Below, in pieces: positions 1 through 58,577 of a DNA stretch of 58,577 bases. How positions within the stretch are numbered: the stretch's first letter is position 1; the number at the start of each line of letters is the position of its first letter. Position numbers and translations under genes: made by a program. This DNA is from Nitrospirota bacterium (lineage in GTDB: Bacteria > Nitrospirota > Thermodesulfovibrionia > UBA6902 > DSMQ01): positions 1-58,577 of the forward strand of contig JACRGX010000044.1 of assembly GCA_016212185.1 (NCBI GenBank), written 5' to 3'. The notes under the pieces were generated by a model, which had not been told where the DNA came from, searched no databases, and saw nothing but the letters and a program-made list of their open reading frames with translations.

Positions 1-117
1 AAGGTAAATCCGCTTGATGCAGAAACCAAGGCAGTAGTTTCAAAACTTTTAAGAAATATGCCGACCGGACCTGTCATGACAGGAGGCGGCAGAAGGGTTG
101 TCCCTATAGGCTATTAA
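1..117 (+). CDS. C-terminal end of an unidentified protein
   Basis: An open frame enters from the left edge and gives 38 residues, ending in a Gly/Arg-rich tail (TGGGRRVVPIGY) at a TAA. The 5' part lies outside the window, so no family can be assigned. It is 46 bp upstream of the CsgG-family lipoprotein gene on the same strand, so the two may be co-transcribed. CsgG-type genes often sit beside other small lipoprotein genes, but nothing in these residues proves that here. Confidence 0.55.
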   Translation, partial: KVNPLDAETKAVVSKLLRNMPTGPVMTGGGRRVVPIGY

Positions 118-163
118 CTGATTTATTTAAAAAATAAATATAAAAATTTAAGGAGAAGATGAA

Positions 164-1132
164 ATGCTTAAACAAATAAGTGGACTGATGATTACTGTTT
201 TGTTCGCCGTAAACTTAAGCGGCTGCGCAGCAACTATAAGCGGTTCAGTGAAAGATGACACTACCGTAACTGACGCCTCAAAGGAATTACAGCAGACAGA
301 GAAAGATGTGCAGGCATATAAAGGTCCGAAACTGAGGGTCGGTGTTGTCAATTTTCAAAACAAGACTCCGTCCAGAGTTATGGGCATTGGCGAGTCGGCG
401 GCGGATATACTTGGGACAATCCTTCAAAAAACAAGCCGTTTTATCGTTGTCCCGACGCAGGACCTTCAGTCTGTGCTTGAACAGCAGAAATTCGGCGCTT
501 CAGGCTTGGTAAACCCTGATACTGCAGCAAAAATGGGACAAATACTTGGCTTGAATGCACTTGTTACAGGTGCCATAACCGCTTATTCCGAGGCAGAAGA
601 GGGGAAAGACTTTGTACTTTATCAGCAGAAAGAACAAATAGCCCGCGTGACGGTTGATTACAGGGTAGTTGATACAACTACCGGTGTACAGATAATGGCA
701 GACTCAGGCGCGGGTATTTATAGAAAGACGACCAGTCAGGTGGCAGGAATGGGTTCAAAATCAACATATGATACTGACCTGCGTGATGGAGCGCTCAGGG
801 ATGCCCTGACAAAGGCAATGATTAATATGATGAAACAGCTCGGAACGAGAAAATGGGCAGGCCGGATAGCGCATGCAAAGGGCGACCAGATATTCATTAA
901 CGCCGGGCAGAAATCCGGCATAAATACCGGAGACAAGCTTCAAGTTTACAGGCCGGGTGAAGAAATAATAGACCCTGTAACCAAAATAAAACTCGGTGTT
1001 ACGGAAACCAAGATAGGAGAGCTTGTAATCACAAGGAATGATATGGGCGATAATAATGATTTATCGCTTGCAAGCCCCTCCTCAGGCAGGGGTTTCCAGG
1101 TTGGCGATATAGTGAAGCTTAAGGAAGATTGA
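164..1132 (+). CDS. CsgG-family outer-membrane lipoprotein
   Basis: 322 aa. A signal peptide ends in the lipobox LSGC (Cys21), so the mature protein should be lipidated. Residues about 55-225 fit the CsgG/curli-assembly fold: a VGVVNFQNKTP strand near residue 60, then ADILGTILQKT and a G-rich LVTGAITAYSE strand. Residues about 230-322 (GDQIFINAGQKSGINTGD ... GFQVGDIVKL) resemble the C-terminal domain of FlgT-like proteins. No curli genes (csgA, B, E or F) are visible, so a general envelope role is likelier than curli secretion. The ATG has a strong ribosome site (aaggag) 8 bases upstream. Family assignment is confident; the substrate is unknown. Confidence 0.85.
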   Translation: MLKQISGLMITVLFAVNLSGCAATISGSVKDDTTVTDASKELQQTEKDVQAYKGPKLRVGVVNFQNKTPSRVMGIGESAADILGTILQKTSRFIVVPTQDLQSVLEQQKFGASGLVNPDTAAKMGQILGLNALVTGAITAYSEAEEGKDFVLYQQKEQIARVTVDYRVVDTTTGVQIMADSGAGIYRKTTSQVAGMGSKSTYDTDLRDGALRDALTKAMINMMKQLGTRKWAGRIAHAKGDQIFINAGQKSGINTGDKLQVYRPGEEIIDPVTKIKLGVTETKIGELVITRNDMGDNNDLSLASPSSGRGFQVGDIVKLKED

Positions 1133-1154
1133 TGCGGCTGGAATTTTGAATCAG

Positions 1155-1928
1155 CTATTGCCTTGAAATAAGATTGCTGAAGGGATATCTAATAGATTTT
1201 ACTGTCTTATTTTCGTGTCTGATTGGTTTAAAATAGTCTGCAGGAATTGCTGTATTCAGAATCGGATTTTTTATAGTTATTTCCAGCACGGATGACGGAT
1301 GAAAAACTATCCTCATTTTTCCGGGAATTTTTCCCGAGAAATCTGAAAATCTCATCTCCATGTATTGCATTCCGCCCATATAAGTATAAATAGCAGTATT
1401 TAAAAGCGTGTTTTTATCAAAGGAATACTTGCTTGCAAGTTCAACAACTCCGTCATCTGTTTTAAATACGTAAAGGATATATTTGCCTTCCGACTCTTCA
1501 AATCTGTAAATATGACCCTCCTCAGGGAGGTCATTAAGCGAAACAATGGGGAGTTTTCCCTCAAAAAGGATATTTGTATGCGGAACATATGCCTGAACAA
1601 TTCCGTTTGACATTGTTGTTTCCATTAAATTATTACCCTTAGAGCTGAAAATGCGTAAATTTAATGCATCGGGAGACATAAAGGCAAGTATGCCGTCAAA
1701 CCTGCCAATAAGCTCATTGTCTTTGAAGGTCCTTACGGCAACTTCAGACCTCAGCGTCTTGATATCCTTGAAAACAATAGCATCCCTAAGAGTTTCAACA
1801 GATACAGGTCTGCCGGGAAAATTATTTTCTGATTGCTTTTGCGGCTGCGAAGAAGCGCAGGAAATGATACACAAGATTATGAGAATGACACCTGTTTTTA
1901 TTGAGGTGTTTCTCATGACGGCGGACAC
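1155..1928 (-). CDS. Outer-membrane lipoprotein, LolA/LolB- or DUF4292-like
   Basis: 257 aa from a GTG start at 1928, chosen because a G-rich stretch lies 6 bases upstream; an ATG four codons in is the alternative. A hydrophobic signal ends in IISC, a lipobox. The rest is a run of alternating beta strands (VAVRTFKDNELIGRFDG ... LNLRIFSSKG ... KMRIVFHPSSVLEITIKNP) as in the half-barrel lipoprotein-carrier fold of LolA/LolB and DUF4292. The length and strand order fit, but no diagnostic motif allows a firm lolB call. It converges with the CsgG-family gene, 22 bp away. Function, probably envelope lipid or lipoprotein handling, is inferred. Confidence 0.6.
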   Translation of the reverse strand: MSAVMRNTSIKTGVILIILCIISCASSQPQKQSENNFPGRPVSVETLRDAIVFKDIKTLRSEVAVRTFKDNELIGRFDGILAFMSPDALNLRIFSSKGNNLMETTMSNGIVQAYVPHTNILFEGKLPIVSLNDLPEEGHIYRFEESEGKYILYVFKTDDGVVELASKYSFDKNTLLNTAIYTYMGGMQYMEMRFSDFSGKIPGKMRIVFHPSSVLEITIKNPILNTAIPADYFKPIRHENKTVKSIRYPFSNLISRQ

Positions 1929-2044
1929 TTATGACCCCCCCGTTTACCAATTAAACACATTAATAAAAATATTATGCATTGATTAAATTTAAGATATTAT
2001 ATATTATGATTTTTAAAAAGTAAATATATTTTTATGACTGTGCT

Positions 2045-2110
2045 TGTCATTCCCGCAAGCGAAGCGCGTCGGGAATCGTTTAGGAAAGATTCCGGACAAG
2101 CCGGAATGAC
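2045..2110. repeat. GTCATTCC-family dispersed palindromic repeat
   Basis: Begins tgtcattcccgcaagcg and ends ccggacaagccggaatgac, so the ends are complementary. Closely related copies lie at 24599-24673, 45885-45954 and 49529-49598. More diverged members are at 18888-18953, 23180-23300, 34554-34614, 40712-40783 and 51507-51551. Most are intergenic; two are inside genes. Confidence 0.85.
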
Positions 2111-2118
2111 GAGTTAGA

Positions 2119-2151
2119 TACCTCGCCCCGAAATGTCGGAACTGCGAGGTA
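2119..2151 (+). promoter_or_regulatory. Nested hairpin in the mtaB leader
   Basis: Perfect 8-bp arms tacctcgc / gcgaggta enclose a second small stem (ccga / tcgg). It ends 18 bases before the mtaB ATG and directly follows a dispersed repeat. It could act on the mRNA leader or simply be the edge of the repeat. Confidence 0.35.
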
Positions 2152-2169
2152 GTTCATTGGAAAAATCTC

Positions 2170-3459
2170 ATGAAAATTTCCATTTCAACATTGGGATGCA
2201 AGGTAAATCAGGCTGAGAGCGCCTCAATTGAAGGTATACTGAGAGGGCAGGGGCATGAAGTCGTCCAGCCCTTTCAGTACCTAAGCCCGGATGTATGCAT
2301 AATCAACACCTGTACAGTTACTGCAAAGAGTGATTATCAGTCAAGACAGTTGATCAGAAGGGCGGTCAGAACCGGGGCCAAGGTAATTGCCACAGGCTGT
2401 TACGCACAGTTACGACATGATGAGTTGTCCGGGATAGCAGGTGTAAGCCTGATACTTGGAAATTCATTAAAAGAAAAACTGCCTGAATACATTGATAAGT
2501 TGTCAGCAGGTGTAAATACGCCGGCGCTGTCAGATAATTCCACTTATCCGCCGCTTACATTACAACCATATTTTTCCCGCAGGGCGAGGGCCTTTCTCAA
2601 GATACAGGACGGATGTAATTTTTCCTGTTCGTATTGCGCTGTTCCTATGGCAAGGGGAAAAAGCCGGAGTTTAAGCCATGAAGATGTTTTACATTCAGTT
2701 AAGATGCGTGCCGCTGATGGTTTTAAGGAAATAGTTTTGACCGGAGTTCATATTGGAAATTATGGACTGGATTTGCGTCCAAAAATTTCATTAGTGGAAA
2801 TTGTGGATAATATTGTAAAGAAATATTCCTCAGTGCGAATAAGGCTGAGTTCAATTGAGCCTCAGGAATTTAAAAAAGAATTATTATCGCTGATTAATTT
2901 AAAATCAGTCTGTCCCCACATTCATATTCCGCTTCAAAGCGGCTCTGATAATGTGCTGGAACTGATGAATAGAAGATATAGCGCTGTTTTCTTCAAGGAT
3001 CTTGTTAACTGTATTGTTGCAACCTGCCCGCAGATTTCAATTGGTACGGACGTGATTGTAGGCTTTCCCGGAGAAACCGAAAAGAATTTTAAAGATACCA
3101 TTAAAATACTTACCGAGCTGCCGCTGAGTTATATCCATGTTTTTCCGTATTCAAAGAGGAAAGGAACCGCTGCCGAAGCAATGCCCGGACATATTGACAG
3201 CGCAGTTAAGCGCAAGCGGCTGGCAACAGTTATGGAACTTGCTGAAATTAAGAAAAATATATATAAGTCAAAGCACTTAGGCGGGATACTTGATGTAATA
3301 GTTGAAAATAAGTCACAAACATCTGGTTTTTATTCCGGTACATCAGATAATTACCTCAAGGTTTTGATTGAAGGGGACAACCTGACTGTTGGCGAAAGAA
3401 TACAAGTAAAGGCAGTTTCTTTTACAAAGAAAGGGTTGCACACAGTACTGTTTCAATAG
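2170..3459 (+). CDS. mtaB: tRNA t6A37 methylthiotransferase MtaB
   Basis: 429 aa, the usual MtaB length. This radical-SAM enzyme converts t6A37 of ANN-decoding tRNAs to ms2t6A37. The N-terminal methylthiotransferase domain carries the three cysteines of the auxiliary [4Fe-4S] cluster (Cys10 in STLGCKVNQAES, Cys48 in INTCTV, Cys77 in ATGCYAQ). The radical-SAM motif CxxxCxxC is at Cys149/153/156 (CNFSCSYC). The GCKVNQ N-terminus and the IRLSSIEPQE and GTDVIVGFPGE blocks match the MtaB branch rather than MiaB or RimO. A C-terminal TRAM-like region follows (about 360-429). The ribosome site is weak (ggaaaaa), and a hairpin precedes the gene. Confidence 0.95.
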   Translation: MKISISTLGCKVNQAESASIEGILRGQGHEVVQPFQYLSPDVCIINTCTVTAKSDYQSRQLIRRAVRTGAKVIATGCYAQLRHDELSGIAGVSLILGNSLKEKLPEYIDKLSAGVNTPALSDNSTYPPLTLQPYFSRRARAFLKIQDGCNFSCSYCAVPMARGKSRSLSHEDVLHSVKMRAADGFKEIVLTGVHIGNYGLDLRPKISLVEIVDNIVKKYSSVRIRLSSIEPQEFKKELLSLINLKSVCPHIHIPLQSGSDNVLELMNRRYSAVFFKDLVNCIVATCPQISIGTDVIVGFPGETEKNFKDTIKILTELPLSYIHVFPYSKRKGTAAEAMPGHIDSAVKRKRLATVMELAEIKKNIYKSKHLGGILDVIVENKSQTSGFYSGTSDNYLKVLIEGDNLTVGERIQVKAVSFTKKGLHTVLFQ

Positions 3460-3814
3460 CTACACTAATACTCCTAACTTTTTGATTTTTATGATTTTTC
3501 AAACCTGCCTAAAAATTGTGCAATCCTTGAAAGAGCCTTATTGCAAGCCGATTGGAAAGGGGCAGCACCCTTGATAATCACACCTTTTAAACATTAGCCG
3601 TGAATACCTTATGTCTGATAAGATATATTATGTAAAATTAGAGAGTATGAGCTCAGTGTACACGTAATATAAACAATGTCATTCTCCAACTTGATCGGGG
3701 AATCAATAAGTTGTTATAACTACTGAATCCGCCAGTTAAACCGGTGGATGACAAATTGACATGTGCAGGTTTTTAATTTTAATGAAAATTGCTGAAGAAT
3801 AGGAATATTTTGAA
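3460..3814. other. Intergenic, no gene recognised
   Basis: A+T-rich spacer with no convincing frame on either strand. It holds a fragment related to the GTCATTCC family (near 3677-3704, with cattctccaacttgatcggggaatc) and a short imperfect stem around 3726-3748. It separates mtaB from the toxin-antitoxin pair and marks the left edge of an A+T-rich patch. Confidence 0.4.
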
Positions 3815-4174
3815 TTATTGCCTCTTTTTGGCTTTCCACACACTGTGGAACGTGTCATGCATGACAATAGTTAAACCTGACCAGTCACTCTCATTAAATA
3901 AGTTCATTGCCTTAATTACTTTTTGGTGAATTTTCAGCCTATTAGGCTGTTTAAGGCGTACAATCAAGATACCATTGTTTTTTTCATTCCTTTTTTGCAC
4001 AAAACCTTTATCTGTGGAAATCAGAAGCCTTTCATCCTTCTTAACCATTTCCCATATAACATCGTCAGTCATGCCTTCATCTGCTGTACCACGAATGTCT
4101 TTAACTTCATGCCCAATCCTGCGTAATTCTTTAACAGTCATTGCAGGAATGTTTTCATCCACAAAAATTTTCAT
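3815..4174 (-). CDS. DUF5615 PIN-like toxin
   Basis: 119 aa. The N-terminus MKIFVDENIP has the acidic pair typical of PIN-like DUF5615 proteins, followed by a GHEVKDIRG strand and RLLISTDKGF, whose Asp is a likely metal ligand. These proteins are predicted RNases of type II toxin-antitoxin modules. The gene overlaps the upstream DUF433 gene by 4 bp, which is the standard arrangement for this pair and supports translational coupling. Catalytic activity is inferred from the family and is not proven. It sits on the minus strand in an A+T-rich accessory patch. Confidence 0.85.
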   Translation of the reverse strand: MKIFVDENIPAMTVKELRRIGHEVKDIRGTADEGMTDDVIWEMVKKDERLLISTDKGFVQKRNEKNNGILIVRLKQPNRLKIHQKVIKAMNLFNESDWSGLTIVMHDTFHSVWKAKKRQ

Positions 4175-4404
4175 ACAACTACTTCGTCCGGAATGACCTG
4201 ATCTTCTGTCAGCGAAGCAGCATATTCAATACAGGCGAGGATATCTTCATGTTTAAGAGAAGGATATTCCTTAATGAGATCTTCAATAGTATCTCCATTC
4301 GCTAACATATGCAAAATCTGGTGAACAGGGATACGTGTCCCTTTGATACATGCCTGTCCATGACAAATCTGCGGATTAATTGTTATGCGTTCAACCATAA
4401 CCAT
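4171..4404 (-). CDS. DUF433 antitoxin
   Basis: 77 aa. It contains the DUF433 signature GQACIKGTRIPVHQILHML followed by a helix and EDILACIEYAA. DUF433 is a small winged-helix-like DNA-binding domain that pairs with PIN-like toxins, and here the toxin gene overlaps its stop by 4 bp. An A/T-rich promoter region with a ggaggg ribosome site lies upstream at about 4405-4440. As usual for type II modules, the antitoxin comes first and probably represses the operon. Confidence 0.88.
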   Translation of the reverse strand: MVMVERITINPQICHGQACIKGTRIPVHQILHMLANGDTIEDLIKEYPSLKHEDILACIEYAASLTEDQVIPDEVVV

Positions 4405-4794
4405 CCCTCCTCTATTATTTATTGTCTGTAATATATTATATTTTATATAAAAATTTCTACTTTTTCTATGATAATTTTCCCCGCCCTACCCCTTATCATT
4501 AACAAATAGCCTCTTTTAGCCTCTTGTAAATTGCGCATAAATCAGTCACTCAGGCGGGCAGGTTTTAAGCCGGAGTTGTAGGGTTTCCCGTGAAAACAGA
4601 AACTATTTTTCAGCAGTCCCAAGTTTTCACTTTAACTGTTATTTTTGCTTTAGTTATATATTAATAATTCTTATAAAATATATAGTTTTTATAAAAAACC
4701 TTGACAAATCTGGGGGGAGTAGTGTAAGACATATTAGTATAATTCCCTATGTGACAACACTTGGGAAACCTAAAAATTTTTAGAATAACAACAG
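4405..4794. other. A+T-rich intergenic region
   Basis: Divergent spacer between the antitoxin gene and the lipoprotein gene. It has no convincing frame. A TATAAT hexamer at about 4737-4742 is a possible -10 element for the plus-strand gene, but no good -35 lies 16-18 bases before it: the nearest TTGACA is about 31 bases away. There is nothing else I can name. Confidence 0.35.
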
Positions 4795-4841
4795 CCTCAA
4801 AGGTCAAGTAAATTCCATTGGAATTTACTTGACCTTTGAGG
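4795..4841. promoter_or_regulatory. Perfect 23-bp inverted repeat with a 1-base centre
   Basis: Left arm 4795-4817 (cctcaaaggtcaagtaaa ...), centre t at 4818, right arm 4819-4841, with no mismatch. As RNA it would form a very stable hairpin, ending about 6 bases before the ribosome site of the lipoprotein gene at 4864. It is not followed by a T-run, so it is not an ordinary terminator. It may be an operator, an RNA stability element or a mobile-element scar. Confidence 0.75.
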
Positions 4842-4863
4842 ACAGATAAGGAGAGTGGGAATT

Positions 4864-5514
4864 ATGAGAAAGCGCATAGGTATATCAATTACAATTGGGT
4901 TTGCTCTTTTTTGTTTTTCTTGCACACATATGATAGCGACAAGAATGAGTGAAAATTACTGGAAGAAACCGAACACTTCAATCTTGCTTGAGACAAATGA
5001 TATTATAGTTTTCTCTATGACACCAACCGAATTTCAGGTGTCTGGAGGCTCCTGGCATTCTGAAACAAATTCTTATATTTTCTCTGACAGATTTTTTGAG
5101 GTGTTATCTAATCTTGAAAACGTCCCTTCACTTCCTAAGGACTTAAATTTCCAATTTGTGAAAGATATACCATCAGAATGGAAAGAAAAATTGAAACAAG
5201 GGGTGTTTGAAAGAGGTAATGCAACTATATATTATAAAGCTCCTGATAGCAAATTTAAATATCTTGGTTTTGCAGCTTATTCTCAAAAAGAGAAAGAAAA
5301 ACAATTAAAAGTATTAAGGACATTTGATAAAAAAAATTATAAGGTCTTACAAGATTTAGACCCTTCTGGCACACGCCAGATGACACAGGTTGGTGCTTAC
5401 AAAGTAGGAGTAGCATCAATGCTGATAGGAGCCTTTATAGATAATAGTAGAATAGATTTCTTTTGGACAGGCCATGATAAGAACTTTAAGGTAAAAACAT
5501 TTAGTTTAGAGTAA
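4864..5514 (+). CDS. Unknown lipoprotein
   Basis: 216 aa from the ATG at 4864, chosen because aaggagag lies 9 bases upstream; a GTG at 4855 falls too close to that site. The N-terminus is a signal peptide with a lipobox (FCFSC). The remainder is soluble, rich in Lys and aromatic residues, with a hydrophobic strand GAYKVGVASMLIGAFIDNSRIDFFW near the end. I recognise no family. It is preceded by a perfect 47-bp hairpin and lies in an A+T-rich patch with a toxin-antitoxin pair and an FRG-domain gene, so recent acquisition is plausible. Its job is unknown. Confidence 0.65.
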   Translation: MRKRIGISITIGFALFCFSCTHMIATRMSENYWKKPNTSILLETNDIIVFSMTPTEFQVSGGSWHSETNSYIFSDRFFEVLSNLENVPSLPKDLNFQFVKDIPSEWKEKLKQGVFERGNATIYYKAPDSKFKYLGFAAYSQKEKEKQLKVLRTFDKKNYKVLQDLDPSGTRQMTQVGAYKVGVASMLIGAFIDNSRIDFFWTGHDKNFKVKTFSLE

Positions 5515-5987
5515 ATTTTTTTATTGAATGCTGAGCTACAGATGTTTGTTTTGTATGTCATTATTCTTCAGGGTTTATAAATAAAATCTACTAATTTTTA
5601 TATAGCCCGTTTTGTACTTAAAGGTGAAGCAGGATAAATATTGTCTTCGATAGTAAATGATCTTCTTACTGAGAGATGAAGATGGCAGCGGAGAGAGGAA
5701 AATGGATGCAGGTTTTTATTCTTCACTTAAGGAAAATTGTAGAATAAAAAGAGGCAGCAACCTAACAAAACGCTACTTGAACGAGTGCCAAAGGTCGCTT
5801 TTTGGACTGAGGATATTTTCAGTCTGCAAAACGTCTTTATCCTTTCTCATATCTTACGGTGGCACTCGTCAGTCATCAGAGCGTTATTTATATATTTGTT
5901 GACATTGTCATCTAACCGGTCTCAAAGATTGTGACTACAACATATAGGGGCAACAGAAAATTGAAAGAAACAAAGGTGGTGCAACAA
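5515..5987. other. Intergenic region with attC-like imperfect cruciform
   Basis: 473 bases without a convincing gene; an 81-codon frame at 5657-5902 has no ribosome site and no protein-like composition. From about 5764 to 5887 two nested inverted pairs can be seen: aacgct with agcgtt outside, and acgagtgcca with tggcactcgt inside. The left end begins cctaac, which fits the conserved RYYYAAC box of integron attC sites, but the right end gttattt fits its partner box poorly. The structure is visible; its identity as an attC is doubtful. Confidence 0.3.
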
Positions 5988-7208
5988 ATGACAAAAATAA
6001 CAGAGTTAAAAGTTGAGCGTTGGAAAGAAATAAGACATATATTTGAGATGTTCAGTTATAAATGGGTTTTCCGAGGCCAGCGCGAAAGCACATGGCAGTT
6101 AAGCACTCCGTTCAAAAGAATTGTAGATGGTTTTAATTTTGGGAGAAATGGTAATGGCAGGAAAAATCACTTAAAAAAACTAGAACTTGATATTTTAAAA
6201 AATTTTAAGGCACGTGCCCACCATTATCTAAATAATCTTCCAAATGATAATAATTATTTGGAGTGGTTTTCTTTACTGATACACCATGGTGCTCCGAGCA
6301 GGTTTTTAAACTGGACAAGATCACCATACGTAGCAAGTTATTTTGCTCTTGAAGATACTACTAAAGATTCAAAAAAAACGAACGGTGAAATAGACTGGTC
6401 TGCCGATAATAAGAGCTGTGCTGTCTGGGCATTAAATCTGGAATGGTGTGAAAAAGAGGCATTTAAAACTTTAAGAAAGTGGATGAAGAATAAAAATGTC
6501 TTTATTTTTAATCGTCTTAAGGATGTTATTTTTAATAACGATATCCCATTTGTTGTGCCTGTTAAGCCATCACGACTAAATGAAAGAATAACAATTCAAC
6601 AGGGTATTTTATTGTGTGTTGGTAATTCAGAATCTAATATGGAGGACAATTTAAAAGGATATAGCAATATTAAGAATAATATAATAAAAATAATAATTCC
6701 AAAAGCTGTATGGATAGACGGCTTAATGGAACTGAACAGAATGAATATCAATAGAGCCACTTTATTCCCTGGAATTGATGGTTTTGCAGAATCTTTAGGC
6801 AAGACATCTATCCCCACATATTGGTATGAACAACATTCACATATTCCAAAGAACCAGCAGGATGGTTTATCACGATTTTTAGGATGTAACCGTACATTTT
6901 ATATTACCACACCAAATGTCTCGGGTATGTTACATGATATGACAAAGCCTTTTAATGATAGAGACATAAATATCGAATCTATAATACAAACTCAGTTGTC
7001 TCATTCACAGCAATGGGTTTTTGATGTACAATTGAAGAAAAAATATAATAATTCTAAAGCCATTAAGCTCATTAAATTTGAATTAGATCCAATTGCATGC
7101 AAAGAAGAAAATATAAGTTCTAAATTATGTGGTAAATACAGATGCAAGGAAGCGTTTTGCAAAGAAAAAATTTTTGAAGGGGTAGAAAACAGAAACAGGA
7201 AAACTTAA
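5988..7208 (+). CDS. FRG-domain protein with C-terminal ACT-like domain
   Basis: 406 aa from the ATG at 5988, chosen because aaggtggt lies 8 bases upstream; a GTG at 5931 in the same frame has no such site. FRG domain, about residues 20-285: FRGQ at 28-31, HHGAPSRFLNWTRSP at 99-113, SYFALED, and the closing TLFPGIDGFAESLG. Residues about 302-372 read as an ACT domain (TFYITTPNVSGMLHDMTKPF, then NDRDINIESI), the usual ligand-binding beta-alpha fold. A short Cys-containing tail follows. FRG domains have an unknown, possibly ADP-ribosyltransferase-like, activity and recur in accessory and defence loci. The ACT fusion is my reading of the sequence and has not been confirmed by a search. Base composition is more A+T-rich than in the housekeeping genes here. 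Confidence 0.75.
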   Translation: MTKITELKVERWKEIRHIFEMFSYKWVFRGQRESTWQLSTPFKRIVDGFNFGRNGNGRKNHLKKLELDILKNFKARAHHYLNNLPNDNNYLEWFSLLIHHGAPSRFLNWTRSPYVASYFALEDTTKDSKKTNGEIDWSADNKSCAVWALNLEWCEKEAFKTLRKWMKNKNVFIFNRLKDVIFNNDIPFVVPVKPSRLNERITIQQGILLCVGNSESNMEDNLKGYSNIKNNIIKIIIPKAVWIDGLMELNRMNINRATLFPGIDGFAESLGKTSIPTYWYEQHSHIPKNQQDGLSRFLGCNRTFYITTPNVSGMLHDMTKPFNDRDINIESIIQTQLSHSQQWVFDVQLKKKYNNSKAIKLIKFELDPIACKEENISSKLCGKYRCKEAFCKEKIFEGVENRNRKT

Positions 7209-7376
7209 CAATTGATGGGATTTCCATCCGCCTGCTTGTAACAGTGCAGTGAAATTGAACCACGGTACACTTTTTTGGCAGGTGATTAGTTTCAGTAGTG
7301 CAAATCAGTTTTTTTGCTGTCTGATGAGCTTCAGTGGTTCTATTCGCTGACTTCTACGTTCGCCTGAAAATGAAAG

Positions 7377-7520
7377 ATGAAACACCTTCTTCACATCTTT
7401 TGTATGTGGGTGGAAAAAGTCTTTGGCGTATCAGCATGGAAGGTTCTCGTTGGGATAATAGTTTTGATTGTTCTTATTGGGATTTGGGACAGTCTGTCGA
7501 GTAATCGGCAACGCAAATAA
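7377..7520 (+). CDS. Possible 47-aa single-span membrane peptide
   Basis: Short frame from ATG 7377 to TAA 7518-7520. The N-terminal part is amphipathic (MKHLLHIFCMWVEKVF). A clean hydrophobic span follows at about residues 22-37 (KVLVGIIVLIVLIGIWDS), then a basic tail (SSNRQRK), which suggests one membrane helix. An internal ATG at residue 10 is an alternative start. The ribosome site is weak (gaaag). Composition and topology look real for a small membrane protein, but chance cannot be excluded. It follows the FRG-ACT gene on the same strand by 168 bp. Confidence 0.3.
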   Translation: MKHLLHIFCMWVEKVFGVSAWKVLVGIIVLIVLIGIWDSLSSNRQRK

Positions 7521-7735
7521 AAAAATCCTGAAAGACTGGAAATTCGATTTGTGGTTCTGATCAATGCAACGCGGAGGACCGCACGCGTTAACCTGGATGT
7601 TCTCCATTCAATTTCTCAGATTATTGACTCGTAGGTGGAATAAACAATGTAACTCGTCTTTTTTATACCCTCCCCCTACCCCTTCATTTTTCGCTTGACA
7701 AGCAATAACATATAAGTGGGTTTGGGGGTTTTCCC
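7521..7735. other. Spacer at right edge of the A+T-rich patch
   Basis: No convincing gene. Together with 7209-7376 it makes up the 527-base interval after the FRG-ACT gene, of which only the short frame at 7377-7520 looks protein-like. The last 60 bases hold C-rich words (accctccccctacccc) related to the GC-rich repeat family. Confidence 0.35.
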
Positions 7736-9292
7736 TTACCCCTTTTGCAGTTTCTCGTAAATCCGGGCATTTTCAATGGCAATGCCGCAGACTTCTGCAA
7801 GAGAGGCGGAAAAAGTAATGTCTTCATCTGAAAACTGCCTTGGTGTGTCAGTCAGCAGCCTTAAAACGCCTATAACGCTTCCCTTTGCAGTAATAGGAAG
7901 GGTAAGAATACTTTTTATCCCCTCTTTGCGGGCCTCTTTCTGGTAATGGACCCTCGGGTCAGTGGCTACGTCATAAATGGCTACTGGCTTGGTCTGGAGG
8001 GCTTCTTTTATGTTTTCCTCAAAATCAACAGGGCCTCTTTTCAGGTATTTTTCACTAAGCCCTGAAGCGGCTACGAGCTCCAGCTTCTTCCCTGTGTCGT
8101 CCAAAAGCCTGATGGTAGCTGCCTTGAGCTTCATCACCTCTGGGAGCATTCTCACTATCATATCAAGCACTTCGCTAAATTTTAAGGATGAACTGACAGC
8201 CTTAGTAACCTGTTCAAATACCCGCAGATATTCCCTTGCGCGCGAAACTGTAGTCTCAAACTTCCTCGCATTTATAATGCCTATGGCAGCCTGCTCGGCA
8301 ATCGCAGCCATAAACTTTAAATCTTCATCACTGTATTTCACTGGTTCGGCAGTGTACATCCTTAAAACCCCGATTACTTCTTTTTTGAATTTTACGGGTA
8401 TTGATAATATGCTTCGTATGCCTTCTGACTCTGCCTCTTCACGGTATCTTGCATTGGCGTCTGATGTAATGTCGTAGATGGAAACCGCCTTGCCTGATAA
8501 GGCGTCGTCTATGCTTTTATCATAGGCTACGGGGCCTTTATTAATATATCCGGGGCTGAGGCCGTGGCTGGCGGCGACTTCAAGCTTCTGCGTCTCCTTG
8601 TTAAGAAGCCTTAGCATGCTGGCCTTAACATTCATTACCTTAACGGCATTTGTCACAATCAGATTCAACACCTCATCAAGTGAGAGGCTTGAACTGATGG
8701 CCTTGCAGATATTTTGATAGCTTTCAAGATAAACCTTTTTTTCAAAAATTTTGTCTGCACAGTCAGGACACATGCCGTGCGTAAAAACGCCAAACCCTTC
8801 ATCGGTTAAACGCTTCTCAATCTGTTCCCATAAATTTTCATCAATCCTGATTTTTTTGCACCAGGCGCATATCGGTATCAGCCTGTTTTTTCTCTCCCTC
8901 CGCATATTGGTTTCCACTTCAGCAAATACCCTGTCATTATTTCTAAGGACGGAAACTGCGCCGACTGTTTTACTTTTTCTGAAGACAGGACTTGATTTCT
9001 CCTCTATGCGTTTTCTTTCATTATTTTTATCTTTAAGAAAAAGGTCTTTGACAACCGTCTTCATTGACTGAAGGCAGAGATTTAAAGGATATTCATAGGG
9101 TTGAAGCTTTATTCCGGAGTCATCCTCATAAGATAACAGCGCCTCGCAGTTTTTTCCAACAGCCTCTTCAAAGGAGATGCCTGTCAGTATTTCAGCGCTC
9201 CTGTTCCAATATGTAATCTTCCTTTCAGTATTTGTGCAATAAACTGCGTCAGGGATATTGTCAAGGATATCAAGGTATATATTATTGAACAT
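7736..9292 (-). CDS. PAS - Cys4 motif - GAF - GAF sensor protein without output domain
   Basis: 518 aa. Residues about 5-120 form a PAS domain (DNIPDAVYCTNTERKITYWNR). Residues about 140-185 hold two Cys pairs, CAWC and CPDC, a small metal-binding-like module often found in PAS/GAF kinases. Two GAF domains follow, about 190-345 and 355-512, with similar sequences (SLSLDEVLNLIV / SLKFSEVLDMIV; EGIRSILSIPV / EGIKSILTLPI), so the second is probably an internal duplication. No kinase, GGDEF, HD-GYP or DNA-binding domain follows, so it must signal through a partner. No membrane span is visible; it is likely cytoplasmic. Confidence 0.8.
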   Translation of the reverse strand: MFNNIYLDILDNIPDAVYCTNTERKITYWNRSAEILTGISFEEAVGKNCEALLSYEDDSGIKLQPYEYPLNLCLQSMKTVVKDLFLKDKNNERKRIEEKSSPVFRKSKTVGAVSVLRNNDRVFAEVETNMRRERKNRLIPICAWCKKIRIDENLWEQIEKRLTDEGFGVFTHGMCPDCADKIFEKKVYLESYQNICKAISSSLSLDEVLNLIVTNAVKVMNVKASMLRLLNKETQKLEVAASHGLSPGYINKGPVAYDKSIDDALSGKAVSIYDITSDANARYREEAESEGIRSILSIPVKFKKEVIGVLRMYTAEPVKYSDEDLKFMAAIAEQAAIGIINARKFETTVSRAREYLRVFEQVTKAVSSSLKFSEVLDMIVRMLPEVMKLKAATIRLLDDTGKKLELVAASGLSEKYLKRGPVDFEENIKEALQTKPVAIYDVATDPRVHYQKEARKEGIKSILTLPITAKGSVIGVLRLLTDTPRQFSDEDITFSASLAEVCGIAIENARIYEKLQKG

Positions 9293-9344
9293 TGTATATT
9301 ATAGCATCTTTTATTTTTCGAACTACCCCGCTGCTTGCAGAGGG

Positions 9345-9422
9345 GTATCCTAAAGTCTCCCCTTCCTTAACGGGAGGGGATGAAGGGGAGGGTAAAATTA
9401 CAACCCTCACAGGGGGAGAGAA
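9345..9422. repeat. GC-rich dispersed repeat
   Basis: Words such as ctccccttccttaacggg and gggatgaaggggaggg pair as an imperfect palindrome. The same words occur at 25911-26009 and 40885-41020. The related CCCCCCTTTG/CAAAGGGGGG form lies inside two genes, at 34677-34724, 35874-35920 and 49857-49902. Confidence 0.75.
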
Positions 9423-9462
9423 GTATAAGGACACCCCACAACAGAAACTGTAGGGTAAAAAT

Positions 9463-10665
9463 TTATTGAAAATTATGCAGGAGCCATTTTTTTGTCTCTG
9501 TCCGTGTTTTTATTTCGCCTTTAAACTGAGCCTTCTGAACTGCTGACAGTATTCCCCCTATTTTTCTGCCGCGGTATATTTTTAATATTTTTTGTATATC
9601 ATTGCCGTTTAACAAAACTTTATTTTTTATCTTCAGATATTCATCCGCCCTGCCTAAAAGCGTTTTTCTGTTATATCCTTTTATCAAAGACAAAAGTATG
9701 CACACCTCAAAGACCCTGCCGCCCGAGGCATTAAAGATTTTAAAAAGAATGTCTTTGGAGATTCTCCCCCGTGATACAGGAGCCGCTGAATATCCGCAGT
9801 GGATTTCTCCCAGGGCCTTTCTGATAGACCTGCTTACCTTCAGGCGTGTCTTCTCCACTGTATCGTCATGGTCCGGCAAAAGCAAGGCAAGCCTTATTAA
9901 CCCTGCCCTGTCAAGCCCCTGACTTATTTCTCCGCTCAGCAGTTCCTTGATTTTTTTAGAAGCATTCTTTAGATAAACATCAAACCCGGCAAGCAGTTTC
10001 ATATTTGACAGCCGGCTGTCTGCATGAAATACTTTTTCCAGAACTTTGTCTTTGCGGCACTCACTGAGGCATTTAACTGCATTCTTATTCTTGAGAATTT
10101 TGAAAATTTCCTCAGTTATCCTCTCAGACGCCACTTTAGCCAGACCGTTTCTGTAATGTTTCAGGTTTCTCCTCGTATCCGGTTCAATCTTAAAATTCAG
10201 CTCTGCGGCAAGCCTGTATGCCCTGATAATTCTTAACGGGTCGTCTGACAGGTTCTTCATTCTCACTGCCTTAATAATGTGTTCGTTAATATCCTCTCTT
10301 CCGCCAAACGGGTCAATAATGCCCGATACGGGCGACCAGGCAATTGCATTAACTGTAAAGTCCCGCCTCTTTAAGTCCTCATTTATTGAGCCCTGCAGGT
10401 TTGAGAAATCAAGGATTTCTTTGTTTTTTAAAACCACCCGGTATGTCATTTCAGGCTTTAATGTGACAAAGGTCCCACTGAATTTACCGGCAGTTTCCCG
10501 TGCAATATTTTCTGCGCTGCCGTGCAGGATGAAATCCTTGTCTTTTGATATTATGCCTCTCAGTAAATCGCGGATGTATCCGCCTACAAGAAAAACCTGC
10601 CGGCCGGCAGTTGAAAAAATCCATGTATTGACTGAATTGGACAGGATTGCTGCAGATATTTTCAT
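9463..10665 (-). CDS. CCA tRNA nucleotidyltransferase / poly(A) polymerase family protein
   Basis: 400 aa from the ATG at 10665; an in-frame TTG at 10701 is less likely. Class II nucleotidyltransferase head: FLVGGYIRDLLRG, then KDKDFILHG with the catalytic Asp pair, the RRDFTVNAIAW motif, and DPFGGREDI before the neck region (DDPLRIIRAYRLAAELNF). It therefore belongs to the family that adds CCA or A residues to tRNA 3' ends. The C-terminal half is divergent and lacks a clear HD domain. Family members may be full CCA-adding, A-adding or CC-adding enzymes, and the sequence alone does not separate them. No clear ribosome site is seen. Confidence 0.85.
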   Translation of the reverse strand: MKISAAILSNSVNTWIFSTAGRQVFLVGGYIRDLLRGIISKDKDFILHGSAENIARETAGKFSGTFVTLKPEMTYRVVLKNKEILDFSNLQGSINEDLKRRDFTVNAIAWSPVSGIIDPFGGREDINEHIIKAVRMKNLSDDPLRIIRAYRLAAELNFKIEPDTRRNLKHYRNGLAKVASERITEEIFKILKNKNAVKCLSECRKDKVLEKVFHADSRLSNMKLLAGFDVYLKNASKKIKELLSGEISQGLDRAGLIRLALLLPDHDDTVEKTRLKVSRSIRKALGEIHCGYSAAPVSRGRISKDILFKIFNASGGRVFEVCILLSLIKGYNRKTLLGRADEYLKIKNKVLLNGNDIQKILKIYRGRKIGGILSAVQKAQFKGEIKTRTETKKWLLHNFQ

Positions 10666-10809
10666 AAATTGATTATATAGATTTTTTACTGTAAAATACA
10701 AACAATCATCTGAGAACTTTTTATGAATCGCGGGTGCAGGATACGGTGCAAAAAATAAAAGTTGAATTAACCCCGCTGGAAGCCGCTTAGAAACACTACA
10801 CTAACCAGG

Positions 10810-12861
10810 CTAACTGCGCAGTTCTGCCCTGAATGAATCTGCCAACTGCTTGAGTATCTTTGAGTGTATAAGGTCAACTTCGCTGTCGGTAAGCGTCCTG
10901 TCCCCTGCCCTGTAACGTATGGCAAAGGCAAGGCTCTTTTTTCCTTCAGGAATATGGGCGCCCGTATAAATATCAAACAGGCTGACAGACTCTATCATAT
11001 CCGGCTCAGCGTTTAAAATAGCTGCGCTGACGTCAGCCGATTTAATTTCATTTAAAACAACTATTGCCATATCCCTTTCAACATAAGGATATTTCGGCAG
11101 CGGCCTGTAAGTAATTCCTGCTGGGATATTAAGCAAAAGTTTTTCCGCATCAAGCTCAAATAAATATATTTCGCCTGATATGTCAAAGCCCTGTGCCGCG
11201 GCAGGATGAAGGGCACCTATTGAGCCTATAACCATATTGCCTGCTCTGACAGCACAGGATTTTCCGGGATGAAGATACGGCTCACAGAATCCTTCAGCGG
11301 CAAAAGAATAATCCTGTATCCTTAGTTCAGCAAAAAGACCTTCCAGCGCTCCCTTTAAATCATAAAATCCGTCATGCTTTCCCTGCCACAAAGATGAAGA
11401 ATCCGCTCCCTTTAAATACACTGCGGATAAACGCAGCGGTTCTGCAGGAAGTTTTTGCCCTGAGGGTAAAAACACCTTTGAAAGTTCAAAAAACCTGAGC
11501 GATTTTTCACCGCGGCTCAAGTTTAATCTAACATTTTCAAGTAAGGCGGGAATAAGCGTAGTGCGGAGCGCCTCATCCTCATTTTTCAGGGGATTTCTTA
11601 TTTTAATCAGGTTCCTTCTCGCATCATCCGGTGAAAGCATTAATTTGTCAAAAGCCGAAGGATTTAAGAAACTGTAGTTGATTGCCTCCGAATATCCTGA
11701 TTTCCTCAAAGACTCTGTAACCGTCTTGATGAGATTCCGCATGGCAGGAAGCTCTGACTGCATTCTAATCGCAGGCAGTGTGGCAGGGATTTTATCATAG
11801 CCGTAAAGCCTCGCTATCTCTTCTATCACATCAATATCGCATCGGACGTCCTGTCTGTAACATGGAGGGACTACCGTAGGCCCGTCCCCTTCCCTCTTTA
11901 TTTTAAATCCGAGCCGGGTAAGCAACTCCTCTGCCCTCTGCGGATTGATGTCAATCCCCAGAACTGCATTTATCTTTGAAAATTTAAACGGAATCTGTAC
12001 GGGTATGAAAGAAGCGGGATAGTTATCAGCCATTGCAGAGACTTCCCCGCCGGCAATCTCCGCAATAAGATGAGCGGCCCTGTCTAATGCCTTTATGAGC
12101 CCCTCTATATCTGCGCCTCTTTCAAATCTGTAAGATGATTCTGTGCTGAGATTAAGCGTCTTTGAAGTCCTTCTGACTGATGCAGGATTAAAGCAGGCGC
12201 TTTCAAGAAGTATATTTACTGTATCTCCGGCAACCTCTGTATTAAGTCCGCCCATGACGCCTGCTATTGCAACAGGTTTTTCCTTATCCCATATCAAAAG
12301 CATTTCACTGCTCAAAGTCCTTTCATCATTATCAAGAGTGAGGAATTTATCTGTACTGCCGGCTTGCCTGACGACAATGCTGCTGCCGGAAAGTTTATCA
12401 AGGTCAAAAGCATGAAGGGGATGCCCCATTTCCAAGAGAACATAATTGGTAATATCCACGACATTATTCTTGGCCCTTATCCCGTGTAATTCAAGCCTTT
12501 CGGAAATTCTCTGAGGCGACGGCGCAATCCTTACTCCGCGGATTATCCTTGCGGAATACCGCATGCAAAGCCCTGCGTCTTTGATTTCAACTGCAGGGCG
12601 CTCTACTGCTCCGCTCTCAGAAACAGATATGTGAGGTTGCTTTAACGTCAGTCCTAAGACAGCGGATATTTCACGTGCAATGCCGTTTATGCTCAAACAG
12701 TCGGGCCTGTTCGGAGGAACATTGACTTCCAGCAGGGTATCATCTTCGGTCTCCTCCATTCCCTCAACTTCCAGTCCTGACATAGTAAGGGTTTCCGCTA
12801 TTTCCTGCGGTGTAAGGGAAAACTCAACAAATTCCTTAAGCCAGTTAATAGAAGCTTTCAA
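10810..12861 (-). CDS. pheT: Phenylalanyl-tRNA synthetase beta subunit, short form
   Basis: 683 aa, about 100 residues shorter than the usual 785-800. The N-terminus MKASINWLKEFVEF ... MSGLEVEGMEETE joins directly to LLEVNVPPNRPDCLSINGIARE. The OB-fold tRNA-binding domain normally found near residues 40-150 is therefore absent. The B3/B4 editing region, the B5 domain, the catalytic-like module (DIDVIEEIARLYGYDKIP) and the C-terminal FDX-ACB domain (YPYVERDMAIVV to the end) are all present. It is the last gene of the thrS-infC-rpmI-rplT-pheS-pheT run. A short spacer with a ggggtcaag word repeat separates it from pheS. Confidence 0.95.
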   Translation of the reverse strand: MKASINWLKEFVEFSLTPQEIAETLTMSGLEVEGMEETEDDTLLEVNVPPNRPDCLSINGIAREISAVLGLTLKQPHISVSESGAVERPAVEIKDAGLCMRYSARIIRGVRIAPSPQRISERLELHGIRAKNNVVDITNYVLLEMGHPLHAFDLDKLSGSSIVVRQAGSTDKFLTLDNDERTLSSEMLLIWDKEKPVAIAGVMGGLNTEVAGDTVNILLESACFNPASVRRTSKTLNLSTESSYRFERGADIEGLIKALDRAAHLIAEIAGGEVSAMADNYPASFIPVQIPFKFSKINAVLGIDINPQRAEELLTRLGFKIKREGDGPTVVPPCYRQDVRCDIDVIEEIARLYGYDKIPATLPAIRMQSELPAMRNLIKTVTESLRKSGYSEAINYSFLNPSAFDKLMLSPDDARRNLIKIRNPLKNEDEALRTTLIPALLENVRLNLSRGEKSLRFFELSKVFLPSGQKLPAEPLRLSAVYLKGADSSSLWQGKHDGFYDLKGALEGLFAELRIQDYSFAAEGFCEPYLHPGKSCAVRAGNMVIGSIGALHPAAAQGFDISGEIYLFELDAEKLLLNIPAGITYRPLPKYPYVERDMAIVVLNEIKSADVSAAILNAEPDMIESVSLFDIYTGAHIPEGKKSLAFAIRYRAGDRTLTDSEVDLIHSKILKQLADSFRAELRS

Positions 12862-12963
12862 TTAAACAACTCCTTAAATTGAGTAGGATTCAAGGGGTCA
12901 AGGGGTCAAGTAAAAACCTTAAAAATAAACACTTGAATCCTCAAATCCTTGAACCCTGTTGTA

Positions 12964-13980
12964 TCAGAACTGCTCCAAAAATCTCTTATCATTTTCAAAA
13001 AATAATCTTATGTCATCAATGCCGTATTTGAGCATTGTAATCCTTTCTATCCCCATTCCGAATGCAAAGCCGGTGTACGCTTCAGGGTCATATCCGACCA
13101 TTTCAAACACCCTCGGGTTAATCATGCCGGCGCCCAAAATTTCAATCCAGCCGGTGTTTTTGCAAACCTTGCATCCTGTTCCGCCGCATATTACACAGCC
13201 GATATCAATTTCCGCCGACGGCTCTGTAAAAGGGAAAAAGCTTGGTCTGAATCTTACCGGGATTTTAGGTCCGAATATCTGATGAATGAATACTTCCAGA
13301 ACTCCCTTAAGGTCGCTCATTGTGATATGGCTGTCAACCATAAACCCTTCTATCTGCTGAAACATCGGAGTGTGGCTTACGTCTGCATCGCACCTGTATA
13401 CCTTGCCCGGCGCAATGACTCTGAGGGGCGGGCGGTTTTTCTTCATCACATGCACCTGAACCGGCGACGTATGAGTTCTTAAAACAACATCGTCAGTGAT
13501 ATAAAACGTGTCCTGCATATCCCTTGCCGGGTGGTCCTGGGGCATATTAAGGGCTTCAAAATTGTAATAATCCAGTTCTACCTCAGGCCCCTCTTCTATC
13601 CTGAACCCTAAGGACAGAAAGACATCCACAATCTCATCAAGCACCCTGCTTGTGGGATGCTGGTGTCCGCAAGGAATGTAATACCCGGAAACTGTCACAT
13701 CAATACGGTTGGCTTTAAGGCTGTTTTCCAGTTCAGCGCTTTTAAAAAATTCTTCCTGTTTTCTAAGAATGGATTCTATTTCAGTTTTGACTTCATTGAG
13801 GACCCGGCCGTACTCGGGCCGATGTTTGTTCGGAATAGAGTTCAGAGACTTCAGCTTTCCGGTGAGAATTCCTTTTTTCCCTAAAAATTTTACCCTGACA
13901 GCCTGAATGGTCTTTGAGTCTTTTGCTTTATTTACTTCTTCTCTAACGAGGTCTTTTATGGAGAGAATGTCTTCAATCAT
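12964..13980 (-). CDS. pheS: Phenylalanyl-tRNA synthetase alpha subunit
   Basis: 338 aa, normal length. An N-terminal coiled-coil tRNA-contact arm (about 1-90) is followed by the class II catalytic core: [19 protein letters not shown], motif 2 region [22 protein letters not shown], and motif 3 region [18 protein letters not shown]. It forms the alpha2-beta2 enzyme with the downstream pheT product and charges tRNA-Phe. The Cys set [12 protein letters not shown] is a feature of bacterial PheS. Between rplT and pheS lies a short spacer of word-like repeats (13981-14071). Confidence 0.96.
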
Positions 13981-14071
13981 GCGCCAGTGTCAGTAATCAG
14001 TTGTCAGTGTTCAGCAGATGCTCTCACTAATCACTCTACTCTACGAGCCGTAGGCGAGTCGTAGACTGATA

Positions 14072-14422
14072 CTATTTACTTTTTATGGTTTCACAAAGCT
14101 CGCTGAAGGCCTTCGGGTCAGTTAAGGCTATGTCTGCGAGTGTTTTTCTGTTAAGCTTTATGCCTGCCTTTGACATACCCTTCATAAACTGGCTGTATGT
14201 CATGCCAAGCGCCCTGACAGCGGCATTAATCCTTATAATCCATAATGAACGGAAATCTCTCTTTTTTGCCCTTCTGTCTTTGTAGGCATACTGAAGCGCC
14301 CTGTCAACCGCTTCCGTTGCAATTCTGTAAAGACGGCTTTTGGCGCCGTAATAACCCGTTGCCAGCTTAAGTATTTTTTTCCTTCTTCTTCTTGTCTTAA
14401 AACCACCCTTTGCCCTTGGCAT
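14072..14422 (-). CDS. rplT: 50S ribosomal protein L20
   Basis: 116 aa, typical length. Basic N-terminus ([20 protein letters not shown]) and the conserved [16 protein letters not shown]-type core, seen here as [19 protein letters not shown]. It binds 23S rRNA early in assembly and in many bacteria represses the infC-rpmI-rplT messenger. It follows rpmI by 93 bp in the classic IF3-L35-L20 order. The gap holds a gaactcagaacac-type word repeat, and a ggagga ribosome site lies before the ATG. Confidence 0.97.
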
Positions 14423-14515
14423 CTATCCTCCATAAAATTCAGAACACAGAACTAAGAACTCAGATTTCAGACTAACTCCCTAATTTGTAAAATATCTGGG
14501 CTCTGTATTTATTAT

Positions 14516-14713
14516 TTATCCGTATGGCAACAATCTTTTAATGTTACCACAATCGGCTTTATCAATCAACCCCCTTTTTCTTAGCTGCTTTGTTCTCTTT
14601 GAAGGCTTGCCTGTAAGGAGGTGGCTTCTGAATGCTTTACCCCGCTTTATCTTGCCTTTCTTGGTCAGCTTGAATCTCTTTGCCGCGCCTTTGTGTGTTT
14701 TTAATTTTGGCAT
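14516..14713 (-). CDS. rpmI: 50S ribosomal protein L35
   Basis: 65 aa, typical length. [24 protein letters not shown] is the family signature and the C-terminus ends in IKRLLPYG. It lies 36 bp after infC and before rplT, as in most bacteria. A strong gggggaa-type ribosome site precedes the ATG. L35 sits on the 50S subunit near L20. Confidence 0.97.
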
Positions 14714-14749
14714 TCTGTTTTCCCCCTGAATTGATCTAATTAACTATAC

Positions 14750-15250
14750 TTAACCTGCTTTAGGCGAAAGCACCATTGTCATGTGGTTGCCTTCTAATCT
14801 GGCTTTTTGCTCAATATTAGCCGTCCCGGAAATCTCCTGAATAATTTTATCAAAAAATTTTTTTGATAACGAGGCATGTACAATTTCCCTGCCCCTGAAG
14901 AAGATTGTTACCTTTGCCTTGTTGCCTTCTTCTATAAAACGCTTTATATTTTTTATCTTTAAATCAAGGTCGTGTTCATTAATCTGCGGCCTCATCTTTA
15001 CTTCCTTAACCACGATTATCTTGTGCTTGGTTGTGTTTTTCTTGCTCATCTGATAACGGTACTTGCCGTAATCCATTATCTTGCACACCGGAGGAGTTGC
15101 CCCGGGAGCCACCTCAATCAGGTCCAGGTCATGCTCAGCGGCAATATTTAACGCCTCTCTTATCGGCAGAATTCCCAACTGCGCGCCATCGTGTCCTATA
15201 ACCCTGACTTCTCTGGCCCTGATTCCTTCGTTTACTCTTAGTCCTTTTAT
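14750..15250 (-). CDS. infC: Translation initiation factor IF-3, AUA start
   Basis: 166 aa when read from ATA at 15250-15248. That start gives a complete IF-3 N-terminus (KGLRVNEGIRAREVRVIGHD), while the first ordinary start, TTG at 15178, would remove 24 conserved residues. AGGAGG lies 6 bases before the ATA, and the preceding in-frame codons are TTT and a TAA stop, so no ATG, GTG or TTG is available further upstream. IF-3 discriminates against non-AUG starts, and rare starts (AUU in E. coli infC) allow it to autoregulate. The thrS stop lies 3 bases upstream, so the two genes are coupled. Confidence 0.93.
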   Translation of the reverse strand: MKGLRVNEGIRAREVRVIGHDGAQLGILPIREALNIAAEHDLDLIEVAPGATPPVCKIMDYGKYRYQMSKKNTTKHKIIVVKEVKMRPQINEHDLDLKIKNIKRFIEEGNKAKVTIFFRGREIVHASLSKKFFDKIIQEISGTANIEQKARLEGNHMTMVLSPKAG

Positions 15251-15253
15251 AAA

Positions 15254-16984
15254 TTACCTCCTGTCTGTTGTCTCATCCCTAAGGATTGATTTTAGTTTTT
15301 CAAGGGGCATTTCACCTAAATTTTCCCCATTTCTTTTTCTGGCATTTACCGTTCCGCCTGCCATTTCCTTATCTCCTATTATACATAAATACGGAATTTT
15401 TGAAAGAGTCGCCTCCCGTATCTTATAGCCAATCTTTTCATTTTCCGTATTTAATTCAACCCTGAAGCCGTCTTTCTGAAATAATTCGGCAACGCTTTTT
15501 GCATATTCAGCCTGCCGCTCGGAGATGCTCAGTACGCAAAGTTGAACCGGAGCAAGCCACAGCGGAAACATCCCTGCATGGTGCTCAATCAGTATGCCAA
15601 AAAATCTTTCAAGGGAGCCCATAAGCGCCCTGTGCACCATTATCGGCCTGTAATCCTTATTATCCGCACCCCTGTAAGTCACATCAAGTCTTTCAGGAAT
15701 ATTAAAATCCACCTGTATTGTACTGCATTGCCACGGCCTGCCGAGGCAGTCTTTAACCTTTATATCAATCTTAGGCCCGTAAAAAACCCCTTCTCCCGGG
15801 TCCACACTGTATTGAAGCCCTTTGTGCTGAAGGGCGTTTTTAAGCGCATTTGTAGCCGTTTCCCAAATTTCCAGAGAGCCGACATATTTTTCAGGCCGAG
15901 TTGAAAGATAAATATCATATTCATTGAAGCCGAACGTCTTCAGGATAAAAATTGTGAAATCCAATACCCGGAGCACCTCATCCTCAATCTGGTCTTCACT
16001 GCAGAATATATGCGCATCGTCCTGCGTAAACCCCCTCACCCTCAGGAGCCCGTGAAGCACGCCTGAGCGCTCATATCTGTATACCGTTCCAAGCTCTGCA
16101 AAACGTATGGGAAGGTCCCTGTAACTTCTCAGGCGGCTTTTGTAAATTGAAATGTGAAAAGGGCAATTCATCGGCTTTATCTCATACTCCTGCCCTTCAA
16201 TCTCCATCGGCGAATACATGTTTTCAGAATAAAAATCCAGATGACCGGTCTTTCTCCACAGGTCCAGTTTTGCCATATGAGGCGTGTACAGGATTTTATA
16301 ACCTGCTTTCTGGTGCTCATCAGTCCAAAAATTTTCAATAATTTTCCTGATTGCGGCTCCCTTCGGGTGCCAGAGCACGAGCCCTGCGCCTATGTCGTCG
16401 TTAATGCTGAAGAGGTCCAGTTCTTTTCCGAGCCTCCTGTGGTCTCTTCTTTTTACCTCTTCAAGAAAATCAAGATATTTTTTCAGCGCATCCTTGTCAA
16501 AAAATGCCGTGCCGTAAATCCTCTGAAGCATTTTATTCTTCTCGTCCCCGCGCCAGTAGGCTCCGGCAACAGAGAGGAGCTTAAAAGCCTTAACCTCTTT
16601 TGTTGACTTTAAGTGAGGTCCGCGGCAGAGGTCTGTGAAACCTCCTTCTTCGTACACGGAAACAGTTTCATCCTGTATTTCCTCAAGAAGTTCAATCTTA
16701 TAAGGTTCGCCGAGTTCTTTAAAAAGTTCAACTGCCTCAGCCCTTGAAATATCTTTCCGCAAAAAAGGCCTGTTGGCCTTAATAATTTCCAGCATTTTTT
16801 CTTCAATTTTTTTCAGGTCTTCTTCAGCAATCGGCGTCCGACAGTCAAAATCATAATAAAAGCCCTCAGACGTAGAAGGTCCTATAGCGAGTTTTGCATC
16901 AGGATAAATTTCCTTTACGGCATGAGCCATTATGTGGGATGTGCTGTGGCGGTAAACCTCAAGCGTTTCGTTGTCTTTTTCCAA
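15254..16984 (-). CDS. thrS: Threonyl-tRNA synthetase lacking the TGS domain
   Basis: 576 aa, against about 640 usually. It begins directly with the editing domain (ETLEVYRHSTSHIMAHAV; editing-site motif HST(S)H), so the N-terminal TGS domain is absent. The class II core carries the zinc ligands (MNCPFHISIY), motif 2 (RYERSGVLHGLLRVRGFTQDDAHIF) and motif 3 (HRALMGSLERFFGILIEHHAG), plus an anticodon-binding domain (LAPVQLCVLSI to the end). The likely start is TTG at 16984; an in-frame TGA lies five codons further upstream, with only ATC and ATA between. It is the first gene of the translation operon. Confidence 0.93.
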   Translation of the reverse strand: MEKDNETLEVYRHSTSHIMAHAVKEIYPDAKLAIGPSTSEGFYYDFDCRTPIAEEDLKKIEEKMLEIIKANRPFLRKDISRAEAVELFKELGEPYKIELLEEIQDETVSVYEEGGFTDLCRGPHLKSTKEVKAFKLLSVAGAYWRGDEKNKMLQRIYGTAFFDKDALKKYLDFLEEVKRRDHRRLGKELDLFSINDDIGAGLVLWHPKGAAIRKIIENFWTDEHQKAGYKILYTPHMAKLDLWRKTGHLDFYSENMYSPMEIEGQEYEIKPMNCPFHISIYKSRLRSYRDLPIRFAELGTVYRYERSGVLHGLLRVRGFTQDDAHIFCSEDQIEDEVLRVLDFTIFILKTFGFNEYDIYLSTRPEKYVGSLEIWETATNALKNALQHKGLQYSVDPGEGVFYGPKIDIKVKDCLGRPWQCSTIQVDFNIPERLDVTYRGADNKDYRPIMVHRALMGSLERFFGILIEHHAGMFPLWLAPVQLCVLSISERQAEYAKSVAELFQKDGFRVELNTENEKIGYKIREATLSKIPYLCIIGDKEMAGGTVNARKRNGENLGEMPLEKLKSILRDETTDRR

Positions 16985-17136
16985 TTTTTCTATGATTCAA
17001 AAACCCCCATTCTTAACCTTAATTTTTAACTTTTAATTTTTAACTTATAACTTTATTCCCATGAAAGTATACCAGAACAACCCCCTAATATTCCAGAGTT
17101 TTTTAATTTTTCAATACTTTCTGATATTATATAGGC

Positions 17137-17775
17137 ATGAACCAACGGTGCAGGCAGATATGCGGAGCTGATGTCGGCGATTGTTTTATCAACAACAAAA
17201 AGCAGATTGCGTGCATCGCCGACATGGTCATAAACAAGGTATTCGGTATTTCGTCAGTTGTTGAAATAGCGCTTAAGGAAAACCTTAAGGAAGACATCGT
17301 TGAACGCCTTGACTTAGCCTTAAAAGAAACGCAGGAGTTAATTGACTGGATTAAATTCCTGCAGATCGCCAATGACCTGAAAACGCTCATTTCAGCATCC
17401 GAGTTAAACCGTGAAACAGAAAAGCGGACGGAAATGAGATTTCCCCTGCCTGAAATTTACCGGCAATACTTAGCGCTCAAAATAAACACTTTCGGCGTCT
17501 ATAACCCGGTAACTCTCTTAAACTTCAGCCGGAGCGGACTGCGATTTAAGTCGCTCTTTCCGTTAGAAATTAACTCTATAAAGGAATGTATACTTGTTAC
17601 GTCGCATATAATCAGCAAAGAAGTTTCTTTTAATGTAATTATCAGACACTGCACAAAAGATAACAGCGGATATATCGTAGGCGGTCAAATAGAAAAGGTT
17701 TCAGACAGCATATCTTTTGACTTTTTTAAGAATATTTACGACTACATAATAGAAATCCTGCGGCACCAGCAGTAA
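17137..17775 (+). CDS. PilZ-like domain protein (tentative)
   Basis: 212 aa, no signal peptide or membrane span. An N-terminal helical half (about 1-95) has an acidic stretch (KENLKEDIVERLDLALKETQ). The C-terminal half resembles a degenerate PilZ domain: an Arg-containing linker (RETEKRTEMRFPLP), then NFSRSGLRFKS in place of the (D/N)xSxxG motif, and a valine-rich strand (GYIVGGQIEKV). PilZ domains bind cyclic di-GMP, which would fit the several HD-GYP proteins in this window. Binding here is uncertain because the motifs are incomplete. It is divergent from thrS. Confidence 0.5.
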   Translation: MNQRCRQICGADVGDCFINNKKQIACIADMVINKVFGISSVVEIALKENLKEDIVERLDLALKETQELIDWIKFLQIANDLKTLISASELNRETEKRTEMRFPLPEIYRQYLALKINTFGVYNPVTLLNFSRSGLRFKSLFPLEINSIKECILVTSHIISKEVSFNVIIRHCTKDNSGYIVGGQIEKVSDSISFDFFKNIYDYIIEILRHQQ

Positions 17776-17813
17776 CACCGCAGTATACCGTCATCGCGGG
17801 TGTTTTTATAAAG

Positions 17814-18122
17814 TCATTTCCGTTTCTTCCTGATATAATCGTCAAATCTAAGGACCGACATCTCTCCTTCGTGTTCTTTACGCAGCAATTTATAAAAATC
17901 ACAAACTTCGCAATTCTTGAATTTTTCCCTGTGCGTTTTTGTAAGAAGCTCCGGGCAGAAGGTGCCTGTAATATATACGCACGCCCTGCCGCCGTTTTTT
18001 CCGCCGCAGAAACCGTCCGCATCAGTAAATGTCGCCGCAGGGCATACACCGTATATATCGGTGTTTTTACCGCCCGGCTCCCTGCCGCATTTCAGAAATT
18101 CCCAGCAATTTTGCTTAGCCAT
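17814..18122 (-). CDS. Two-CW domain cysteine-rich protein
   Basis: 102 aa with nine cysteines. It starts with the CW signature NCWEFLKCGREPGG, followed by YGVCPAA, GRACVYITGTFCPE and NCEVCDFYKLL. Such short proteins recur in anaerobic bacteria and are thought to bind a metal or Fe-S cluster; the function is unknown. The basic tail (IRKKRK) could contact nucleic acid or a partner. It converges with the PilZ-like gene, and upstream lies the partial tRNA-Val copy. Confidence 0.75.
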   Translation of the reverse strand: MAKQNCWEFLKCGREPGGKNTDIYGVCPAATFTDADGFCGGKNGGRACVYITGTFCPELLTKTHREKFKNCEVCDFYKLLRKEHEGEMSVLRFDDYIRKKRK

Positions 18123-18143
18123 AATTTTTAATGGTAAAAATAA

Positions 18144-18186
18144 TAGGCACGATCCCGAAGTGTCGGGATGACCTCTTCCGTGTCAA
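18144..18186 (-). repeat. Partial tRNA-Val copy, possible attachment-site scar
   Basis: On the minus strand it matches the 3' half of the tRNA-Val at 18743-18817. The two blocks taggcacga (18144-18152) and tgacctcttccgtgtcaa (18169-18186) are identical to the tRNA. The 16 bases between, tcccgaagtgtcggga, replace the T arm with another stem of similar size. The copy starts at the anticodon loop and ends at the acceptor, which is typical of sequence left by integration into a tRNA gene. Confidence 0.7.
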
Positions 18187-18335
18187 TGCACTTCATAATT
18201 TACCAGCTTTTACTAAGTTATTTCAAATATTAATTTTAAAAAAATTAGTTTACCTGCTTTTACCAGACTTTCAGATGGCAATTAGCACAAAATTAGCACA
18301 GTGAAAAAAACAAGAACGGAGCCGACACAATGATT

Positions 18336-18372
18336 AACCCTGTCTGTCCTTACCGGCAGGCAGGGTTTTTAT
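18336..18372 (+). terminator. Rho-independent terminator-like hairpin
   Basis: aaccctgtctgtcc and ggcaggcagggtt form an imperfect stem around a short loop, directly followed by a T-run (tttttatt). It lies within the short element bounded by tRNA-Val sequences, 40 bases before the toxin frame. No complete gene precedes it on the plus strand. Confidence 0.55.
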
Positions 18373-18411
18373 TATTGACTGATCTTATAACTTTTATGTT
18401 ATTCTTATATA

Positions 18412-18840
18412 TTGAGCTGGATTATTGATTATTACAAAGATACAAAGGGCGCAGAACCAGTAAAAGAGTTTTTAAATTCCCTGTCATTACCTGCTAAGGT
18501 TAAGGTGATGCGTTTAATTGAGTTTTTGGCAGAGCGCGGAGTTTTACTTAATGAACCTCACACAAAACAGATAAGGGGCAAAATCAGGGAATTGAGGGTA
18601 AAAGACATACAAGGGGCTGTCAGAATTTTATATTTCACCTTTACAGGCAGGCGTTTTATCTTGTTGCATGGCTTGTTATTAAAATGCAGGCAAAGAGAAG
18701 CTGAGATATTTTCAGAATTGGACCTGCCTCTTCACACAAATATGGTAGGCACGAGGGGTATCGAACCCCTGACCTCTTCCGTGTCAAGGAAGCGCTCTCC
18801 CACTGAGCTACGCGCCTGCTTAAAAACAGTTATGGGTTAA
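18412..18840 (+). CDS. RelE/HigB-like (Gp49 family) toxin, 3' end fused to antisense tRNA-Val
   Basis: 142 aa from TTG 18412. Residues 1-100 match phage-derived Gp49/HigB-like toxins (WIIDYYKDTKGAEPVKEFL ... KQIRGKIRELRVKDIQGAVRILYF ... FILLHGLLLK). Members normally end soon after the LLHGF-K block. Here the frame loses the usual TP-REIE segment and continues through the reverse strand of the tRNA-Val gene (TRGIEPLTSSVSRKRSPTELRA). The last 35 or so residues are therefore not native. No antitoxin gene follows; it usually lies just downstream. Probably an orphaned, possibly inactive toxin whose 3' end was replaced at the tRNA junction. Confidence 0.65.
   Translation: MSWIIDYYKDTKGAEPVKEFLNSLSLPAKVKVMRLIEFLAERGVLLNEPHTKQIRGKIRELRVKDIQGAVRILYFTFTGRRFILLHGLLLKCRQREAEIFSELDLPLHTNMVGTRGIEPLTSSVSRKRSPTELRACLKTVMG
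18743..18817 (-). tRNA. tRNA-Val (anticodon GAC)
   Basis: The minus strand folds as a full cloverleaf: acceptor aggcgcg with cgtgcct, D arm with agctcagtgggagagc, anticodon stem cttcc/ggaag around the loop ttgacac (anticodon GAC), and T arm ggggttcgatacccc. The 3' CCA is encoded (18743-18745). A partial copy of its 3' half lies 600 bp away at 18144-18186. Confidence 0.95.
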
Positions 18841-18887
18841 AAGTTAAGAGTTATTATTAAATACTGCATAAGAAATGTCCACCATGT

Positions 18888-18953
18888 TGTCATTCCGTGC
18901 TTGACACGGAATCCAGTCTGTTCTTCTGGATTCCTGCCTCCGCAGGAATGACA
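18888..18953. repeat. GTCATTCC-family dispersed repeat
   Basis: Begins tgtcattccgtgcttgac and ends cctccgcaggaatgaca. It contains two small hairpins, ttccgtgcttgacacggaa and ggattcctgcctccgcagg, as in the copies at 34554-34614 and 40712-40783. It lies between the tRNA-Val and cytochrome genes. Confidence 0.8.
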
Positions 18954-19017
18954 AGACACAATATCAGATGATATTAAAGAAATTTCAGTATCCTTGTCAA
19001 GAGAACTGCGGTCATTA

Positions 19018-19626
19018 TTACCTGTGGCAGGTGAGGCACAGGCCGCTTCCGGCATTTGATTTGGCAAGCCTTGCTTTTTCGCTGGAATAAGGGTTATGGC
19101 AGGAGATGCAGGTTACTTTTCCGTCAACAAATATCACACGCTTGTCTATTAAGGTTTTAAAATTTTTGCTCTGTATATAAAATATATCAACTGCATGATC
19201 TCCTGGCACGCTCACATTACGATTTCCCATAACACCGTCATGACAGGCAAGACAGTTTTGCACAAGAGCTTCAATTTTAGAAGAACTCCCCATGTGAACA
19301 ACGCCTATCATGCACGCCATTCCCTGAGTGCAGTCATGACAGGCCGTGCATAATTCACGCGTGTTTTTCCTCAGGATACACACTTCATCTTTGCAGATAT
19401 GGCATGTCATGCAGTCCATCCTGCCGTTGGAATCAAGCGGCAGATTCTCTCTCATATGTTCAGGCGCCGCAAGCTTATGCGTGGGAACTGACCTTGGATG
19501 GCAGTTAAGACATTCCTGTGGTAATTTATAAATACTATGGTCAACTTTTGCAATGACTTCTTTATACGCAAAGAAAAACAGCATCAATAGTAAAAATAAT
19601 AAAACCATTGCCGGCGCTTTTCTCAC
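19018..19626 (-). CDS. Six-heme periplasmic cytochrome c
   Basis: 202 aa. An N-terminal hydrophobic signal or anchor (about residues 5-21) is followed by six CxxCH heme c sites: CLNCH (39-43), CMTCH, CTACH, CLACH, CISCH and CLTCH. A CTQGMAC pair after the third site may be a disulfide. The layout resembles doubled-CxxCH (NrfB/DmsE-like) electron carriers. No catalytic subunit such as NrfA is beside it, so its partner is unknown; it probably shuttles electrons across the periplasm. A composite repeat (19680-19780) lies upstream, with no clear promoter in it. Confidence 0.88.
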   Translation of the reverse strand: MRKAPAMVLLFLLLMLFFFAYKEVIAKVDHSIYKLPQECLNCHPRSVPTHKLAAPEHMRENLPLDSNGRMDCMTCHICKDEVCILRKNTRELCTACHDCTQGMACMIGVVHMGSSSKIEALVQNCLACHDGVMGNRNVSVPGDHAVDIFYIQSKNFKTLIDKRVIFVDGKVTCISCHNPYSSEKARLAKSNAGSGLCLTCHR

Positions 19627-19679
19627 TGATACCTCTTATAGGTTTTTAAAATCAACCATTGCCTGCTGCGATTAATCTT

Positions 19680-19780
19680 CCCTGTGGCAAAACCACAGGG
19701 AATCTAATGTAAATAATTTTTTATATTCGCTCGCTTGACCCCGTAGCAAAACCACGGGGAATACGCTCACTATCAATTTA
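19680..19780. repeat. CCTGTGGCAA composite repeat, copy A
   Basis: Two hairpins, cctgtggcaaaaccacagg and ccccgtagcaaaaccacggg, are joined by a conserved linker (aatctaatgtaa ... ttcgctcgcttga). The same order is found at 26017-26120 and, reversed, at 54372-54477. The whole unit is about 100 bp. Confidence 0.85.
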
Positions 19781-19832
19781 CGCATAAAGATTAATCTTTA
19801 CCGCAGAAGTTGTCAAGAGAACTGGGATACTA

Positions 19833-20756
19833 TTACCAGACAAGGCTGAGCGCATCTTTGACCACATCAATTTTCAGCGGCAGCGTCCCGAAATAATCGC
19901 CGTCTGTCTGGACATGTACCTCTCTATCGGAGACAATCTCCAATTCCGTAAACTTGCCGTAAAAAACATCATTAAAATTCAGATGATTCTTACTGACAAC
20001 CCCGTTAACAAACCTTATCAGGTCTCTTCTTGTCTTCCCTCCGAAGAGACAAAGGTCAAGATTCGGCTCAGTAATTGATGCCTTAGGGGTCACAGTGAAA
20101 TATCCACCGTAACCCCTTGCCTTTCCCACAACTGCCGTATAACCTGTAAGCAGGCCGTTAGATGTATTTACTTTAATCAGGGAAGGGCTGTATTTTGCCA
20201 ACTGACTGATTCCGGAGAGAATATATGCGCCCTTCCCTGATATTTTTTTTATGCTGTCTCTGACGCCATGAACTGCCGCGCCGTCAAAGCCTATGCCTGC
20301 CATTAAACAGAAGTAACGGGTGACAGGCAAAGAATCACGGGTAATAACTATCCTGCCGAGCGATATTCTTTTTGGAAAGCCTGCTAATGCTAATTGAAGC
20401 GACTGTTCAATGTCCTCAGGTATGCCGAGCTCCTTTGCTAAAACATTGGTCGTGCCAAGCGGAAGCAGTGCAACAGGAGGCATGACATCAGAGATGCCTG
20501 ATGCAAGCAGACCATTAATCACTTCATTAATCGTCCCGTCGCCTCCTGCAACGATAACTAACAGATTTGAAATTTGAGATTTGAGATGTGAGATTTCTTT
20601 CGCATACGCTTCCGCATCGCCTTTTTTTTGAGTAATAAATGCTGAAAGTGATACTTTATCTTTAAGCAGTTCCACTGCCCTTTTTATTGACCTGAGAGAT
20701 CCTCTGCCTGCTATAGGGTTGGCAATAAGCCGGACATCAAGAGGCTGATAATTCAT
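19833..20756 (-). CDS. Diacylglycerol/sphingosine kinase family protein (YegS-like)
   Basis: 307 aa. DAGK catalytic domain: nucleotide-binding loop VAGGDGTINEVINGL (about 69-83), LPLGTTNVLAKELGIP, then GIGFDGAAVHGV and the C-terminal beta domain (EIVSDREVHVQTDGDYFG). Such enzymes phosphorylate a membrane lipid with ATP; the actual lipid is unknown. The segment just before the GGDGT loop (KEISHLKSQISNLL) is encoded by a tandem word repeat at 20561-20598 rather than by a family-like helix. The gene overlaps bioW by 4 bp and is translationally coupled to the biotin genes. Confidence 0.88.
   Translation of the reverse strand: MNYQPLDVRLIANPIAGRGSLRSIKRAVELLKDKVSLSAFITQKKGDAEAYAKEISHLKSQISNLLVIVAGGDGTINEVINGLLASGISDVMPPVALLPLGTTNVLAKELGIPEDIEQSLQLALAGFPKRISLGRIVITRDSLPVTRYFCLMAGIGFDGAAVHGVRDSIKKISGKGAYILSGISQLAKYSPSLIKVNTSNGLLTGYTAVVGKARGYGGYFTVTPKASITEPNLDLCLFGGKTRRDLIRFVNGVVSKNHLNFNDVFYGKFTELEIVSDREVHVQTDGDYFGTLPLKIDVVKDALSLVW
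20561..20598. repeat. Tandem word repeat (aatttgagatttgagat) inside the lipid kinase gene
   Basis: Units like tttgaaa, tttgaga, tttgaga and tgtgaga follow each other in the coding sequence. Intergenic stretches elsewhere show the same kind of near-tandem words (17020-17055, 30630-30680, 34297-34330). On the minus strand it encodes SHLKSQISNL in frame. Confidence 0.65.
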
Positions 20757-21541
20757 TTTTTCTTCCGGAGTATTTCCTCTGTGTCTACTCTGCCCCTGCA
20801 GTGATTAATCCTGCTAATTATGACAGGGGTTTGCTGAAGGTATTCAATCAAACCTTTTAATTCGCCGCCTGTGATAAAAAAAGCCCTTCCGCCATAATGG
20901 AGCCCGCGCTTTTTAATATGCGGCAGTCTTATATAGCCAAAGGCCCGGCCGGCAATATATCCTGTTGTATAGTCAGGGTCGTCTGAGATACAGAGTTCAC
21001 CCAAAATCATCGGATGGCGGTTTACCTTGCTTGCCAGGATCAGCGCTTCTTTAACTGTATTATTGTTAATATCCAGCTTGCTCAATTTTTTGGACAGGAT
21101 TGAATCTGCATTTTCCGTTATCCCCATCCGCGTGACCCTCACACCCCGAAGAAGATCAGGCTCAAGCCTTACGCCCGCTATGTCCATGAGCATTGCCCCC
21201 CTCATTGTGATGCCGAGGCTGAGAGACTTAAAAGCCTCTTCAACCGCCCTTTCAGTAATACCTATGGAACGCAATATTTTTATGGATGCTTTTTTTACAG
21301 ACTCGGGGTTCCTGGTGTTTAAGGTGCAAATAGGCAGTGTTGATATTTTCAGGGGTCTTTCCTTCAGCTCCTCAATGGTAAGGGATATCTCATCGGATCT
21401 GCCCTTTTCATGGGACAGCGCCCTTCCGGTATATTTCTGAACTATATTGCTGACATTGTTTTTATCGTAGATTCCCTCTGCGCCCGAGATGTGCATTCCG
21501 TCTTTTGAAGCGCGCATTCTTACGCTGTAAAATTTCTTCAT
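20753..21541 (-). CDS. bioW: 6-carboxyhexanoate-CoA ligase (pimeloyl-CoA synthetase)
   Basis: 262 aa. BioW activates pimelate with ATP and CoA for biotin synthesis. Family features: MKKFYSVRMRASKDGMHISGAE at the N-terminus, then RGAMLMDIAGVRLEPDLLRGVRVTRMG, SDDPDYTTGYIAGRAFGYIRLPHIK and GLHYGGRAFF near the end. It overlaps bioB by 4 bp upstream and the lipid kinase by 4 bp downstream, so the three genes form one operon. bioF, bioA and bioD are not in this window. Free pimelate must therefore be supplied by the cell or scavenged. Confidence 0.93.
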   Translation of the reverse strand: MKKFYSVRMRASKDGMHISGAEGIYDKNNVSNIVQKYTGRALSHEKGRSDEISLTIEELKERPLKISTLPICTLNTRNPESVKKASIKILRSIGITERAVEEAFKSLSLGITMRGAMLMDIAGVRLEPDLLRGVRVTRMGITENADSILSKKLSKLDINNNTVKEALILASKVNRHPMILGELCISDDPDYTTGYIAGRAFGYIRLPHIKKRGLHYGGRAFFITGGELKGLIEYLQQTPVIISRINHCRGRVDTEEILRKKK

Positions 21542-22506
21542 AATTCAAGCCCCATATCCCTAAGCATTTGAAGGTCGTCCTGAGGGTTCCTGCCCGGAGT
21601 TGTAAGATAATTTCCTACAAGCAGGCCGTTGGCTCCTGCAGAAAAAATATACGGATGCAGATCCCTAAGCGTTGCATTCCTGCCTCCGCATACCCTGATT
21701 TCACACTCAGGAAGGATAAGCCTGTATATTGCTATTATCTTAAGGGCTTCCATCGGAGACAACAGTCCTTGGTCCCACAGCGGCGTGCCGCGCACCGGCG
21801 TAAAAAAATTAACAGGGACAGAGTCAACCATTAGTTCCTTTAATGCAAATGCCATGTCAATGCGGTCTTCCCATAATTCGCCGAGCCCGAAGAGGCCTCC
21901 GCTGCAGACCGACAGTCCGAGCGATTGTGCCGCCTTAATGGTATTCAGCTTTTCTGTATAAGTATGCGTAGTGCAGATTTCGCTAAAAAAGGCCTCTGAC
22001 GTTTCAAGGTTATGATGGTATCTGTGCAGTCCTGCGTCTTTTAATTTCTTAAGCCCGGCATAATCAAGCAAGCCTAAAGTTGCGCATGGTAATAGCCCCA
22101 TATCCCTGATGCCGGAGATAAGCCCGCAGATTTCTTCAATCTCATGCTCTGATGTTTTTTTGCCGCTGGTAACAACACAAAAACGCTTTACGCCGTTTTC
22201 TCTTGTAGAAGCCGCAGCTTCCATGATTTTCCCCTTGTTTAGTAAAGGATAAACTTTTATATCAGCCTTGCTGTGCGCAGACTGGGCGCAGAAGGAACAG
22301 TCTTCAGGGCATGCGCCTGATTTGGCATTGACAATGGAACATAAATCAACCTTATTCCCGCTTAATTTTACCCTGGCCCTGCTTGACAGAGAAAAGAGTT
22401 CAAATATATCAGGGCCTTCAAATTTTGACATGAGAAAGGCAAATTCCTTATCAATATTATTAAGCCTTGCTCCTGCATCCATCTGTATTTTTTCGTATAA
22501 AGACAT
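21538..22506 (-). CDS. bioB: Biotin synthase
   Basis: 322 aa. This radical-SAM enzyme inserts sulfur into dethiobiotin. The [4Fe-4S] motif CxxxCxxC is in SGACPEDCSFCAQSAHS, and the auxiliary [2Fe-2S] ligands include the Cys of RFCVVTSG and the Cys of HHNLET-SEAFFSEICTTHTY, with the Arg of IRVCGGR. It is the first gene of the bioB-bioW-kinase operon. The 257-bp upstream region holds repeats and no clear BirA operator that I can identify. Confidence 0.96.
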   Translation of the reverse strand: MSLYEKIQMDAGARLNNIDKEFAFLMSKFEGPDIFELFSLSSRARVKLSGNKVDLCSIVNAKSGACPEDCSFCAQSAHSKADIKVYPLLNKGKIMEAAASTRENGVKRFCVVTSGKKTSEHEIEEICGLISGIRDMGLLPCATLGLLDYAGLKKLKDAGLHRYHHNLETSEAFFSEICTTHTYTEKLNTIKAAQSLGLSVCSGGLFGLGELWEDRIDMAFALKELMVDSVPVNFFTPVRGTPLWDQGLLSPMEALKIIAIYRLILPECEIRVCGGRNATLRDLHPYIFSAGANGLLVGNYLTTPGRNPQDDLQMLRDMGLEL

Positions 22507-22558
22507 GGGATATTATTAATTGAACGGCAGGTAATGTCAATGCGCTGCGAAAAGGAGA

Positions 22559-22637
22559 AATATTCATTGTAAATTTATCATTGCAAAGTTAGCATTGAAA
22601 ATTTGCATTTTGAAATGATAATTGATAATTTTGCAAT
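22559..22637. repeat. A+T-rich dispersed repeat, copy 1
   Basis: Begins aatattcattgtaaatt and ends gataattgataattttgcaat. A second copy is at 31236-31325. The central part is nearly identical (attgaaaatttgcattttga here, atttaaaatttgcattttga there), and the ends are complementary words (ttgcaa, tcattg). Beside it (22648-22668) is a ctctgtgccctctgtgg word that recurs near 24755 and 31214. Confidence 0.7.
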
Positions 22638-22763
22638 GAAAAAAACTCTGTGCCCTCTGTGGTTAAAAAGTGTTTAATCAGTAGTTAATTACGGTTTACG
22701 GCTACTTAAAGTATAACTTGAAACAATTGATATAACTAAAAGTAAATAATAATAAACATAAGG

Positions 22764-23051
22764 TTAACCAAACCCGTATTTTACTTCAAAACCTGAGAAC
22801 TCCCCGGTATATCCAAGCCATTTTTCATCAATATTACTTACGCGCGCGCCCGGAGGCCCCTTATGGCACCACGCAACCGCAGTCTTAAGCATATCCTCCA
22901 TACCTTCCAAAACAACCTCAACACTACCGTCAGGCATATTTCTTACCCATCCGGTCAGCCCAAGCCCGCGTGCCATATCCCTTGTGCTGGCCCTGAAAAA
23001 CACGCCCTGAACAAAACCCCTGATGCGCAAATGCACCCTGCACTTTTCCAT
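22764..23051 (-). CDS. acyP: Acylphosphatase
   Basis: 95 aa from the ATG at 23051; longer in-frame extensions add a hydrophobic stretch not found in the family. Catalytic residues are in place: Arg20 in GFVQGVFFR and Asn38 in GWVRNMPDG, followed by GSVEVVLEG and a C-terminal FEVKYG strand. It hydrolyses acyl phosphates. It is a single gene facing away from the flavodiiron gene; the 300-bp divergent region carries a long inverted repeat. Confidence 0.95.
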   Translation of the reverse strand: MEKCRVHLRIRGFVQGVFFRASTRDMARGLGLTGWVRNMPDGSVEVVLEGMEDMLKTAVAWCHKGPPGARVSNIDEKWLGYTGEFSGFEVKYGFG

Positions 23052-23179
23052 GAAAATTATTATAACAAAAATACTGCATATGATAAAAATCATTGTAATT
23101 TTGGAGATTTGATGATGTAATATACTAAACAATTAAGAAAGGCGGTTAGAAAAACAGTTTCTTCCGGCTTTTATGTGGA

Positions 23180-23300
23180 TGTCATTCCGGCTTGTCCGGA
23201 ATCTTTTTGATATAATAACTGCATGAAGGACAAGTGTTTCGTTGTATACATTTTTATATGAAGACATCACAGGAAAGATTCCGGACAAGCCGGAATGACA
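23180..23300. repeat. Long inverted repeat of the GTCATTCC family
   Basis: The 27-base arm at 23180-23206 (tgtcattccggcttgtcc ...) is the exact reverse complement of 23274-23300 (... ggacaagccggaatgaca). The 67 bases between are unrelated A+T-rich sequence with a tataat-like word (23211-23216). It resembles a small non-autonomous element. It ends 50 bases before the flavodiiron gene. Confidence 0.8.
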
Positions 23301-23349
23301 AATATAGAATATGTGCCCACAGGAATCCCGGAAGAAACAAAAATTCCCT

Positions 23350-24564
23350 ATGAATGCTGTAGAAATTAAATCAAACATCTACTGGGTAGGCGCTATTGAC
23401 TGGGGCATCAGGGATTTTCACGGATATATTACCCAGAATGGAACTACTTATAATAATTATCTCATCCTGGATGAACAGGTCACCCTGCTTGATACTGTCA
23501 AATATGATTTTGCCGGCACAGCCATTGACAATATTAAGCACGTCGTAGAGCCTTCAAAGATAAAAAACGTAATCATAAACCACATAGAACCCGACCACGT
23601 AAGCAGCATTGATAAAATTATGGCGCTGACCCCTGATGCAACCATTTACATCACAGATAAGGGAAAGAAAGGGCTTGACAGGCTTTTTGATACATCAGCA
23701 TGGAAATTCAGGATTGTTAAAACAGGCGATACATTAAATACGGGCAGATATAATTTAATGTTCATTGAAACGCCGATGCTCCACTGGCCTGACTCCATGA
23801 TGACCTATGTCAAAGAGGCGCAGCTCCTGATATCTCAGGATGCATTCGGACAGCATTTTGCTTCGGCAGACAGATTTGACGATGAGTTTCTTTCGTGCTT
23901 TTCAGCGGCTGAACTTGATGATGCAGTAAAAGACTACTATGCAAACATCCTCATGCCTTTTGGAAAGTTGATTAAATCCAAGATGGCCGAAATTCAGAAA
24001 CTCGGCTTAGAGATAGACATGATTGCGCCTGACCACGGAATAATCTGGAGGAAAGACCCTGCAAAGATAATCAATATGTATCTTGACATGGCAAACGGGA
24101 AAACAGACCTGAGTGTTGTAATTATTTATGATACAATGTGGCACAGCACCGAGCAGATGACGCTCCCGATAATGCAGGGTATCAAAGATGAGGGAATTGA
24201 GTGCAAGGTAATTAAATTAAGAGCAGCGCCGATGAGCACAGCCATCAAGGAATTTTGGAAAGCAAGGGGATGTCTTATCGGCTCTCCGACTATTAATAAT
24301 ATTCTGTTTCCCTCTGTGGCGGAGTTCTTATCGCACCTCAGTGGGCTCAGGCCCGCAAACCGCATTGCAGGCGCATTCGGCAGTTACGGCTGGGGCGGCG
24401 GCGCGGTAAAAGGCGCTTATGATGAATTCAGGAAAATGGGACTTGAAATCTTTGAGCCCGGCATACAGGTTCTCTACAAGGCGTCATCTGAAGACGAAAA
24501 AAGATGTTATGAGTTCGGCCGGGAATTCGCAAAAAAAGTTAAAGAATATCATCGGAAGTTTTAA
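23350..24564 (+). CDS. Flavodiiron protein (FprA/ROO family)
   Basis: 404 aa from the ATG at 23350 (MNAVEIKSNIYWVGAIDW is the standard N-terminus; a start at 23311 would lie in the repeat edge). The metallo-beta-lactamase-like domain carries diiron ligands HIEPDH (HxExDH), the His of LHWPDSM, SQDAFGQH and APDHGIIW. The flavodoxin domain begins about residue 250 (VVIIYDTMWHSTEQM) and continues to GSYGWGGGA. These enzymes reduce O2 to water and/or NO to N2O in anaerobes, usually with electrons from rubredoxin. A rubredoxin gene lies 265 bp downstream, supporting that role. Confidence 0.95.
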   Translation: MNAVEIKSNIYWVGAIDWGIRDFHGYITQNGTTYNNYLILDEQVTLLDTVKYDFAGTAIDNIKHVVEPSKIKNVIINHIEPDHVSSIDKIMALTPDATIYITDKGKKGLDRLFDTSAWKFRIVKTGDTLNTGRYNLMFIETPMLHWPDSMMTYVKEAQLLISQDAFGQHFASADRFDDEFLSCFSAAELDDAVKDYYANILMPFGKLIKSKMAEIQKLGLEIDMIAPDHGIIWRKDPAKIINMYLDMANGKTDLSVVIIYDTMWHSTEQMTLPIMQGIKDEGIECKVIKLRAAPMSTAIKEFWKARGCLIGSPTINNILFPSVAEFLSHLSGLRPANRIAGAFGSYGWGGGAVKGAYDEFRKMGLEIFEPGIQVLYKASSEDEKRCYEFGREFAKKVKEYHRKF

Positions 24565-24598
24565 CTAAACAAGGAGTCCTAAGTAAAGCTTCTTAGTT

Positions 24599-24673
24599 TG
24601 TCATTCCCGCAAGCGGAGCGCGTCGGGAATCCTTCTGAAGACAAAGAAAGATTCCGGACAAGCCGGAATGACA
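24599..24673. repeat. GTCATTCC-family dispersed repeat
   Basis: Same internal layout as 2045-2110: tgtcattcccgcaagcg at the left, cgcgtcgggaatcctt, a variable centre, and ccggacaagccggaatgaca at the right. It lies between the flavodiiron and rubredoxin genes, with nothing else nameable in that 265-bp spacer except a strong ribosome site at its right end. Confidence 0.85.
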
Positions 24674-24829
24674 GAATAGCCGGGAATGTCGCTTTACTTA
24701 CGATTTCATTAGTAATAACCAAGACATTCATCATTTTTTAATTTAGTTTTTCTCTGTGTACTCTGTGGTGAAGTTGTTAATTTATAATTTTAGTTAATTG
24801 CAGTTTCAGATAAAGGAGGTTAATAGACA

Positions 24830-24961
24830 ATGTGGAAGTGTTCTGTATGCGGCTATGAGTATCACGAAGCTGAAGAAGGCACTCCGTTTGAGCAGCTTCC
24901 TGCAGACTGGAAGTGCCCTGTATGCAATGCCCCTAAAGAGGCCTTTGTGAAGGTGTGGTAA
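24830..24961 (+). CDS. Compact rubredoxin
   Basis: 43 aa. Two CxxC pairs bind one iron: CSVCGYEY at residues 4-11 and CPVCNAPK at 29-36, separated by the family sequence [12 protein letters not shown]. Usual rubredoxins have about 52 residues; the loop after the first knuckle (normally DPxxGDPxxGI) is replaced here by HEAEE. A strong ribosome site (aaaggaggt) lies 9 bases before the ATG. It is placed to feed electrons to the flavodiiron protein and rubrerythrin encoded on either side. Confidence 0.93.
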
Positions 24962-25261
24962 ATTCTAATACAAAAGAAACAAATACGGGATCTGTTACAA
25001 GACAAAAAGTTTAATGAATTAACCGGATTAGCCGTGCAGGAAAGAGGCGTCCTGCGCCTGCTTGTTTCCATGACTTATGATAAGCAAAGCATTATCTCGT
25101 GGAGGGCTATAGAGGCTGTCGGCATAATAACAGGCCGTTTGTCAAAGACAAATCCTGAGATTGTCAGAAATCTGATAGGCAGGCTTCTTTGGATGATCCA
25201 GAAGGAAATAACTGTCGGAGGGATTGCAAAAGAAGCGATAGAAAAACTTAAGAACCAGTGA
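24962..25261 (+). CDS. Small HEAT-like (DVU0298-type) protein, probable non-AUG start
   Basis: Continuous frame directly after the rubredoxin stop. From an ATT at 24962 it encodes about 99 aa (LIQKKQIRDLLQDKKFNELTG ... RGVLRLLVSMTYDKQSIISWRAIEAVG), resembling DVU0298-type helical-repeat proteins that begin with a similar KxIRxLL helix. The first ordinary start, GTG at 25034, would remove that helix. AAGGTG lies 6 bases before the ATT. The C-terminal part (WMIQKEITVGGIAKEAIEKL) is short for the family; the +1 frame there reads DDPEGNNCRR, so a frameshift is possible. Function unknown; it lies between rubredoxin and rubrerythrin. Confidence 0.55.
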   Translation: MLIQKKQIRDLLQDKKFNELTGLAVQERGVLRLLVSMTYDKQSIISWRAIEAVGIITGRLSKTNPEIVRNLIGRLLWMIQKEITVGGIAKEAIEKLKNQ

Positions 25262-25299
25262 ACAGTGAATAACTATTAATTAACAAAAGGGAGGTCTAA

Positions 25300-25884
25300 A
25301 TGCAACAGACAATTAAAAACCTGACACAGGCATTTATCGGAGAAAGCATGGCGAGGAACCGCTATACGTTTTATTCAAAGACTGCTTTTAAAGAAGGATT
25401 GGACCAGATTTCCGAGTTGTTTCTTATCACGGCTGACAATGAAAGGGAACACGCCAAATGGCTGTTCAAACTGATTAATGAATTACAGCAGAAAAACGGA
25501 GAGCAACTTGATGAGATAGTGGTTGAAGCTGCAGTTCCGATAACACTCGGCAATACCATTGAAAACTTGAAGGCTGCAATTGCAGGCGAAAATTATGAGA
25601 ATACAAAAATGTATCCAGAGTTTGCGGATACTGCAGAAAAAGAAGGCTTGCCGGAAATTGCAAAACGGTTAAGGTCCATATCAAAGGCTGAAGTGCATCA
25701 TGAGGGAAGGTACAGAAAATTGCTGAAGGAGGTTGAGGGCAAGACTGTTTTTAAGAAAGATAAAAATGTCACATGGGTCTGCCGAAAATGCGGATATACG
25801 CATGAAGGCAAGGAGCCGCCTGAAAAATGCCCTGCCTGCGATCATGAGGCAAATTATTATATGGTAAAGTGCGAGGAATATTAA
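25300..25884 (+). CDS. rbr: Rubrerythrin
   Basis: 194 aa. The N-terminal four-helix ferritin-like domain carries diiron ligands ([35 protein letters not shown]), and the C-terminal rubredoxin-like domain has CRKCGY ... CPACDH. Rubrerythrins reduce hydrogen peroxide to water in anaerobes. The ribosome site gggaggt is strong. It follows rubredoxin and the HEAT-like gene and precedes a rubredoxin-reductase-like flavoprotein, forming a peroxide/oxygen removal set. Confidence 0.96.
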
Positions 25885-25910
25885 TACAAACACATTAATT
25901 CATGTTAAAT

Positions 25911-26009
25911 AAATCTCCCCTCCCTTGACGGGAGGGGATGAAGGGGAGGGTGAAAAAAAAACTGAAAGCACCCCCACCCTCGCCCTCCCCCGTCAAGGGG
26001 GAGGGATTA
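25911..26009. repeat. GC-rich composite repeat (two palindromic units)
   Basis: The first unit has cttgacgggaggggatgaag and the second cccccaccctcgccctcccc with cgtcaagggggaggg; they are joined by an A-rich linker. The same pair, in reverse order and orientation, is found at 40885-41020, which shows that the two-unit composite moves or spreads as a whole. A frame at 25938-26126 runs through it and is not a gene. Confidence 0.8.
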
Positions 26010-26016
26010 GTGGAGA

Positions 26017-26120
26017 CCCTGTGGCAAGACCACAGGGAATCTAATGTAAGGAATTTCTATATCATATTCGCTCGCTTAACCCCGTGGCAAGACCACGGGG
26101 AATACGCTCGCTATCCATTT
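26017..26120. repeat. CCTGTGGCAA composite repeat, copy B
   Basis: Hairpin cctgtggcaagaccacagg, linker aatctaatgtaaggaatt ... attcgctcgcttaa, and second hairpin ccccgtggcaagaccacggg. It closely matches copies A (19680-19780) and C (54372-54477). It ends 14 bases before the flavoprotein gene at 26134. Confidence 0.88.
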
Positions 26121-26133
26121 ATTTGAGGGATGA

Positions 26134-27333
26134 ATGAACTATGTCATTATCGGTAATGGAGTTGCCGGCATAACCGCTGCCGTCAGTATAAGGAAGATAG
26201 ACAGCGAAGGCAATATAACAGTCATCACTGATGAGGCATACCCGTTTTACAGCCGCATACGTCTCATAGATTTTCTTGCAGGCGGTGCGGATGAAAAATC
26301 GCTTGTGCTAAAACAGGATGACTGGTACAGGAAAAATAATATAATTCTTATCCTGAATTCACAGGCAACAGATATAGACAATCAGAAAAAAGAAGTCTTC
26401 ACCGCTTCAGGCGACAGGTTAAAATATGACCGGCTTCTTATTGCAACCGGAGCCTCTTCATTTCTGCCGCCGGTTCCCGGCTCTGACAAAAAAGGCGTTT
26501 TCACACTCAGGACTTTAAAGGACGCCATTGCAATCAAAGAATATGCAAAAAATGCCAAACGCACCCTTCTTATCGGAGGCGGCGTGCTCGGGCTTGAGGC
26601 AGGGAATGCTCTGAGGAAGATAGGCAATTCCATTACAGTCGTTGAGTCTTCATCACGCCTTCTTCCGAGGCAGATGGACTCTCAGGGGGCTGAGATATTT
26701 CAGGCACAGATGGAGAAAATGGGATTTACTTTTTATCTCGGCGCAAAATCCAAAGAGATACTTGGAGGTAATAAAACAGAGGCGCTTATGCTTGAAGACG
26801 GCAGGCGTATTGAGTGCGACATGATAATTGTATCAGCCGGCATAAGACCCAATGCAGCGCAGGCTCAAAAACTTGGTTTAAAAATAGAAAAAGGCTTAAT
26901 GGTAAATGACAGGATGCAGACAGAATCAGCTGATATTTATGCGGCAGGCGATTTGATACAGCATAGAGGCGTTTTCTACGGCATCTGGCCTGCGGCGGAA
27001 AAACAGGGTGAAACCGCAGGCATAAATATGGCAGGCAGAGATGCCGTTTACACCGGCACTATAATGTCCAACACCCTGAAGATTGCAGGGATTGATTTAG
27101 TGTCGGCAGGAGCTATTGATGCTGACTGCAAATGCGAGTCAGTCACGGTAAAAGACAGTAAAAATTTCATTTACAAAAAATTAGTTTTTAAAGACAATCG
27201 CATTATCGGCGCAATCTTATACGGCGACGCAAAAGACAGGGCAAAGATACTTAAGGCTATCACGGATAAAACAGACATAAGCGGAATAAGAACTGCGCTA
27301 ATACAGTGGGATCTAAGTGCGCTTGAAAGCTGA
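26134..27333 (+). CDS. FAD-dependent NAD(P)H oxidoreductase, rubredoxin-reductase-like
   Basis: 399 aa. N-terminal FAD Rossmann motif IIGNGVAGITAAV, then YDRLLIATGASSFLPPVPG, the NAD(P) motif LLIGGGVLGLEAGNAL (about 147-162) and the FAD-contact segment ADIYAAGDLIQH. The C-terminal dimer domain follows (SNTLKIAGIDLVSAGAI). It lacks the redox Cys pair of disulfide reductases and matches NADH:rubredoxin reductase and nitrite-reductase-type flavoproteins. Given the neighbours, it probably passes NADH electrons to rubredoxin for the flavodiiron protein and rubrerythrin. The specific acceptor is inferred. Confidence 0.85.
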   Translation: MNYVIIGNGVAGITAAVSIRKIDSEGNITVITDEAYPFYSRIRLIDFLAGGADEKSLVLKQDDWYRKNNIILILNSQATDIDNQKKEVFTASGDRLKYDRLLIATGASSFLPPVPGSDKKGVFTLRTLKDAIAIKEYAKNAKRTLLIGGGVLGLEAGNALRKIGNSITVVESSSRLLPRQMDSQGAEIFQAQMEKMGFTFYLGAKSKEILGGNKTEALMLEDGRRIECDMIIVSAGIRPNAAQAQKLGLKIEKGLMVNDRMQTESADIYAAGDLIQHRGVFYGIWPAAEKQGETAGINMAGRDAVYTGTIMSNTLKIAGIDLVSAGAIDADCKCESVTVKDSKNFIYKKLVFKDNRIIGAILYGDAKDRAKILKAITDKTDISGIRTALIQWDLSALES

Positions 27334-27341
27334 TGATACCC

Positions 27342-27716
27342 TTATCCCCTTCCCTGCATAATTGTTTTAACGGCATCTATAATTTCCTGCTGTAAAAGCG
27401 GCTTCCTCAAAAACAAATCTTTGCCTCCGGCGTTCAGAAAAGCCATCTGAAGCTTCTCAATCTCACCCGGATGCCCTGAGATCAGCACCACTTCCACGCC
27501 GGGATACATCGCCTTTGCCTTACTGCACAGCTCAACCCCGTTCATTTCCGGCATTACAAGATCCGTAAATATAATATCGGGCTTTTCTTTGCTTAATATT
27601 TCCAAAGCCTTTGCTCCGCTTAATGCAGTCCTTACCTCATGCCCTTCGGACTCAAGGGGGTACTTCCAGGCATTGAGGACCAGCTCATCATCATCAACTA
27701 ATAATAATTTTGCCAT
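27342..27716 (-). CDS. Single-domain response regulator
   Basis: 124 aa: a receiver domain only. The acidic triad Asp8-Asp9-Asp10, phosphoacceptor Asp52 (IIFTDLVMPEMNG), Ser80 and Lys105 (FLRKP) are all present. No output domain follows. It lies 7 bp downstream of a PAS/GAF histidine kinase gene on the same strand and is its likely partner. It may act by protein contact, like CheY, or in a phosphorelay. Confidence 0.92.
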   Translation of the reverse strand: MAKLLLVDDDELVLNAWKYPLESEGHEVRTALSGAKALEILSKEKPDIIFTDLVMPEMNGVELCSKAKAMYPGVEVVLISGHPGEIEKLQMAFLNAGGKDLFLRKPLLQQEIIDAVKTIMQGRG

Positions 27717-27723
27717 TAAAGTT

Positions 27724-29946
27724 TTATCCTTTCATGTTATGCACGGGCAGAAAGATTTTAAACTTGCTTCCTTTCCCCGGCTCGCTTTCAACTATAATTT
27801 CACCGTTATGGTTTTTTATAATGCCGTATGAAACCGACAGCCCGAGCCCAACTCCCCGTCCCATCTTTTTTGTAGTAAAAAACGGGTCAAAAATCTTTGT
27901 AAGGTTTTCCTGTTCAATGCCTATTCCGTTGTCAATAAATTCCATTATAACATTATTTTTATCTTCTGAATATCCTGTTTTTATTGTCAGCTCGCCTCCG
28001 TCCGGCATGGCATCTCTTGCGTTTGTTATCATATTTAAAATTACCTGCTGAAGTTCAGTGGTTTTTCCTGCGACATTCGGAAGATCTTCCGTGTAATACG
28101 TGCTTACCCTGATGCCCACCTTCAAAAGTTGTTTTATGCTGAAGCTTAATGTGGCTTCAATAATTTCGTTCAGGTTAATTATATAGATTTCATCCTGAGA
28201 CTTTCTGGAAAATGCACTGAAATCCTTCACTATCTCAGTCATGTGCCTACAGGCATTAAACATAAGATCTATCTCCTTATGCGCCTCAGCATCTCCTGCG
28301 GCTTTCTCCCTGTACTTTTCAAGCATGGGAAGCAGTCCTGCAAGCGGTGTGTTAAGCTCATGCGCCAGCCCTCCGGCAAGCCGCCCCATTGCAGACAGCT
28401 TTTCAGCCTGAAAAAGCATTGCCTGTGATTTCTGCAGCTCTTCAGTTTTCTCCTGGACCCTCTTCCCCAGTTCAAGATTCCACTGCTGAAGTTCATCTTT
28501 TGCCTTTCTGAGTTCAGCCTCCGACTCTTTTAGCGCCTCCTCCGTCAGCTTCCGGTCAATTCCCATGGATATTCTGTCTGCAATTAACTCCAGTGCGTTG
28601 AAAATAAATTCAGTGAGGGGGTGGCGGGCAAACATGGCAATAATACCCAATAGCCGTCCTTTATCAATAAGAGGAAAACCGGCGAACGACACCATCCCTT
28701 CCCGCTTTGCCCATTCCTGATCCCCAATGCGGGGATCTCCGATAACAGCATTTGTCAGGTGAGGCTTGCGTTCTTCAGCAATAAGTCCTATCTTAAACAT
28801 CCCGACAGGCACACGCCCGTGCGCCCCGTTGATGTGGGTATACATACCTGCGCTGGCTTGCAGTTCTAAGACATTCTCTTTCTGATTAAAAGTCCAGATG
28901 CGTGCAAACGCCGCATCAAAGTGATGTACTATGGCTTCGGCACTTTCCTGCAGAGCTACCCTAAGCGATTCTTCCTGGGTCCATATCGCGCCTATGTCAG
29001 CATTCAACTCAAGCAGCTTTCTTCTCTCCACCAAGGTCTTCTCCGCCTTCTTGTGCTCGGTGATGTCGTTACCGGCGCTCAGGGTACCAGTAATTCGTCC
29101 CCGACTATCACGCAACGGTGTATTGTGCCATGCCATCTGCCGCAACTCGCCGCTCCGGGTGATAATGGGATTCTCAAAATATTCCACCGCCTCTATGTCA
29201 CCTGCTATAATCTTTAAAAAAACAGGATATACGTTTTCCATCCCATCCGGTTGCGGCAAGCATACAGAAAACCAATCTTGACCAATGAGTTCATCTTCGC
29301 TATAGCCGAAAAGCCGGCAGCCTTTTCGATTGATTAAAGTTATTCGCCCATTATAATCCAGCGCAACAATAATGGCTTCAACCGTATCCAGATAGCCCTG
29401 GGCACGGTCCCGCTCATAACGCAGCGCCTCCTCCGCCTCCCTCCGGGCAGTAATATCGCTGATAAGACCGTCGTAAGAGATTAGCGCACCTGACTGGTCA
29501 TGATGAAGCACCGGAGTATTTCTGACCCATCGCACCATTCCGTCTTTGCGCCAGAGCCGGTGCTCTATGGCGCCCGGGTCATCTCCTGAAAGAATCCGTT
29601 CTGCGTGCCTTTTGACCTCTTCCCTGTCTTCATCAAAGACCATGCGGAACCAGAGATACGGGTCTGCGGCAAATTCCTCTGCAGTATATCCTGTCACTGC
29701 TACACAGGCAGGTCCATGCACAGTGTGCACCGTGCGTCCACTTTCAACATCAACAGTAAAAATATAATCCGTAACTGCCGAGACAATCCGGCGGTAGCGC
29801 TCTTCGCTTTCACGCAGCACTGTCTCTGTCTTTTTCGTTTCAGTCAGCAAGCCGGATGATTTAAGAGGGCGTTCATCGCGCAGATGATAAGTCTTACCGG
29901 CTGTGCTTGTTGTTTTTTTTGTTTTTTTCACTCTACGCTCACTCAA
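27724..29946 (-). CDS. PAS-PAS-GAF sensor histidine kinase
   Basis: 740 aa, cytoplasmic, no membrane span. Two PAS domains (about 40-165 and 170-290; SEERYRRIVSAVTDYIFTVD and LDTVEAIIVALDYNGRI), a GAF domain (about 310-460), a coiled coil, then HisKA with the phospho-accepting His in GGLAHELNTPLAG. HATPase has the N box (NMITNARDAM), G1 (DNGIGIEQ), F (IFDPFFTTK) and G2 (GRGVGLGLSVSYG) boxes. The start codon is uncertain (TTG 29946 or a GTG five codons in). It overlaps the upstream nitroreductase gene by 8 bp and precedes its response regulator by 7 bp. Confidence 0.92.
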   Translation of the reverse strand: MSERRVKKTKKTTSTAGKTYHLRDERPLKSSGLLTETKKTETVLRESEERYRRIVSAVTDYIFTVDVESGRTVHTVHGPACVAVTGYTAEEFAADPYLWFRMVFDEDREEVKRHAERILSGDDPGAIEHRLWRKDGMVRWVRNTPVLHHDQSGALISYDGLISDITARREAEEALRYERDRAQGYLDTVEAIIVALDYNGRITLINRKGCRLFGYSEDELIGQDWFSVCLPQPDGMENVYPVFLKIIAGDIEAVEYFENPIITRSGELRQMAWHNTPLRDSRGRITGTLSAGNDITEHKKAEKTLVERRKLLELNADIGAIWTQEESLRVALQESAEAIVHHFDAAFARIWTFNQKENVLELQASAGMYTHINGAHGRVPVGMFKIGLIAEERKPHLTNAVIGDPRIGDQEWAKREGMVSFAGFPLIDKGRLLGIIAMFARHPLTEFIFNALELIADRISMGIDRKLTEEALKESEAELRKAKDELQQWNLELGKRVQEKTEELQKSQAMLFQAEKLSAMGRLAGGLAHELNTPLAGLLPMLEKYREKAAGDAEAHKEIDLMFNACRHMTEIVKDFSAFSRKSQDEIYIINLNEIIEATLSFSIKQLLKVGIRVSTYYTEDLPNVAGKTTELQQVILNMITNARDAMPDGGELTIKTGYSEDKNNVIMEFIDNGIGIEQENLTKIFDPFFTTKKMGRGVGLGLSVSYGIIKNHNGEIIVESEPGKGSKFKIFLPVHNMKG

Positions 29947-30562
29947 ATCTCACAAATTCATCAATTTCCCGTCTGAATGCCCTTGGAAGAAGTGTTATCC
30001 CCGATTTCAGATATCCGACAGCGACAAGCATTGGAATTATCTTATCCCCCGGAATATTGAATTCTTTCTTTATGCAGTCCTCATCAAAACCGTCCATCGG
30101 ATGCGTTTCAAGTCCGAGCCCCCTTGCTGCAATCATCAGGTTCATCGCAAACAATGCGGTGTTTTTTACGGCAAATATTTTTCTCTTCAGGCTGTCAACA
30201 GAACCGTAAAGATTCTGCGCCATGCCTTTATAAGTGTTTCTCATCTCCGGCTTCATATATCCGAGTTTCTGCCAGTTGTCAAGCATCCTGTCCATGTGGT
30301 CCTCAACAGCATTGGGATCGGCAATCATTATCAATACTGCTGACGCCTCTGCAACCTTCGGCTGATTAAAAGCACACCCTTTCAAAACCTTTTTCCTCTC
30401 GGCGCTTTTTACAATAATTGCCTTCCACGGCTGGAGGTTAAATGAAGAAGGCGCAAGGTTTGCAATTTCAATTAGTTCTTTAAGTTTGCTTTCCGGCACA
30501 TCTTGGCCCAGCTCAAAAAAGTTGATTGAACGTCTTTCTTTAAGTCCCTGAATTAATTCCAT
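29939..30562 (-). CDS. Nitroreductase-family FMN protein
   Basis: 207 aa from the ATG at 30562, chosen because aaggagggt lies 6 bases upstream; the longer frame reads a word repeat. Family motifs: RRSINFFE at the N-terminus (FMN phosphate binding), APSSFNLQPWKAIIV, and ARGLGLETHPMDGFDED before GYLKSG. These enzymes use NAD(P)H to reduce nitro compounds or quinones. It is located between the ferritin-like and kinase genes, and its end overlaps the kinase start, so the kinase pair may be expressed from the same transcript. Confidence 0.9.
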   Translation of the reverse strand: MELIQGLKERRSINFFELGQDVPESKLKELIEIANLAPSSFNLQPWKAIIVKSAERKKVLKGCAFNQPKVAEASAVLIMIADPNAVEDHMDRMLDNWQKLGYMKPEMRNTYKGMAQNLYGSVDSLKRKIFAVKNTALFAMNLMIAARGLGLETHPMDGFDEDCIKKEFNIPGDKIIPMLVAVGYLKSGITLLPRAFRREIDEFVRFE

Positions 30563-30681
30563 GACACCCTCCTTTGTTAAAAAAGAAAGTATGAAATTTA
30601 CTTCTAACCCCCTTCTGCTTCTTATCTTCTGCTTCTTATCACCGATACTTTGATACTTTGACACTCTGATACTGCCTCTAT

Positions 30682-31185
30682 TCAAGCCCACAGCGTGCCG
30701 CCGTCAACAATGCCATGCTCATCCCACATAAACCAGTTCCCTGTGTCAGAAAGGAAGGAATATGTGTTTGAAAACATATTGTAATGTTCCTCCTCTTCTT
30801 TAACAAGCCTTTCAAACAGGGATTTCCCTTCTTTTGATTGCAAATCAGAAAGCGCCTTCTTATAAAACTCAATTCCTTCCTTCTCCATCTGCATAGCTAT
30901 CTTAAAAGCCTCCAGTTCATCTGTAGTTGCCTCAACCCTCTGCATCATCTCATCCCTCATTGATTTAAAAACAGTTTTAACATTTTTTATCGGACTGATG
31001 CCCTCATATGACATGTCCAGAGAACCCTTCAACAATCTGGAAAGATTTTCAAGATGTCTTTCTTCATCTTTTGCAATAGTCAAAAACATCTTTCTGCCGA
31101 CATTGTTTTTTATCCTGCCTGCCGCCTCGCCATAAAACCTTATAGCATCAGTTTCCATTTTTATCGCTACCTCAATGGCATTCAT
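30682..31185 (-). CDS. Ferritin-like (rubrerythrin-type) diiron protein
   Basis: 167 aa. Four-helix diiron fold without a rubredoxin domain. Ligand helices: METDAIRFYGEA, AKDEERHLENL, MEKEGIEFYKKA and VKEEEEHYNMF, giving the two E-x6-Y/E-x2-H pairs. Likely a peroxide-handling or iron-binding protein. It sits upstream of the nitroreductase on the same strand, separated by a word-repeat spacer, and downstream of the superoxide dismutase gene, so it belongs to the oxygen-stress group. Confidence 0.85.
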   Translation of the reverse strand: MNAIEVAIKMETDAIRFYGEAAGRIKNNVGRKMFLTIAKDEERHLENLSRLLKGSLDMSYEGISPIKNVKTVFKSMRDEMMQRVEATTDELEAFKIAMQMEKEGIEFYKKALSDLQSKEGKSLFERLVKEEEEHYNMFSNTYSFLSDTGNWFMWDEHGIVDGGTLWA

Positions 31186-31235
31186 TATCCTCCCCCCTTT
31201 TTCTTAAGAAATTTAACCACAGAGAACACAGAGAA

Positions 31236-31325
31236 AATATTCATTGTAAATTCATTCCCGAATTGTCGGGACAAATTTAGCATTTAAAATTTGCATTTTG
31301 AAATGCTAATTGATAATTTTGCAAT
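31236..31325. repeat. A+T-rich dispersed repeat, copy 2
   Basis: Starts aatattcattgtaaatt and ends gctaattgataattttgcaat, like 22559-22637. Here the centre-left part is replaced by cattcccgaattgtcgggac, a small stem, where copy 1 has tatcattgcaa. This shows modular exchange between repeat families. It lies between the ferritin-like and superoxide dismutase genes. Confidence 0.7.
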
Positions 31326-31330
31326 AATAT

Positions 31331-31909
31331 TTATTGAAGCCGTGCCTCTGCGGCATCCCAGTTTATATTCTTAAAAAATACCTCTATGTAATCAGCCCTC
31401 TTTAACCCGTAATCAATCATAAAGGCATGTTCAAATACATCCATTATTAATAAAGGATTACAGCCTGCCGGGTGAGATATATCATGCTCGTTTATCCAGA
31501 AGTTAATAAGTTTTTCATTTGAAGTATCCTGATAAAGCACAGTCCATCCGATGCCGCGCATTGCGCCTACTGCCTTAAATTCCTTTTCCCATGCCTCATA
31601 ACTTCCATAACCCTCTGTCAATTTCCCGGCAAGCCTGCCGTGTTTGTTAATTCCGCCTTTGCCTCCAAGATTTTCAAAATAGTATTCATGAAGCCTCATC
31701 CCGTTAAATTCCCAGCCAAGACGCCTCTTTAATTCGGCGAACTCCGGCGTGCCTGTTTTACCTTCTTTAAGCATCTGCTCAAGCGCATCCATAACTTTAT
31801 TTGTGTTGGTTACATAGCCCTGATACAACGTGAAATGATTTTTAAGCAACGTCTCGCTGAACCCCTCCGTCCCGATAAGTTTTGTATAATCCTTTGCCGT
31901 GTAAGGCAT
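31331..31909 (-). CDS. Iron/manganese superoxide dismutase family protein
   Basis: 192 aa from the ATG at 31909, with aaaggagggg just upstream. Metal ligands expected for Fe/Mn SOD are visible: His in KNHFTLYQGYV, His in NGMRLHEYYFENL, and Asp/His in MDVFEHAFMIDYG (family pattern DVWEHAYY). The GMRLHEYYF segment and the Phe in place of Trp make it a divergent member, of a type common in anaerobes. It converts superoxide to peroxide, which the rubrerythrin-type proteins nearby could remove. The metal cannot be predicted safely. Confidence 0.92.
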   Translation of the reverse strand: MPYTAKDYTKLIGTEGFSETLLKNHFTLYQGYVTNTNKVMDALEQMLKEGKTGTPEFAELKRRLGWEFNGMRLHEYYFENLGGKGGINKHGRLAGKLTEGYGSYEAWEKEFKAVGAMRGIGWTVLYQDTSNEKLINFWINEHDISHPAGCNPLLIMDVFEHAFMIDYGLKRADYIEVFFKNINWDAAEARLQ

Positions 31910-31991
31910 AACCCCTCCTTTCACTTTACTACGTTTCTTGTTTACAGCATATTATCAGACAGCATAATCCCCTCTGACCTAAATCATATGT

Positions 31992-32432
31992 CTATTTTAC
32001 TTCCACGTCAAATACTGCCCTGTCAATGTCATTATCTTTTGTAACCCTCACCCTGAATTCATACTTGCCCGGTGTGTCATATATCACATTTCTTATGATA
32101 TATTCCCCCTGTCCCATCTCTATTGTCTTTGGTTTCCCTGCTGACAATTCGCCCTTATCCTTGTTCCAAACTTCAAGCTCAACCTTTGCATCCTCAAGAT
32201 CCCTTCCTTCTGCATCATGCAGATAGACCTTAACTTTGTTCTTTCCTGTTTTAGGCTGTGCAGGGTCTGGAACTATCTCAATGCTGAACAGTTCATTCTC
32301 AGACACCTTTGTCACACCTTCTTTAAAATGCGGAAGGGCTTTTGCTTTTTTCCCATGGGAAAAAACACTTCCAGAGCAGACAATAAATAAAGCGCAAATA
32401 AAGACTATCCCAAAAAAACTGTTTTTCACCAT
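31992..32432 (-). CDS. YtkA/FixH-like exported protein
   Basis: 146 aa. N-terminal signal peptide (about 1-26, ending VFSHG). The remaining immunoglobulin-like beta domain matches YtkA/FixH-type proteins: NKVKVYLHDAEGRDLEDAKVELEVWNKDKG, GQGEYIIRNVIYDTPGKYEFRVRV. Such domains are linked to copper handling or cytochrome oxidase assembly in some bacteria; here that is only a possibility. A ggaggtgaac ribosome site precedes the ATG. It is the most upstream minus-strand gene of this stress group, divergent from the ZIP transporter. Confidence 0.72.
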   Translation of the reverse strand: MVKNSFFGIVFICALFIVCSGSVFSHGKKAKALPHFKEGVTKVSENELFSIEIVPDPAQPKTGKNKVKVYLHDAEGRDLEDAKVELEVWNKDKGELSAGKPKTIEMGQGEYIIRNVIYDTPGKYEFRVRVTKDNDIDRAVFDVEVK

Positions 32433-32547
32433 CGTTCACCTCCTGATTTCAAATTCATAGGAGAATTCCTATACCCAAAAATGCCTGAATAAAATAAAGG
32501 CTGAGTATTTGATTAAAAAATTTTATCACTAAAAGTCCTTTCTGACA

Positions 32548-32567
32548 ACAAGATTCTTGTGTATAAT
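32548..32567 (+). promoter_or_regulatory. Promoter with palindromic operator for the ZIP gene
   Basis: A perfect 13-base palindrome acaagattcttgt (32548-32560) ends one base before a consensus -10 hexamer tataat (32562-32567). A weak -35 (tttctg, 32539-32544) is 17 bases before it. A repressor bound there would block RNA polymerase. Metal control is a guess from the downstream gene. Confidence 0.4.
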
Positions 32568-32573
32568 ATGAAA

Positions 32574-33386
32574 ATGTTAACTTTCATGGAAAACTTTCAT
32601 CCCGTGCTTCAGGCGCTCCTTGCCACATGCTTCACTTGGGGAGTTACGGCCCTCGGCGCTGCGTGTGTATTTATTGGAAAAGACATAAGCAGGCGCATGC
32701 TTGACGGTATGCTCGGCTTTGCCGGAGGCGTGATGATTGCCGCAAGCTACTGGTCTTTGCTTGCTCCGGCCATTGAAATGTCTCAGGGTAAAGACCTCCC
32801 TGCATGGTTTCCGCCGATGTTAGGGTTTTCCGCGGGCGGGCTTTTTTTATGGACGATTGATAAATTACTCCCTCACCTCCATTTGTATATGCCTCAAGGA
32901 CAAACCGAAGGCATCAGGACAAGCTGGCAAAGGACCACGCTTTTAGTCCTTGCCATTACTCTTCATAACATACCTGAGGGGCTTGCAGTCGGCGTTGCCT
33001 TCGGCGCAGCTGCCGCTGGGTTTCCCTCCGCATCAATAGCCGGCGCGATAACGCTTGCCGTTGGCATCGGGCTTCAGAATTTTCCTGAAGGCCTTGCCGT
33101 TTCCGTGCCGCTGCGCCGTGAGGGGCTGTCGCGTGCAAAAAGCTTCTGGTACGGACAACTGTCCGCTGTCGTTGAACCCATTGCAGGAGTCATCGGAGCC
33201 GCTGCGGTGATTGTATCACAGCCTATCCTGCCGTATGCGCTGAGCTTTGCGGCAGGCGCAATGATATTTGTCGTGGTTGAAGAGGTAATCCCGGAGTCGC
33301 AGAAAAACGGCAACACGGACTTTGCAACCCTCGGCGCCATGTTTGGTTTTGTCGTGATGATGGTTCTTGATGTGGGACTTGGATAG
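32574..33386 (+). CDS. ZIP-family metal transporter
   Basis: About 270 aa with eight predicted membrane helices. ZIP metal-site motifs: HNIPEGLAVGVAFG in helix 4 and QNFPEGLAVSVPL in helix 5, as in the GufA branch; helix 7/8 has VVEEVIPES. It probably imports zinc or another divalent metal. Several in-frame starts are possible (GTG 32559, ATG 32568, 32574, 32586). If the tataat at 32562 is the true -10, transcription would begin near 32574 and the message would be almost leaderless. It is divergent from the YtkA-like gene. Confidence 0.88.
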   Translation: MLTFMENFHPVLQALLATCFTWGVTALGAACVFIGKDISRRMLDGMLGFAGGVMIAASYWSLLAPAIEMSQGKDLPAWFPPMLGFSAGGLFLWTIDKLLPHLHLYMPQGQTEGIRTSWQRTTLLVLAITLHNIPEGLAVGVAFGAAAAGFPSASIAGAITLAVGIGLQNFPEGLAVSVPLRREGLSRAKSFWYGQLSAVVEPIAGVIGAAAVIVSQPILPYALSFAAGAMIFVVVEEVIPESQKNGNTDFATLGAMFGFVVMMVLDVGLG

Positions 33387-33401
33387 ATTATGTCAGTATC
33401 T

Positions 33402-34253
33402 TTAATAAAACTCCTCCAGCGTGTTTTTTAATTTTGAACTATCAAACAACTGCCTTACAAGCGGTTTGTCTGCAATTACCGGAATCCTGTCTTCTAAAAC
33501 AGGACGGTGGTTTTTGTAAATTATCCCTATCGGTATGCGGTCGCCCCATTCAAGGGCTTTTTTAAAAGCGCCTGCCCTGTCTTCCGGGTTATATTCAGGC
33601 TCTATGTGATAGACCCTTTGCCTATACCATTCGTATGTGTTAATTTTATTAAAAGTTACACATGGTTGCAGTATATCAATTAAAGTAAATCCTTTATGAT
33701 TTAATGCCTCTTTTATAAGCCCTTTTAGATGCTCCATATCTCCTGCAAACCCTCTTGCCGCAAAACTGCAGTCAAGGGCAACTGCAAGAGCAACCGGATT
33801 TAATTGTTCGGAAAACACGCCAAACGGCTGATTTTTCGTTACCATGCCTTCCATGCTTGTCGGAGACGCCTGCCCTTTTGTAAGCCCGTATATCTGATTG
33901 TCATGGACAAATAGTTTCACATTGATATTCCTTCTCATGGCATGAATGAAATGATTGCCGCCCTCGCCGTAGCAGTCGCCGTCTCCTGCAACCGCTGCTA
34001 CAACCATGTCATGGTTGGCAAGTCTTATCCCTGTTGCAACAGGAAGCGTCCTGCCGTGAAGCCCGTTAAAGGTATTACATTTAAGATAATGCGGAAATTT
34101 TCCCGCCTGCCCGATTCCAGAAACAATTGTAAACCTGTGCGGCTCTAGGCCAAGCTCTGACACAGCTTTTTTAAATGCGTTTAAAATCCCAAAATTGCCG
34201 CAGCCCATGCACCACGCAGGTGTTTGTCCTTTATAGTCACTTAAATCCGGCAT
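33402..34253 (-). CDS. 2-oxoacid:ferredoxin oxidoreductase beta subunit
   Basis: 283 aa. Thiamine diphosphate-binding subunit: WCMGCGNFGILNA at the N-terminus, then GRTLPVATGIRLANHDMVVAAVAGDGDCYGEGGNHFIHA with the GDG...N Mg-TPP motif, and HDNQIYGLTKGQASPTS. With the adjacent fused gamma-alpha subunit it makes a two-subunit oxidoreductase, which decarboxylates a 2-oxoacid (pyruvate or 2-oxoglutarate) to an acyl-CoA and reduces ferredoxin, or the reverse. The substrate cannot be told from sequence. A 94-bp spacer containing a caaagtgtcaaagtatt word repeat separates it from the upstream gene. Confidence 0.93.
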   Translation of the reverse strand: MPDLSDYKGQTPAWCMGCGNFGILNAFKKAVSELGLEPHRFTIVSGIGQAGKFPHYLKCNTFNGLHGRTLPVATGIRLANHDMVVAAVAGDGDCYGEGGNHFIHAMRRNINVKLFVHDNQIYGLTKGQASPTSMEGMVTKNQPFGVFSEQLNPVALAVALDCSFAARGFAGDMEHLKGLIKEALNHKGFTLIDILQPCVTFNKINTYEWYRQRVYHIEPEYNPEDRAGAFKKALEWGDRIPIGIIYKNHRPVLEDRIPVIADKPLVRQLFDSSKLKNTLEEFY

Positions 34254-34347
34254 GTTCTATCCCTAAACGCTCCCTTTTCTAATTTTATCCGTTTATTTTT
34301 TGCAAGTATCAAAGTGTCAAAGTATTAAAGCCTGCCGATTCTATCTA

Positions 34348-36207
34348 CTATTTCCCACATTTTTTTATCTCTTCAACCAACTCTTCAAGCAAAAACTGCC
34401 TTCCGTCATATCTGTTAATTTTATTTTTAAATTCATATCCTGTCTCCGCCCTCATAAGGCGGGCAAACTGCCCTGTTGCATTGTTTTCAATGCAAATAGT
34501 AAGTTTTGCATTGTTCAGAAGGCTTAAGTAATCAAATTTTTCTGCCCCTATTTTGTCATTCCTGCGCAGGCAGGAATCTATACCTCCTGGATTCCCGTTT
34601 TCGCGGGAATGACAAGAGACCGATAATGGAAAGGGATATATTTCGCTGAAATGAAGCATGGCTATTTTTTTAATAGAAAATCCCCCCTCACCCCCCTTTG
34701 TCAAAGGGGGGACGGGAGGATTTTCTAAAAAAGCATCCACCACTTCTTTCATAACCCCGTATGTTGAACCCCATCCTGCAATCAATATATCAGGTTCATC
34801 ATCGCCGTAAAAAACCGGCGGCTCCATTTCCTGCCTGATTAGCGCGAATTTATTAAATAGCCTTTTCTGCACCATCTTTATCCTTGTCTCGGCGTCCTCA
34901 ATAATATGCCCTTTTTCATCGTGCTCATCGCTGTCTGTCACAACAACGTGCGCCGAATCTCCGGGAAGGCCTAAAGGCGATACGCCTGTTTCTGTAAAGG
35001 CATAGCGTTTGTATTCAGAAAGATTTTTAAACGAATCGTCCCTCAGCTTGTAATCCATAAATTTAATCCTGTTTAAATCAAAACCGTCAAACGTCCATTG
35101 GGAGTCGGCAAGATACTGGTCAAATAGAATGAATGCAGGTATCTGGTATTTCTCCGCGATATCAAACGCCTTATTCGTAAGGTAAAAGGCCTGTTCGGGC
35201 GTGCCGGGCGCAAAGATTACACGGGGGAATTCCCCGTGCGCAGTGTAAAGTGCAAACTGCAGGTCAGCCTGCTCTGTCCTTGTCGGAAGACCTGTGGCAG
35301 GTCCGGGACGCTGTCCTAATGCAATAACAACAGGCGTCTCTGTCATGCCGGCCAGGGAAAGCCCTTCAACCATCAATGCAAATCCTCCGCCTGAGGTCCC
35401 TGTCATGGCCCTTACTCCTGCAAACGAAGCGCCGAGCGCCATATTAATAGCCGCAATCTCATCCTCTGCCTGTTCAACAACGATTCCGTATTCCTTTTCC
35501 TTTCCTGCAAGATAATTCATAATGCCGGTTGAAGGCGTCATGGGATAGGCCGAGTAGAATTTACATCCGGATGCAACTGCACCGAAACCGATTGCTTCAA
35601 TACCAGAAATAAGCATCTTTGATTTTGATAACGGCGCGGCTGAGAAATTGCATTTAAGACATTGTTTTACGGCATAATCATGCCCTGCCATGACAGCGTT
35701 TATATTTGACTTAATTATATCTTCGCCCTTCTTTTTAAAGGTATCCCTTATAATCTCAAATAAAATATCCGGCTCCATCCCCAGCATGCCAAGCACAGCG
35801 CCGATTGCAACAGTATTAGCCATCAGCTTATTTCCGCCGTGCTCTACTGCTAATTTTGTAAAGGGAATATCTAAAATCCCCCCACGCCCCCCTTTGTCAA
35901 AGGGGGGTGAGGGGGGATTTGTAGAAGCATCATAAATAATCTGTCCGTTTTCTGAGAGTTCTCTTTCATGCAGAACGAGGCTTTCTTTATCAAATGCAAC
36001 CAGAATATCAATCTTCTTCCTTGAAGCCGCCACGGGCTTATCAGAGAATCTTATCTGAAAAAAATTATGTCCGCCCCTGACACGGGACTCATAATCCTGA
36101 TGCGTAAAGACATGCCGGCATGCTCTTGAAAATACCTTTGCAAGCGTATCGCCTATGGTCTGGATGCCCTGCCCCGCCTCACCGCATATTTTTATTGAAT
36201 AATCCAT
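34348..36207 (-). CDS. 2-oxoacid:ferredoxin oxidoreductase, fused gamma-alpha subunit
   Basis: 619 aa. Gamma domain about 1-185 (GEAGQGIQTIGDTLAK, then ESRVRGGHNFFQIRFS), alpha domain from about 200 (SGIEAIGFGAVASGCKFYSAYPMTPSTG, QAEDEIAAINMALGASFAGVRAMTGTSGGG, GLPTRTEQADLQ), with a C-terminal transketolase-like domain. Three repeat-derived peptides interrupt it: PPSPPFDKGGRGG (DNA 35874-35920), PPVPPLTKGGEGG (34677-34724) and SCHSRENGNPGG with CLRRNDK (34554-34614). All are in frame and lie between conserved blocks, so the enzyme is probably still active. A GGDEF remnant overlaps its start codon by 1 base. Confidence 0.93.
   Translation of the reverse strand: MDYSIKICGEAGQGIQTIGDTLAKVFSRACRHVFTHQDYESRVRGGHNFFQIRFSDKPVAASRKKIDILVAFDKESLVLHERELSENGQIIYDASTNPPSPPFDKGGRGGILDIPFTKLAVEHGGNKLMANTVAIGAVLGMLGMEPDILFEIIRDTFKKKGEDIIKSNINAVMAGHDYAVKQCLKCNFSAAPLSKSKMLISGIEAIGFGAVASGCKFYSAYPMTPSTGIMNYLAGKEKEYGIVVEQAEDEIAAINMALGASFAGVRAMTGTSGGGFALMVEGLSLAGMTETPVVIALGQRPGPATGLPTRTEQADLQFALYTAHGEFPRVIFAPGTPEQAFYLTNKAFDIAEKYQIPAFILFDQYLADSQWTFDGFDLNRIKFMDYKLRDDSFKNLSEYKRYAFTETGVSPLGLPGDSAHVVVTDSDEHDEKGHIIEDAETRIKMVQKRLFNKFALIRQEMEPPVFYGDDEPDILIAGWGSTYGVMKEVVDAFLENPPVPPLTKGGEGGFSIKKIAMLHFSEIYPFPLSVSCHSRENGNPGGIDSCLRRNDKIGAEKFDYLSLLNNAKLTICIENNATGQFARLMRAETGYEFKNKINRYDGRQFLLEELVEEIKKCGK
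34554..34614. repeat. GTCATTCC-family repeat inside a coding region
   Basis: Begins tgtcattcctgcgcaggc and ends tttcgcgggaatgaca, the same architecture as the intergenic copies 18888-18953 and 40712-40783. On the minus strand it encodes CHSRENGNPGG and SCLRRNDK in the open frame of the 2-oxoacid oxidoreductase alpha subunit. Confidence 0.9.
34677..34724. repeat. CCCCCCTTTG palindromic repeat inside a coding region
   Basis: Imperfect palindrome: aaaatcccccctcacccccc at the left, tttgtcaaa at the centre, ggggggacgggaggatttt at the right. On the minus strand it encodes PPVPPLTKGGEGG. Sister copies are at 35874-35920 and 49857-49902. Confidence 0.9.
35874..35920. repeat. CCCCCCTTTG palindromic repeat inside a coding region
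   Basis: Outer arms aaatcccccc and ggggggattt with inner arms cccccctttg and caaagggggg around tt/ca. On the minus strand it encodes PPSPPFDKGGRGG within the gamma-alpha linker part of the 2-oxoacid oxidoreductase. It is the second copy in the same gene. Confidence 0.9.
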
Positions 36208-36277
36208 TAATCGCTTATCTCAACCCTGTTTTTGCCTTCATGTTTGGCCCGATACAGCGCTTCATCCGCCTTTTTCT
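36207..36277 (-). pseudogene. C-terminal remnant of a GGDEF (diguanylate cyclase) gene
   Basis: On the minus strand these bases read KKADEALYRAKHEGKNRVEISD and a TAA stop. This is the characteristic C-terminus of GGDEF domains (ADxALYxAKxxGxNxV). Nothing upstream in this frame continues the domain; the sequence breaks at about 36277, beside a tttttctatt word that recurs at 36317-36326. About 22 codons remain of a gene of several hundred. The recurring word suggests a deletion, but that is inference. Confidence 0.85.
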
Positions 36278-36320
36278 ATTATCCCCTCTTTGCCGCCTCC
36301 CCCGCTTTAATAGATTTTTT

Positions 36321-36512
36321 CTATTCTTCTGTTATTGTGATTGCCTGCACAGGACAGATATCTGAGGCTTCGCGGCAGTCGCAGGTATCGCATTTGTCCT
36401 CAACTAAAACATATGCCTTACCGTCATCCCTGAGTTCAAAAACTTCAGGGCAGACATCCGCGCACGAACCGCACCCCTCACAAAGGTCCCAATTAACTAC
36501 TGCCTTTAACAT
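36321..36512 (-). CDS. Single-cluster [4Fe-4S] ferredoxin
   Basis: 63 aa. Cluster ligands CEGCGSCADVCPE near the N-terminus, with the fourth Cys in SDICPVQ near the C-terminus. An extra CDTCDC segment lies between and could form a disulfide or help a second site. It resembles Fer4_13-type ferredoxins. It is directly upstream of the 2-oxoacid:ferredoxin oxidoreductase genes on the same strand, apart from the GGDEF remnant, and is the obvious electron partner. A ggggggaac ribosome site precedes the ATG. Confidence 0.92.
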   Translation of the reverse strand: MLKAVVNWDLCEGCGSCADVCPEVFELRDDGKAYVLVEDKCDTCDCREASDICPVQAITITEE

Positions 36513-36636
36513 AGTTCCCCCCCTTAACTATAACAAGACCATCTGACAAAGCAATGCTTTATTCCTGATTTTCAAATGCTACCAAACCGTGTATGCCTTG
36601 TCAAATGATTTTAGACATAGATATACAGATGTTACT

Positions 36637-39600
36637 TTACACGGCAGTTTTATTTTCTAAACAATGGAGAAATGCCTCAACTATCTTGGGGTCAAACTGT
36701 GTGCCTGCACAGCGTTTTAGCTCTGTGATTGCATATTGTTTTCCTGGAGATGGTCTGTAAGGTCTGTCTGCGGTCATTGAGTCAAATGAGTCAGCAACAG
36801 CAAGTATCCTTGCACATAAAGGTATATCCTCGCCTTTGAGCCCTTCAGGATAGCCTTCCCCATCATACCTTTCATGATGAAAGTGAACTCCGAGGCTAAC
36901 ATCCTGTAATTGTTCTATAGGCTGGAGTATCTCGGCGCCTTTCTCTGGATGTCTCTTTATAAGTTCAAACTCCTCATCTGTAAGTTTACCTTCTTTGTTA
37001 AGAAGCACATCATAAGTTCCAATCTTTCCAATGTCATGTAACAATCCGCAGAGCTTTATATGTTCTATATCTTTGCTTTTTAAACCCATCTCTTTTGCAA
37101 TCTCAATAGCAAATTTCGTAACCCTCTCTGAATGACCTTTAGTCCATGGAGATTTAGCATCAATTGCAGATGCAAGTGATGTTATCGTGTTAATCAGCAG
37201 TTGTTCAAGGTCTTTGTAAAGCCTTGCATTCTCAAGCGCTACAGTTATCTGTGAAGCAATACGTTCTGCTGCTGATAAATGAGAAGGGGTCAGCCTCCCA
37301 TAATATATAGAGCCGATATCAAGCGCACCTATAACTTCACCCTTACTGATAAGCGGTATTATAATGGACGATTTAATCCCGAGGGCATTCAGTTCTTTGT
37401 GGTATTGACACTCAGTTCTGTCCTCAGATAGATTGGGAATAAATAAAGAGCTGTGTCTAATTTTGATTCTTTCAAAATAAGAATTTTGGGGGTCATAGGC
37501 TTTACCTTGGAATTCACCCATACCCCACTCTGAAATCACCTTACACATATCCCCTTCTTCCAGGAGGACTGCCACCCTCTCACAGGGTATTATCCTGCTC
37601 GTCAATGCAGTAGCTGTTTTTAAAATATCAGCCCGATTAAGTGAAGCGAGAATCTCCCTGTCAATCTCACTTATAGCCTTTATCGTCTCAATCTTGTTTG
37701 ACAATTCCATCATCCTCTCAATGGATTCCCTATAGAGTTTGCTGTTTTGAAGGGCTATCCCTATCCCGTCTGTAAGTCCTTTTAAAAGCATTATGTCTTT
37801 TGACTCTATGGGTTTAACGTTTTTATAGTCGCAGAATATTCCACCCCTTACCTTCCCACTGAAAGAGATCGGGGCTAATATACCACTGCCTATGTTAAAT
37901 GTATCAACTAATTCTTTGCTTAAAAGGTCGCTTTCTCGGGCATTTTCAACAATTACGTACTGCCCTTTGAGAACTTTGGTAATTATAGGCATATCTGTTT
38001 CTTTAAAAGTTTTTGTTAATAAGATTCCTTCTTCCACAAGACTTAGGCCATATCCTCCTACGAATACAAAACCTTTTAGTTCTTCGTCATACAAAAAGAA
38101 AGACGTTCTCTCAAATTTCAGATATTTTGGGACAATATTTAAAATATTTTTTATAAGATCCTTCTCATTAAGACTGACATTCAATGTCTCAACTATTTGA
38201 AGGAGAGACTTTGATGTTTCTGCCTCATTTTTTACATTCTCGTAAAGTAGTACATTCTCTATTGTAACCCCTATCTCACTCCCGATCGTTTCAAGAAGGT
38301 GTCTCTGCCATTCATCAATAACCGTATCAGGCGGGAGATATGTAAAAAGCACACCTACTATTTTAGCTTTTGATTTTAAAGGCACATTAAAATGGCCATG
38401 TAAGGCCATCCCGGAAGGCCGGGTAGTATGCCTTTCATCCTTAAAGCAGTCTGTGGATATTATCGGTTCTCCAGTCTCTGCTACAAGACCGCATAGACAC
38501 TGTCCAAATTCTATCCTGCTTTCAAGTTTAACAAATTCTTCAGAAAGCCCTTTGTGTGCTACAAGTCTCAGACACTGCTGCCTCTCCTCAACAAGGAATA
38601 TCCCTCCTTTTGCCTGTATCTTTAAAAAGTCAAAATGAAATAATTGTTCAAGCGCCTCATTGAGGATTGTCTGAAGGTCAAGGGTTTTACCGAGTGTTGT
38701 AGAAATGCTGTGTAGAACCTGTAGTTCTAATGTCTTTTTTCCGACAGCCTCCTCTGCCCTCTTTCGCACAATGACACCGGCAAGCGTATGTGCAATTGCG
38801 GTAAGAAATGTCACCTCTTTTGGATTGTAAGTATGTCCTTCTTTTACATATACATTAATCACGCCGAGTGTCTTATCCGCGTATACTATAGGGACACAGT
38901 AGTGACCATGTGGAATAATTCCGTCATATGTGATTGTATGAAGTTCATCAATATGGTCAGCAAATTGTATCTCCTGTGTTAATGCCGCATTTCCACAAAG
39001 GCATCTGCCAAATGGGACCCGAGCACATGCCTTTTGTATCGGCTCGGCAAGTTTGACCTGAGCTTTCATTACCAAAACTCCGGAGCTATTTTCAACAAGG
39101 AATATGCCGCCCTTTGATTGGACAATCAGCCATGGGACTGACAGGATAAAGTCAAGTGCGTTCTTCAGTATATCTTCAAGAGAGATATTTCCCAGTGAAA
39201 GAGAAAGAATTGCGTTTATCACGCTCTGTGTATCATAACTCTGTTTAAGTTCTTCCTGAATACGTTTGCGATTGGTGATGTCCAATAAAGTCCCTAAAAT
39301 CGCTGGTCGTCCTTGATATAAGCATTGAGAGCCGTAAACCTCTACGTTGATAATCTCTTTATTTTTTTTCATCCCCCTGAAATTATACTGAATGGATTTG
39401 ACTTCTCCGGATGTCCGTTTCCGAAGGTTTTCTTCTACAATTGGGTAATCTTCCGGCAGAGTTAGATCCTTTGGTCCCTTTTTGTCTACCAATTCCTCAA
39501 CTCTATAGCCGAATATCTCAGCAAGTTTTGGATTGACATATTTAAATATTCCATCCTGTATACTGTAGATGCCAACAAGTGATTCCTCTGCTAAGCTTTT

Positions 39601-40629
39601 AAATTTATTCTCAGATTCCTGTAACGCATCTTCTGCCTGTTTGCGTTCTGTCACATTATTAAGAGAAAAGATTAAAAATTCTACTTCGCCTGCATTGTCC
39701 AAAATAGGAGTTAATATCCAGTCCCAATAAGTTATTCCCCATTCAGGATGATCGGGAAAGATAAAAGGTCTTGCAATTGCATGGAAAGGCTCTTTTGTTT
39801 CAACCACTCGTTCAAATATTGCCTTGGCAGCAGATGGGTAAAATTCAAAATGGTTATGTCCATAAAATTCCGACATATCGCGCTGGCAGACTTTGGCATA
39901 TGCTTCGTTGACTCGGATAAAGTTGAAATTTCTATCAAGAACTACTAAAGGAGTAATTATATCTTTGAAAAACGCATCTAATATCCACGTATGTTCAGCC
40001 AAAATCTTCTCTGCCTGTATGCGTTCTACAATTTCTCTTTGGAGTTGCTCATTAGACGCTTTTAGTTCAGAGGTCCGCTTTATTACTTCTACTTCTAATT
40101 CATTGTGGGCTTTCTGTAATGCCTTCTCTGATTCTCTTGCCGTGCGAATGGGCAGAATATACATCATAAAGAAAATAGCTGATCCAATAAACAAACCAAG
40201 CAGCACAGCAATTCCAGTATTTATTAAAAGTGGACGCAAAGATCTCAAAACCTCAACCTTTCCTACTACAACGCCTGATTTAATCAGGTTGTGCGACTTA
40301 CTCATCACTGGCGACTTTAATATAATGTTACCTCTCTCAGCTATAACCTTGTTATTATTGTTAATGATTCTATATGTATCGTTATACGGCTCTGGATGTT
40401 GTGACAGCAGTTCATTAAACCTTTCTTGCACATATGGCCATGTGTCTGGTTTCCTGCCTATTTCATCTGAAATAATACTTGCAAGCATCTCTGCATCTGC
40501 TTCAAGATGTGCTTTAATATTTTCATGGGAAGGGACCAAGTAACCTGTTGGGATTATAATAGCAACCAAAAAAGAAATTACTATGGCAATGAAGGTAGTA
40601 ACTGATGTGATGGTGCTTATATTTTTCAT
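36637..40629 (-). CDS. Membrane sensor with two PAS, four GAF and an HD-GYP output
   Basis: 1330 aa. Membrane helices at about 8-32 and 137-160 flank a periplasmic sensor of about 100 residues. A coiled coil, two PAS domains (about 215-335 and 340-460) and four GAF domains (about 480-630, 645-800, 820-970, 985-1135) follow. The first two GAF domains carry the Cys motif FGRCLCG / FGQCLCG. The C-terminal HD-GYP domain is complete: HSERV, LLHDIGKIG, RHPEKGAEIL, HHERYDGEGYPEGLKG. HD-GYP enzymes degrade cyclic di-GMP, so this is a multi-input phosphodiesterase. It is a single gene, with no partner gene adjacent. Confidence 0.92.
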   Translation of the reverse strand: MKNISTITSVTTFIAIVISFLVAIIIPTGYLVPSHENIKAHLEADAEMLASIISDEIGRKPDTWPYVQERFNELLSQHPEPYNDTYRIINNNNKVIAERGNIILKSPVMSKSHNLIKSGVVVGKVEVLRSLRPLLINTGIAVLLGLFIGSAIFFMMYILPIRTARESEKALQKAHNELEVEVIKRTSELKASNEQLQREIVERIQAEKILAEHTWILDAFFKDIITPLVVLDRNFNFIRVNEAYAKVCQRDMSEFYGHNHFEFYPSAAKAIFERVVETKEPFHAIARPFIFPDHPEWGITYWDWILTPILDNAGEVEFLIFSLNNVTERKQAEDALQESENKFKSLAEESLVGIYSIQDGIFKYVNPKLAEIFGYRVEELVDKKGPKDLTLPEDYPIVEENLRKRTSGEVKSIQYNFRGMKKNKEIINVEVYGSQCLYQGRPAILGTLLDITNRKRIQEELKQSYDTQSVINAILSLSLGNISLEDILKNALDFILSVPWLIVQSKGGIFLVENSSGVLVMKAQVKLAEPIQKACARVPFGRCLCGNAALTQEIQFADHIDELHTITYDGIIPHGHYCVPIVYADKTLGVINVYVKEGHTYNPKEVTFLTAIAHTLAGVIVRKRAEEAVGKKTLELQVLHSISTTLGKTLDLQTILNEALEQLFHFDFLKIQAKGGIFLVEERQQCLRLVAHKGLSEEFVKLESRIEFGQCLCGLVAETGEPIISTDCFKDERHTTRPSGMALHGHFNVPLKSKAKIVGVLFTYLPPDTVIDEWQRHLLETIGSEIGVTIENVLLYENVKNEAETSKSLLQIVETLNVSLNEKDLIKNILNIVPKYLKFERTSFFLYDEELKGFVFVGGYGLSLVEEGILLTKTFKETDMPIITKVLKGQYVIVENARESDLLSKELVDTFNIGSGILAPISFSGKVRGGIFCDYKNVKPIESKDIMLLKGLTDGIGIALQNSKLYRESIERMMELSNKIETIKAISEIDREILASLNRADILKTATALTSRIIPCERVAVLLEEGDMCKVISEWGMGEFQGKAYDPQNSYFERIKIRHSSLFIPNLSEDRTECQYHKELNALGIKSSIIIPLISKGEVIGALDIGSIYYGRLTPSHLSAAERIASQITVALENARLYKDLEQLLINTITSLASAIDAKSPWTKGHSERVTKFAIEIAKEMGLKSKDIEHIKLCGLLHDIGKIGTYDVLLNKEGKLTDEEFELIKRHPEKGAEILQPIEQLQDVSLGVHFHHERYDGEGYPEGLKGEDIPLCARILAVADSFDSMTADRPYRPSPGKQYAITELKRCAGTQFDPKIVEAFLHCLENKTAV

Positions 40630-40711
40630 GATTTTACTTTTTAATTCATATTAATTCATAAAACACAAGAGAAAAACTAAATGTTATTGTAACATGAATC
40701 CTGCGTGAAAA

Positions 40712-40783
40712 TGTCATTCCCGTGAAGACGGGAATCCAGAAAATGATTGAAAATACTGGATTCCTGCTTTCGCAGGAATGACA
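40712..40783. repeat. GTCATTCC-family dispersed repeat
   Basis: Two hairpins, tcattcccgtgaagacggg/aat and ggattcctgctttcgcagg/aatga, joined by a spacer. This matches the arrangement at 18888-18953 and the coding copy at 34554-34614. Confidence 0.85.
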
Positions 40784-40884
40784 AATTGGGTATTTCTTAA
40801 CCTAACTAAAAGGTAGGTTAAAATTATACCCATAAAATAATGGTTATTAAATTTTCAATACCCCATCCCGAAAGCCTTCGGGAC

Positions 40885-41020
40885 TGTGGGGTATCCTTAT
40901 ACTTCCCTCCCCTTTGACGGGGGAGGGCGAGGGTGGGGGTGATTAAGATGTTTTTTTCACCCTCCCCTTCATCCCCTCCCGTCAAGAGAGGGAAGACTTT
41001 AGGATACCCCGCCGTCTCTG
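40885..41020. repeat. GC-rich composite repeat, inverted relative to 25911-26009
   Basis: Contains ccctcccctttgacggggg, gagggcgagggtgggggtg, a T-rich linker, then caccctccccttcatcccc and gtcaagagaggg. Reverse-complemented, it follows the unit order of 25911-26009. It is flanked by a short palindrome (accccatcccgaaagccttcg ... ggggtatcc). Confidence 0.8.
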
Positions 41021-41125
41021 CGGCGGGGAGGTTCACTATATGAAATTTCTAAAGTTTGCGTAGAAAATCAGCGATAATGTCACAAAGCAGCTAAAAGTAT
41101 TTTCAACATCTTCCTTTTCGTTATC

Positions 41126-42340
41126 TTACAGATAATTTCTCACTGAAATTATAATTCCCAAACCTGCAACAATAACAATCCACATCAAAAGCAGGACTAT
41201 GCTTGCCCTGCCCCACTTATGCATTGAAGGTGTTGCATCGTACGGCCCTGCCGTTCTGCCGGATTTGTATGCAATTGAAAGGAGATAAGCAATTATTATC
41301 AATCCCATTACAAAAGTGCCGAGGAATAAAACAGTGCTTCCCCAGTCAATGTTCAATTTATAATCAAAGATTGAATAACCAAAACGGCCAGCATACTTCA
41401 TTCTTAAGGCCTCTCTGGCATAAGACATCCCCAAAATGGTCAAAAAAGCTCCGGTTACAGCCGGCACTGCATATTTCAGGGGGGCGTTTTGCGCCTTATA
41501 AAGCAATGCCAGCAGTACAATGCCGAGTCCCGCCCCGGACATGAATATCGGATTTGAGATAAAGTTAAACTCGCCGGGCAGACTCAAAAGCCACCAGAAG
41601 CCGATAACCGCCTGTAACGCCGTAAAGAGAAATGCCATCTTTGCGCCGATAACGCCGACCCGGTCAAGGTATCCCTTGTCCATGTCCTCCCTCTTTTGAA
41701 AATACCATGCATAAAGCATCAGAAAAATCCCTGTCATCGCAAAAGACGGGATAATAAAATGCAGGAATCTCGGAAGCTGAAAGGCATGCAGAGAAGTCCC
41801 TGAAGTATTCACGGCATTCCCCTTCATATACCAGCCCAGCCACTTATCAGGCTGAAGGGCCTGATAATTAAGGGCGTGCATGATAATGCCTGCGAGGAAG
41901 AAAAGGCCAAAGGCTGTAATGCCGGTTAAAGCAAAGCCCTTTCCCCTCTGGGAATCCCTTTTAAGATAAAATACATAGGTTAAACCATACGCGGTCATCA
42001 TTATAAAGATGAACCCTATAACCCATACGCCGGAGAGGGCGTTGGACACATACCAGAAAGGGTCATAGACCACCTGAACAAAAAGCAGAGGCGCAACCCC
42101 CAAAAGCATTGCCATGGATATATTGGCTGTTGTTGCCTTAACCATTGATTTAGAAAGGCGGCCCCAGAATTCTCCGCCCTTCAGATATCCGTACAAAGAT
42201 AAAAAAGTCGTCCCGATGGTGAAATTCACAAACATAATGTGAAGGGCAAAAGTAAGCACCATCAGCGCCTGAAAGACTATCGGATAGAATGGTATGCCCA
42301 TCGGGTCTTGTAATGTCTTCAGCATTGTTGCAATTTCCAT
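41126..42340 (-). CDS. Cytochrome bd-like oxidase, large membrane subunit
   Basis: 404 aa, nine or ten membrane helices. The first helices (PIVFQALMVLTFALHIMFVNFTIGTTFLSLYGY) and the block WGRLSKSMVKATTANISMAMLLGVAPLLFVQVVYDPFWY resemble the bd-like oxidase subunits found beside cytochrome genes in Nitrospirota. I see no quinol-binding Q loop. The likely role is a membrane electron-transfer or oxygen-reducing complex with the neighbouring subunit, but that partner gene is broken, so assembly is doubtful. A taaggaggaaatc ribosome site precedes the ATG. Histidine ligands were not assigned with certainty. Confidence 0.72.
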   Translation of the reverse strand: MEIATMLKTLQDPMGIPFYPIVFQALMVLTFALHIMFVNFTIGTTFLSLYGYLKGGEFWGRLSKSMVKATTANISMAMLLGVAPLLFVQVVYDPFWYVSNALSGVWVIGFIFIMMTAYGLTYVFYLKRDSQRGKGFALTGITAFGLFFLAGIIMHALNYQALQPDKWLGWYMKGNAVNTSGTSLHAFQLPRFLHFIIPSFAMTGIFLMLYAWYFQKREDMDKGYLDRVGVIGAKMAFLFTALQAVIGFWWLLSLPGEFNFISNPIFMSGAGLGIVLLALLYKAQNAPLKYAVPAVTGAFLTILGMSYAREALRMKYAGRFGYSIFDYKLNIDWGSTVLFLGTFVMGLIIIAYLLSIAYKSGRTAGPYDATPSMHKWGRASIVLLLMWIVIVAGLGIIISVRNYL

Positions 42341-42357
42341 GATTTCCTCCTTACCTG

Positions 42358-43386
42358 TTAAGCGAAACTAAATAGTTTGCAAGGGCGTTTTTTTCCGCCT
42401 CTGTCCCGACAAACGGCGGCATATAAAAATATCCGTCCAGACCTTCTAAAAAGCCCTTCATTTCTTCCGCATCTGTAAAGCCCCGCCTTTCAACCATCTG
42501 ACCAGATACCGGCAAAAAGGACAGCAATTGCTAAAACCGCTGTGACAAGCCTTATAGTCAGGGGTTTTAGATTGGCATATATAAAATAGAACAACAGCAA
42601 GACAAAAGATACGATTATCCCTGTCTTAAGCCCTTGCGGGGCAAGCGTCTATATCAGTTCATGCCCTGCTGCCGGGATGGTCTTCAGATACCAGAAAAAT
42701 GCCGTCCCGCCAAGCAGTAAGCCTGCAATGCCCCATTTAGATGCTGTCTTTATTATAAATTTTCTTACATCTTCATTCTTAAGCCTTGCCGCCGCTGCAA
42801 TAGCGTAAACTGCTGCAATGGCAAACATCAAAATTGTCCTGACTAAAAGCTGTGACCAATATGTCTTGTTAAAAAATCCGTCAAAGAAATTTCCTGTCTC
42901 AATCCACTTCCCGGGTGAAAGCATAAAAGCCAGAATGCCGACGATTACCACCATCGTAGTCCATGAGCCGATGGTAAAGATCCAGCCTATTTTTAAATGG
43001 GTTTTTCTATCTACCTTGCCGAACGTGAAGTAATAAATAAATATCCCTGTAACTTCAATTATGAAAAATACCCATTCAGTAGCCCATCCCCAAACATAGT
43101 TGTGAATCAATCCCGATATGCCCCTCGGATTGGCGACCGTGGCGGCATACCATATTCCGATACCGCTGAGGGAGCCGAGAACATATGCGAAGACGAGCAG
43201 AAGCAGGGTATACTTTTTGACGAATTCCAAAAGCTCATGCCTGTTTTCCCTGTACGCCTTTGTCTCAATAAAGACATTAAAACACATGGCGCTCGTTGAA
43301 AGATGAGACGGCAGGATATGAAAGGTTGCAATAACCGCAAGAATAATACCTGCAGTTAAATTTGGCGCTTCCCATATTGGATACAT
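42358..43386 (-). pseudogene. Broken cytochrome bd-like subunit with cytochrome c tail
   Basis: The open part (43386-42649, 245 aa) has membrane helices typical of CydA-like subunits (FHILPSHLSTSAM, GLIHNYVWGWATEWVFFIIEVTG). It stops at TAG 42651-42649. The same frame then continues for 52 codons with further membrane-like sequence (GIIVSFVLLLFYFIYANLKP, TAVLAIAVLFAGIWSDG) before a TGA. In a shifted frame, 42504-42358 reads DAEEMKGFLEGLDGYFYMPPFVGTE and KNALANYLVSLN, a cytochrome c C-terminus. The heme CxxCH region is missing. The gene therefore carries a nonsense codon and an internal deletion or shift. Confidence 0.78.
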
Positions 43387-43437
43387 GTTAAATCCTCCTT
43401 ATACTGTTCAAGCATTAAAAGCTTAAAGCAAATTCTA

Positions 43438-43836
43438 TCACTGTTTTGATAGTCTGGCAAAGTTATTTTTTCTAAGCTCCTGTTCAACTTTTTTACGTAT
43501 TTTCAGCCAGACAGGATGAACTGCACACCTGGCGCTCAGGCTGCACTTTCTTTTGTCAATTGCGCATATATTTGCCGCCGATTGCCCCTGTATGGCTTCT
43601 ATTACCTCCAACAGATTGATATTTTGAGGGTTTTTAGCAAGTTGAAACCCGCCTTTAACTCCCCGCACAGAGCTTACAATCCCTGTCTTCATCAGACGCT
43701 GAAGGATTTTTGCGAGAAATGACCTGGGAACATGCACTGCCCTTGATATCTCGTCAACACTTGCCAGCCGCCGGGCATTTCGTGACAGGTAAAGAACACA
43801 GCGGATAGCATAATCTGCCTTTCTCGTTACAAACAT
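43438..43836 (-). CDS. Rrf2-family Fe-S transcriptional regulator
   Basis: 132 aa. Winged helix-turn-helix N-terminus (FVTRKADYAIRCVLYLSRNA; VDEISRAVHVPRSFLAKILQRLMKTGIVSSVRGVKGGFQLAK) and three cysteines in CAIDKRKCSLSARCAVHP, the usual cluster ligands of this family (IscR, NsrR, RsrR). It senses Fe-S status, NO or redox state. It lies 3 bp after the erythrin gene and before the bd-like oxidase genes. The promoter at 44283-44337 carries an IscR-type operator, which points to autoregulation. Confidence 0.93.
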   Translation of the reverse strand: MFVTRKADYAIRCVLYLSRNARRLASVDEISRAVHVPRSFLAKILQRLMKTGIVSSVRGVKGGFQLAKNPQNINLLEVIEAIQGQSAANICAIDKRKCSLSARCAVHPVWLKIRKKVEQELRKNNFARLSKQ

Positions 43837-43839
43837 AGC

Positions 43840-44259
43840 TTATTTGAAAAATCTCTCAAGCAGTCCCTTGAGCATCATCGCATGCCTTGCCTCATCCCGT
43901 GAAGACTCGTCAAAAAAATCATGCGCCTCGTCCACATTCACCTCTTTTGCCTTGAGCGCCGCTTCTCTTTTGCCTTTGTTTGCCCCTATCTCTCCGTTAA
44001 GCATCTTCTCAAGGTTTTCTTTAGTGCTCTCAGAGATAAGTCCGTTAAGCTCAGCGTATCTGGCGGCATGTTCCGCCTCCTCGGATGCAATCCGCTTAAG
44101 GGTCTCAGCTATCTCAGAGTAACCCTGCCTCTGAGCCTGACGCGCCATTGCAAAATAAAGACCAACTTCATGCGTCTCGCCATTGAAATTAGCCGTCACA
44201 GCGGCTTCAACCGGGGTGCCTTTGCTTATGCCGAGCATGTTTACATTAATAAGTTCCAT
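43840..44259 (-). CDS. Erythrin/rubrerythrin-type diiron protein
   Basis: 139 aa. Diiron-binding four-helix protein without a rubredoxin domain. Ligand helices: [62 protein letters not shown]. It is likely a peroxide or iron handling protein. It is the first gene of the Rrf2 operon, with a strong ribosome site (aaggaggcaaacg) and a near-consensus promoter. Its placement before the regulator and oxidase genes suggests the operon is an oxidative or Fe-S stress response. Confidence 0.88.
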
Positions 44260-44282
44260 CGTTTGCCTCCTTTTTATAAAAC

Positions 44283-44337
44283 AGGACTATTTTAGTCCTA
44301 TTTTATAAATAATAAAACTTTTTATGATATTTGTCAA
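44283..44337 (-). promoter_or_regulatory. Sigma70 promoter with IscR-type operator
   Basis: On the minus strand TTGACA (44337-44332), a 17-base spacer and TATTAT (44314-44309) form a near-consensus promoter. About 8 bases further on, the perfect inverted repeat AGGACTA-AAA-TAGTCCT (44299-44283) contains GACTAAAATAGTC. That fits the core of the IscR type 1 site, GACTRWWWYAGTC. It would overlap the transcription start and block polymerase when occupied. Confidence 0.8.
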
Positions 44338-44348
44338 GCTGATGCTTT

Positions 44349-45077
44349 TTATTCCCCCAGATACGCCTTTTTGATGTCAGAATCATAAAGCAGGTCGCCG
44401 CCCTTCCCTTCTTTTACAATCTTCCCTGATTCCAAGACATACGCCCTGTGAGCTAATCTCAAGGCCGCCTTTGCATTCTGCTCCACAAGCAATATCGTAA
44501 GCCCTTCTGCATTGAGTTCTCTAATCGTCTTAAAAATCTTTCCTACAATAATTGGCGCAAGCCCTAAAGAAGGCTCATCCAGCAAAAGCAGTTTCGGCGC
44601 TGACATGAGCGCCCTTCCGATTGCAAGCATCTGCTGTTCCCCTCCGCTCAATGTACCTCCGGGCTGCTTCTGCCTTTCCTTAAGCACAGGGAAAAGCTCA
44701 AAAACAGTTGCCAGTTGACTGTTGACAGTTGACTGTCTTCTGTTAACCGTGAACTGTTCACTGTTCACTGAGTACGCTCCCATCTCAAGATTTTCCATCA
44801 CAGTAAGTTTTGGGAATATCCTCCTTCCTTCAGGGACCTGTGAAATTCCCCTTGCAACAATTTTATGCGGAGGCATGCCGTGTATTTCTTCGCCTTTAAA
44901 AATTACAGAGCCGGTCTTTGGTTTTAACACCCCGGATATAGTCATCAGGGCAGTGCTTTTGCCTGCGCCGTTGCTTCCTATGAGGCATATGATTTCACCC
45001 TTATCCACATAAAGGTTAATGCCCTTGACAGCCTCTATGTTCCCGTAAAATGTGCGTACGTCTCTAAGTAAAAGCAT
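44349..45077 (-). CDS. livF: Branched-chain amino acid ABC transporter ATPase LivF
   Basis: 242 aa. Walker A GSNGAGKSTALM, Q loop, ABC signature LSGGEQQMLAIGRALM, Walker B LLLLDEPSLGLAP, and H loop. It shares one base with livG upstream. Between the helix ending LEMGAYS and VFELFP the residues NSEQFTVNRRQSTVNSQLA come from a gtgaacagtgaac-type word repeat (44705-44770) that replaces the family's usual variable loop. With LivG, LivM and LivH it drives uptake of amino acids or related solutes. Confidence 0.94.
   Translation of the reverse strand: MLLLRDVRTFYGNIEAVKGINLYVDKGEIICLIGSNGAGKSTALMTISGVLKPKTGSVIFKGEEIHGMPPHKIVARGISQVPEGRRIFPKLTVMENLEMGAYSVNSEQFTVNRRQSTVNSQLATVFELFPVLKERQKQPGGTLSGGEQQMLAIGRALMSAPKLLLLDEPSLGLAPIIVGKIFKTIRELNAEGLTILLVEQNAKAALRLAHRAYVLESGKIVKEGKGGDLLYDSDIKKAYLGE
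44705..44770. repeat. Word repeat (cagttgactgttgacagt) inside livF
   Basis: Near-tandem words agttgccagttgactgttg, then acagttgactgtc, then a mirrored set gtgaactgttcactgttcac. The same words appear in intergenic DNA, for example cagtgaacagtgaataac at about 25257 and cagttgtcagtgttcag at about 13998. On the minus strand it encodes NSEQFTVNRRQSTVNSQL in frame. Confidence 0.75.
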
Positions 45078-45841
45078 CAGAAAATATGTTCCTTCCCCAG
45101 ATATGCCTCTATTACATCATGGTTGTTTTGTATTTCCCCTGGATTCCCTTCTGCAATTTTAATTCCGTGGTCCAGAACAACAATATGGTCGGATATGCCC
45201 ATCACAACCTTCATGTCATGCTCTATGATTATCACAGTCTTGCCCCATTCCTTTATTTTTTTTATCAAATTCATTAATTCACTGCTTTCCTGCGGGTTCA
45301 TGCCTGCCGCCGGTTCATCAAGCAATAGGATTTTAGGCTCTGTCGCAAGCGCCCTTGCAATCTCAAGACGCTTCTGGCCGCCGTAGGGAAGGCTTTCAGC
45401 AGGCATATCAGCATAATCCTGTATGCCGGCAAATTCAAGATACTCATAAGCCGTTGATCTTATCTCAGCCTCTTCTTTTTGGAATTTTCCTGTACGCATC
45501 ACTGCTGTTATGATTCCTTCTTTTGAACGGGTATGCTGGCCTATCATCACATTTTCCAAAACGCTCATGCTGCCGAATATGCGTATGTTTTGAAAGGTCC
45601 GCACAATTCCCCTTGCGGTTATTTCACAAGTTTTTTTGTCTGTTATGTCCGCGCCCTCAAAAAATATCTGCCCTTTTGATGGAGGATAAAAGCCTGTAAG
45701 ACAATTGAAAAGCGTTGTCTTGCCTGCGCCGTTAGGCCCGATAACCCCAAGAATAATACCCGGCGCAACTTTAAAGTTCACCTGCTCAACTGCCTTAAGC
45801 CCGCCGAATGTTTTTGTCAGTTCCCTTATCTCTAATATCAT
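45077..45841 (-). CDS. livG: Branched-chain amino acid ABC transporter ATPase LivG
   Basis: 254 aa. Walker A GPNGAGKTTLFNCL, signature LPYGGQKRLEIARALATEP, Walker B LLLLDEPAAGMNP, and the H loop in IIIEHDMKVVMG. The LPYGGQ form of the signature and the GITGF-like FNCLTGFYPPSKG segment are typical of LivG. Its end shares one base with livF. A dispersed repeat at 45885-45954 separates it from livM upstream. Confidence 0.95.
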   Translation of the reverse strand: MILEIRELTKTFGGLKAVEQVNFKVAPGIILGVIGPNGAGKTTLFNCLTGFYPPSKGQIFFEGADITDKKTCEITARGIVRTFQNIRIFGSMSVLENVMIGQHTRSKEGIITAVMRTGKFQKEEAEIRSTAYEYLEFAGIQDYADMPAESLPYGGQKRLEIARALATEPKILLLDEPAAGMNPQESSELMNLIKKIKEWGKTVIIIEHDMKVVMGISDHIVVLDHGIKIAEGNPGEIQNNHDVIEAYLGKEHIF

Positions 45842-45884
45842 TGCCTTAAACTATTTGAACAATTTTCTAAAAGTCCATATTCGT

Positions 45885-45954
45885 TGTCATTCCCGCAAGC
45901 GAAGCGCGTCGGGAATCCTTCATTAAAAATGATTCCGGACAAGCCGGAATGACA
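45885..45954. repeat. GTCATTCC-family dispersed repeat
   Basis: tgtcattcccgcaagcgaag at the left, ccggacaagccggaatgac at the right, very close to 2045-2110 and 24599-24673. It lies between livM and livG inside the operon. Confidence 0.87.
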
Positions 45955-45978
45955 AATAATACTGAATTTATTTTTAAA

Positions 45979-47055
45979 CTATCTGTTTTTAATAAGCCCC
46001 CCAGGTCTGAATACCATCATGAGCACAAGTCCGGCGCCGAGCGCAAGCATTCTGTAAAGCTGAAATTCTCTAAGCATTTCAGGCAGAATAATAAGGATAA
46101 ATGCGCCGAGAATCACGCCCGGGATGCTGCCGAGCCCGCCAAGTATAACCATGCAGGCGATTAGGACAGACTCCATGAATGAAAAACTTTCAGGCGACAC
46201 AAACCGCATCTTGCCTGCAAAGAGCGCGCCTGCAAGCCCGGCCCAGAATGCGCCGAAGGTAAACGCAAGAAACTTGAAATTTGTATTGTTAATGCCCATG
46301 GCTTCTGCCGCTGTTTCGTCCTCTCTTATGGCAAGCCACGCCCTGCCGGTCCTTGAATAATAAACGCGTCGGACCACAAACACGGCAATAATGACAAAAA
46401 TCAGCACGAGATAGTAATAATGCATAAGCGTATTCAGTTTAAATCCGAAGATAAACGGCGCCGGTATTCCTGTAATGCCGTTAGGCCCTTTTGTAAGACT
46501 GTCCCAGTTATTTAATATGAGCCGTACAATCTCACCGAAGCCGAGGGTCACTATTGCCAGATAATCGCCCCTCAGCCTTAATGCCGGAAATGCAAGTATA
46601 AGCCCTGACAGCGCTGTGATAATTACTGAAAGAGGAAGCGCGCTCCAGAACCCTAACCCTGCCCTCGTTGTAAGAAGGGCGCAGGAATATGCGCCAACTG
46701 CGTAAAAGGCGGCAAAACCCAGATTTAAAAGTCCGCTGAATCCGAGGACCACATTAAGCCCAAGCGCAAGTATGATGTAAATCCCCGCAAGGATAATAAC
46801 GTCAATGTAGTAATCATTAAGAAAAAGCGGCAGGGCCAGCAGGATAATAATACTCAAAACATATGCGGCCTTCTTGTTAACGGAAATCTCCGGCAGTTTG
46901 ATTTTTCTGAAATGCACAGACAGCCGTTTAATTATGACAAATGCGCCGTAAGCAAGACAAAGTCCCGGAAACAGCAGCAGCGCGCCTTTTGTTCCCATAA
47001 AAGGAGTGCTTAAAAAAGAAATCCAGAGTATGAATAACACTATTTTATTTTTCAT
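45979..47055 (-). CDS. livM: Branched-chain amino acid ABC transporter permease LivM
   Basis: 358 aa, about ten membrane helices. Family blocks: NVVLGFSGLLNLGFAAFYAVGAYSCALLTT and the cytoplasmic loop RAWLAIREDETAAEAMGIN that contacts the ATPases, then MGLGGLGSIPG-like MVILGGLGSIPGVILGAF. It shares one base with livH upstream. No substrate-binding protein gene (livK type) occurs in the window, so the ligand cannot be judged. Confidence 0.94.
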   Translation of the reverse strand: MKNKIVLFILWISFLSTPFMGTKGALLLFPGLCLAYGAFVIIKRLSVHFRKIKLPEISVNKKAAYVLSIIILLALPLFLNDYYIDVIILAGIYIILALGLNVVLGFSGLLNLGFAAFYAVGAYSCALLTTRAGLGFWSALPLSVIITALSGLILAFPALRLRGDYLAIVTLGFGEIVRLILNNWDSLTKGPNGITGIPAPFIFGFKLNTLMHYYYLVLIFVIIAVFVVRRVYYSRTGRAWLAIREDETAAEAMGINNTNFKFLAFTFGAFWAGLAGALFAGKMRFVSPESFSFMESVLIACMVILGGLGSIPGVILGAFILIILPEMLREFQLYRMLALGAGLVLMMVFRPGGLIKNR

Positions 47056-47942
47056 TACGATTTTCCCAGCAGACCTTTGGGTCTTATCAGAAGTATGATA
47101 ATTAAGACCACAAACGCATAGGCATCCTTGTATTCGCTTGAAAGAAAACTTGCGCCGAGGCTCTCTATAATCCCCAGCACAAAACCTCCTAATATTGCGC
47201 CGGGAATGCTCCCGATGCCTCCTAACACAGCGGCGGCAAATGCCTTTATGCCAACAATATAGCCTATGGAATAATTGACAAGCCCATAATACATAGCTAC
47301 CATCAGACCCGCCACTGCAGCAAGTCCAGAGCCGATTATAAATGTAACAGAGATTATCCTGTCAATATTTATTCCGAGCAAAGAAGCCATGACCTTGTCC
47401 TGAGCCACCGCCCTCATGGCTTTCCCGGTCTTTGTCTTCATGACAAAAATGTGAAGTAATCCCATGAGTAAAAGAGACGTGATGATGATAAAGACCTGAA
47501 GAGTAGTCATTGTTGCATTAAAAAATTCAATCCTGTGCGTCTCTAAAATATGCGGGAATACCTTATCGGTCGCGCCCTGAGTGAGCATTACATAATTTTG
47601 CAGAAAGATTGACACCCCGATGGCGCTTATCAGGGGGCTTAACCGAGGGGCATTTCTTAAAGGCTTGTACGCAAGTTTTTCTATCGTAAAACCATATGCC
47701 GAACAGAAGAAAACCGAAAATATAAATGTCAGCAAAAGTGAAAGAGTAAGGCTGTACTCGGTAAGCCCCAGAGTCGTAAACACGCCTAAGAATATTATCC
47801 CTAAGTATGCGCCTATCATATAAATTTCGCCATGGGCGAAATTTATCAGCTCAAGTATGCCGTAAACCATTGTGTAGCCGAGGGCAATGAGCGCATAGAC
47901 GCCGCCCACCGTAAGCCCATTGATTACCTGCTGGAAAAACAT
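47055..47942 (-). CDS. livH: Branched-chain amino acid ABC transporter permease LivH
   Basis: 295 aa, about eight membrane helices. N-terminus FFQQVINGLTVGGVYALIALGYTMVYGILELINFAHGEIYMIGAY is a LivH signature; MRAVAQDKVMASLLGIN is the ATPase-coupling loop and AAVLGGIGSIPGAILGGF follows. It is the first gene of the livH-livM-livG-livF run. Confidence 0.95.
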   Translation of the reverse strand: MFFQQVINGLTVGGVYALIALGYTMVYGILELINFAHGEIYMIGAYLGIIFLGVFTTLGLTEYSLTLSLLLTFIFSVFFCSAYGFTIEKLAYKPLRNAPRLSPLISAIGVSIFLQNYVMLTQGATDKVFPHILETHRIEFFNATMTTLQVFIIITSLLLMGLLHIFVMKTKTGKAMRAVAQDKVMASLLGINIDRIISVTFIIGSGLAAVAGLMVAMYYGLVNYSIGYIVGIKAFAAAVLGGIGSIPGAILGGFVLGIIESLGASFLSSEYKDAYAFVVLIIILLIRPKGLLGKS

Positions 47943-48067
47943 AGGGCAATTTTAACAAAAAACCTGTGCCATAATCTATGGAAAGATATTTTAGTATGAT
48001 ATAATATTCGGAAGAATTTGAGCTTTGCGTTAATTACTTCAGAAACAGCAAAAAGTAATCCTATCTG

Positions 48068-49006
48068 CTATTTTTCTTCGTCGGCGAGGATGCCGTAAAC
48101 GTTGTCCTTCGGGGGTGTGCCTCTTTTCTCGTCAGAAACCCTGCACTCGCTGTAGCTGGGTCTGTCCTTGCGGTTATAAGCCACCAATGCCTTTACAATA
48201 TCCCTGCTTATTTTATTCTGCTCTGCCAGCATTGTCATCTCCTCAATTGCCGTCCGGTTATTAAATGCAATGGGGCGGTAAGGTCTCGGCGATATAAGCG
48301 CATCATAAATGTCGCTTACGGCAACAATTTCAACCATCCGGTCTTTAAGGGATATGCCGCGCGGATAACCCGAACTGTCCTTTCTTTCATGATGGTACCT
48401 GGCAACTGCAGAAAAAAGGTGCCCTGCATCTTTAAGATAATAACTCAGCAATACAAAGCCCGCTGTCGTATGATGTCTCAGAATATAAAGCTCATCTTTT
48501 GTGAGCGGAGTGGATTTTTTTAAAATATCAAGCGGGACGCAGATTTTGCCGAAATCATGAATAGGCCCTGATGTAACTTCCCTGATGCGGTCATAATAAT
48601 CCGATACCAGATCAACCGCCAGGATGGAAGAAAGGGCAAATACCATAAGAATATGCCTGTAGGTATAAAAATCATTTGTTTTAAAATAATCTAATGACTG
48701 AAGAACCGGCATAGAAAGCCTGACGCTTTCCATTAGGCTTATGATGCGGGAAATCTGCCCGCCATGGGCAAAGATTGTGTCATAAGGCGGGATATTCAAA
48801 AATTCATGGAGATCCTTTTTTACTGAACCGTACCCCATAAGAGAGTATTCCCGATAGGGCATGTCCCTGTTTGATGAAATAAGGGCGTCCAATGCCTTTT
48901 CTGAAAGCGCACTGCCTGCAGGAAGCAGGAGTTGATTTTCCAGAGTATGAACAGGGTATTGAAGCGTAAGTTCTTTATGCCTGCCGCTCATATGCTTATT
49001 CCTCAA
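48068..49006 (-). CDS. HD-GYP domain phosphodiesterase
   Basis: 312 aa. The N-terminal 110 residues resemble the small domain that precedes HD-GYP in many proteins (LLLPAGSALSEKALDALISS). The HD-GYP domain spans about 120-290: RHILMVFALSSIL in place of the first His helix, HDFGKICVP, RHHTTAGFVLL, YHHERKDSSGYPRG. It most likely cleaves cyclic di-GMP; the GYP motif is intact. It overlaps the upstream PsiE-like gene by 11 bp. Confidence 0.87.
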   Translation of the reverse strand: MRNKHMSGRHKELTLQYPVHTLENQLLLPAGSALSEKALDALISSNRDMPYREYSLMGYGSVKKDLHEFLNIPPYDTIFAHGGQISRIISLMESVRLSMPVLQSLDYFKTNDFYTYRHILMVFALSSILAVDLVSDYYDRIREVTSGPIHDFGKICVPLDILKKSTPLTKDELYILRHHTTAGFVLLSYYLKDAGHLFSAVARYHHERKDSSGYPRGISLKDRMVEIVAVSDIYDALISPRPYRPIAFNNRTAIEEMTMLAEQNKISRDIVKALVAYNRKDRPSYSECRVSDEKRGTPPKDNVYGILADEEK

Positions 49007-49436
49007 ATTTCTGCGCCTTGACAGACAGATAATATGCAGCCATCAGGGTTATAATAACTGCGGCGCTCAGCCCTGTTTCATAAAGTTTTTCAACAGGGGT
49101 ATGTTCCATAAGGGAGGCCTGCGCCTCTATCAAAAGTATCCTCCTTACCGCGGCAATTATGCCGATTGCAAGGAAGGGTCCCAAAAGGAATTTCTGTTTC
49201 TTTAAAAACCTGATAACAGTCCAGAGAAGTTCAAGAATGATAAGCGACAGCAGGACATCGTTTACAAGGGCGATTATTGCAAAGCGTGACGGCTCCATTA
49301 AATTCAGGAAAGCATAATACATTATAAATCCGCAGGCAGTGAGAAGCAATAGCGCAGCTATTATGTGGAATATTACGTCTATCTTAACAAGAAATCTCCG
49401 GAGCGTTTCTATCATATCCAGCTTACCCTGTTCCAT
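48996..49436 (-). CDS. PsiE-family membrane protein
   Basis: 146 aa, four predicted membrane helices (IFHIIAALLLLTACGFIMYYAF; RFAIIALVNDVLLSLIILELLWTVI; FLLGPFLAIGIIAAVRRILLI; LSAAVIITLMAAYYLSVKA). The order and the ELLWTVIRFLK and IAAVRRILL blocks match PsiE-like (phosphate-starvation-inducible E) proteins. Biochemical role unknown. It overlaps the start of the HD-GYP gene by 11 bp and is probably co-translated with it. Confidence 0.82.
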   Translation of the reverse strand: MEQGKLDMIETLRRFLVKIDVIFHIIAALLLLTACGFIMYYAFLNLMEPSRFAIIALVNDVLLSLIILELLWTVIRFLKKQKFLLGPFLAIGIIAAVRRILLIEAQASLMEHTPVEKLYETGLSAAVIITLMAAYYLSVKAQKFEE

Positions 49437-49528
49437 GATGCTGTTATTTTATATCAAAATCCTGCTTTTATCTATAAAAAAGCATACCCGTTATTTACTA
49501 AGGAGTTTATAAGTAAAACCACATAGTT

Positions 49529-49598
49529 TGTCATTCCTCCCGAAGTTTCGGGATCGGGAATCCTTCTTCGGAAAGATTCTGGACAAGCCAGAATGACA
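49529..49598. repeat. GTCATTCC-family dispersed repeat
   Basis: tgtcattcctcccgaagttt ... ggacaagccagaatgaca, with an inner stem cccgaagtttcggg. A further partial copy (gacaagccggcatgaca) follows up to 49621. It is located downstream of priA. Confidence 0.85.
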
Positions 49599-49671
49599 AA
49601 CATAGACAAGCCGGCATGACAGTAATGATTACAGGAATGTGGCATTACTTATGACCGCATTAGTAAAACCC

Positions 49672-51714
49672 TCACATGAGATTCACAGGGTCCACGTCTA
49701 CGTCAGTTTTCATATCCTTAATATCCTCTACAGCATCCAAAATCTCAAGCGCCTTTTGCCTTAAAGATTTTGAAGCGCTTCCCTTAAGAATTAAATGCCA
49801 CCTCCAGAGGTTTCTGATTTTTTCAACAGGCGCAGGGGCAGGCCCAAGTATTTCTATCCCCCCTGCTCCCCCCTTTGCCAAAGGGGGGGCCGGGGGGATT
49901 TTTCTTATCCTTCCTGCAACATTCTTCATTGTTTTTGCCGCGCCCTCTTTATTTCTGAAACTGAAAACAATCCTGAGCAATCTGCCAAACGGCGGATAGA
50001 ACAGCTCCTTTCTTAACCCTATTTCTTTTTCGTAGAATCCCTGATAATCATGGTTTCTTACGTAGTCAAAAATATAGTGGTGCGGTTCATATGTCTGGAT
50101 GTATACCTTACCGGCAGCTTCGCCCCTGCCAGCCCTTCCTGCAAGCTGAGTGAAAAGCTGAAACGCCCTTTCTGACGATCTGAAGTCAGGCAGGTTCAAT
50201 GCGATGTCTGCAAACACAACAGCAGACAGCGTTACTCCGGGAAAGTCATGCCCCTTGGCAACCATCTGAGTGCCCAGAAGCACATCAAGCTTTTTATTTT
50301 CCATGTCTTTCACAATCCTGTAATGCGCGAGCTTTTTCCTTGTCGTATCATGGTCCATTCTTTTTAATGAGATTTCCGGGATAAGGCTGTTTAACTCTTC
50401 CTCAACCCTCTGCGTACCGATGCCAATGTGTTTTGTTTTAGTGCCTTTGCATTCAGGGCAAACGGCGCGGGGAATTAAAAACGAACCGCAATAGTGGCAT
50501 TTCAGGGTCTTTGTGTCTTTGTGATATGTGAGAGTGATACTGCACGCAGGGCATTTATAAGTATGTCCGCAGTCCGTGCACATGAGAAACGGCGAATATC
50601 CCCTCCTGTTAAGCATTATGAGGGACTGATGACCGCGGGACGCATTATCTTTCATGGCGCATAATAATTTATCCGAAAAAATCCACGTCATTTTATCCGC
50701 TTTTGTCATGTCTATGATTTCCACAACCGGCATGGGCTTTTCTTCCACGCGGGATTTAAGCTCCAGATATTTAAACTTACCCTTCTTTGCATTATAAAAA
50801 GATTCCAAGGAAGGCGTGGCTGAACCTAAGATTATCTTTAGGCCCTCAAGTTTGGCGCGCGCAAGCGCCACGTCCCTCGCATTGTATTTAAACCCTTCAA
50901 ATTGTTTATACGAGGTTTCCTGCTCTTCATCAACTACAATAAGCCCTAAGTTTTGAAAAGGCGCAAAAACAGCGCTCCTTACGCCGATGGCAATCCTGAC
51001 TTCGTTGTTTTTTATCTTCCGCCATTCTGCTAATTTTTCTCCGGGCGTAATCCCGCTGTGAAAAAATGCAACCTCTTTATCAAAGCGGCTCCTGAACCTG
51101 TCTATGAACTGCGCCGTAAGGGCGATTTCAGGCACAAGCACAATGGCTTGCTTATCCGCGGGAAGCGCCTCAACCGCCCTGATATAGATTTCAGTTTTCC
51201 CGCTGCCTGTAACGCCGTGCAGGAGAAACGCCCCTGACTGCACGCCGTTAATCTCAGTCAGCGCCCTTTTCTGTTCAGGGGTCAGGGTGAAGGTTTTTTC
51301 CGTCACTATATTTTCATCATAGGTAATCCTGACTTTGCCGCTTTTCCTGCTGTCAAGAATGCCCTGCGGCACTGCATTTTTAAACGCCAGCCCCGCTGTT
51401 GAAAGGTAATACTGCCCGGCCCACTGAATCAGTTTCAGTAAATTTTCAGGGATAAGCGGTTCGTCGTCCAGAACATCCTCAATAGTTTTGAGGGGTATGT
51501 CTTTTTTGTCATTGCGGGGAGTTCCGATAATCGGAACTCCCCGCAATGACACCGAAGCGTTTTCTCCAATCCCAACAACTATGCCGGCTTTCTTTGATTT
51601 CTTAAACGGCGCAAGCACACGAACACCGGCTTTGATTTTCTGCTTAAGTTCTTCAGGAACTAAATATGTAAACGCCTCCGCGTTTATGGGGAATAAAATA
51701 TTAACCTGCATCAT
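49672..51714 (-). CDS. priA: Primosomal protein N' (PriA helicase)
   Basis: 680 aa. The DNA-binding domain is N-terminal (MQVNILFPINAEAFTYLVPEEL). Helicase motifs: Walker A LHGVTGSGKTEIYIRA, DEEQETSYKQ, GSATPSLES and TQMVAKGHDFPGVTL; the QLAGRAGRGEAAGKVYIQT block follows. The zinc-binding insert has CTDCGHTYKCPAC and CHYCGSF...CPECKG. It restarts stalled replication forks. Two dispersed repeats lie inside it in frame: VSLRGVPIIGTPRND (DNA 51507-51551), near the N-terminus, and PPAPPLAKGGAGG (49857-49902), near the C-terminus. Both are outside the helicase motifs. Confidence 0.96.
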   Translation of the reverse strand: MMQVNILFPINAEAFTYLVPEELKQKIKAGVRVLAPFKKSKKAGIVVGIGENASVSLRGVPIIGTPRNDKKDIPLKTIEDVLDDEPLIPENLLKLIQWAGQYYLSTAGLAFKNAVPQGILDSRKSGKVRITYDENIVTEKTFTLTPEQKRALTEINGVQSGAFLLHGVTGSGKTEIYIRAVEALPADKQAIVLVPEIALTAQFIDRFRSRFDKEVAFFHSGITPGEKLAEWRKIKNNEVRIAIGVRSAVFAPFQNLGLIVVDEEQETSYKQFEGFKYNARDVALARAKLEGLKIILGSATPSLESFYNAKKGKFKYLELKSRVEEKPMPVVEIIDMTKADKMTWIFSDKLLCAMKDNASRGHQSLIMLNRRGYSPFLMCTDCGHTYKCPACSITLTYHKDTKTLKCHYCGSFLIPRAVCPECKGTKTKHIGIGTQRVEEELNSLIPEISLKRMDHDTTRKKLAHYRIVKDMENKKLDVLLGTQMVAKGHDFPGVTLSAVVFADIALNLPDFRSSERAFQLFTQLAGRAGRGEAAGKVYIQTYEPHHYIFDYVRNHDYQGFYEKEIGLRKELFYPPFGRLLRIVFSFRNKEGAAKTMKNVAGRIRKIPPAPPLAKGGAGGIEILGPAPAPVEKIRNLWRWHLILKGSASKSLRQKALEILDAVEDIKDMKTDVDVDPVNLM
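49857..49902. repeat. CCCCCCTTTG palindromic repeat inside priA
   Basis: atccccctgctcccccc at the left, tttgccaaag at the centre, ggggggccggggggatt at the right. On the minus strand it encodes PPAPPLAKGGAGG. Sister copies interrupt the 2-oxoacid oxidoreductase gene at 34677-34724 and 35874-35920. Confidence 0.9.
51507..51551. repeat. Perfect 45-bp palindrome inside priA
   Basis: The 21-base arm from 51507 (tgtcattgcggggagttc ...) and its exact reverse complement ending at 51551 enclose taa. The ends tgtcatt and aatgaca match the GTCATTCC family. At 45 bp it adds 15 codons without changing frame, encoding SLRGVPIIGTPRND. Confidence 0.9.
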
Positions 51715-51854
51715 ATGCCTGCCTTCTCAAAATAATACCCTCTCATGTCAAAGGATAACATTTCAAACTGTCTATTTTCCTGATGCGTTTTATGGCAAAC
51801 AGAGGCAGTGGTTTAACGATTAACCGTAGTTATGCAAAAAAGGTATATTTCAGG

Positions 51855-52160
51855 CTACTGCCTTAATCTGCTTTTTGCAAAAGATAAAGAAGAGGATACT
51901 GGAATATCACGTTTGTCAAGTTCTGACTGGAATTCCCAATAATCAAGATTGCACATTTCAGCGGCTTTTCTGAAGGGAAGCCCTTCCTGAAATTTTTTGA
52001 CTGCAAGGGCAATTTTTTCTTCAGATAAAGATTTCTTTATGAGCTGTCTTATTGCAGTAGACCTGTCTTCTTCAAGCGCTTTTGCAAACTCATCTATTCC
52101 CCTGAGCAATTGCTTTTCCATCATTATATTTGTTCTAATCAACTCTTTAGCTTTTGGCAT
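51855..52160 (-). CDS. UPF0175/ribbon-helix-helix-type antitoxin
   Basis: 101 aa. The N-terminal segment (RTNIMMEKQLLRGIDEFAKALEEDRSTAIRQLIKKSL) reads as a ribbon-helix-helix DNA-binding module, and the C-terminal segment (EKIALAVKKFQEGLPFRKAAEMCNLDYWEFQSELDKRDI) matches UPF0175 proteins. It is paired with the PIN-like gene upstream, overlapping it by 14 bp. The toxin-first order is common for UPF0175 with DUF3368. The antitoxin probably neutralises the toxin and may repress the promoter. Confidence 0.82.
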   Translation of the reverse strand: MPKAKELIRTNIMMEKQLLRGIDEFAKALEEDRSTAIRQLIKKSLSEEKIALAVKKFQEGLPFRKAAEMCNLDYWEFQSELDKRDIPVSSSLSFAKSRLRQ

Positions 52161-52668
52161 ATTTTTTACCCTCCATTGAATAAAATTCTGCGATTGCTGA
52201 TGTTATTCTTTTTTCTACGACAAGATTTTTAAGAAAAAACTCATAATCTTCAAATTTCATAATTTTAGACCGAAGTCCTTCAAGGAGAAGGTCGGGAGAG
52301 GCGCTTACCTTGATGCCTAAAGACGCTGCAATTTTGCCCAAGCCGTCGTCATTTGTAATTATTTCTAATATTTTCTCCTGCACGGCGGCTGCCATTACTG
52401 CCTCATCGCCCGCGGCAAGATTTTTGCTTACCCTCTCTTTTATAAGATTTAATGAAAACTCCTTAACAGCGATGTGCCTGATATTATTATCCTTGATGAA
52501 ATTTTTAATTACAGTTGCATCAGTTAATGATTTTTCCTCTCCCTTAAGAACAGTCTCGCCGTATACGGTTTCCGGAATAAGAATTTCTCTTTTCAACTTC
52601 TTTAGAATTTCAAGGAAATTGATTTTTGCAAGCGATATTAATGTTGAGGTGTCAATAACTGTTTTCAT
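52147..52668 (-). CDS. DUF3368-type PIN-like toxin
   Basis: 173 aa. PIN-like fold: TVIDTSTLISLAKI with the first Asp, VYGETVLKG with a conserved Glu, AAGDEAVMAAA (GE-like acidic pair), and ITNDDGLGKIA with the distal Asp residues. Members of DUF3368 are predicted nucleases in toxin-antitoxin modules. The antitoxin start overlaps the 3' end of this gene by 14 bp. Catalysis is inferred from family position. Confidence 0.82.
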   Translation of the reverse strand: MKTVIDTSTLISLAKINFLEILKKLKREILIPETVYGETVLKGEEKSLTDATVIKNFIKDNNIRHIAVKEFSLNLIKERVSKNLAAGDEAVMAAAVQEKILEIITNDDGLGKIAASLGIKVSASPDLLLEGLRSKIMKFEDYEFFLKNLVVEKRITSAIAEFYSMEGKKYAKS

Positions 52669-52767
52669 GGATATTATTTTATAATATTTAGTGTGTATTA
52701 GTCAAGAAAACATTTGCAGCCTAAATTACATGCGAGGCAGGTCCTTATTCCTTTGTGTTGATGTATA

Positions 52768-52920
52768 TTAAAAATCCAGCGGACTCTTCATCTCTTTTAC
52801 AGTTTTGCTCGGCATGCAGTGAGTATAAATCATAGTAGTTCTGACGTCACTGTGACCGAGAAGCGTCTGGATTGTCCGTATGTCGTAATTTGCCTGAAGC
52901 AAGCAGAAGGAACGGATTGG
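52768..52920 (-). pseudogene. C-terminal fragment of a tyrosine recombinase
   Basis: The minus strand reads [32 protein letters not shown] and [10 protein letters not shown], then a TAA stop at 52768. This holds the LLGH...TTMIYTH block with the catalytic His and Tyr region of phage- and integron-type integrases. The family form is usually HSFATHLLxxxYDIRT; here two residues (ATH to C) are lost, and no catalytic core remains upstream. A dead remnant, about 50 codons long. The remaining bases of the gap 52669-52983 hold nothing I can name. Confidence 0.88.
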
Positions 52921-52983
52921 GGTTAGGTCTTGTTTCTTGCATTTTTAAAGTTTATATAAAGACACTTCCCGCATTTTTGCAAC

Positions 52984-53409
52984 TTAAATCATCTTCAAAA
53001 ATTCCGCGGCTGCGATTATTCTGACAGACTTGTACTTGCCAATATTCAGCAAATCATTATCTCCACTGACGATAAAATCTGCAGATGAAGCTAAAGCGCA
53101 GGCGATGAATTTGTCGTCAGCAGGGTCCCTGCAAACGCCGCTGATTTTATCCGAAATCTCTACAACCTCAAAAAAAGGCAAAACTTCTTCCTCAATAATC
53201 ATCTTAATCTCCCGACCTGTCAAAGAGAATTTCGGATATTCAAGAACAGTGCGGAATTCTTCAAAGGTTTCTCTTGAAAACACGGGAGCAATCCTGCCCT
53301 TTTCCCATAGATCAGCTATTTTTGATAATTCGCCTTTAAAAATCAGGGCTGATACCAGTATGTTGGTATCAAGAACAACTTTTTTTACCGCTTTTTCTTT
53401 CTTGCCCAA
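52984..53409 (-). CDS. PIN-family toxin
   Basis: 141 aa. PIN core: VVLDTNILVSALIF with the first Asp, SRETFEEFRTVLEYPKF with a conserved Glu, CRDPADDKFIACALASSADFIVSGDNDLL with three acidic residues. This is the family annotated as putative toxin-antitoxin system toxin, PIN family (related to VapC), predicted to cleave RNA. It overlaps the AbrB-type antitoxin gene upstream by 25 bp. Confidence 0.92.
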   Translation of the reverse strand: MGKKEKAVKKVVLDTNILVSALIFKGELSKIADLWEKGRIAPVFSRETFEEFRTVLEYPKFSLTGREIKMIIEEEVLPFFEVVEISDKISGVCRDPADDKFIACALASSADFIVSGDNDLLNIGKYKSVRIIAAAEFLKMI

Positions 53410-53624
53410 GCTACTGCCTCATCCACATCTGTCCCGTTAATGCCGAGTTTTTTCATCTTATCCCTTATGCCTGAAAGCGTCATATCCGCAGGGGTTATCC
53501 TGACCGGCAGAAGAACTATTTTTCTGTCCTTTACGGAAACGTCAAAGTATTCAGTATTGGGAAACGACTTGACGATTTCCTTGGGTAATGTAAGCTGGTT
53601 TTTTGATGTCTTCTTTGCAAGCAT
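53385..53624 (-). CDS. AbrB/MazE-like antitoxin
   Basis: 79 aa. The swapped-hairpin AbrB fold is suggested by SKNQLTLPKEIVKSFPNTEYFDVSVKDRKIVLLPVRITPAD at the N-terminus; the C-terminal tail (SGIRDKMKKLGINGTDVDEAVAWARKKKR) would bind the toxin. A taaggaggtaagg ribosome site precedes the ATG. Gene order and the 25-bp overlap with the PIN gene are typical of a type II module. Confidence 0.9.
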   Translation of the reverse strand: MLAKKTSKNQLTLPKEIVKSFPNTEYFDVSVKDRKIVLLPVRITPADMTLSGIRDKMKKLGINGTDVDEAVAWARKKKR

Positions 53625-53739
53625 GTTTCCTTACCTCCTTACTATAAGGATACATTACTAATCTTAAAAATGCAAATAAACCTCTCTGCAGTCCCGATGT
53701 TTCTGTACCGGGCATCTTTATCCCCCCTACCCCTGCCTA

Positions 53740-54266
53740 CCGGCAGGCAAGCTCTTAACTTTTTCTCCTCTTCCACCACTTCTCTATCTCCACTGCAAAG
53801 AAAATCACCGATGACAATGCAAGTGTTAGCAGCAGTTCACTCAGCGTCAATGGCTCTGTTTTAAATACAGTGTTCAGCGCAGGGCAGATAAAGTTTCAGG
53901 CAGGCAGTTCCTCATCACAGTTGCAGAAGGCGCCGCCATTGCCTTAAGCGCCGCCATTGCCTTTTCCGCACGTTATTCCTGAACAAAACCAATAGCCGCA
54001 TTAAGGACCACAATTACAACTATGGCGATGGTATCAGATAATTCTCCTATGAATCCGGAAATAACTGCAGCTGCAATGAGGACCAGTATCATGAAGTCAT
54101 TGAACTGGTCCAGGAACATGGCCAGGGGTGTCTTTTTCTTTTTTTCTATTAATTCATTGGGGCCGTATTTATTCAGGCGTTTCTGTGCTTCTTCAGGGGA
54201 AAGCCCGTTTGATGACGACTGCAGATGTTCAAGGACATCCTCTATGTTTTTTTGATGCCAGCGCAT
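53740..54266 (-). pseudogene. P-type cation ATPase reduced to its two ends
   Basis: The N-terminal piece (54266-53973, 97 aa) starts WHQKNIEDVLEHLQSSSNGL and ends IAIVVIVVLNAAIGFVQE at a TAA. The frame past that stop reads RAEKAMAALKAMAAPSATVMRN, the normal continuation, so a Tyr codon (family EYRAEKA) has probably become TAA. After that the sequence jumps to the protein's C-terminus: [15 protein letters not shown] and [23 protein letters not shown] (about 53745-53895). The middle of about 700 residues, including the phosphorylation (DKTGT) and ATP sites, is gone. Confidence 0.92.
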
Positions 54267-54559
54267 AAGTCTTTACCTTTTGAAAATTATAACAGGTTGC
54301 TGAAAAAGTTTTTTGCTGTGCCCTGCAAGCAGGGCCTGCAGAAAAAATGATATAATACTTCATACGTTGTTAAATGGATAGCGCGCGTATTCCCCGTGGT
54401 CTTGCCACTGGGTCAAGCGAGCGCATATGATAAAGAAATTCCTTACATTAGATTCTCTGTGGTCTTGCCGCAGGGAATATCAATTTGACAAGTATAGTTT
54501 TTTTGAATAAACTTTAAGAAATGCCAAGCAATTTAATTGTAATACAGAAAGGAAGATAA
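54267..54559. repeat. Spacer with CCTGTGGCAA composite repeat, copy C (reversed)
   Basis: The repeat occupies 54372-54477, in the opposite orientation to copies A and B: ccccgtggtcttgccactggg, ttattagcg-type linker (gggtcaagcgagcgcatatg ...), then ctgtggtcttgccgcaggg. At about 54325-54345 a gccctgcaagcagggc hairpin could end transcription. No gene. Confidence 0.8.
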
Positions 54560-55432
54560 ATGCATCTGAAGATACGCACAAAACTGCTTTCCGGTTTTTT
54601 TGCCATAATATTTCCGTTCCTGTTCATCATCGGCATTATCATAGTATACAACCAGAATGCGCTTAACAATGCCTTTAAGACTCTTGAAATCATGTCTATA
54701 GAACTGAACACCATACATGATCTCCGCTCGGCAATGGAAATGGGCTTGATGCCGGGCAACGATTACCTTATAACCGGAGATAAGCGTTATATTGAGAATT
54801 TTCACGGCTATGCCGAGGATATAGAGGAACGCTTGAAAGATGCAACCGATATATTAATCCGCCTTGAGAAACTGGAAGTTTCCGAAGGAACCGAAGAAAA
54901 GGCAATACTGAATGAGGAAAGGATAATATTATCCGAGGTCAAAACCGCATGGCAGAATATGAGAGAGCTTTCCTTGAAGATATTTGAACTCCCTAATCCG
55001 ATTGGCAATAGAACTGCTGCAAAACTTATGGAGGAGATGGATTATAAATGGGTCTACCCTGCCGCTGAACGGCTGAATAAATGGCTCGCAATAGATTCAG
55101 AGGAATATAATGAGGCGTTGAATATAGTCAATAATGTATGGGAAAGATCCTGGATAATCATGTTCGCCGGCTTTACCGTACTTGTCGTGGCAGGCGTTTT
55201 ATTTTCATTTTACTTTGCCGAACAGTTTGTAAAACCCATAAATACCCTCAATGAAATGGGCCACGCCGTAATCAGCGGCAATTACAAAAGCAGGGTTGAC
55301 GTTAAGTCAGGCGATGAACTTGAACAGCTTGCAGCCGCAATGAACAAAATGGCCGAACAGATTGAATCGCTGCAGTCTACCGCTGAAAATATGATTGTTG
55401 TGGGACGGCAGAAGGCAAAAGATACTAATTAA
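54560..55432 (+). CDS. HAMP-domain membrane sensor without output domain
   Basis: 290 aa. Membrane helix at about 13-34, a periplasmic helical sensor (about 35-195), a second helix (about 195-218, SWIIMFAGFTVLVVAGVLFSFYFAEQF) and a HAMP domain (about 218-272, VKPINTLNEMGHAVISGNYKSRVDVKSGDELEQLAAAMNKMAEQI). It ends shortly after HAMP. Kinases and chemoreceptors with this front half carry a large output domain, absent here, so it must act through a partner or is a truncated relic. A good ribosome site (aaggaag) precedes the ATG. Confidence 0.82.
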   Translation: MHLKIRTKLLSGFFAIIFPFLFIIGIIIVYNQNALNNAFKTLEIMSIELNTIHDLRSAMEMGLMPGNDYLITGDKRYIENFHGYAEDIEERLKDATDILIRLEKLEVSEGTEEKAILNEERIILSEVKTAWQNMRELSLKIFELPNPIGNRTAAKLMEEMDYKWVYPAAERLNKWLAIDSEEYNEALNIVNNVWERSWIIMFAGFTVLVVAGVLFSFYFAEQFVKPINTLNEMGHAVISGNYKSRVDVKSGDELEQLAAAMNKMAEQIESLQSTAENMIVVGRQKAKDTN

Positions 55433-55476
55433 CAAAAATCCGGTAAATAAGAAATCATATTTTTACATCTTAAGCA

Positions 55477-58400
55477 GTGCCTTTTAATTTTTCCATTTTC
55501 TATAATGCCGCACACTTACTTGAAGAAAGAAAAGTAAAAGGCTTCACATCGCTTCAAGGCTCCTCAGGCGCCCTCCTTTTTGCATTGATAACCAAGCCGT
55601 GCCTTCTTGTCTGCCCTTCTGAAAATTCAGCGGCGGAATTTTACTCAGACGCCGTTTTCTGGGCCAGGGCGCTGAAGGCCGGAGAGCCGCTGCTCATACA
55701 GGGCCAGGAGGACCCGCTGAGGCTTAAAAACCTTAAAAATTTTTACGAAAAAAATAATACAGGCATCATTACATCTGTTGACGCAGCGCTTTCACCTACA
55801 TGGAAATTAGACGGATTTCCGCTGATAGAAATAATGAAAAACACAGAAATCAACAGGGACTCGCTTATTGAACGGCTTAAGGATTCAGGTTATCATCCGG
55901 TATCTGTTGTTTCAGCAGAGGGAGATTTAAGTGTAAGGGGCGGTATCGTGGATGTCTTTCCGCCCGGAGAGGAATTCCCTGTAAGAGTAGAATTCTTCGG
56001 GGACTCAGTTGAATCTCTGAGGTTTTTTGACACAGGCACCCAGAGGTCTGTTAAGGAAATAGAACAAATATCCATAGGCCCTTCGGCTGAACCGGATAAA
56101 GGGCCCTGTCTGCTTGACGCCTTATCCGGCAGGATTTTGATATTAAACGAACCCGATGACACTAAAAGACAAAACCCCGGATTCATTCAGGCCGTCCAAA
56201 GTCAGGAGCCTGTTTGTTTTACATCACTTCCCCTGCAGGGCGAAGGCTTTGATTTAAATATCAGCGGTACAGGCGGTTTCGGACTGCTGCGTGAAGAAAG
56301 AGCTTCACTTGAAGATTTTGTTAAAAGAGCCGGCGAACTTAAGCAAAAGTACTTTATCATGACAGTTTGCCCGTCCGCAGGACAGGCCAAAAGGCTCAGG
56401 GAATTGTTTTCAGAAAAAGAAATAGAAGCGCCGGTGCTGTCAAGCGATACCGCGGTAAAATATTCCCGCAGTCCGGTTATCACCACCGGTGAATTAAGCA
56501 GGGGTTTTGCGTTTAAAGAAATTATCGTTCTTACGGAAAGAGATATCTTCGGGGAGCGTCCTGCATTTAAGCCGGTTAAGCAGTCAAAAATTTCACAGCT
56601 CTTATCTTCTACCGAAGAATTACAGGAAGGCGATTATCTGGTTCACAAACAGCACGGCATCGGCAGGTTTCTTTGCATTCAAAGGCAGAGGGTAGGAGAT
56701 TACGAAGGCGACTTTTTGATAATAGAATATCTCAGCGGAGGCAAGCTGCACATACCGCTTGAACGCATTGACCAGATTCAGAAATATCACGGCCCTGAGG
56801 GCGTCATTCCAAAAATGGATAAACTCGGCGGCAGGACCTGGCAGAAAACAAAACAAAAGGTCAGCGACAGGATAAGGGACATGGCGGAGAAATTGCTGAA
56901 ACTCTATGCCAGACGCACTTCAGATAAAGGCTTCGGCTTTTCTGCCGACACAGAACTCCATAAGGAATTTGACGGATTTTTCCCATATGAAGAAACCCCT
57001 GACCAGATTACTGCCGTTTCAGGGATAAAGCAAGATATGGAAGAGCCCGCGCCTATGGACAGGCTGCTTTGCGGAGATGTCGGGTACGGAAAGACAGAGG
57101 TGGCAATGAGGGCGTGTTTTAAAGCAGTTTACGATTCCATGCAGGCCGCGGTCATTGCGCCCACTACTATCCTCGTAGAACAGCATTACAACACCTTTAC
57201 CGCAAGGTTTTCAGCCTTTCCGGTCAGGATAGATTTCCTCAGCCGTTTTAAAAGCAAGGCTGAGCAGACACAAACCCTCAAGGCGCTTGCCGCAGGTGAA
57301 ATAGACATAATCATCGGGACGCACAGGCTGTTAGCCAAAGATGTAACTTTTCATAATTTAGGGCTTTTAGTCATTGACGAGGAGCACAGATTCGGCGTTA
57401 CGCACAAGGAGAAATTAAAAACATTAAAGACCAATGTTGACGTCCTTTCGCTTACAGCCACGCCGATACCGAGGACGCTTCATATGGCGCTTTCAGGGAT
57501 AAGGCAGATGAGCGTTATAGAGACCGCGCCCGAAGAAAGGCTTGCAGTAAAAAGTTTTGTCGTCCGGTTCGGGGCGCAGGTAATCAAAGATTCCCTGCAG
57601 AAAGAACTGCAAAGAGGCGGGCAGGCCTTTTTTGTCCATAACCGTATTGAAGACATTTACAAAATGGCCAAATTCATAAGCGAACTTTTACCCGAAAGCA
57701 AGGCGGCAGTGGCGCATGGACGAATGAGCGAAAAAGAGCTTGAAGGCGTCATGAGGTCCTTTATCACAAAAAAGGCTGATATCCTTGTATCAACCGCCAT
57801 TATCAGTTCAGGGCTTGATATACCAAATGCAAATACAATAATCATTAACATGGCGGATAAGTTCGGGCTTGCCGACCTGTATCAGCTTAAGGGCCGGGTA
57901 GGACGTTCAAACGTCAGGGCTTATGCATATTTTTTAATACCCGGAGAAGATGCAATAACCGAGGGGGCCAGAAAAAAACTGCTGGCAATTCAGGAGATGA
58001 GCTATCTTGGCGCAGGCTTCAGGCTTGCCTTAAAAGACCTTGAGCTAAGGGGCTCGGGCAACCTGCTTGGTCCCGAGCAGTCGGGACATATTGAGGCAGT
58101 CGGATTTGATCTTTACATTGAAATGCTTGAACAGGCCGTATCAGAACTCAAAGGGGAAGAAGCGCCGCCTGTAATTGAACCCTTCTTAGACCTTAATATC
58201 CCGGCCATGATTCCTGAAAGCTATATTGAAGACCCTACGCTCAGATTAAGCGTTTACAGAAAAATTGCTTCTGCAAAACATACCGGCGCCCTTATCGGCA
58301 TTTTAACTGAAATGAAAGACAGATTTGGCAAGCCCCCCGAACGGACATTGAGACTCCTTGAAGTGATGGAGCTTAAGCTTGCGGCAAAAAAATTCTCAAT

Positions 58401-58577
58401 AGTCAGGATTCAAAATACAAACGGAAAAATAAAGATTATTTTCACATCTGAGACCGGCGCTGCGCCGCAAAAAATATTTAATCTTTACAGGGGCAGGGAA
58501 AAATACCTGAAGTTTCTTGAAGCCGGCGGTATTGAGCTTGATCTGCGGGGAAAAACATGGGAAGAAATTTTCTGGAA
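55477..58577 (+). CDS. mfd: Transcription-repair coupling factor Mfd (3' end outside window)
   Basis: About 1033 residues are visible from a GTG at 55477 (the next upstream in-frame codons are GCA and a TAA stop; no good ribosome site). Order: UvrB-like N-terminal domain (SYPTWKL and VVSAEGDLSVRGGIVDVFPPGEE), RNA polymerase-interacting CarD-like domain (GDYLVHKQHGIGRF), helicase motifs Walker A LLCGDVGYGKTEVAMRA and DEEHRFGV, TATPIPRTLHM, then GRVGRSNVRAYAYF and the start of the C-terminal regulatory domain (PAMIPESYIEDPTLRLSVYRK). It removes stalled RNA polymerase and recruits UvrA to lesions. Confidence 0.96.
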   Translation, partial: MPFNFSIFYNAAHLLEERKVKGFTSLQGSSGALLFALITKPCLLVCPSENSAAEFYSDAVFWARALKAGEPLLIQGQEDPLRLKNLKNFYEKNNTGIITSVDAALSPTWKLDGFPLIEIMKNTEINRDSLIERLKDSGYHPVSVVSAEGDLSVRGGIVDVFPPGEEFPVRVEFFGDSVESLRFFDTGTQRSVKEIEQISIGPSAEPDKGPCLLDALSGRILILNEPDDTKRQNPGFIQAVQSQEPVCFTSLPLQGEGFDLNISGTGGFGLLREERASLEDFVKRAGELKQKYFIMTVCPSAGQAKRLRELFSEKEIEAPVLSSDTAVKYSRSPVITTGELSRGFAFKEIIVLTERDIFGERPAFKPVKQSKISQLLSSTEELQEGDYLVHKQHGIGRFLCIQRQRVGDYEGDFLIIEYLSGGKLHIPLERIDQIQKYHGPEGVIPKMDKLGGRTWQKTKQKVSDRIRDMAEKLLKLYARRTSDKGFGFSADTELHKEFDGFFPYEETPDQITAVSGIKQDMEEPAPMDRLLCGDVGYGKTEVAMRACFKAVYDSMQAAVIAPTTILVEQHYNTFTARFSAFPVRIDFLSRFKSKAEQTQTLKALAAGEIDIIIGTHRLLAKDVTFHNLGLLVIDEEHRFGVTHKEKLKTLKTNVDVLSLTATPIPRTLHMALSGIRQMSVIETAPEERLAVKSFVVRFGAQVIKDSLQKELQRGGQAFFVHNRIEDIYKMAKFISELLPESKAAVAHGRMSEKELEGVMRSFITKKADILVSTAIISSGLDIPNANTIIINMADKFGLADLYQLKGRVGRSNVRAYAYFLIPGEDAITEGARKKLLAIQEMSYLGAGFRLALKDLELRGSGNLLGPEQSGHIEAVGFDLYIEMLEQAVSELKGEEAPPVIEPFLDLNIPAMIPESYIEDPTLRLSVYRKIASAKHTGALIGILTEMKDRFGKPPERTLRLLEVMELKLAAKKFSIVRIQNTNGKIKIIFTSETGAAPQKIFNLYRGREKYLKFLEAGGIELDLRGKTWEEIFW

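Follow-up and report, generated by a model that had tools for sequence, protein, structure and literature searches.

The open reading frame at 5988-7208 of the window, by which is meant the whole 58,577-nucleotide stretch of DNA analysed here, is genuine, and its 406-aa product is an unusual variant within a known candidate-defence family, in which an FRG domain is followed by a tail that resembles the first half of an ACT domain. The product is probably a bacterial defence-type protein. FRG proteins form a large candidate-defence group that has barely been studied, and a naturally occurring variant whose tail looks regulatory and in which an invariant residue is altered would help to locate the residues and contacts that control FRG proteins. 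A singleton with a half-recognisable ACT domain is a lead and falls short of a system; the protein is best regarded as an interesting oddity rather than as a proven new switchable enzyme.

The reading that we tentatively prefer is a single-gene accessory protein of the FRG/PDC-S15 candidate-defence group, which would have entered with a small integron-like insertion and would have acquired its ACT-derived C-terminal tail in this lineage. The FRG domain would bind NAD+ through an ADP-ribosyltransferase-superfamily fold and, if active, would consume NAD+ or ADP-ribosylate a target, and the tail would pair two chains and adjust that activity. Because of Asn108, NAD+ turnover by the FRG core is in question. 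The loss of Asp108 suggests weakened or changed catalysis, in which case the tail may serve binding or sensing rather than the gating of a fast enzyme. The observations behind this reading are the FRG homology, the ACT-like residues 303-335, the insertion, the attC-like site and Asn108 (Table 1).

Table 1. Features of the FRG locus, with positions in the window
Feature	Position	Strand	Basis or remark
Insertion, 4067 bp	3649..7715		Missing from same-genus G357 (L222) and same-family G395 (L223)
DUF5615 / PIN-like ORF, probable toxin	3815..4174	-	E 9.9e-20 (Pfam)
DUF433 ORF, probable antitoxin	4171..4404	-	E 3.4e-26 (Pfam)
219-aa ORF, lipoprotein-like by eye, without family	4855..5514	+	Within the insertion
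Integron attC-like site, ACCTAAC ... ACGAGTGCCA / TGGCACTCGT ... GCGTTA	5760..5886	+	DNA fold z -4.5
FRG + ACT-like ORF, 406 aa	5988..7208	+	ATG 5988, stop 7206-7208
PF08867 FRG core, residues 25-127	6060..6368	+	Pfam; whole FRG unit is residues 1 to ~275
Codon 108, AAC (Asn); Asp in every homologue row examined	6309..6311	+	Alignment
ACT-like first half, residues 303-335 (TFYITTPNVSGMLHDMTKPFNDRDINIESIIQT)	6894..6992	+	Gly-x-Leu loop and Asn-Ile kept
Remaining tail, residues 336-406	6993..7205	+	Without significant match of its own

The reading frame and its FRG domain

Directly upstream of the start codon lies a ribosome-binding-like sequence, AAAGGTGG. Among the forward frames, codon usage favours frame 0 across most of the ORF as far as about 7130, after which the signal weakens. 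At the three codon positions the FRG part has GC values of 0.37/0.33/0.28 and the tail 0.36/0.32/0.26, with other values in the flanks; since the tail shares the composition of the FRG part, it looks coding. An origin of the tail by frameshift or readthrough is not favoured, as the other frames hold no ACT continuation and the codon-position GC of the tail is that of the FRG part. Promoter matches were no better than in shuffled sequence, terminators were not found, and an Rfam scan of 3300-8000 gave no match.

The FRG domain named in an earlier note on this DNA, made from the sequence alone, is borne out by Pfam, where PF08867 scores 72.9 bits on the 406-aa protein against a cut-off of 25 (E 4.3e-20), and the PADLOC PDC-S15 profiles match residues 3-269 with an E of 1.7e-42. 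NCBIfam gave no match on the whole protein, nor did a sequence search of solved chains. An AlphaFold model of the FRG unit built with 75 relatives has pLDDT above 90 across most of residues 1-280. Foldseek found no significant solved match to this model (best E 0.41). With VIA, nearly all of the top rows are ADP-ribosylating proteins, with Z of at most 4.9 (first row: Z 4.9, rmsd 3.8, 121 aligned), values that, being below 8, may reflect nothing beyond a common arrangement. PMC9503650 assigns Frg to the ART superfamily, proposes it as a possible NADase and antiviral effector, and credits Frg as an antiviral effector to a 2020 paper. The VIA rows fit this placement, short of proof.

PF08867/PDC-S15 proteins align with residues 1-275 over the whole unit, at up to about 36-38% identity, and are encoded by standalone genes, as here. 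They usually stop shortly past the domain, with a median of 3 residues beyond the FRG envelope in the 205 ORFs that reach the domain end (from a set of 211 ORFs in 205 loci, partly redundant, with some genomes present twice). At least 50 residues follow the domain in 4 of these 205 C-terminally complete ORFs, in agreement with the earlier remark that the protein is unusually long for its family. It differs from its relatives in the 131-aa tail beyond the FRG unit, in Asn for Asp at position 108 and in Ile for Gln at position 98. One viral-contig FRG protein (L137, 2788-4035) is extended at its C terminus by about 130 aa that look SET-like by eye.

All 184 homologue rows of the alignment have Asp at position 108 and either Gln or Arg at position 98; they are a partly redundant sample of 80 genome rows (the best 80 of 326 relatives), 80 viral rows (the best 80 of 168) and 24 rows from the phylum. 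The Asp belongs to the TRLLDW motif, is invariant in these samples and is absent from the 406-aa protein. We know of no published criterion for FRG membership that concerns this residue. R29, the Arg of the F-R-G strand, is kept (Arg in 174 of the 175 homologue rows with a letter there), as are Gln204 (Gln in 173 of 174) and family position S112. The protein differs at seven of the 31 positions that 90% of relatives conserve, where the relatives themselves average 1.08; this contrast is inflated, as the columns were picked without the 406-aa protein, and one relative (L082) also differs at seven. With an otherwise invariant Asp missing from the FRG core, catalysis itself is in doubt.

The ACT-like tail and its distribution

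The C-terminal ACT-like domain described in the earlier note stands for its first half, residues 303-335 being ACT-like beyond chance when profile scores are compared with shuffles, whereas the Pfam cut-off is missed and residues 336-406 stay at the shuffle level. PF01842 scores 20.6 bits on the whole protein (E 3.9e-4) and 22.7 bits on the tail alone (E 8.5e-5), both below the curated cut-off of 27, so the tail is called ACT-like only. The match pairs residues 306-335 with positions 5-34 of the 66-position profile. Six ACT domains from the same genome, selected by Pfam and independently of the tail, yield a profile that gives 18.5 bits on the tail against a maximum of 14.8 in 20,000 shuffles. 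A larger profile of eleven domains reaches 31.1 bits on the tail where shuffles go no higher than 11.8, a partly circular result, since five of the eleven were found via the tail, and the own-genome six make the fair profile. With the eleven-domain profile, residues 336-406 alone reach 2.3 bits, which 335 of 5000 shuffles equalled.

In both AlphaFold models the tail has a mean pLDDT below 50, with nearly all of it below 60, and they speak neither for nor against a complete beta-alpha-beta-beta-alpha-beta ACT fold in residues 300-372. The single-sequence model of the tail (mean pLDDT 47) has a helix at 311-322 and strands at 327-336, 343-353 and 356-366; the first of these elements come in the order expected at the beginning of an ACT domain, at a confidence too low to count. 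The tail shares with PF01842 domains, including those of proteins that we take from their sequences to be prephenate dehydratase, GlnD and tandem-ACT regulators, the first strand, the Gly-x-Leu loop, the helix, the Asn-Ile pair and the start of the second strand. Unlike them, it has an unrecognisable second half, and its partner is FRG in place of a metabolic enzyme.

Pfam places ACT at ten sites in the genome, the tail among them. A recent copy of one of the genome's own ACT genes was considered as a source of the tail and rejected, as the tail used as query matches itself only. At E <=0.1 the tail finds matches in 19 of 230 genomes of the class, its own included, the best other E being 0.004. 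Four of the nine tail-matching loci L199-L207 encode ACT proteins (L199, L202, L203 and L204) and five do not. Viral contigs scanned with ACT queries and with the tail gave no match.

An ACT-like tail is found in none of the 205 other C-terminally complete FRG ORFs, and when the six-domain profile was run over all FRG-bearing ORFs, the 406-aa protein scored 16.0 bits and the runner-up 5.5. In the window's phylum, 24 of 395 genomes, counting that of the window, have FRG relatives at E <=1e-10, as do 13 of 385 and 6 of 374 genomes of the phyla to which two relatives belong; with a limit of E <=1e-6 they occur in 5 of 101 near relatives, again counting the genome of the window. Outside that genome, no match in these searches extends beyond query residue 276, and residue 292 is the farthest reach in whole-ORF blastp of the loci from the window's phylum. 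Nine plasmid records match, none beyond residue 292, and phages gave one match. Among 84,980 species genomes 326 relatives were found, and among viral contigs 168, in scans that register only sequences matching either of two short motifs, and in collections from which the genome of the window and its very near neighbours may be absent; the best 80 of the 326 and the best 80 of the 168 all lack an ACT tail. When 75 of the best 80 genome relatives were scanned with Pfam together with the 406-aa protein (L090, L091, L096, L099 and L101 having been dropped as fragments or odd ORFs), ACT appeared in one of 76, the 406-aa protein itself.

Within the collections searched, the FRG-ACT-like fusion looks like a singleton. 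With no second genome carrying it, there is no evidence of selection for the fusion. The literature searched, mostly without subscription papers, yielded no paper on an FRG-ACT fusion or on what an FRG protein itself does. The earlier note had counted its idea as refuted if the fusion were confined to this DNA as an assembly join. As far as searched the fusion is indeed seen here alone, but there is no sign of a join, and the continuity of codon-position GC and the collinear flanks of the insertion in a sister genome argue against one inside the gene.

Alternative readings of the fusion

Decay after a fusion event accounts for the same facts nearly as well as the accessory protein with an acquired tail. 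A deletion would have joined an FRG gene to a portion of an ACT protein, and the gene would be drifting, with D108N and the eroded second half of ACT as its marks and an unselected product. Such decay is suggested by a fusion unique to this genome as far as searched, the lost invariant Asp and the seven of 31 altered conserved positions, the unrecognisable second half of ACT and the weaker coding signal beyond about 7130. Nevertheless, 406 codons run without a stop and with consistent codon-position composition, a ribosome-binding-like sequence precedes them, and R29, S112 and Q204 are retained; decay appears somewhat unlikely.

The ligand-gated FRG effector proposed in the earlier note has fared less well. 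A metabolite or amino acid at the ACT interface would turn on, or turn off, an FRG enzyme that is active in consuming NAD+. Amino-acid binding is common among ACT domains, and the ACT-like loop Gly313-x-Leu315 and the Asn-Ile motif are kept in the tail, a resemblance that makes gating possible. Against it, half of the ACT domain alone is recognisable, the fold of the tail is modelled with low confidence, Asp108 is lost, the fusion looks like a singleton among the relatives searched, and a solved relative was not found by sequence. Gating of this kind is doubtful, and no more likely than an enzyme that has been altered or is decaying.

An equally questionable reading is that of a catalytically dead FRG domain acting as a sensor of NAD+ or ADP-ribose, with the tail as an oligomerisation module. 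The retention of Arg29, Ser112 and Gln204 while Asp108 has become Asn would be consistent with a sensor, and inactive members of another NAD+ domain class, TIR-DrHyd-SLOG, are described as sensors in PMC9503650. However, the catalytic role of Asp108 is presumed, and the insertion is without an identified partner effector.

The insertion and its integron traces

The gene was described earlier as A+T-rich and accessory, and both descriptions hold, as it lies in an insertion with 34.9% GC, against 42.7% for the window, that is missing from a genome of the same genus. The alignment with that genome (G357) runs at about 90% identity up to window position 3648 and resumes at 7716 (3655 and 3799 of L222). 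Besides the FRG gene, the insertion holds the family-less 219-aa ORF and the DUF433 and DUF5615/PIN-like pair at 3815-4404, the nearby pair of the earlier note, which we likewise take to be toxin-antitoxin. At 4795-4841, just 5' of the 219-aa ORF, two 23-nt arms separated by 1 nt form a perfect inverted repeat, possibly an operator or hairpin. A 47-base repeat is present at 3722-3768 of L222, where the window carries the insertion, and also at window 2064-2110, upstream of an MtaB-like gene. No shared partner emerged among the 143 genes that lie closest to FRG genes, all within 1 kb, in the genome loci; Pfam most often gave LpxB, in 4 of the 143, with Fic in 3, AAA in 3 and type I specificity in 2, and PADLOC gave mad2 in 3.

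The attC-like hairpin, with ten-base arms, follows the 219-aa ORF, precedes the FRG gene and was assigned by what we take to be the attC consensus. It is the sole site in the window that fits the attC-like pattern, and 100 Markov windows held no attC-like site with arms of at least ten bases; a stricter attC spacing rule misses it. In a genome where integron-integrase copies were found only in truncated form, it is possibly an isolated attC or a CALIN, an attC cluster without an integrase. Past the FRG stop (after 7208) no attC-like site was found, and the fold z of 7196-7345 is -0.8. An integron cassette carries its attC downstream of the gene, so the FRG gene adjoins an attC-like site while its own cassette status is unproven.

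With integron cassettes and CALIN the locus shares the attC-like site, a small A+T-rich insertion, a toxin-antitoxin-like pair and integrase remnants in the genome. It differs in having a single attC-like site, upstream of the FRG gene, with none recognisable past the stop, and an intact integron integrase was not found. PMC12444791 reports that anti-phage genes occur in integron cassettes. A mobile integron-associated FRG effector with a recruited amino-acid-binding ACT domain, whose NAD+-directed activity, re-tuned by the change at Asp108, would answer the metabolic state of an infected cell, seems unlikely.

For an intact recombinase of 437 aa on contig 42 the best fit is the XerA-like NF040815, and a truncated integron integrase of 135 aa on contig 69 matches TIGR02249 with 167.9 bits at positions 182-313. 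Remnants of the C-terminal half of the integron integrase (TIGR02249) are scattered, in the window at 52771-52944 on the reverse strand (a truncated copy of 58 aa), at 7867-8271 of L254 and at the ends of contigs C94 and C26 of the same genome. Some of these remnants end contigs, as if a repeat had interrupted the assembly.

Follow-up and report, generated by a model that had tools for sequence, protein, structure and literature searches.

Palindromic inserts lying in frame in protein genes are best known from Rickettsia; elsewhere they have been recorded as scattered intragenic REPs. The Rickettsia palindromic elements (RPEs; Ogata, Claverie and colleagues) are short palindromic repeats found in frame in conserved genes, apparently compatibly with gene function, and they are described as losing their repeat identity with time (PMC6649704). 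The CGTC- and GTAG-tagged REPs (Di Nocera 2013, PMC3733652) are mostly intergenic, with intragenic copies in replication and repair genes and in tRNA synthetase genes, including REPs at about the same recB site in two Xanthomonas species; the CGTC type apparently has no dedicated transposase. REPINs and other RAYT-mobilised REPs are also dispersed palindromic repeats, and nematomorph mitochondrial genes contain perfect inverted repeats in coding sequence, for which template switching has been proposed as the means of upkeep (PMC6649704).

The locus described here is of a kind already known from Rickettsia RPEs and intragenic REPs; new are the bacterial group, one repeat family (F3) and the turnover, throughout the order, of repeats from unrelated families in shared loops. 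It resembles the RPEs in being palindromic, in frame in a conserved gene whose function is apparently kept, and missing from orthologues. It differs from them in its bacterial group, in the several unrelated families that use one loop, in that F3 sits mainly in genes, and in that the copy at the first site is perfect where RPEs decay. With the tagged REPs of PMC3733652 it shares a TGTC variant of the CGTC tag, an AT-led stem and possibly the head-to-head orientation, while F3, unlike those REPs, is mainly intragenic. The main text of that paper mentions neither PriA nor Nitrospira, and the sections consulted describe no case of unrelated families swapping at a single loop. The nematomorph palindromes (PMC6649704), although likewise perfect and coding, are much longer, mitochondrial and not of the dispersed REP type.

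The window, meaning the whole stretch of DNA that was analysed, comprises 58,577 nt of a Nitrospirota bacterium (GCA_016212185.1, contig JACRGX010000044.1); its relevant features are collected in Table 1. An earlier note had reported a palindrome at 51507-51551 without mismatch, and both sequence (TGTCATTGCGGGGAGTTCCGATAATCGGAACTCCCCGCAATGACA) and position are confirmed in the window. The arms had been given as 21 bases around taa; strictly they are 22 bp around one base, because the taa holds one further t-a pair. The ends read TGTCATTGC...GCAATGACA, with TGTC-ATTGC at both. Arms of this length are far above chance expectation, the longest in first-order Markov simulations of the window being 8-10 bp. 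Palindromes and repeats of the same genome were counted in a sample of about 870 kb, taken as stretches, in which this palindrome ranks second in length among perfect palindromes and first among those within ORFs.

A perfect palindrome that is longer still (47 bp, 23-bp arms, CCTCAAAGGTCAAGTAAATTCC...) lies at 4795-4841 of the window, intergenic and just ahead of an ORF at 4855; it is outside the TGTC family and could be an operator or a terminator. Another intergenic perfect palindrome, with 21-bp arms (AAAAGGGGGGCAAGCGCCGAT..., L062:15411-15454), looks like a bidirectional terminator.

Table 1. Coordinates of priA and of repeat elements in the window
Feature	Position	Strand	Description
Perfect 45-bp palindrome (site 1)	51507..51551	.	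22-bp arms and 1 central base; TGTC tag at both ends
priA, replication-restart helicase PriA, 680 aa	49672..51714	(-)	Pfam PriA_3primeBD, DEAD, Zn_ribbon_PriA, Helicase_C, PriA_C; TIGR00595
Second palindromic insert in priA (site 2)	about 49854..49907	.	F3 family, CCCCCCTTTGCCAAAGGGGGG core; loop empty in many relatives
F1-type (TGTCATTCC) REP dimer in 2-oxoacid:ferredoxin oxidoreductase	34555..34613	.	In frame, CHSRENGNPGGIDSCLRRND
F3 element in the same oxidoreductase	34669..34733	.	In frame, ENPPVPPLTKGGEGGF
Second F3 element in the same oxidoreductase	35873..35926	.	NPPSPPFDKGGRGGI

The palindrome is in frame in priA; read on the minus strand, it encodes residues V55-D69, VSLRGVPIIGTPRND. 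The same note had placed it between the DNA-binding domain and the helicase core, which has to be corrected: Pfam PriA_3primeBD spans residues 12-116 and the insert falls inside it. A gap opens at the insert when the protein is aligned to solved PriA chains, and it is on this sequence alignment that the placement in a loop is based; an AlphaFold2 model from a two-row alignment was set aside (mean pLDDT 37). The insert at site 2 translates as IPPAPPLAKGGAGGI within PriA_C, in a loop that has 15 residues when empty.

PriA was detected in 42 of the 47 genomes of the order. The site-1 loop has 31 residues here, against 14-19 (median 17) in empty relatives and 28-52 where an insert is present; the loops of a few relatives, at 24-27 residues, fall in between and were placed in neither class. 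The only other genome of the genus in the comparison, which is 87% complete, gave no priA match. Arrival by insertion, as the note proposed, is supported, the segment being absent from relatives or swapped there for other repeats. Its further claim, that a perfect palindrome implies recent arrival or active upkeep, is compatible with these data and unproven: since the elements that three relatives have at the same loop share its ends but are longer and imperfect, an old insertion later shortened and perfected would explain the copy about as well as a fresh one.

Those three elements (loci L012, L013 and L019; genomes G003, G009 and G034) measure 96, 86 and 90 nt, with ends TGTCATTGCG...CGCAAYGACA, and an A-run follows directly on the TGTC-ended element in all of them and in this genome. 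Counting the present one, three of the four begin in one and the same phase of the codon and have a length that is a multiple of three. The TGTC-ended family (F2) is dispersed in the genomes of these relatives, where exact TGTCATTGCGAG counts are 33 (G003), 159 (G009) and 124 (G034) against a non-carrier median of 1 (p = 0.002, with the caveat given below); reversed-pattern controls are near zero. It is scarce in the window's own genome, with seven exact matches to the 12-mer and three paired elements with ends of the site-1 type in the 870-kb sample. Beyond the common ends, no exact or near-exact copy of the site-1 interior was found in that genome, so it is by its ends and position, and not over its full sequence, that this copy is placed in the family. 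The palindrome has the CGTC/TGTC tag and the stem starting AT that mark CGTC-tagged REPs; instead of their 8-9 bp stem, 4-5 nt loop and CCA tail it has one 22-bp stem around one base and no tail. Its tags point outward, as in a dimer, but without inner tails, and the 86-96-nt elements of the relatives look more dimer-like.

Other relatives fill the same loop with other repeats. Sequence of GTAG-type REPs occurs there in G008, G012, G019 and G028, and F3-like peptides in G023 and G010. Tandem arrays of 7-bp units occupy it in G031 and G029, which of all the genomes have the most of them, and related arrays do so in G040, G015 and G036. The occupant usually belongs to a repeat family abundant in that genome (F2, p = 0.002; tandem arrays, p = 0.001; GTAG, p = 0.047; F3 at site 2, p = 0.007), p-values that are guides only, as genomes were taken as independent and carriers were assigned by eye post hoc. 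A quick PriA tree, which cannot separate gain from loss and has some long deep branches, requires at least 12 changes of occupant, and the sisters G034 and G019 (100% support) hold F2 and GTAG repeats, respectively.

The best reading is that selfish RPE/REP-like repeats are tolerated as loop peptides. In full, and with a probability of roughly 0.84, the palindrome is a short dispersed CGTC/TGTC-tagged repeat of REP type that would have entered a tolerant loop of the PriA 3' DNA-binding domain in frame, to be translated, presumably without harm, as about 15 additional residues. Because extra length is tolerated there, the loop may act as a landing site that has gained, lost and swapped inserts over the order's history, drawing on the abundant repeat families of each genome; the second loop, in PriA_C, and loops of other enzymes such as MetRS would behave likewise, and copies breaking the frame would be removed by selection. 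The perfect arms most likely reflect a young insertion or template-switch correction of a quasi-palindrome. As inserting enzyme, an IS200/RAYT-like single-strand transposase is a candidate; the genome has six Y1 transposase genes, none with these repeats on both flanks, and, unlike in RAYT-mobilised REP/REPIN systems, no REP-flanked RAYT was found in it. PriA and other conserved enzymes of the group would thus take up repeat peptides time and again, and they apparently keep working with them.

A variant of this explanation, differing in timing, has a single old TGTC insertion in an ancestor of the PriA clade, inherited by the present genome (G000), G003, G009 and G034, which then lost length and mismatches here and gave way to other repeats elsewhere. 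Identical ends, near-identical position and the A-run in all four speak for it, as does the PriA tree in joining G000 and G003 as sisters (support 96) with G009 nearby; the same tree demands at least three changes of TGTC-element state, G034 has in G019 a sister with a GTAG repeat, and the interiors of the inserts are too divergent for confident alignment. We rate its chances at a little under even. A local origin by template switching, in which an inverted duplication arose in a length-tolerant loop with no mobile repeat involved, would account for the perfect arms and for the lack of a second copy of the interior in this genome, which moreover holds further long perfect palindromes outside the TGTC family. 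We consider it unlikely, given that the TGTCATTGC/GCAATGACA ends agree with those of a dispersed family present in the same loop of three relatives.

Fold-back chimeras of assembly or amplification typically yield perfect palindromes, and an artefact of this sort has to be weighed for any such sequence. Here the insert is in frame, its element ends are exact, equivalent inserts stand at the same place in independent assemblies, and priA has a second insert of another family, all of which make an artefact extremely improbable. Nor do we give much credit to the idea, slightly less far-fetched, that the peptides have a function and are under selection, for instance in tuning PriA and with it the mutation rate. 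The recurrence of inserts in the same two PriA loops would fit it, as would the numerous REPs that PMC3733652 notes within genes for replication and repair; that paper offers tuning of mutation rate by REP-tagged repair genes as a speculation. But the peptides in one loop are unrelated from relative to relative, the loop is empty in many of them, and MetRS, a FabG-like protein, an aminotransferase and an oxidoreductase, outside replication and repair, are also struck.

The explanation by tolerated repeats extends to these proteins through F3 (AAATCCCCCCnnnCCCCCCTTTnnnAAAGGGGGGnnnGGGGGGATTT), the family of the site-2 insert. Exact F3 cores number 19 genome-wide, clearly making that insert a member of a dispersed family, as RPEs are. 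The 870-kb sample holds 24 F3 copies, of which 18-19 are inside ORFs, with almost every copy read as a PPxPP-type peptide containing KGG; G009 has eight of nine inside ORFs. With ORFs called by length alone in all these counts, only 3/41 and 2/16 F1 REPs are intragenic (F3 versus F1, pooled Fisher p about 1e-11), a difference that may be due in part to the openness of F3, which leaves about four of six frames open per copy here and 3.4 in G009, against fewer than three for F1. Hosts of F3 with Pfam support include an oxidoreductase, an Eco57I-type methylase, a glycosyltransferase, a class-III aminotransferase, MetRS and a FabG-like reductase; alignments of the last two to PDB chains are interrupted at the insert. 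Across the order, two MetRS loops are short in certain genomes and in others contain peptides from F3 or another repeat. No relevant paper came up when the literature was searched for the F3 core. It is possible, and we put it forward tentatively as doubtful rather than probable, that F3 is selfish DNA that has adapted to residence in protein-coding genes (most of its frames are open, it is mostly intragenic, and it is read almost only as PPxPP(F/L)xKGGxGG) and that shares tolerant loops of conserved enzymes with other repeats, loop evolution in the order proceeding largely by repeat capture.

PriA and MetRS thus have loops with unrelated repeats across one bacterial order. Because such repeats share loops within the order, comparison of orthologues can test whether repeats are targeted to the loops or merely survive there, and whether the peptides matter. 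As a caution for annotation, peptides of the 'KGG' or 'RND' sort in such proteomes stem from repeats and are no conserved motifs.

Three similar copies of a paired repeat (CCCTGTGGCAAAACCACAGGG with CCCCGTGGCAAGACCACGGGG) lie in the window, at 19680-19778, 26017-26119 and 54371-54475; in the genome sample this family is almost never within ORFs. The oxidoreductase subunit at 34348-36207 has three in-frame repeat inserts of two families. Several repeat-derived inserts (PVIARSQ...GNRKD, PPHPPLSKGG, SLPTGQAGPFDKGG) also occur in a TPR protein (L094:452-2440), and the similar proteins at L049:1257-3263 and L056:2912-4801 have different inserts at different places.
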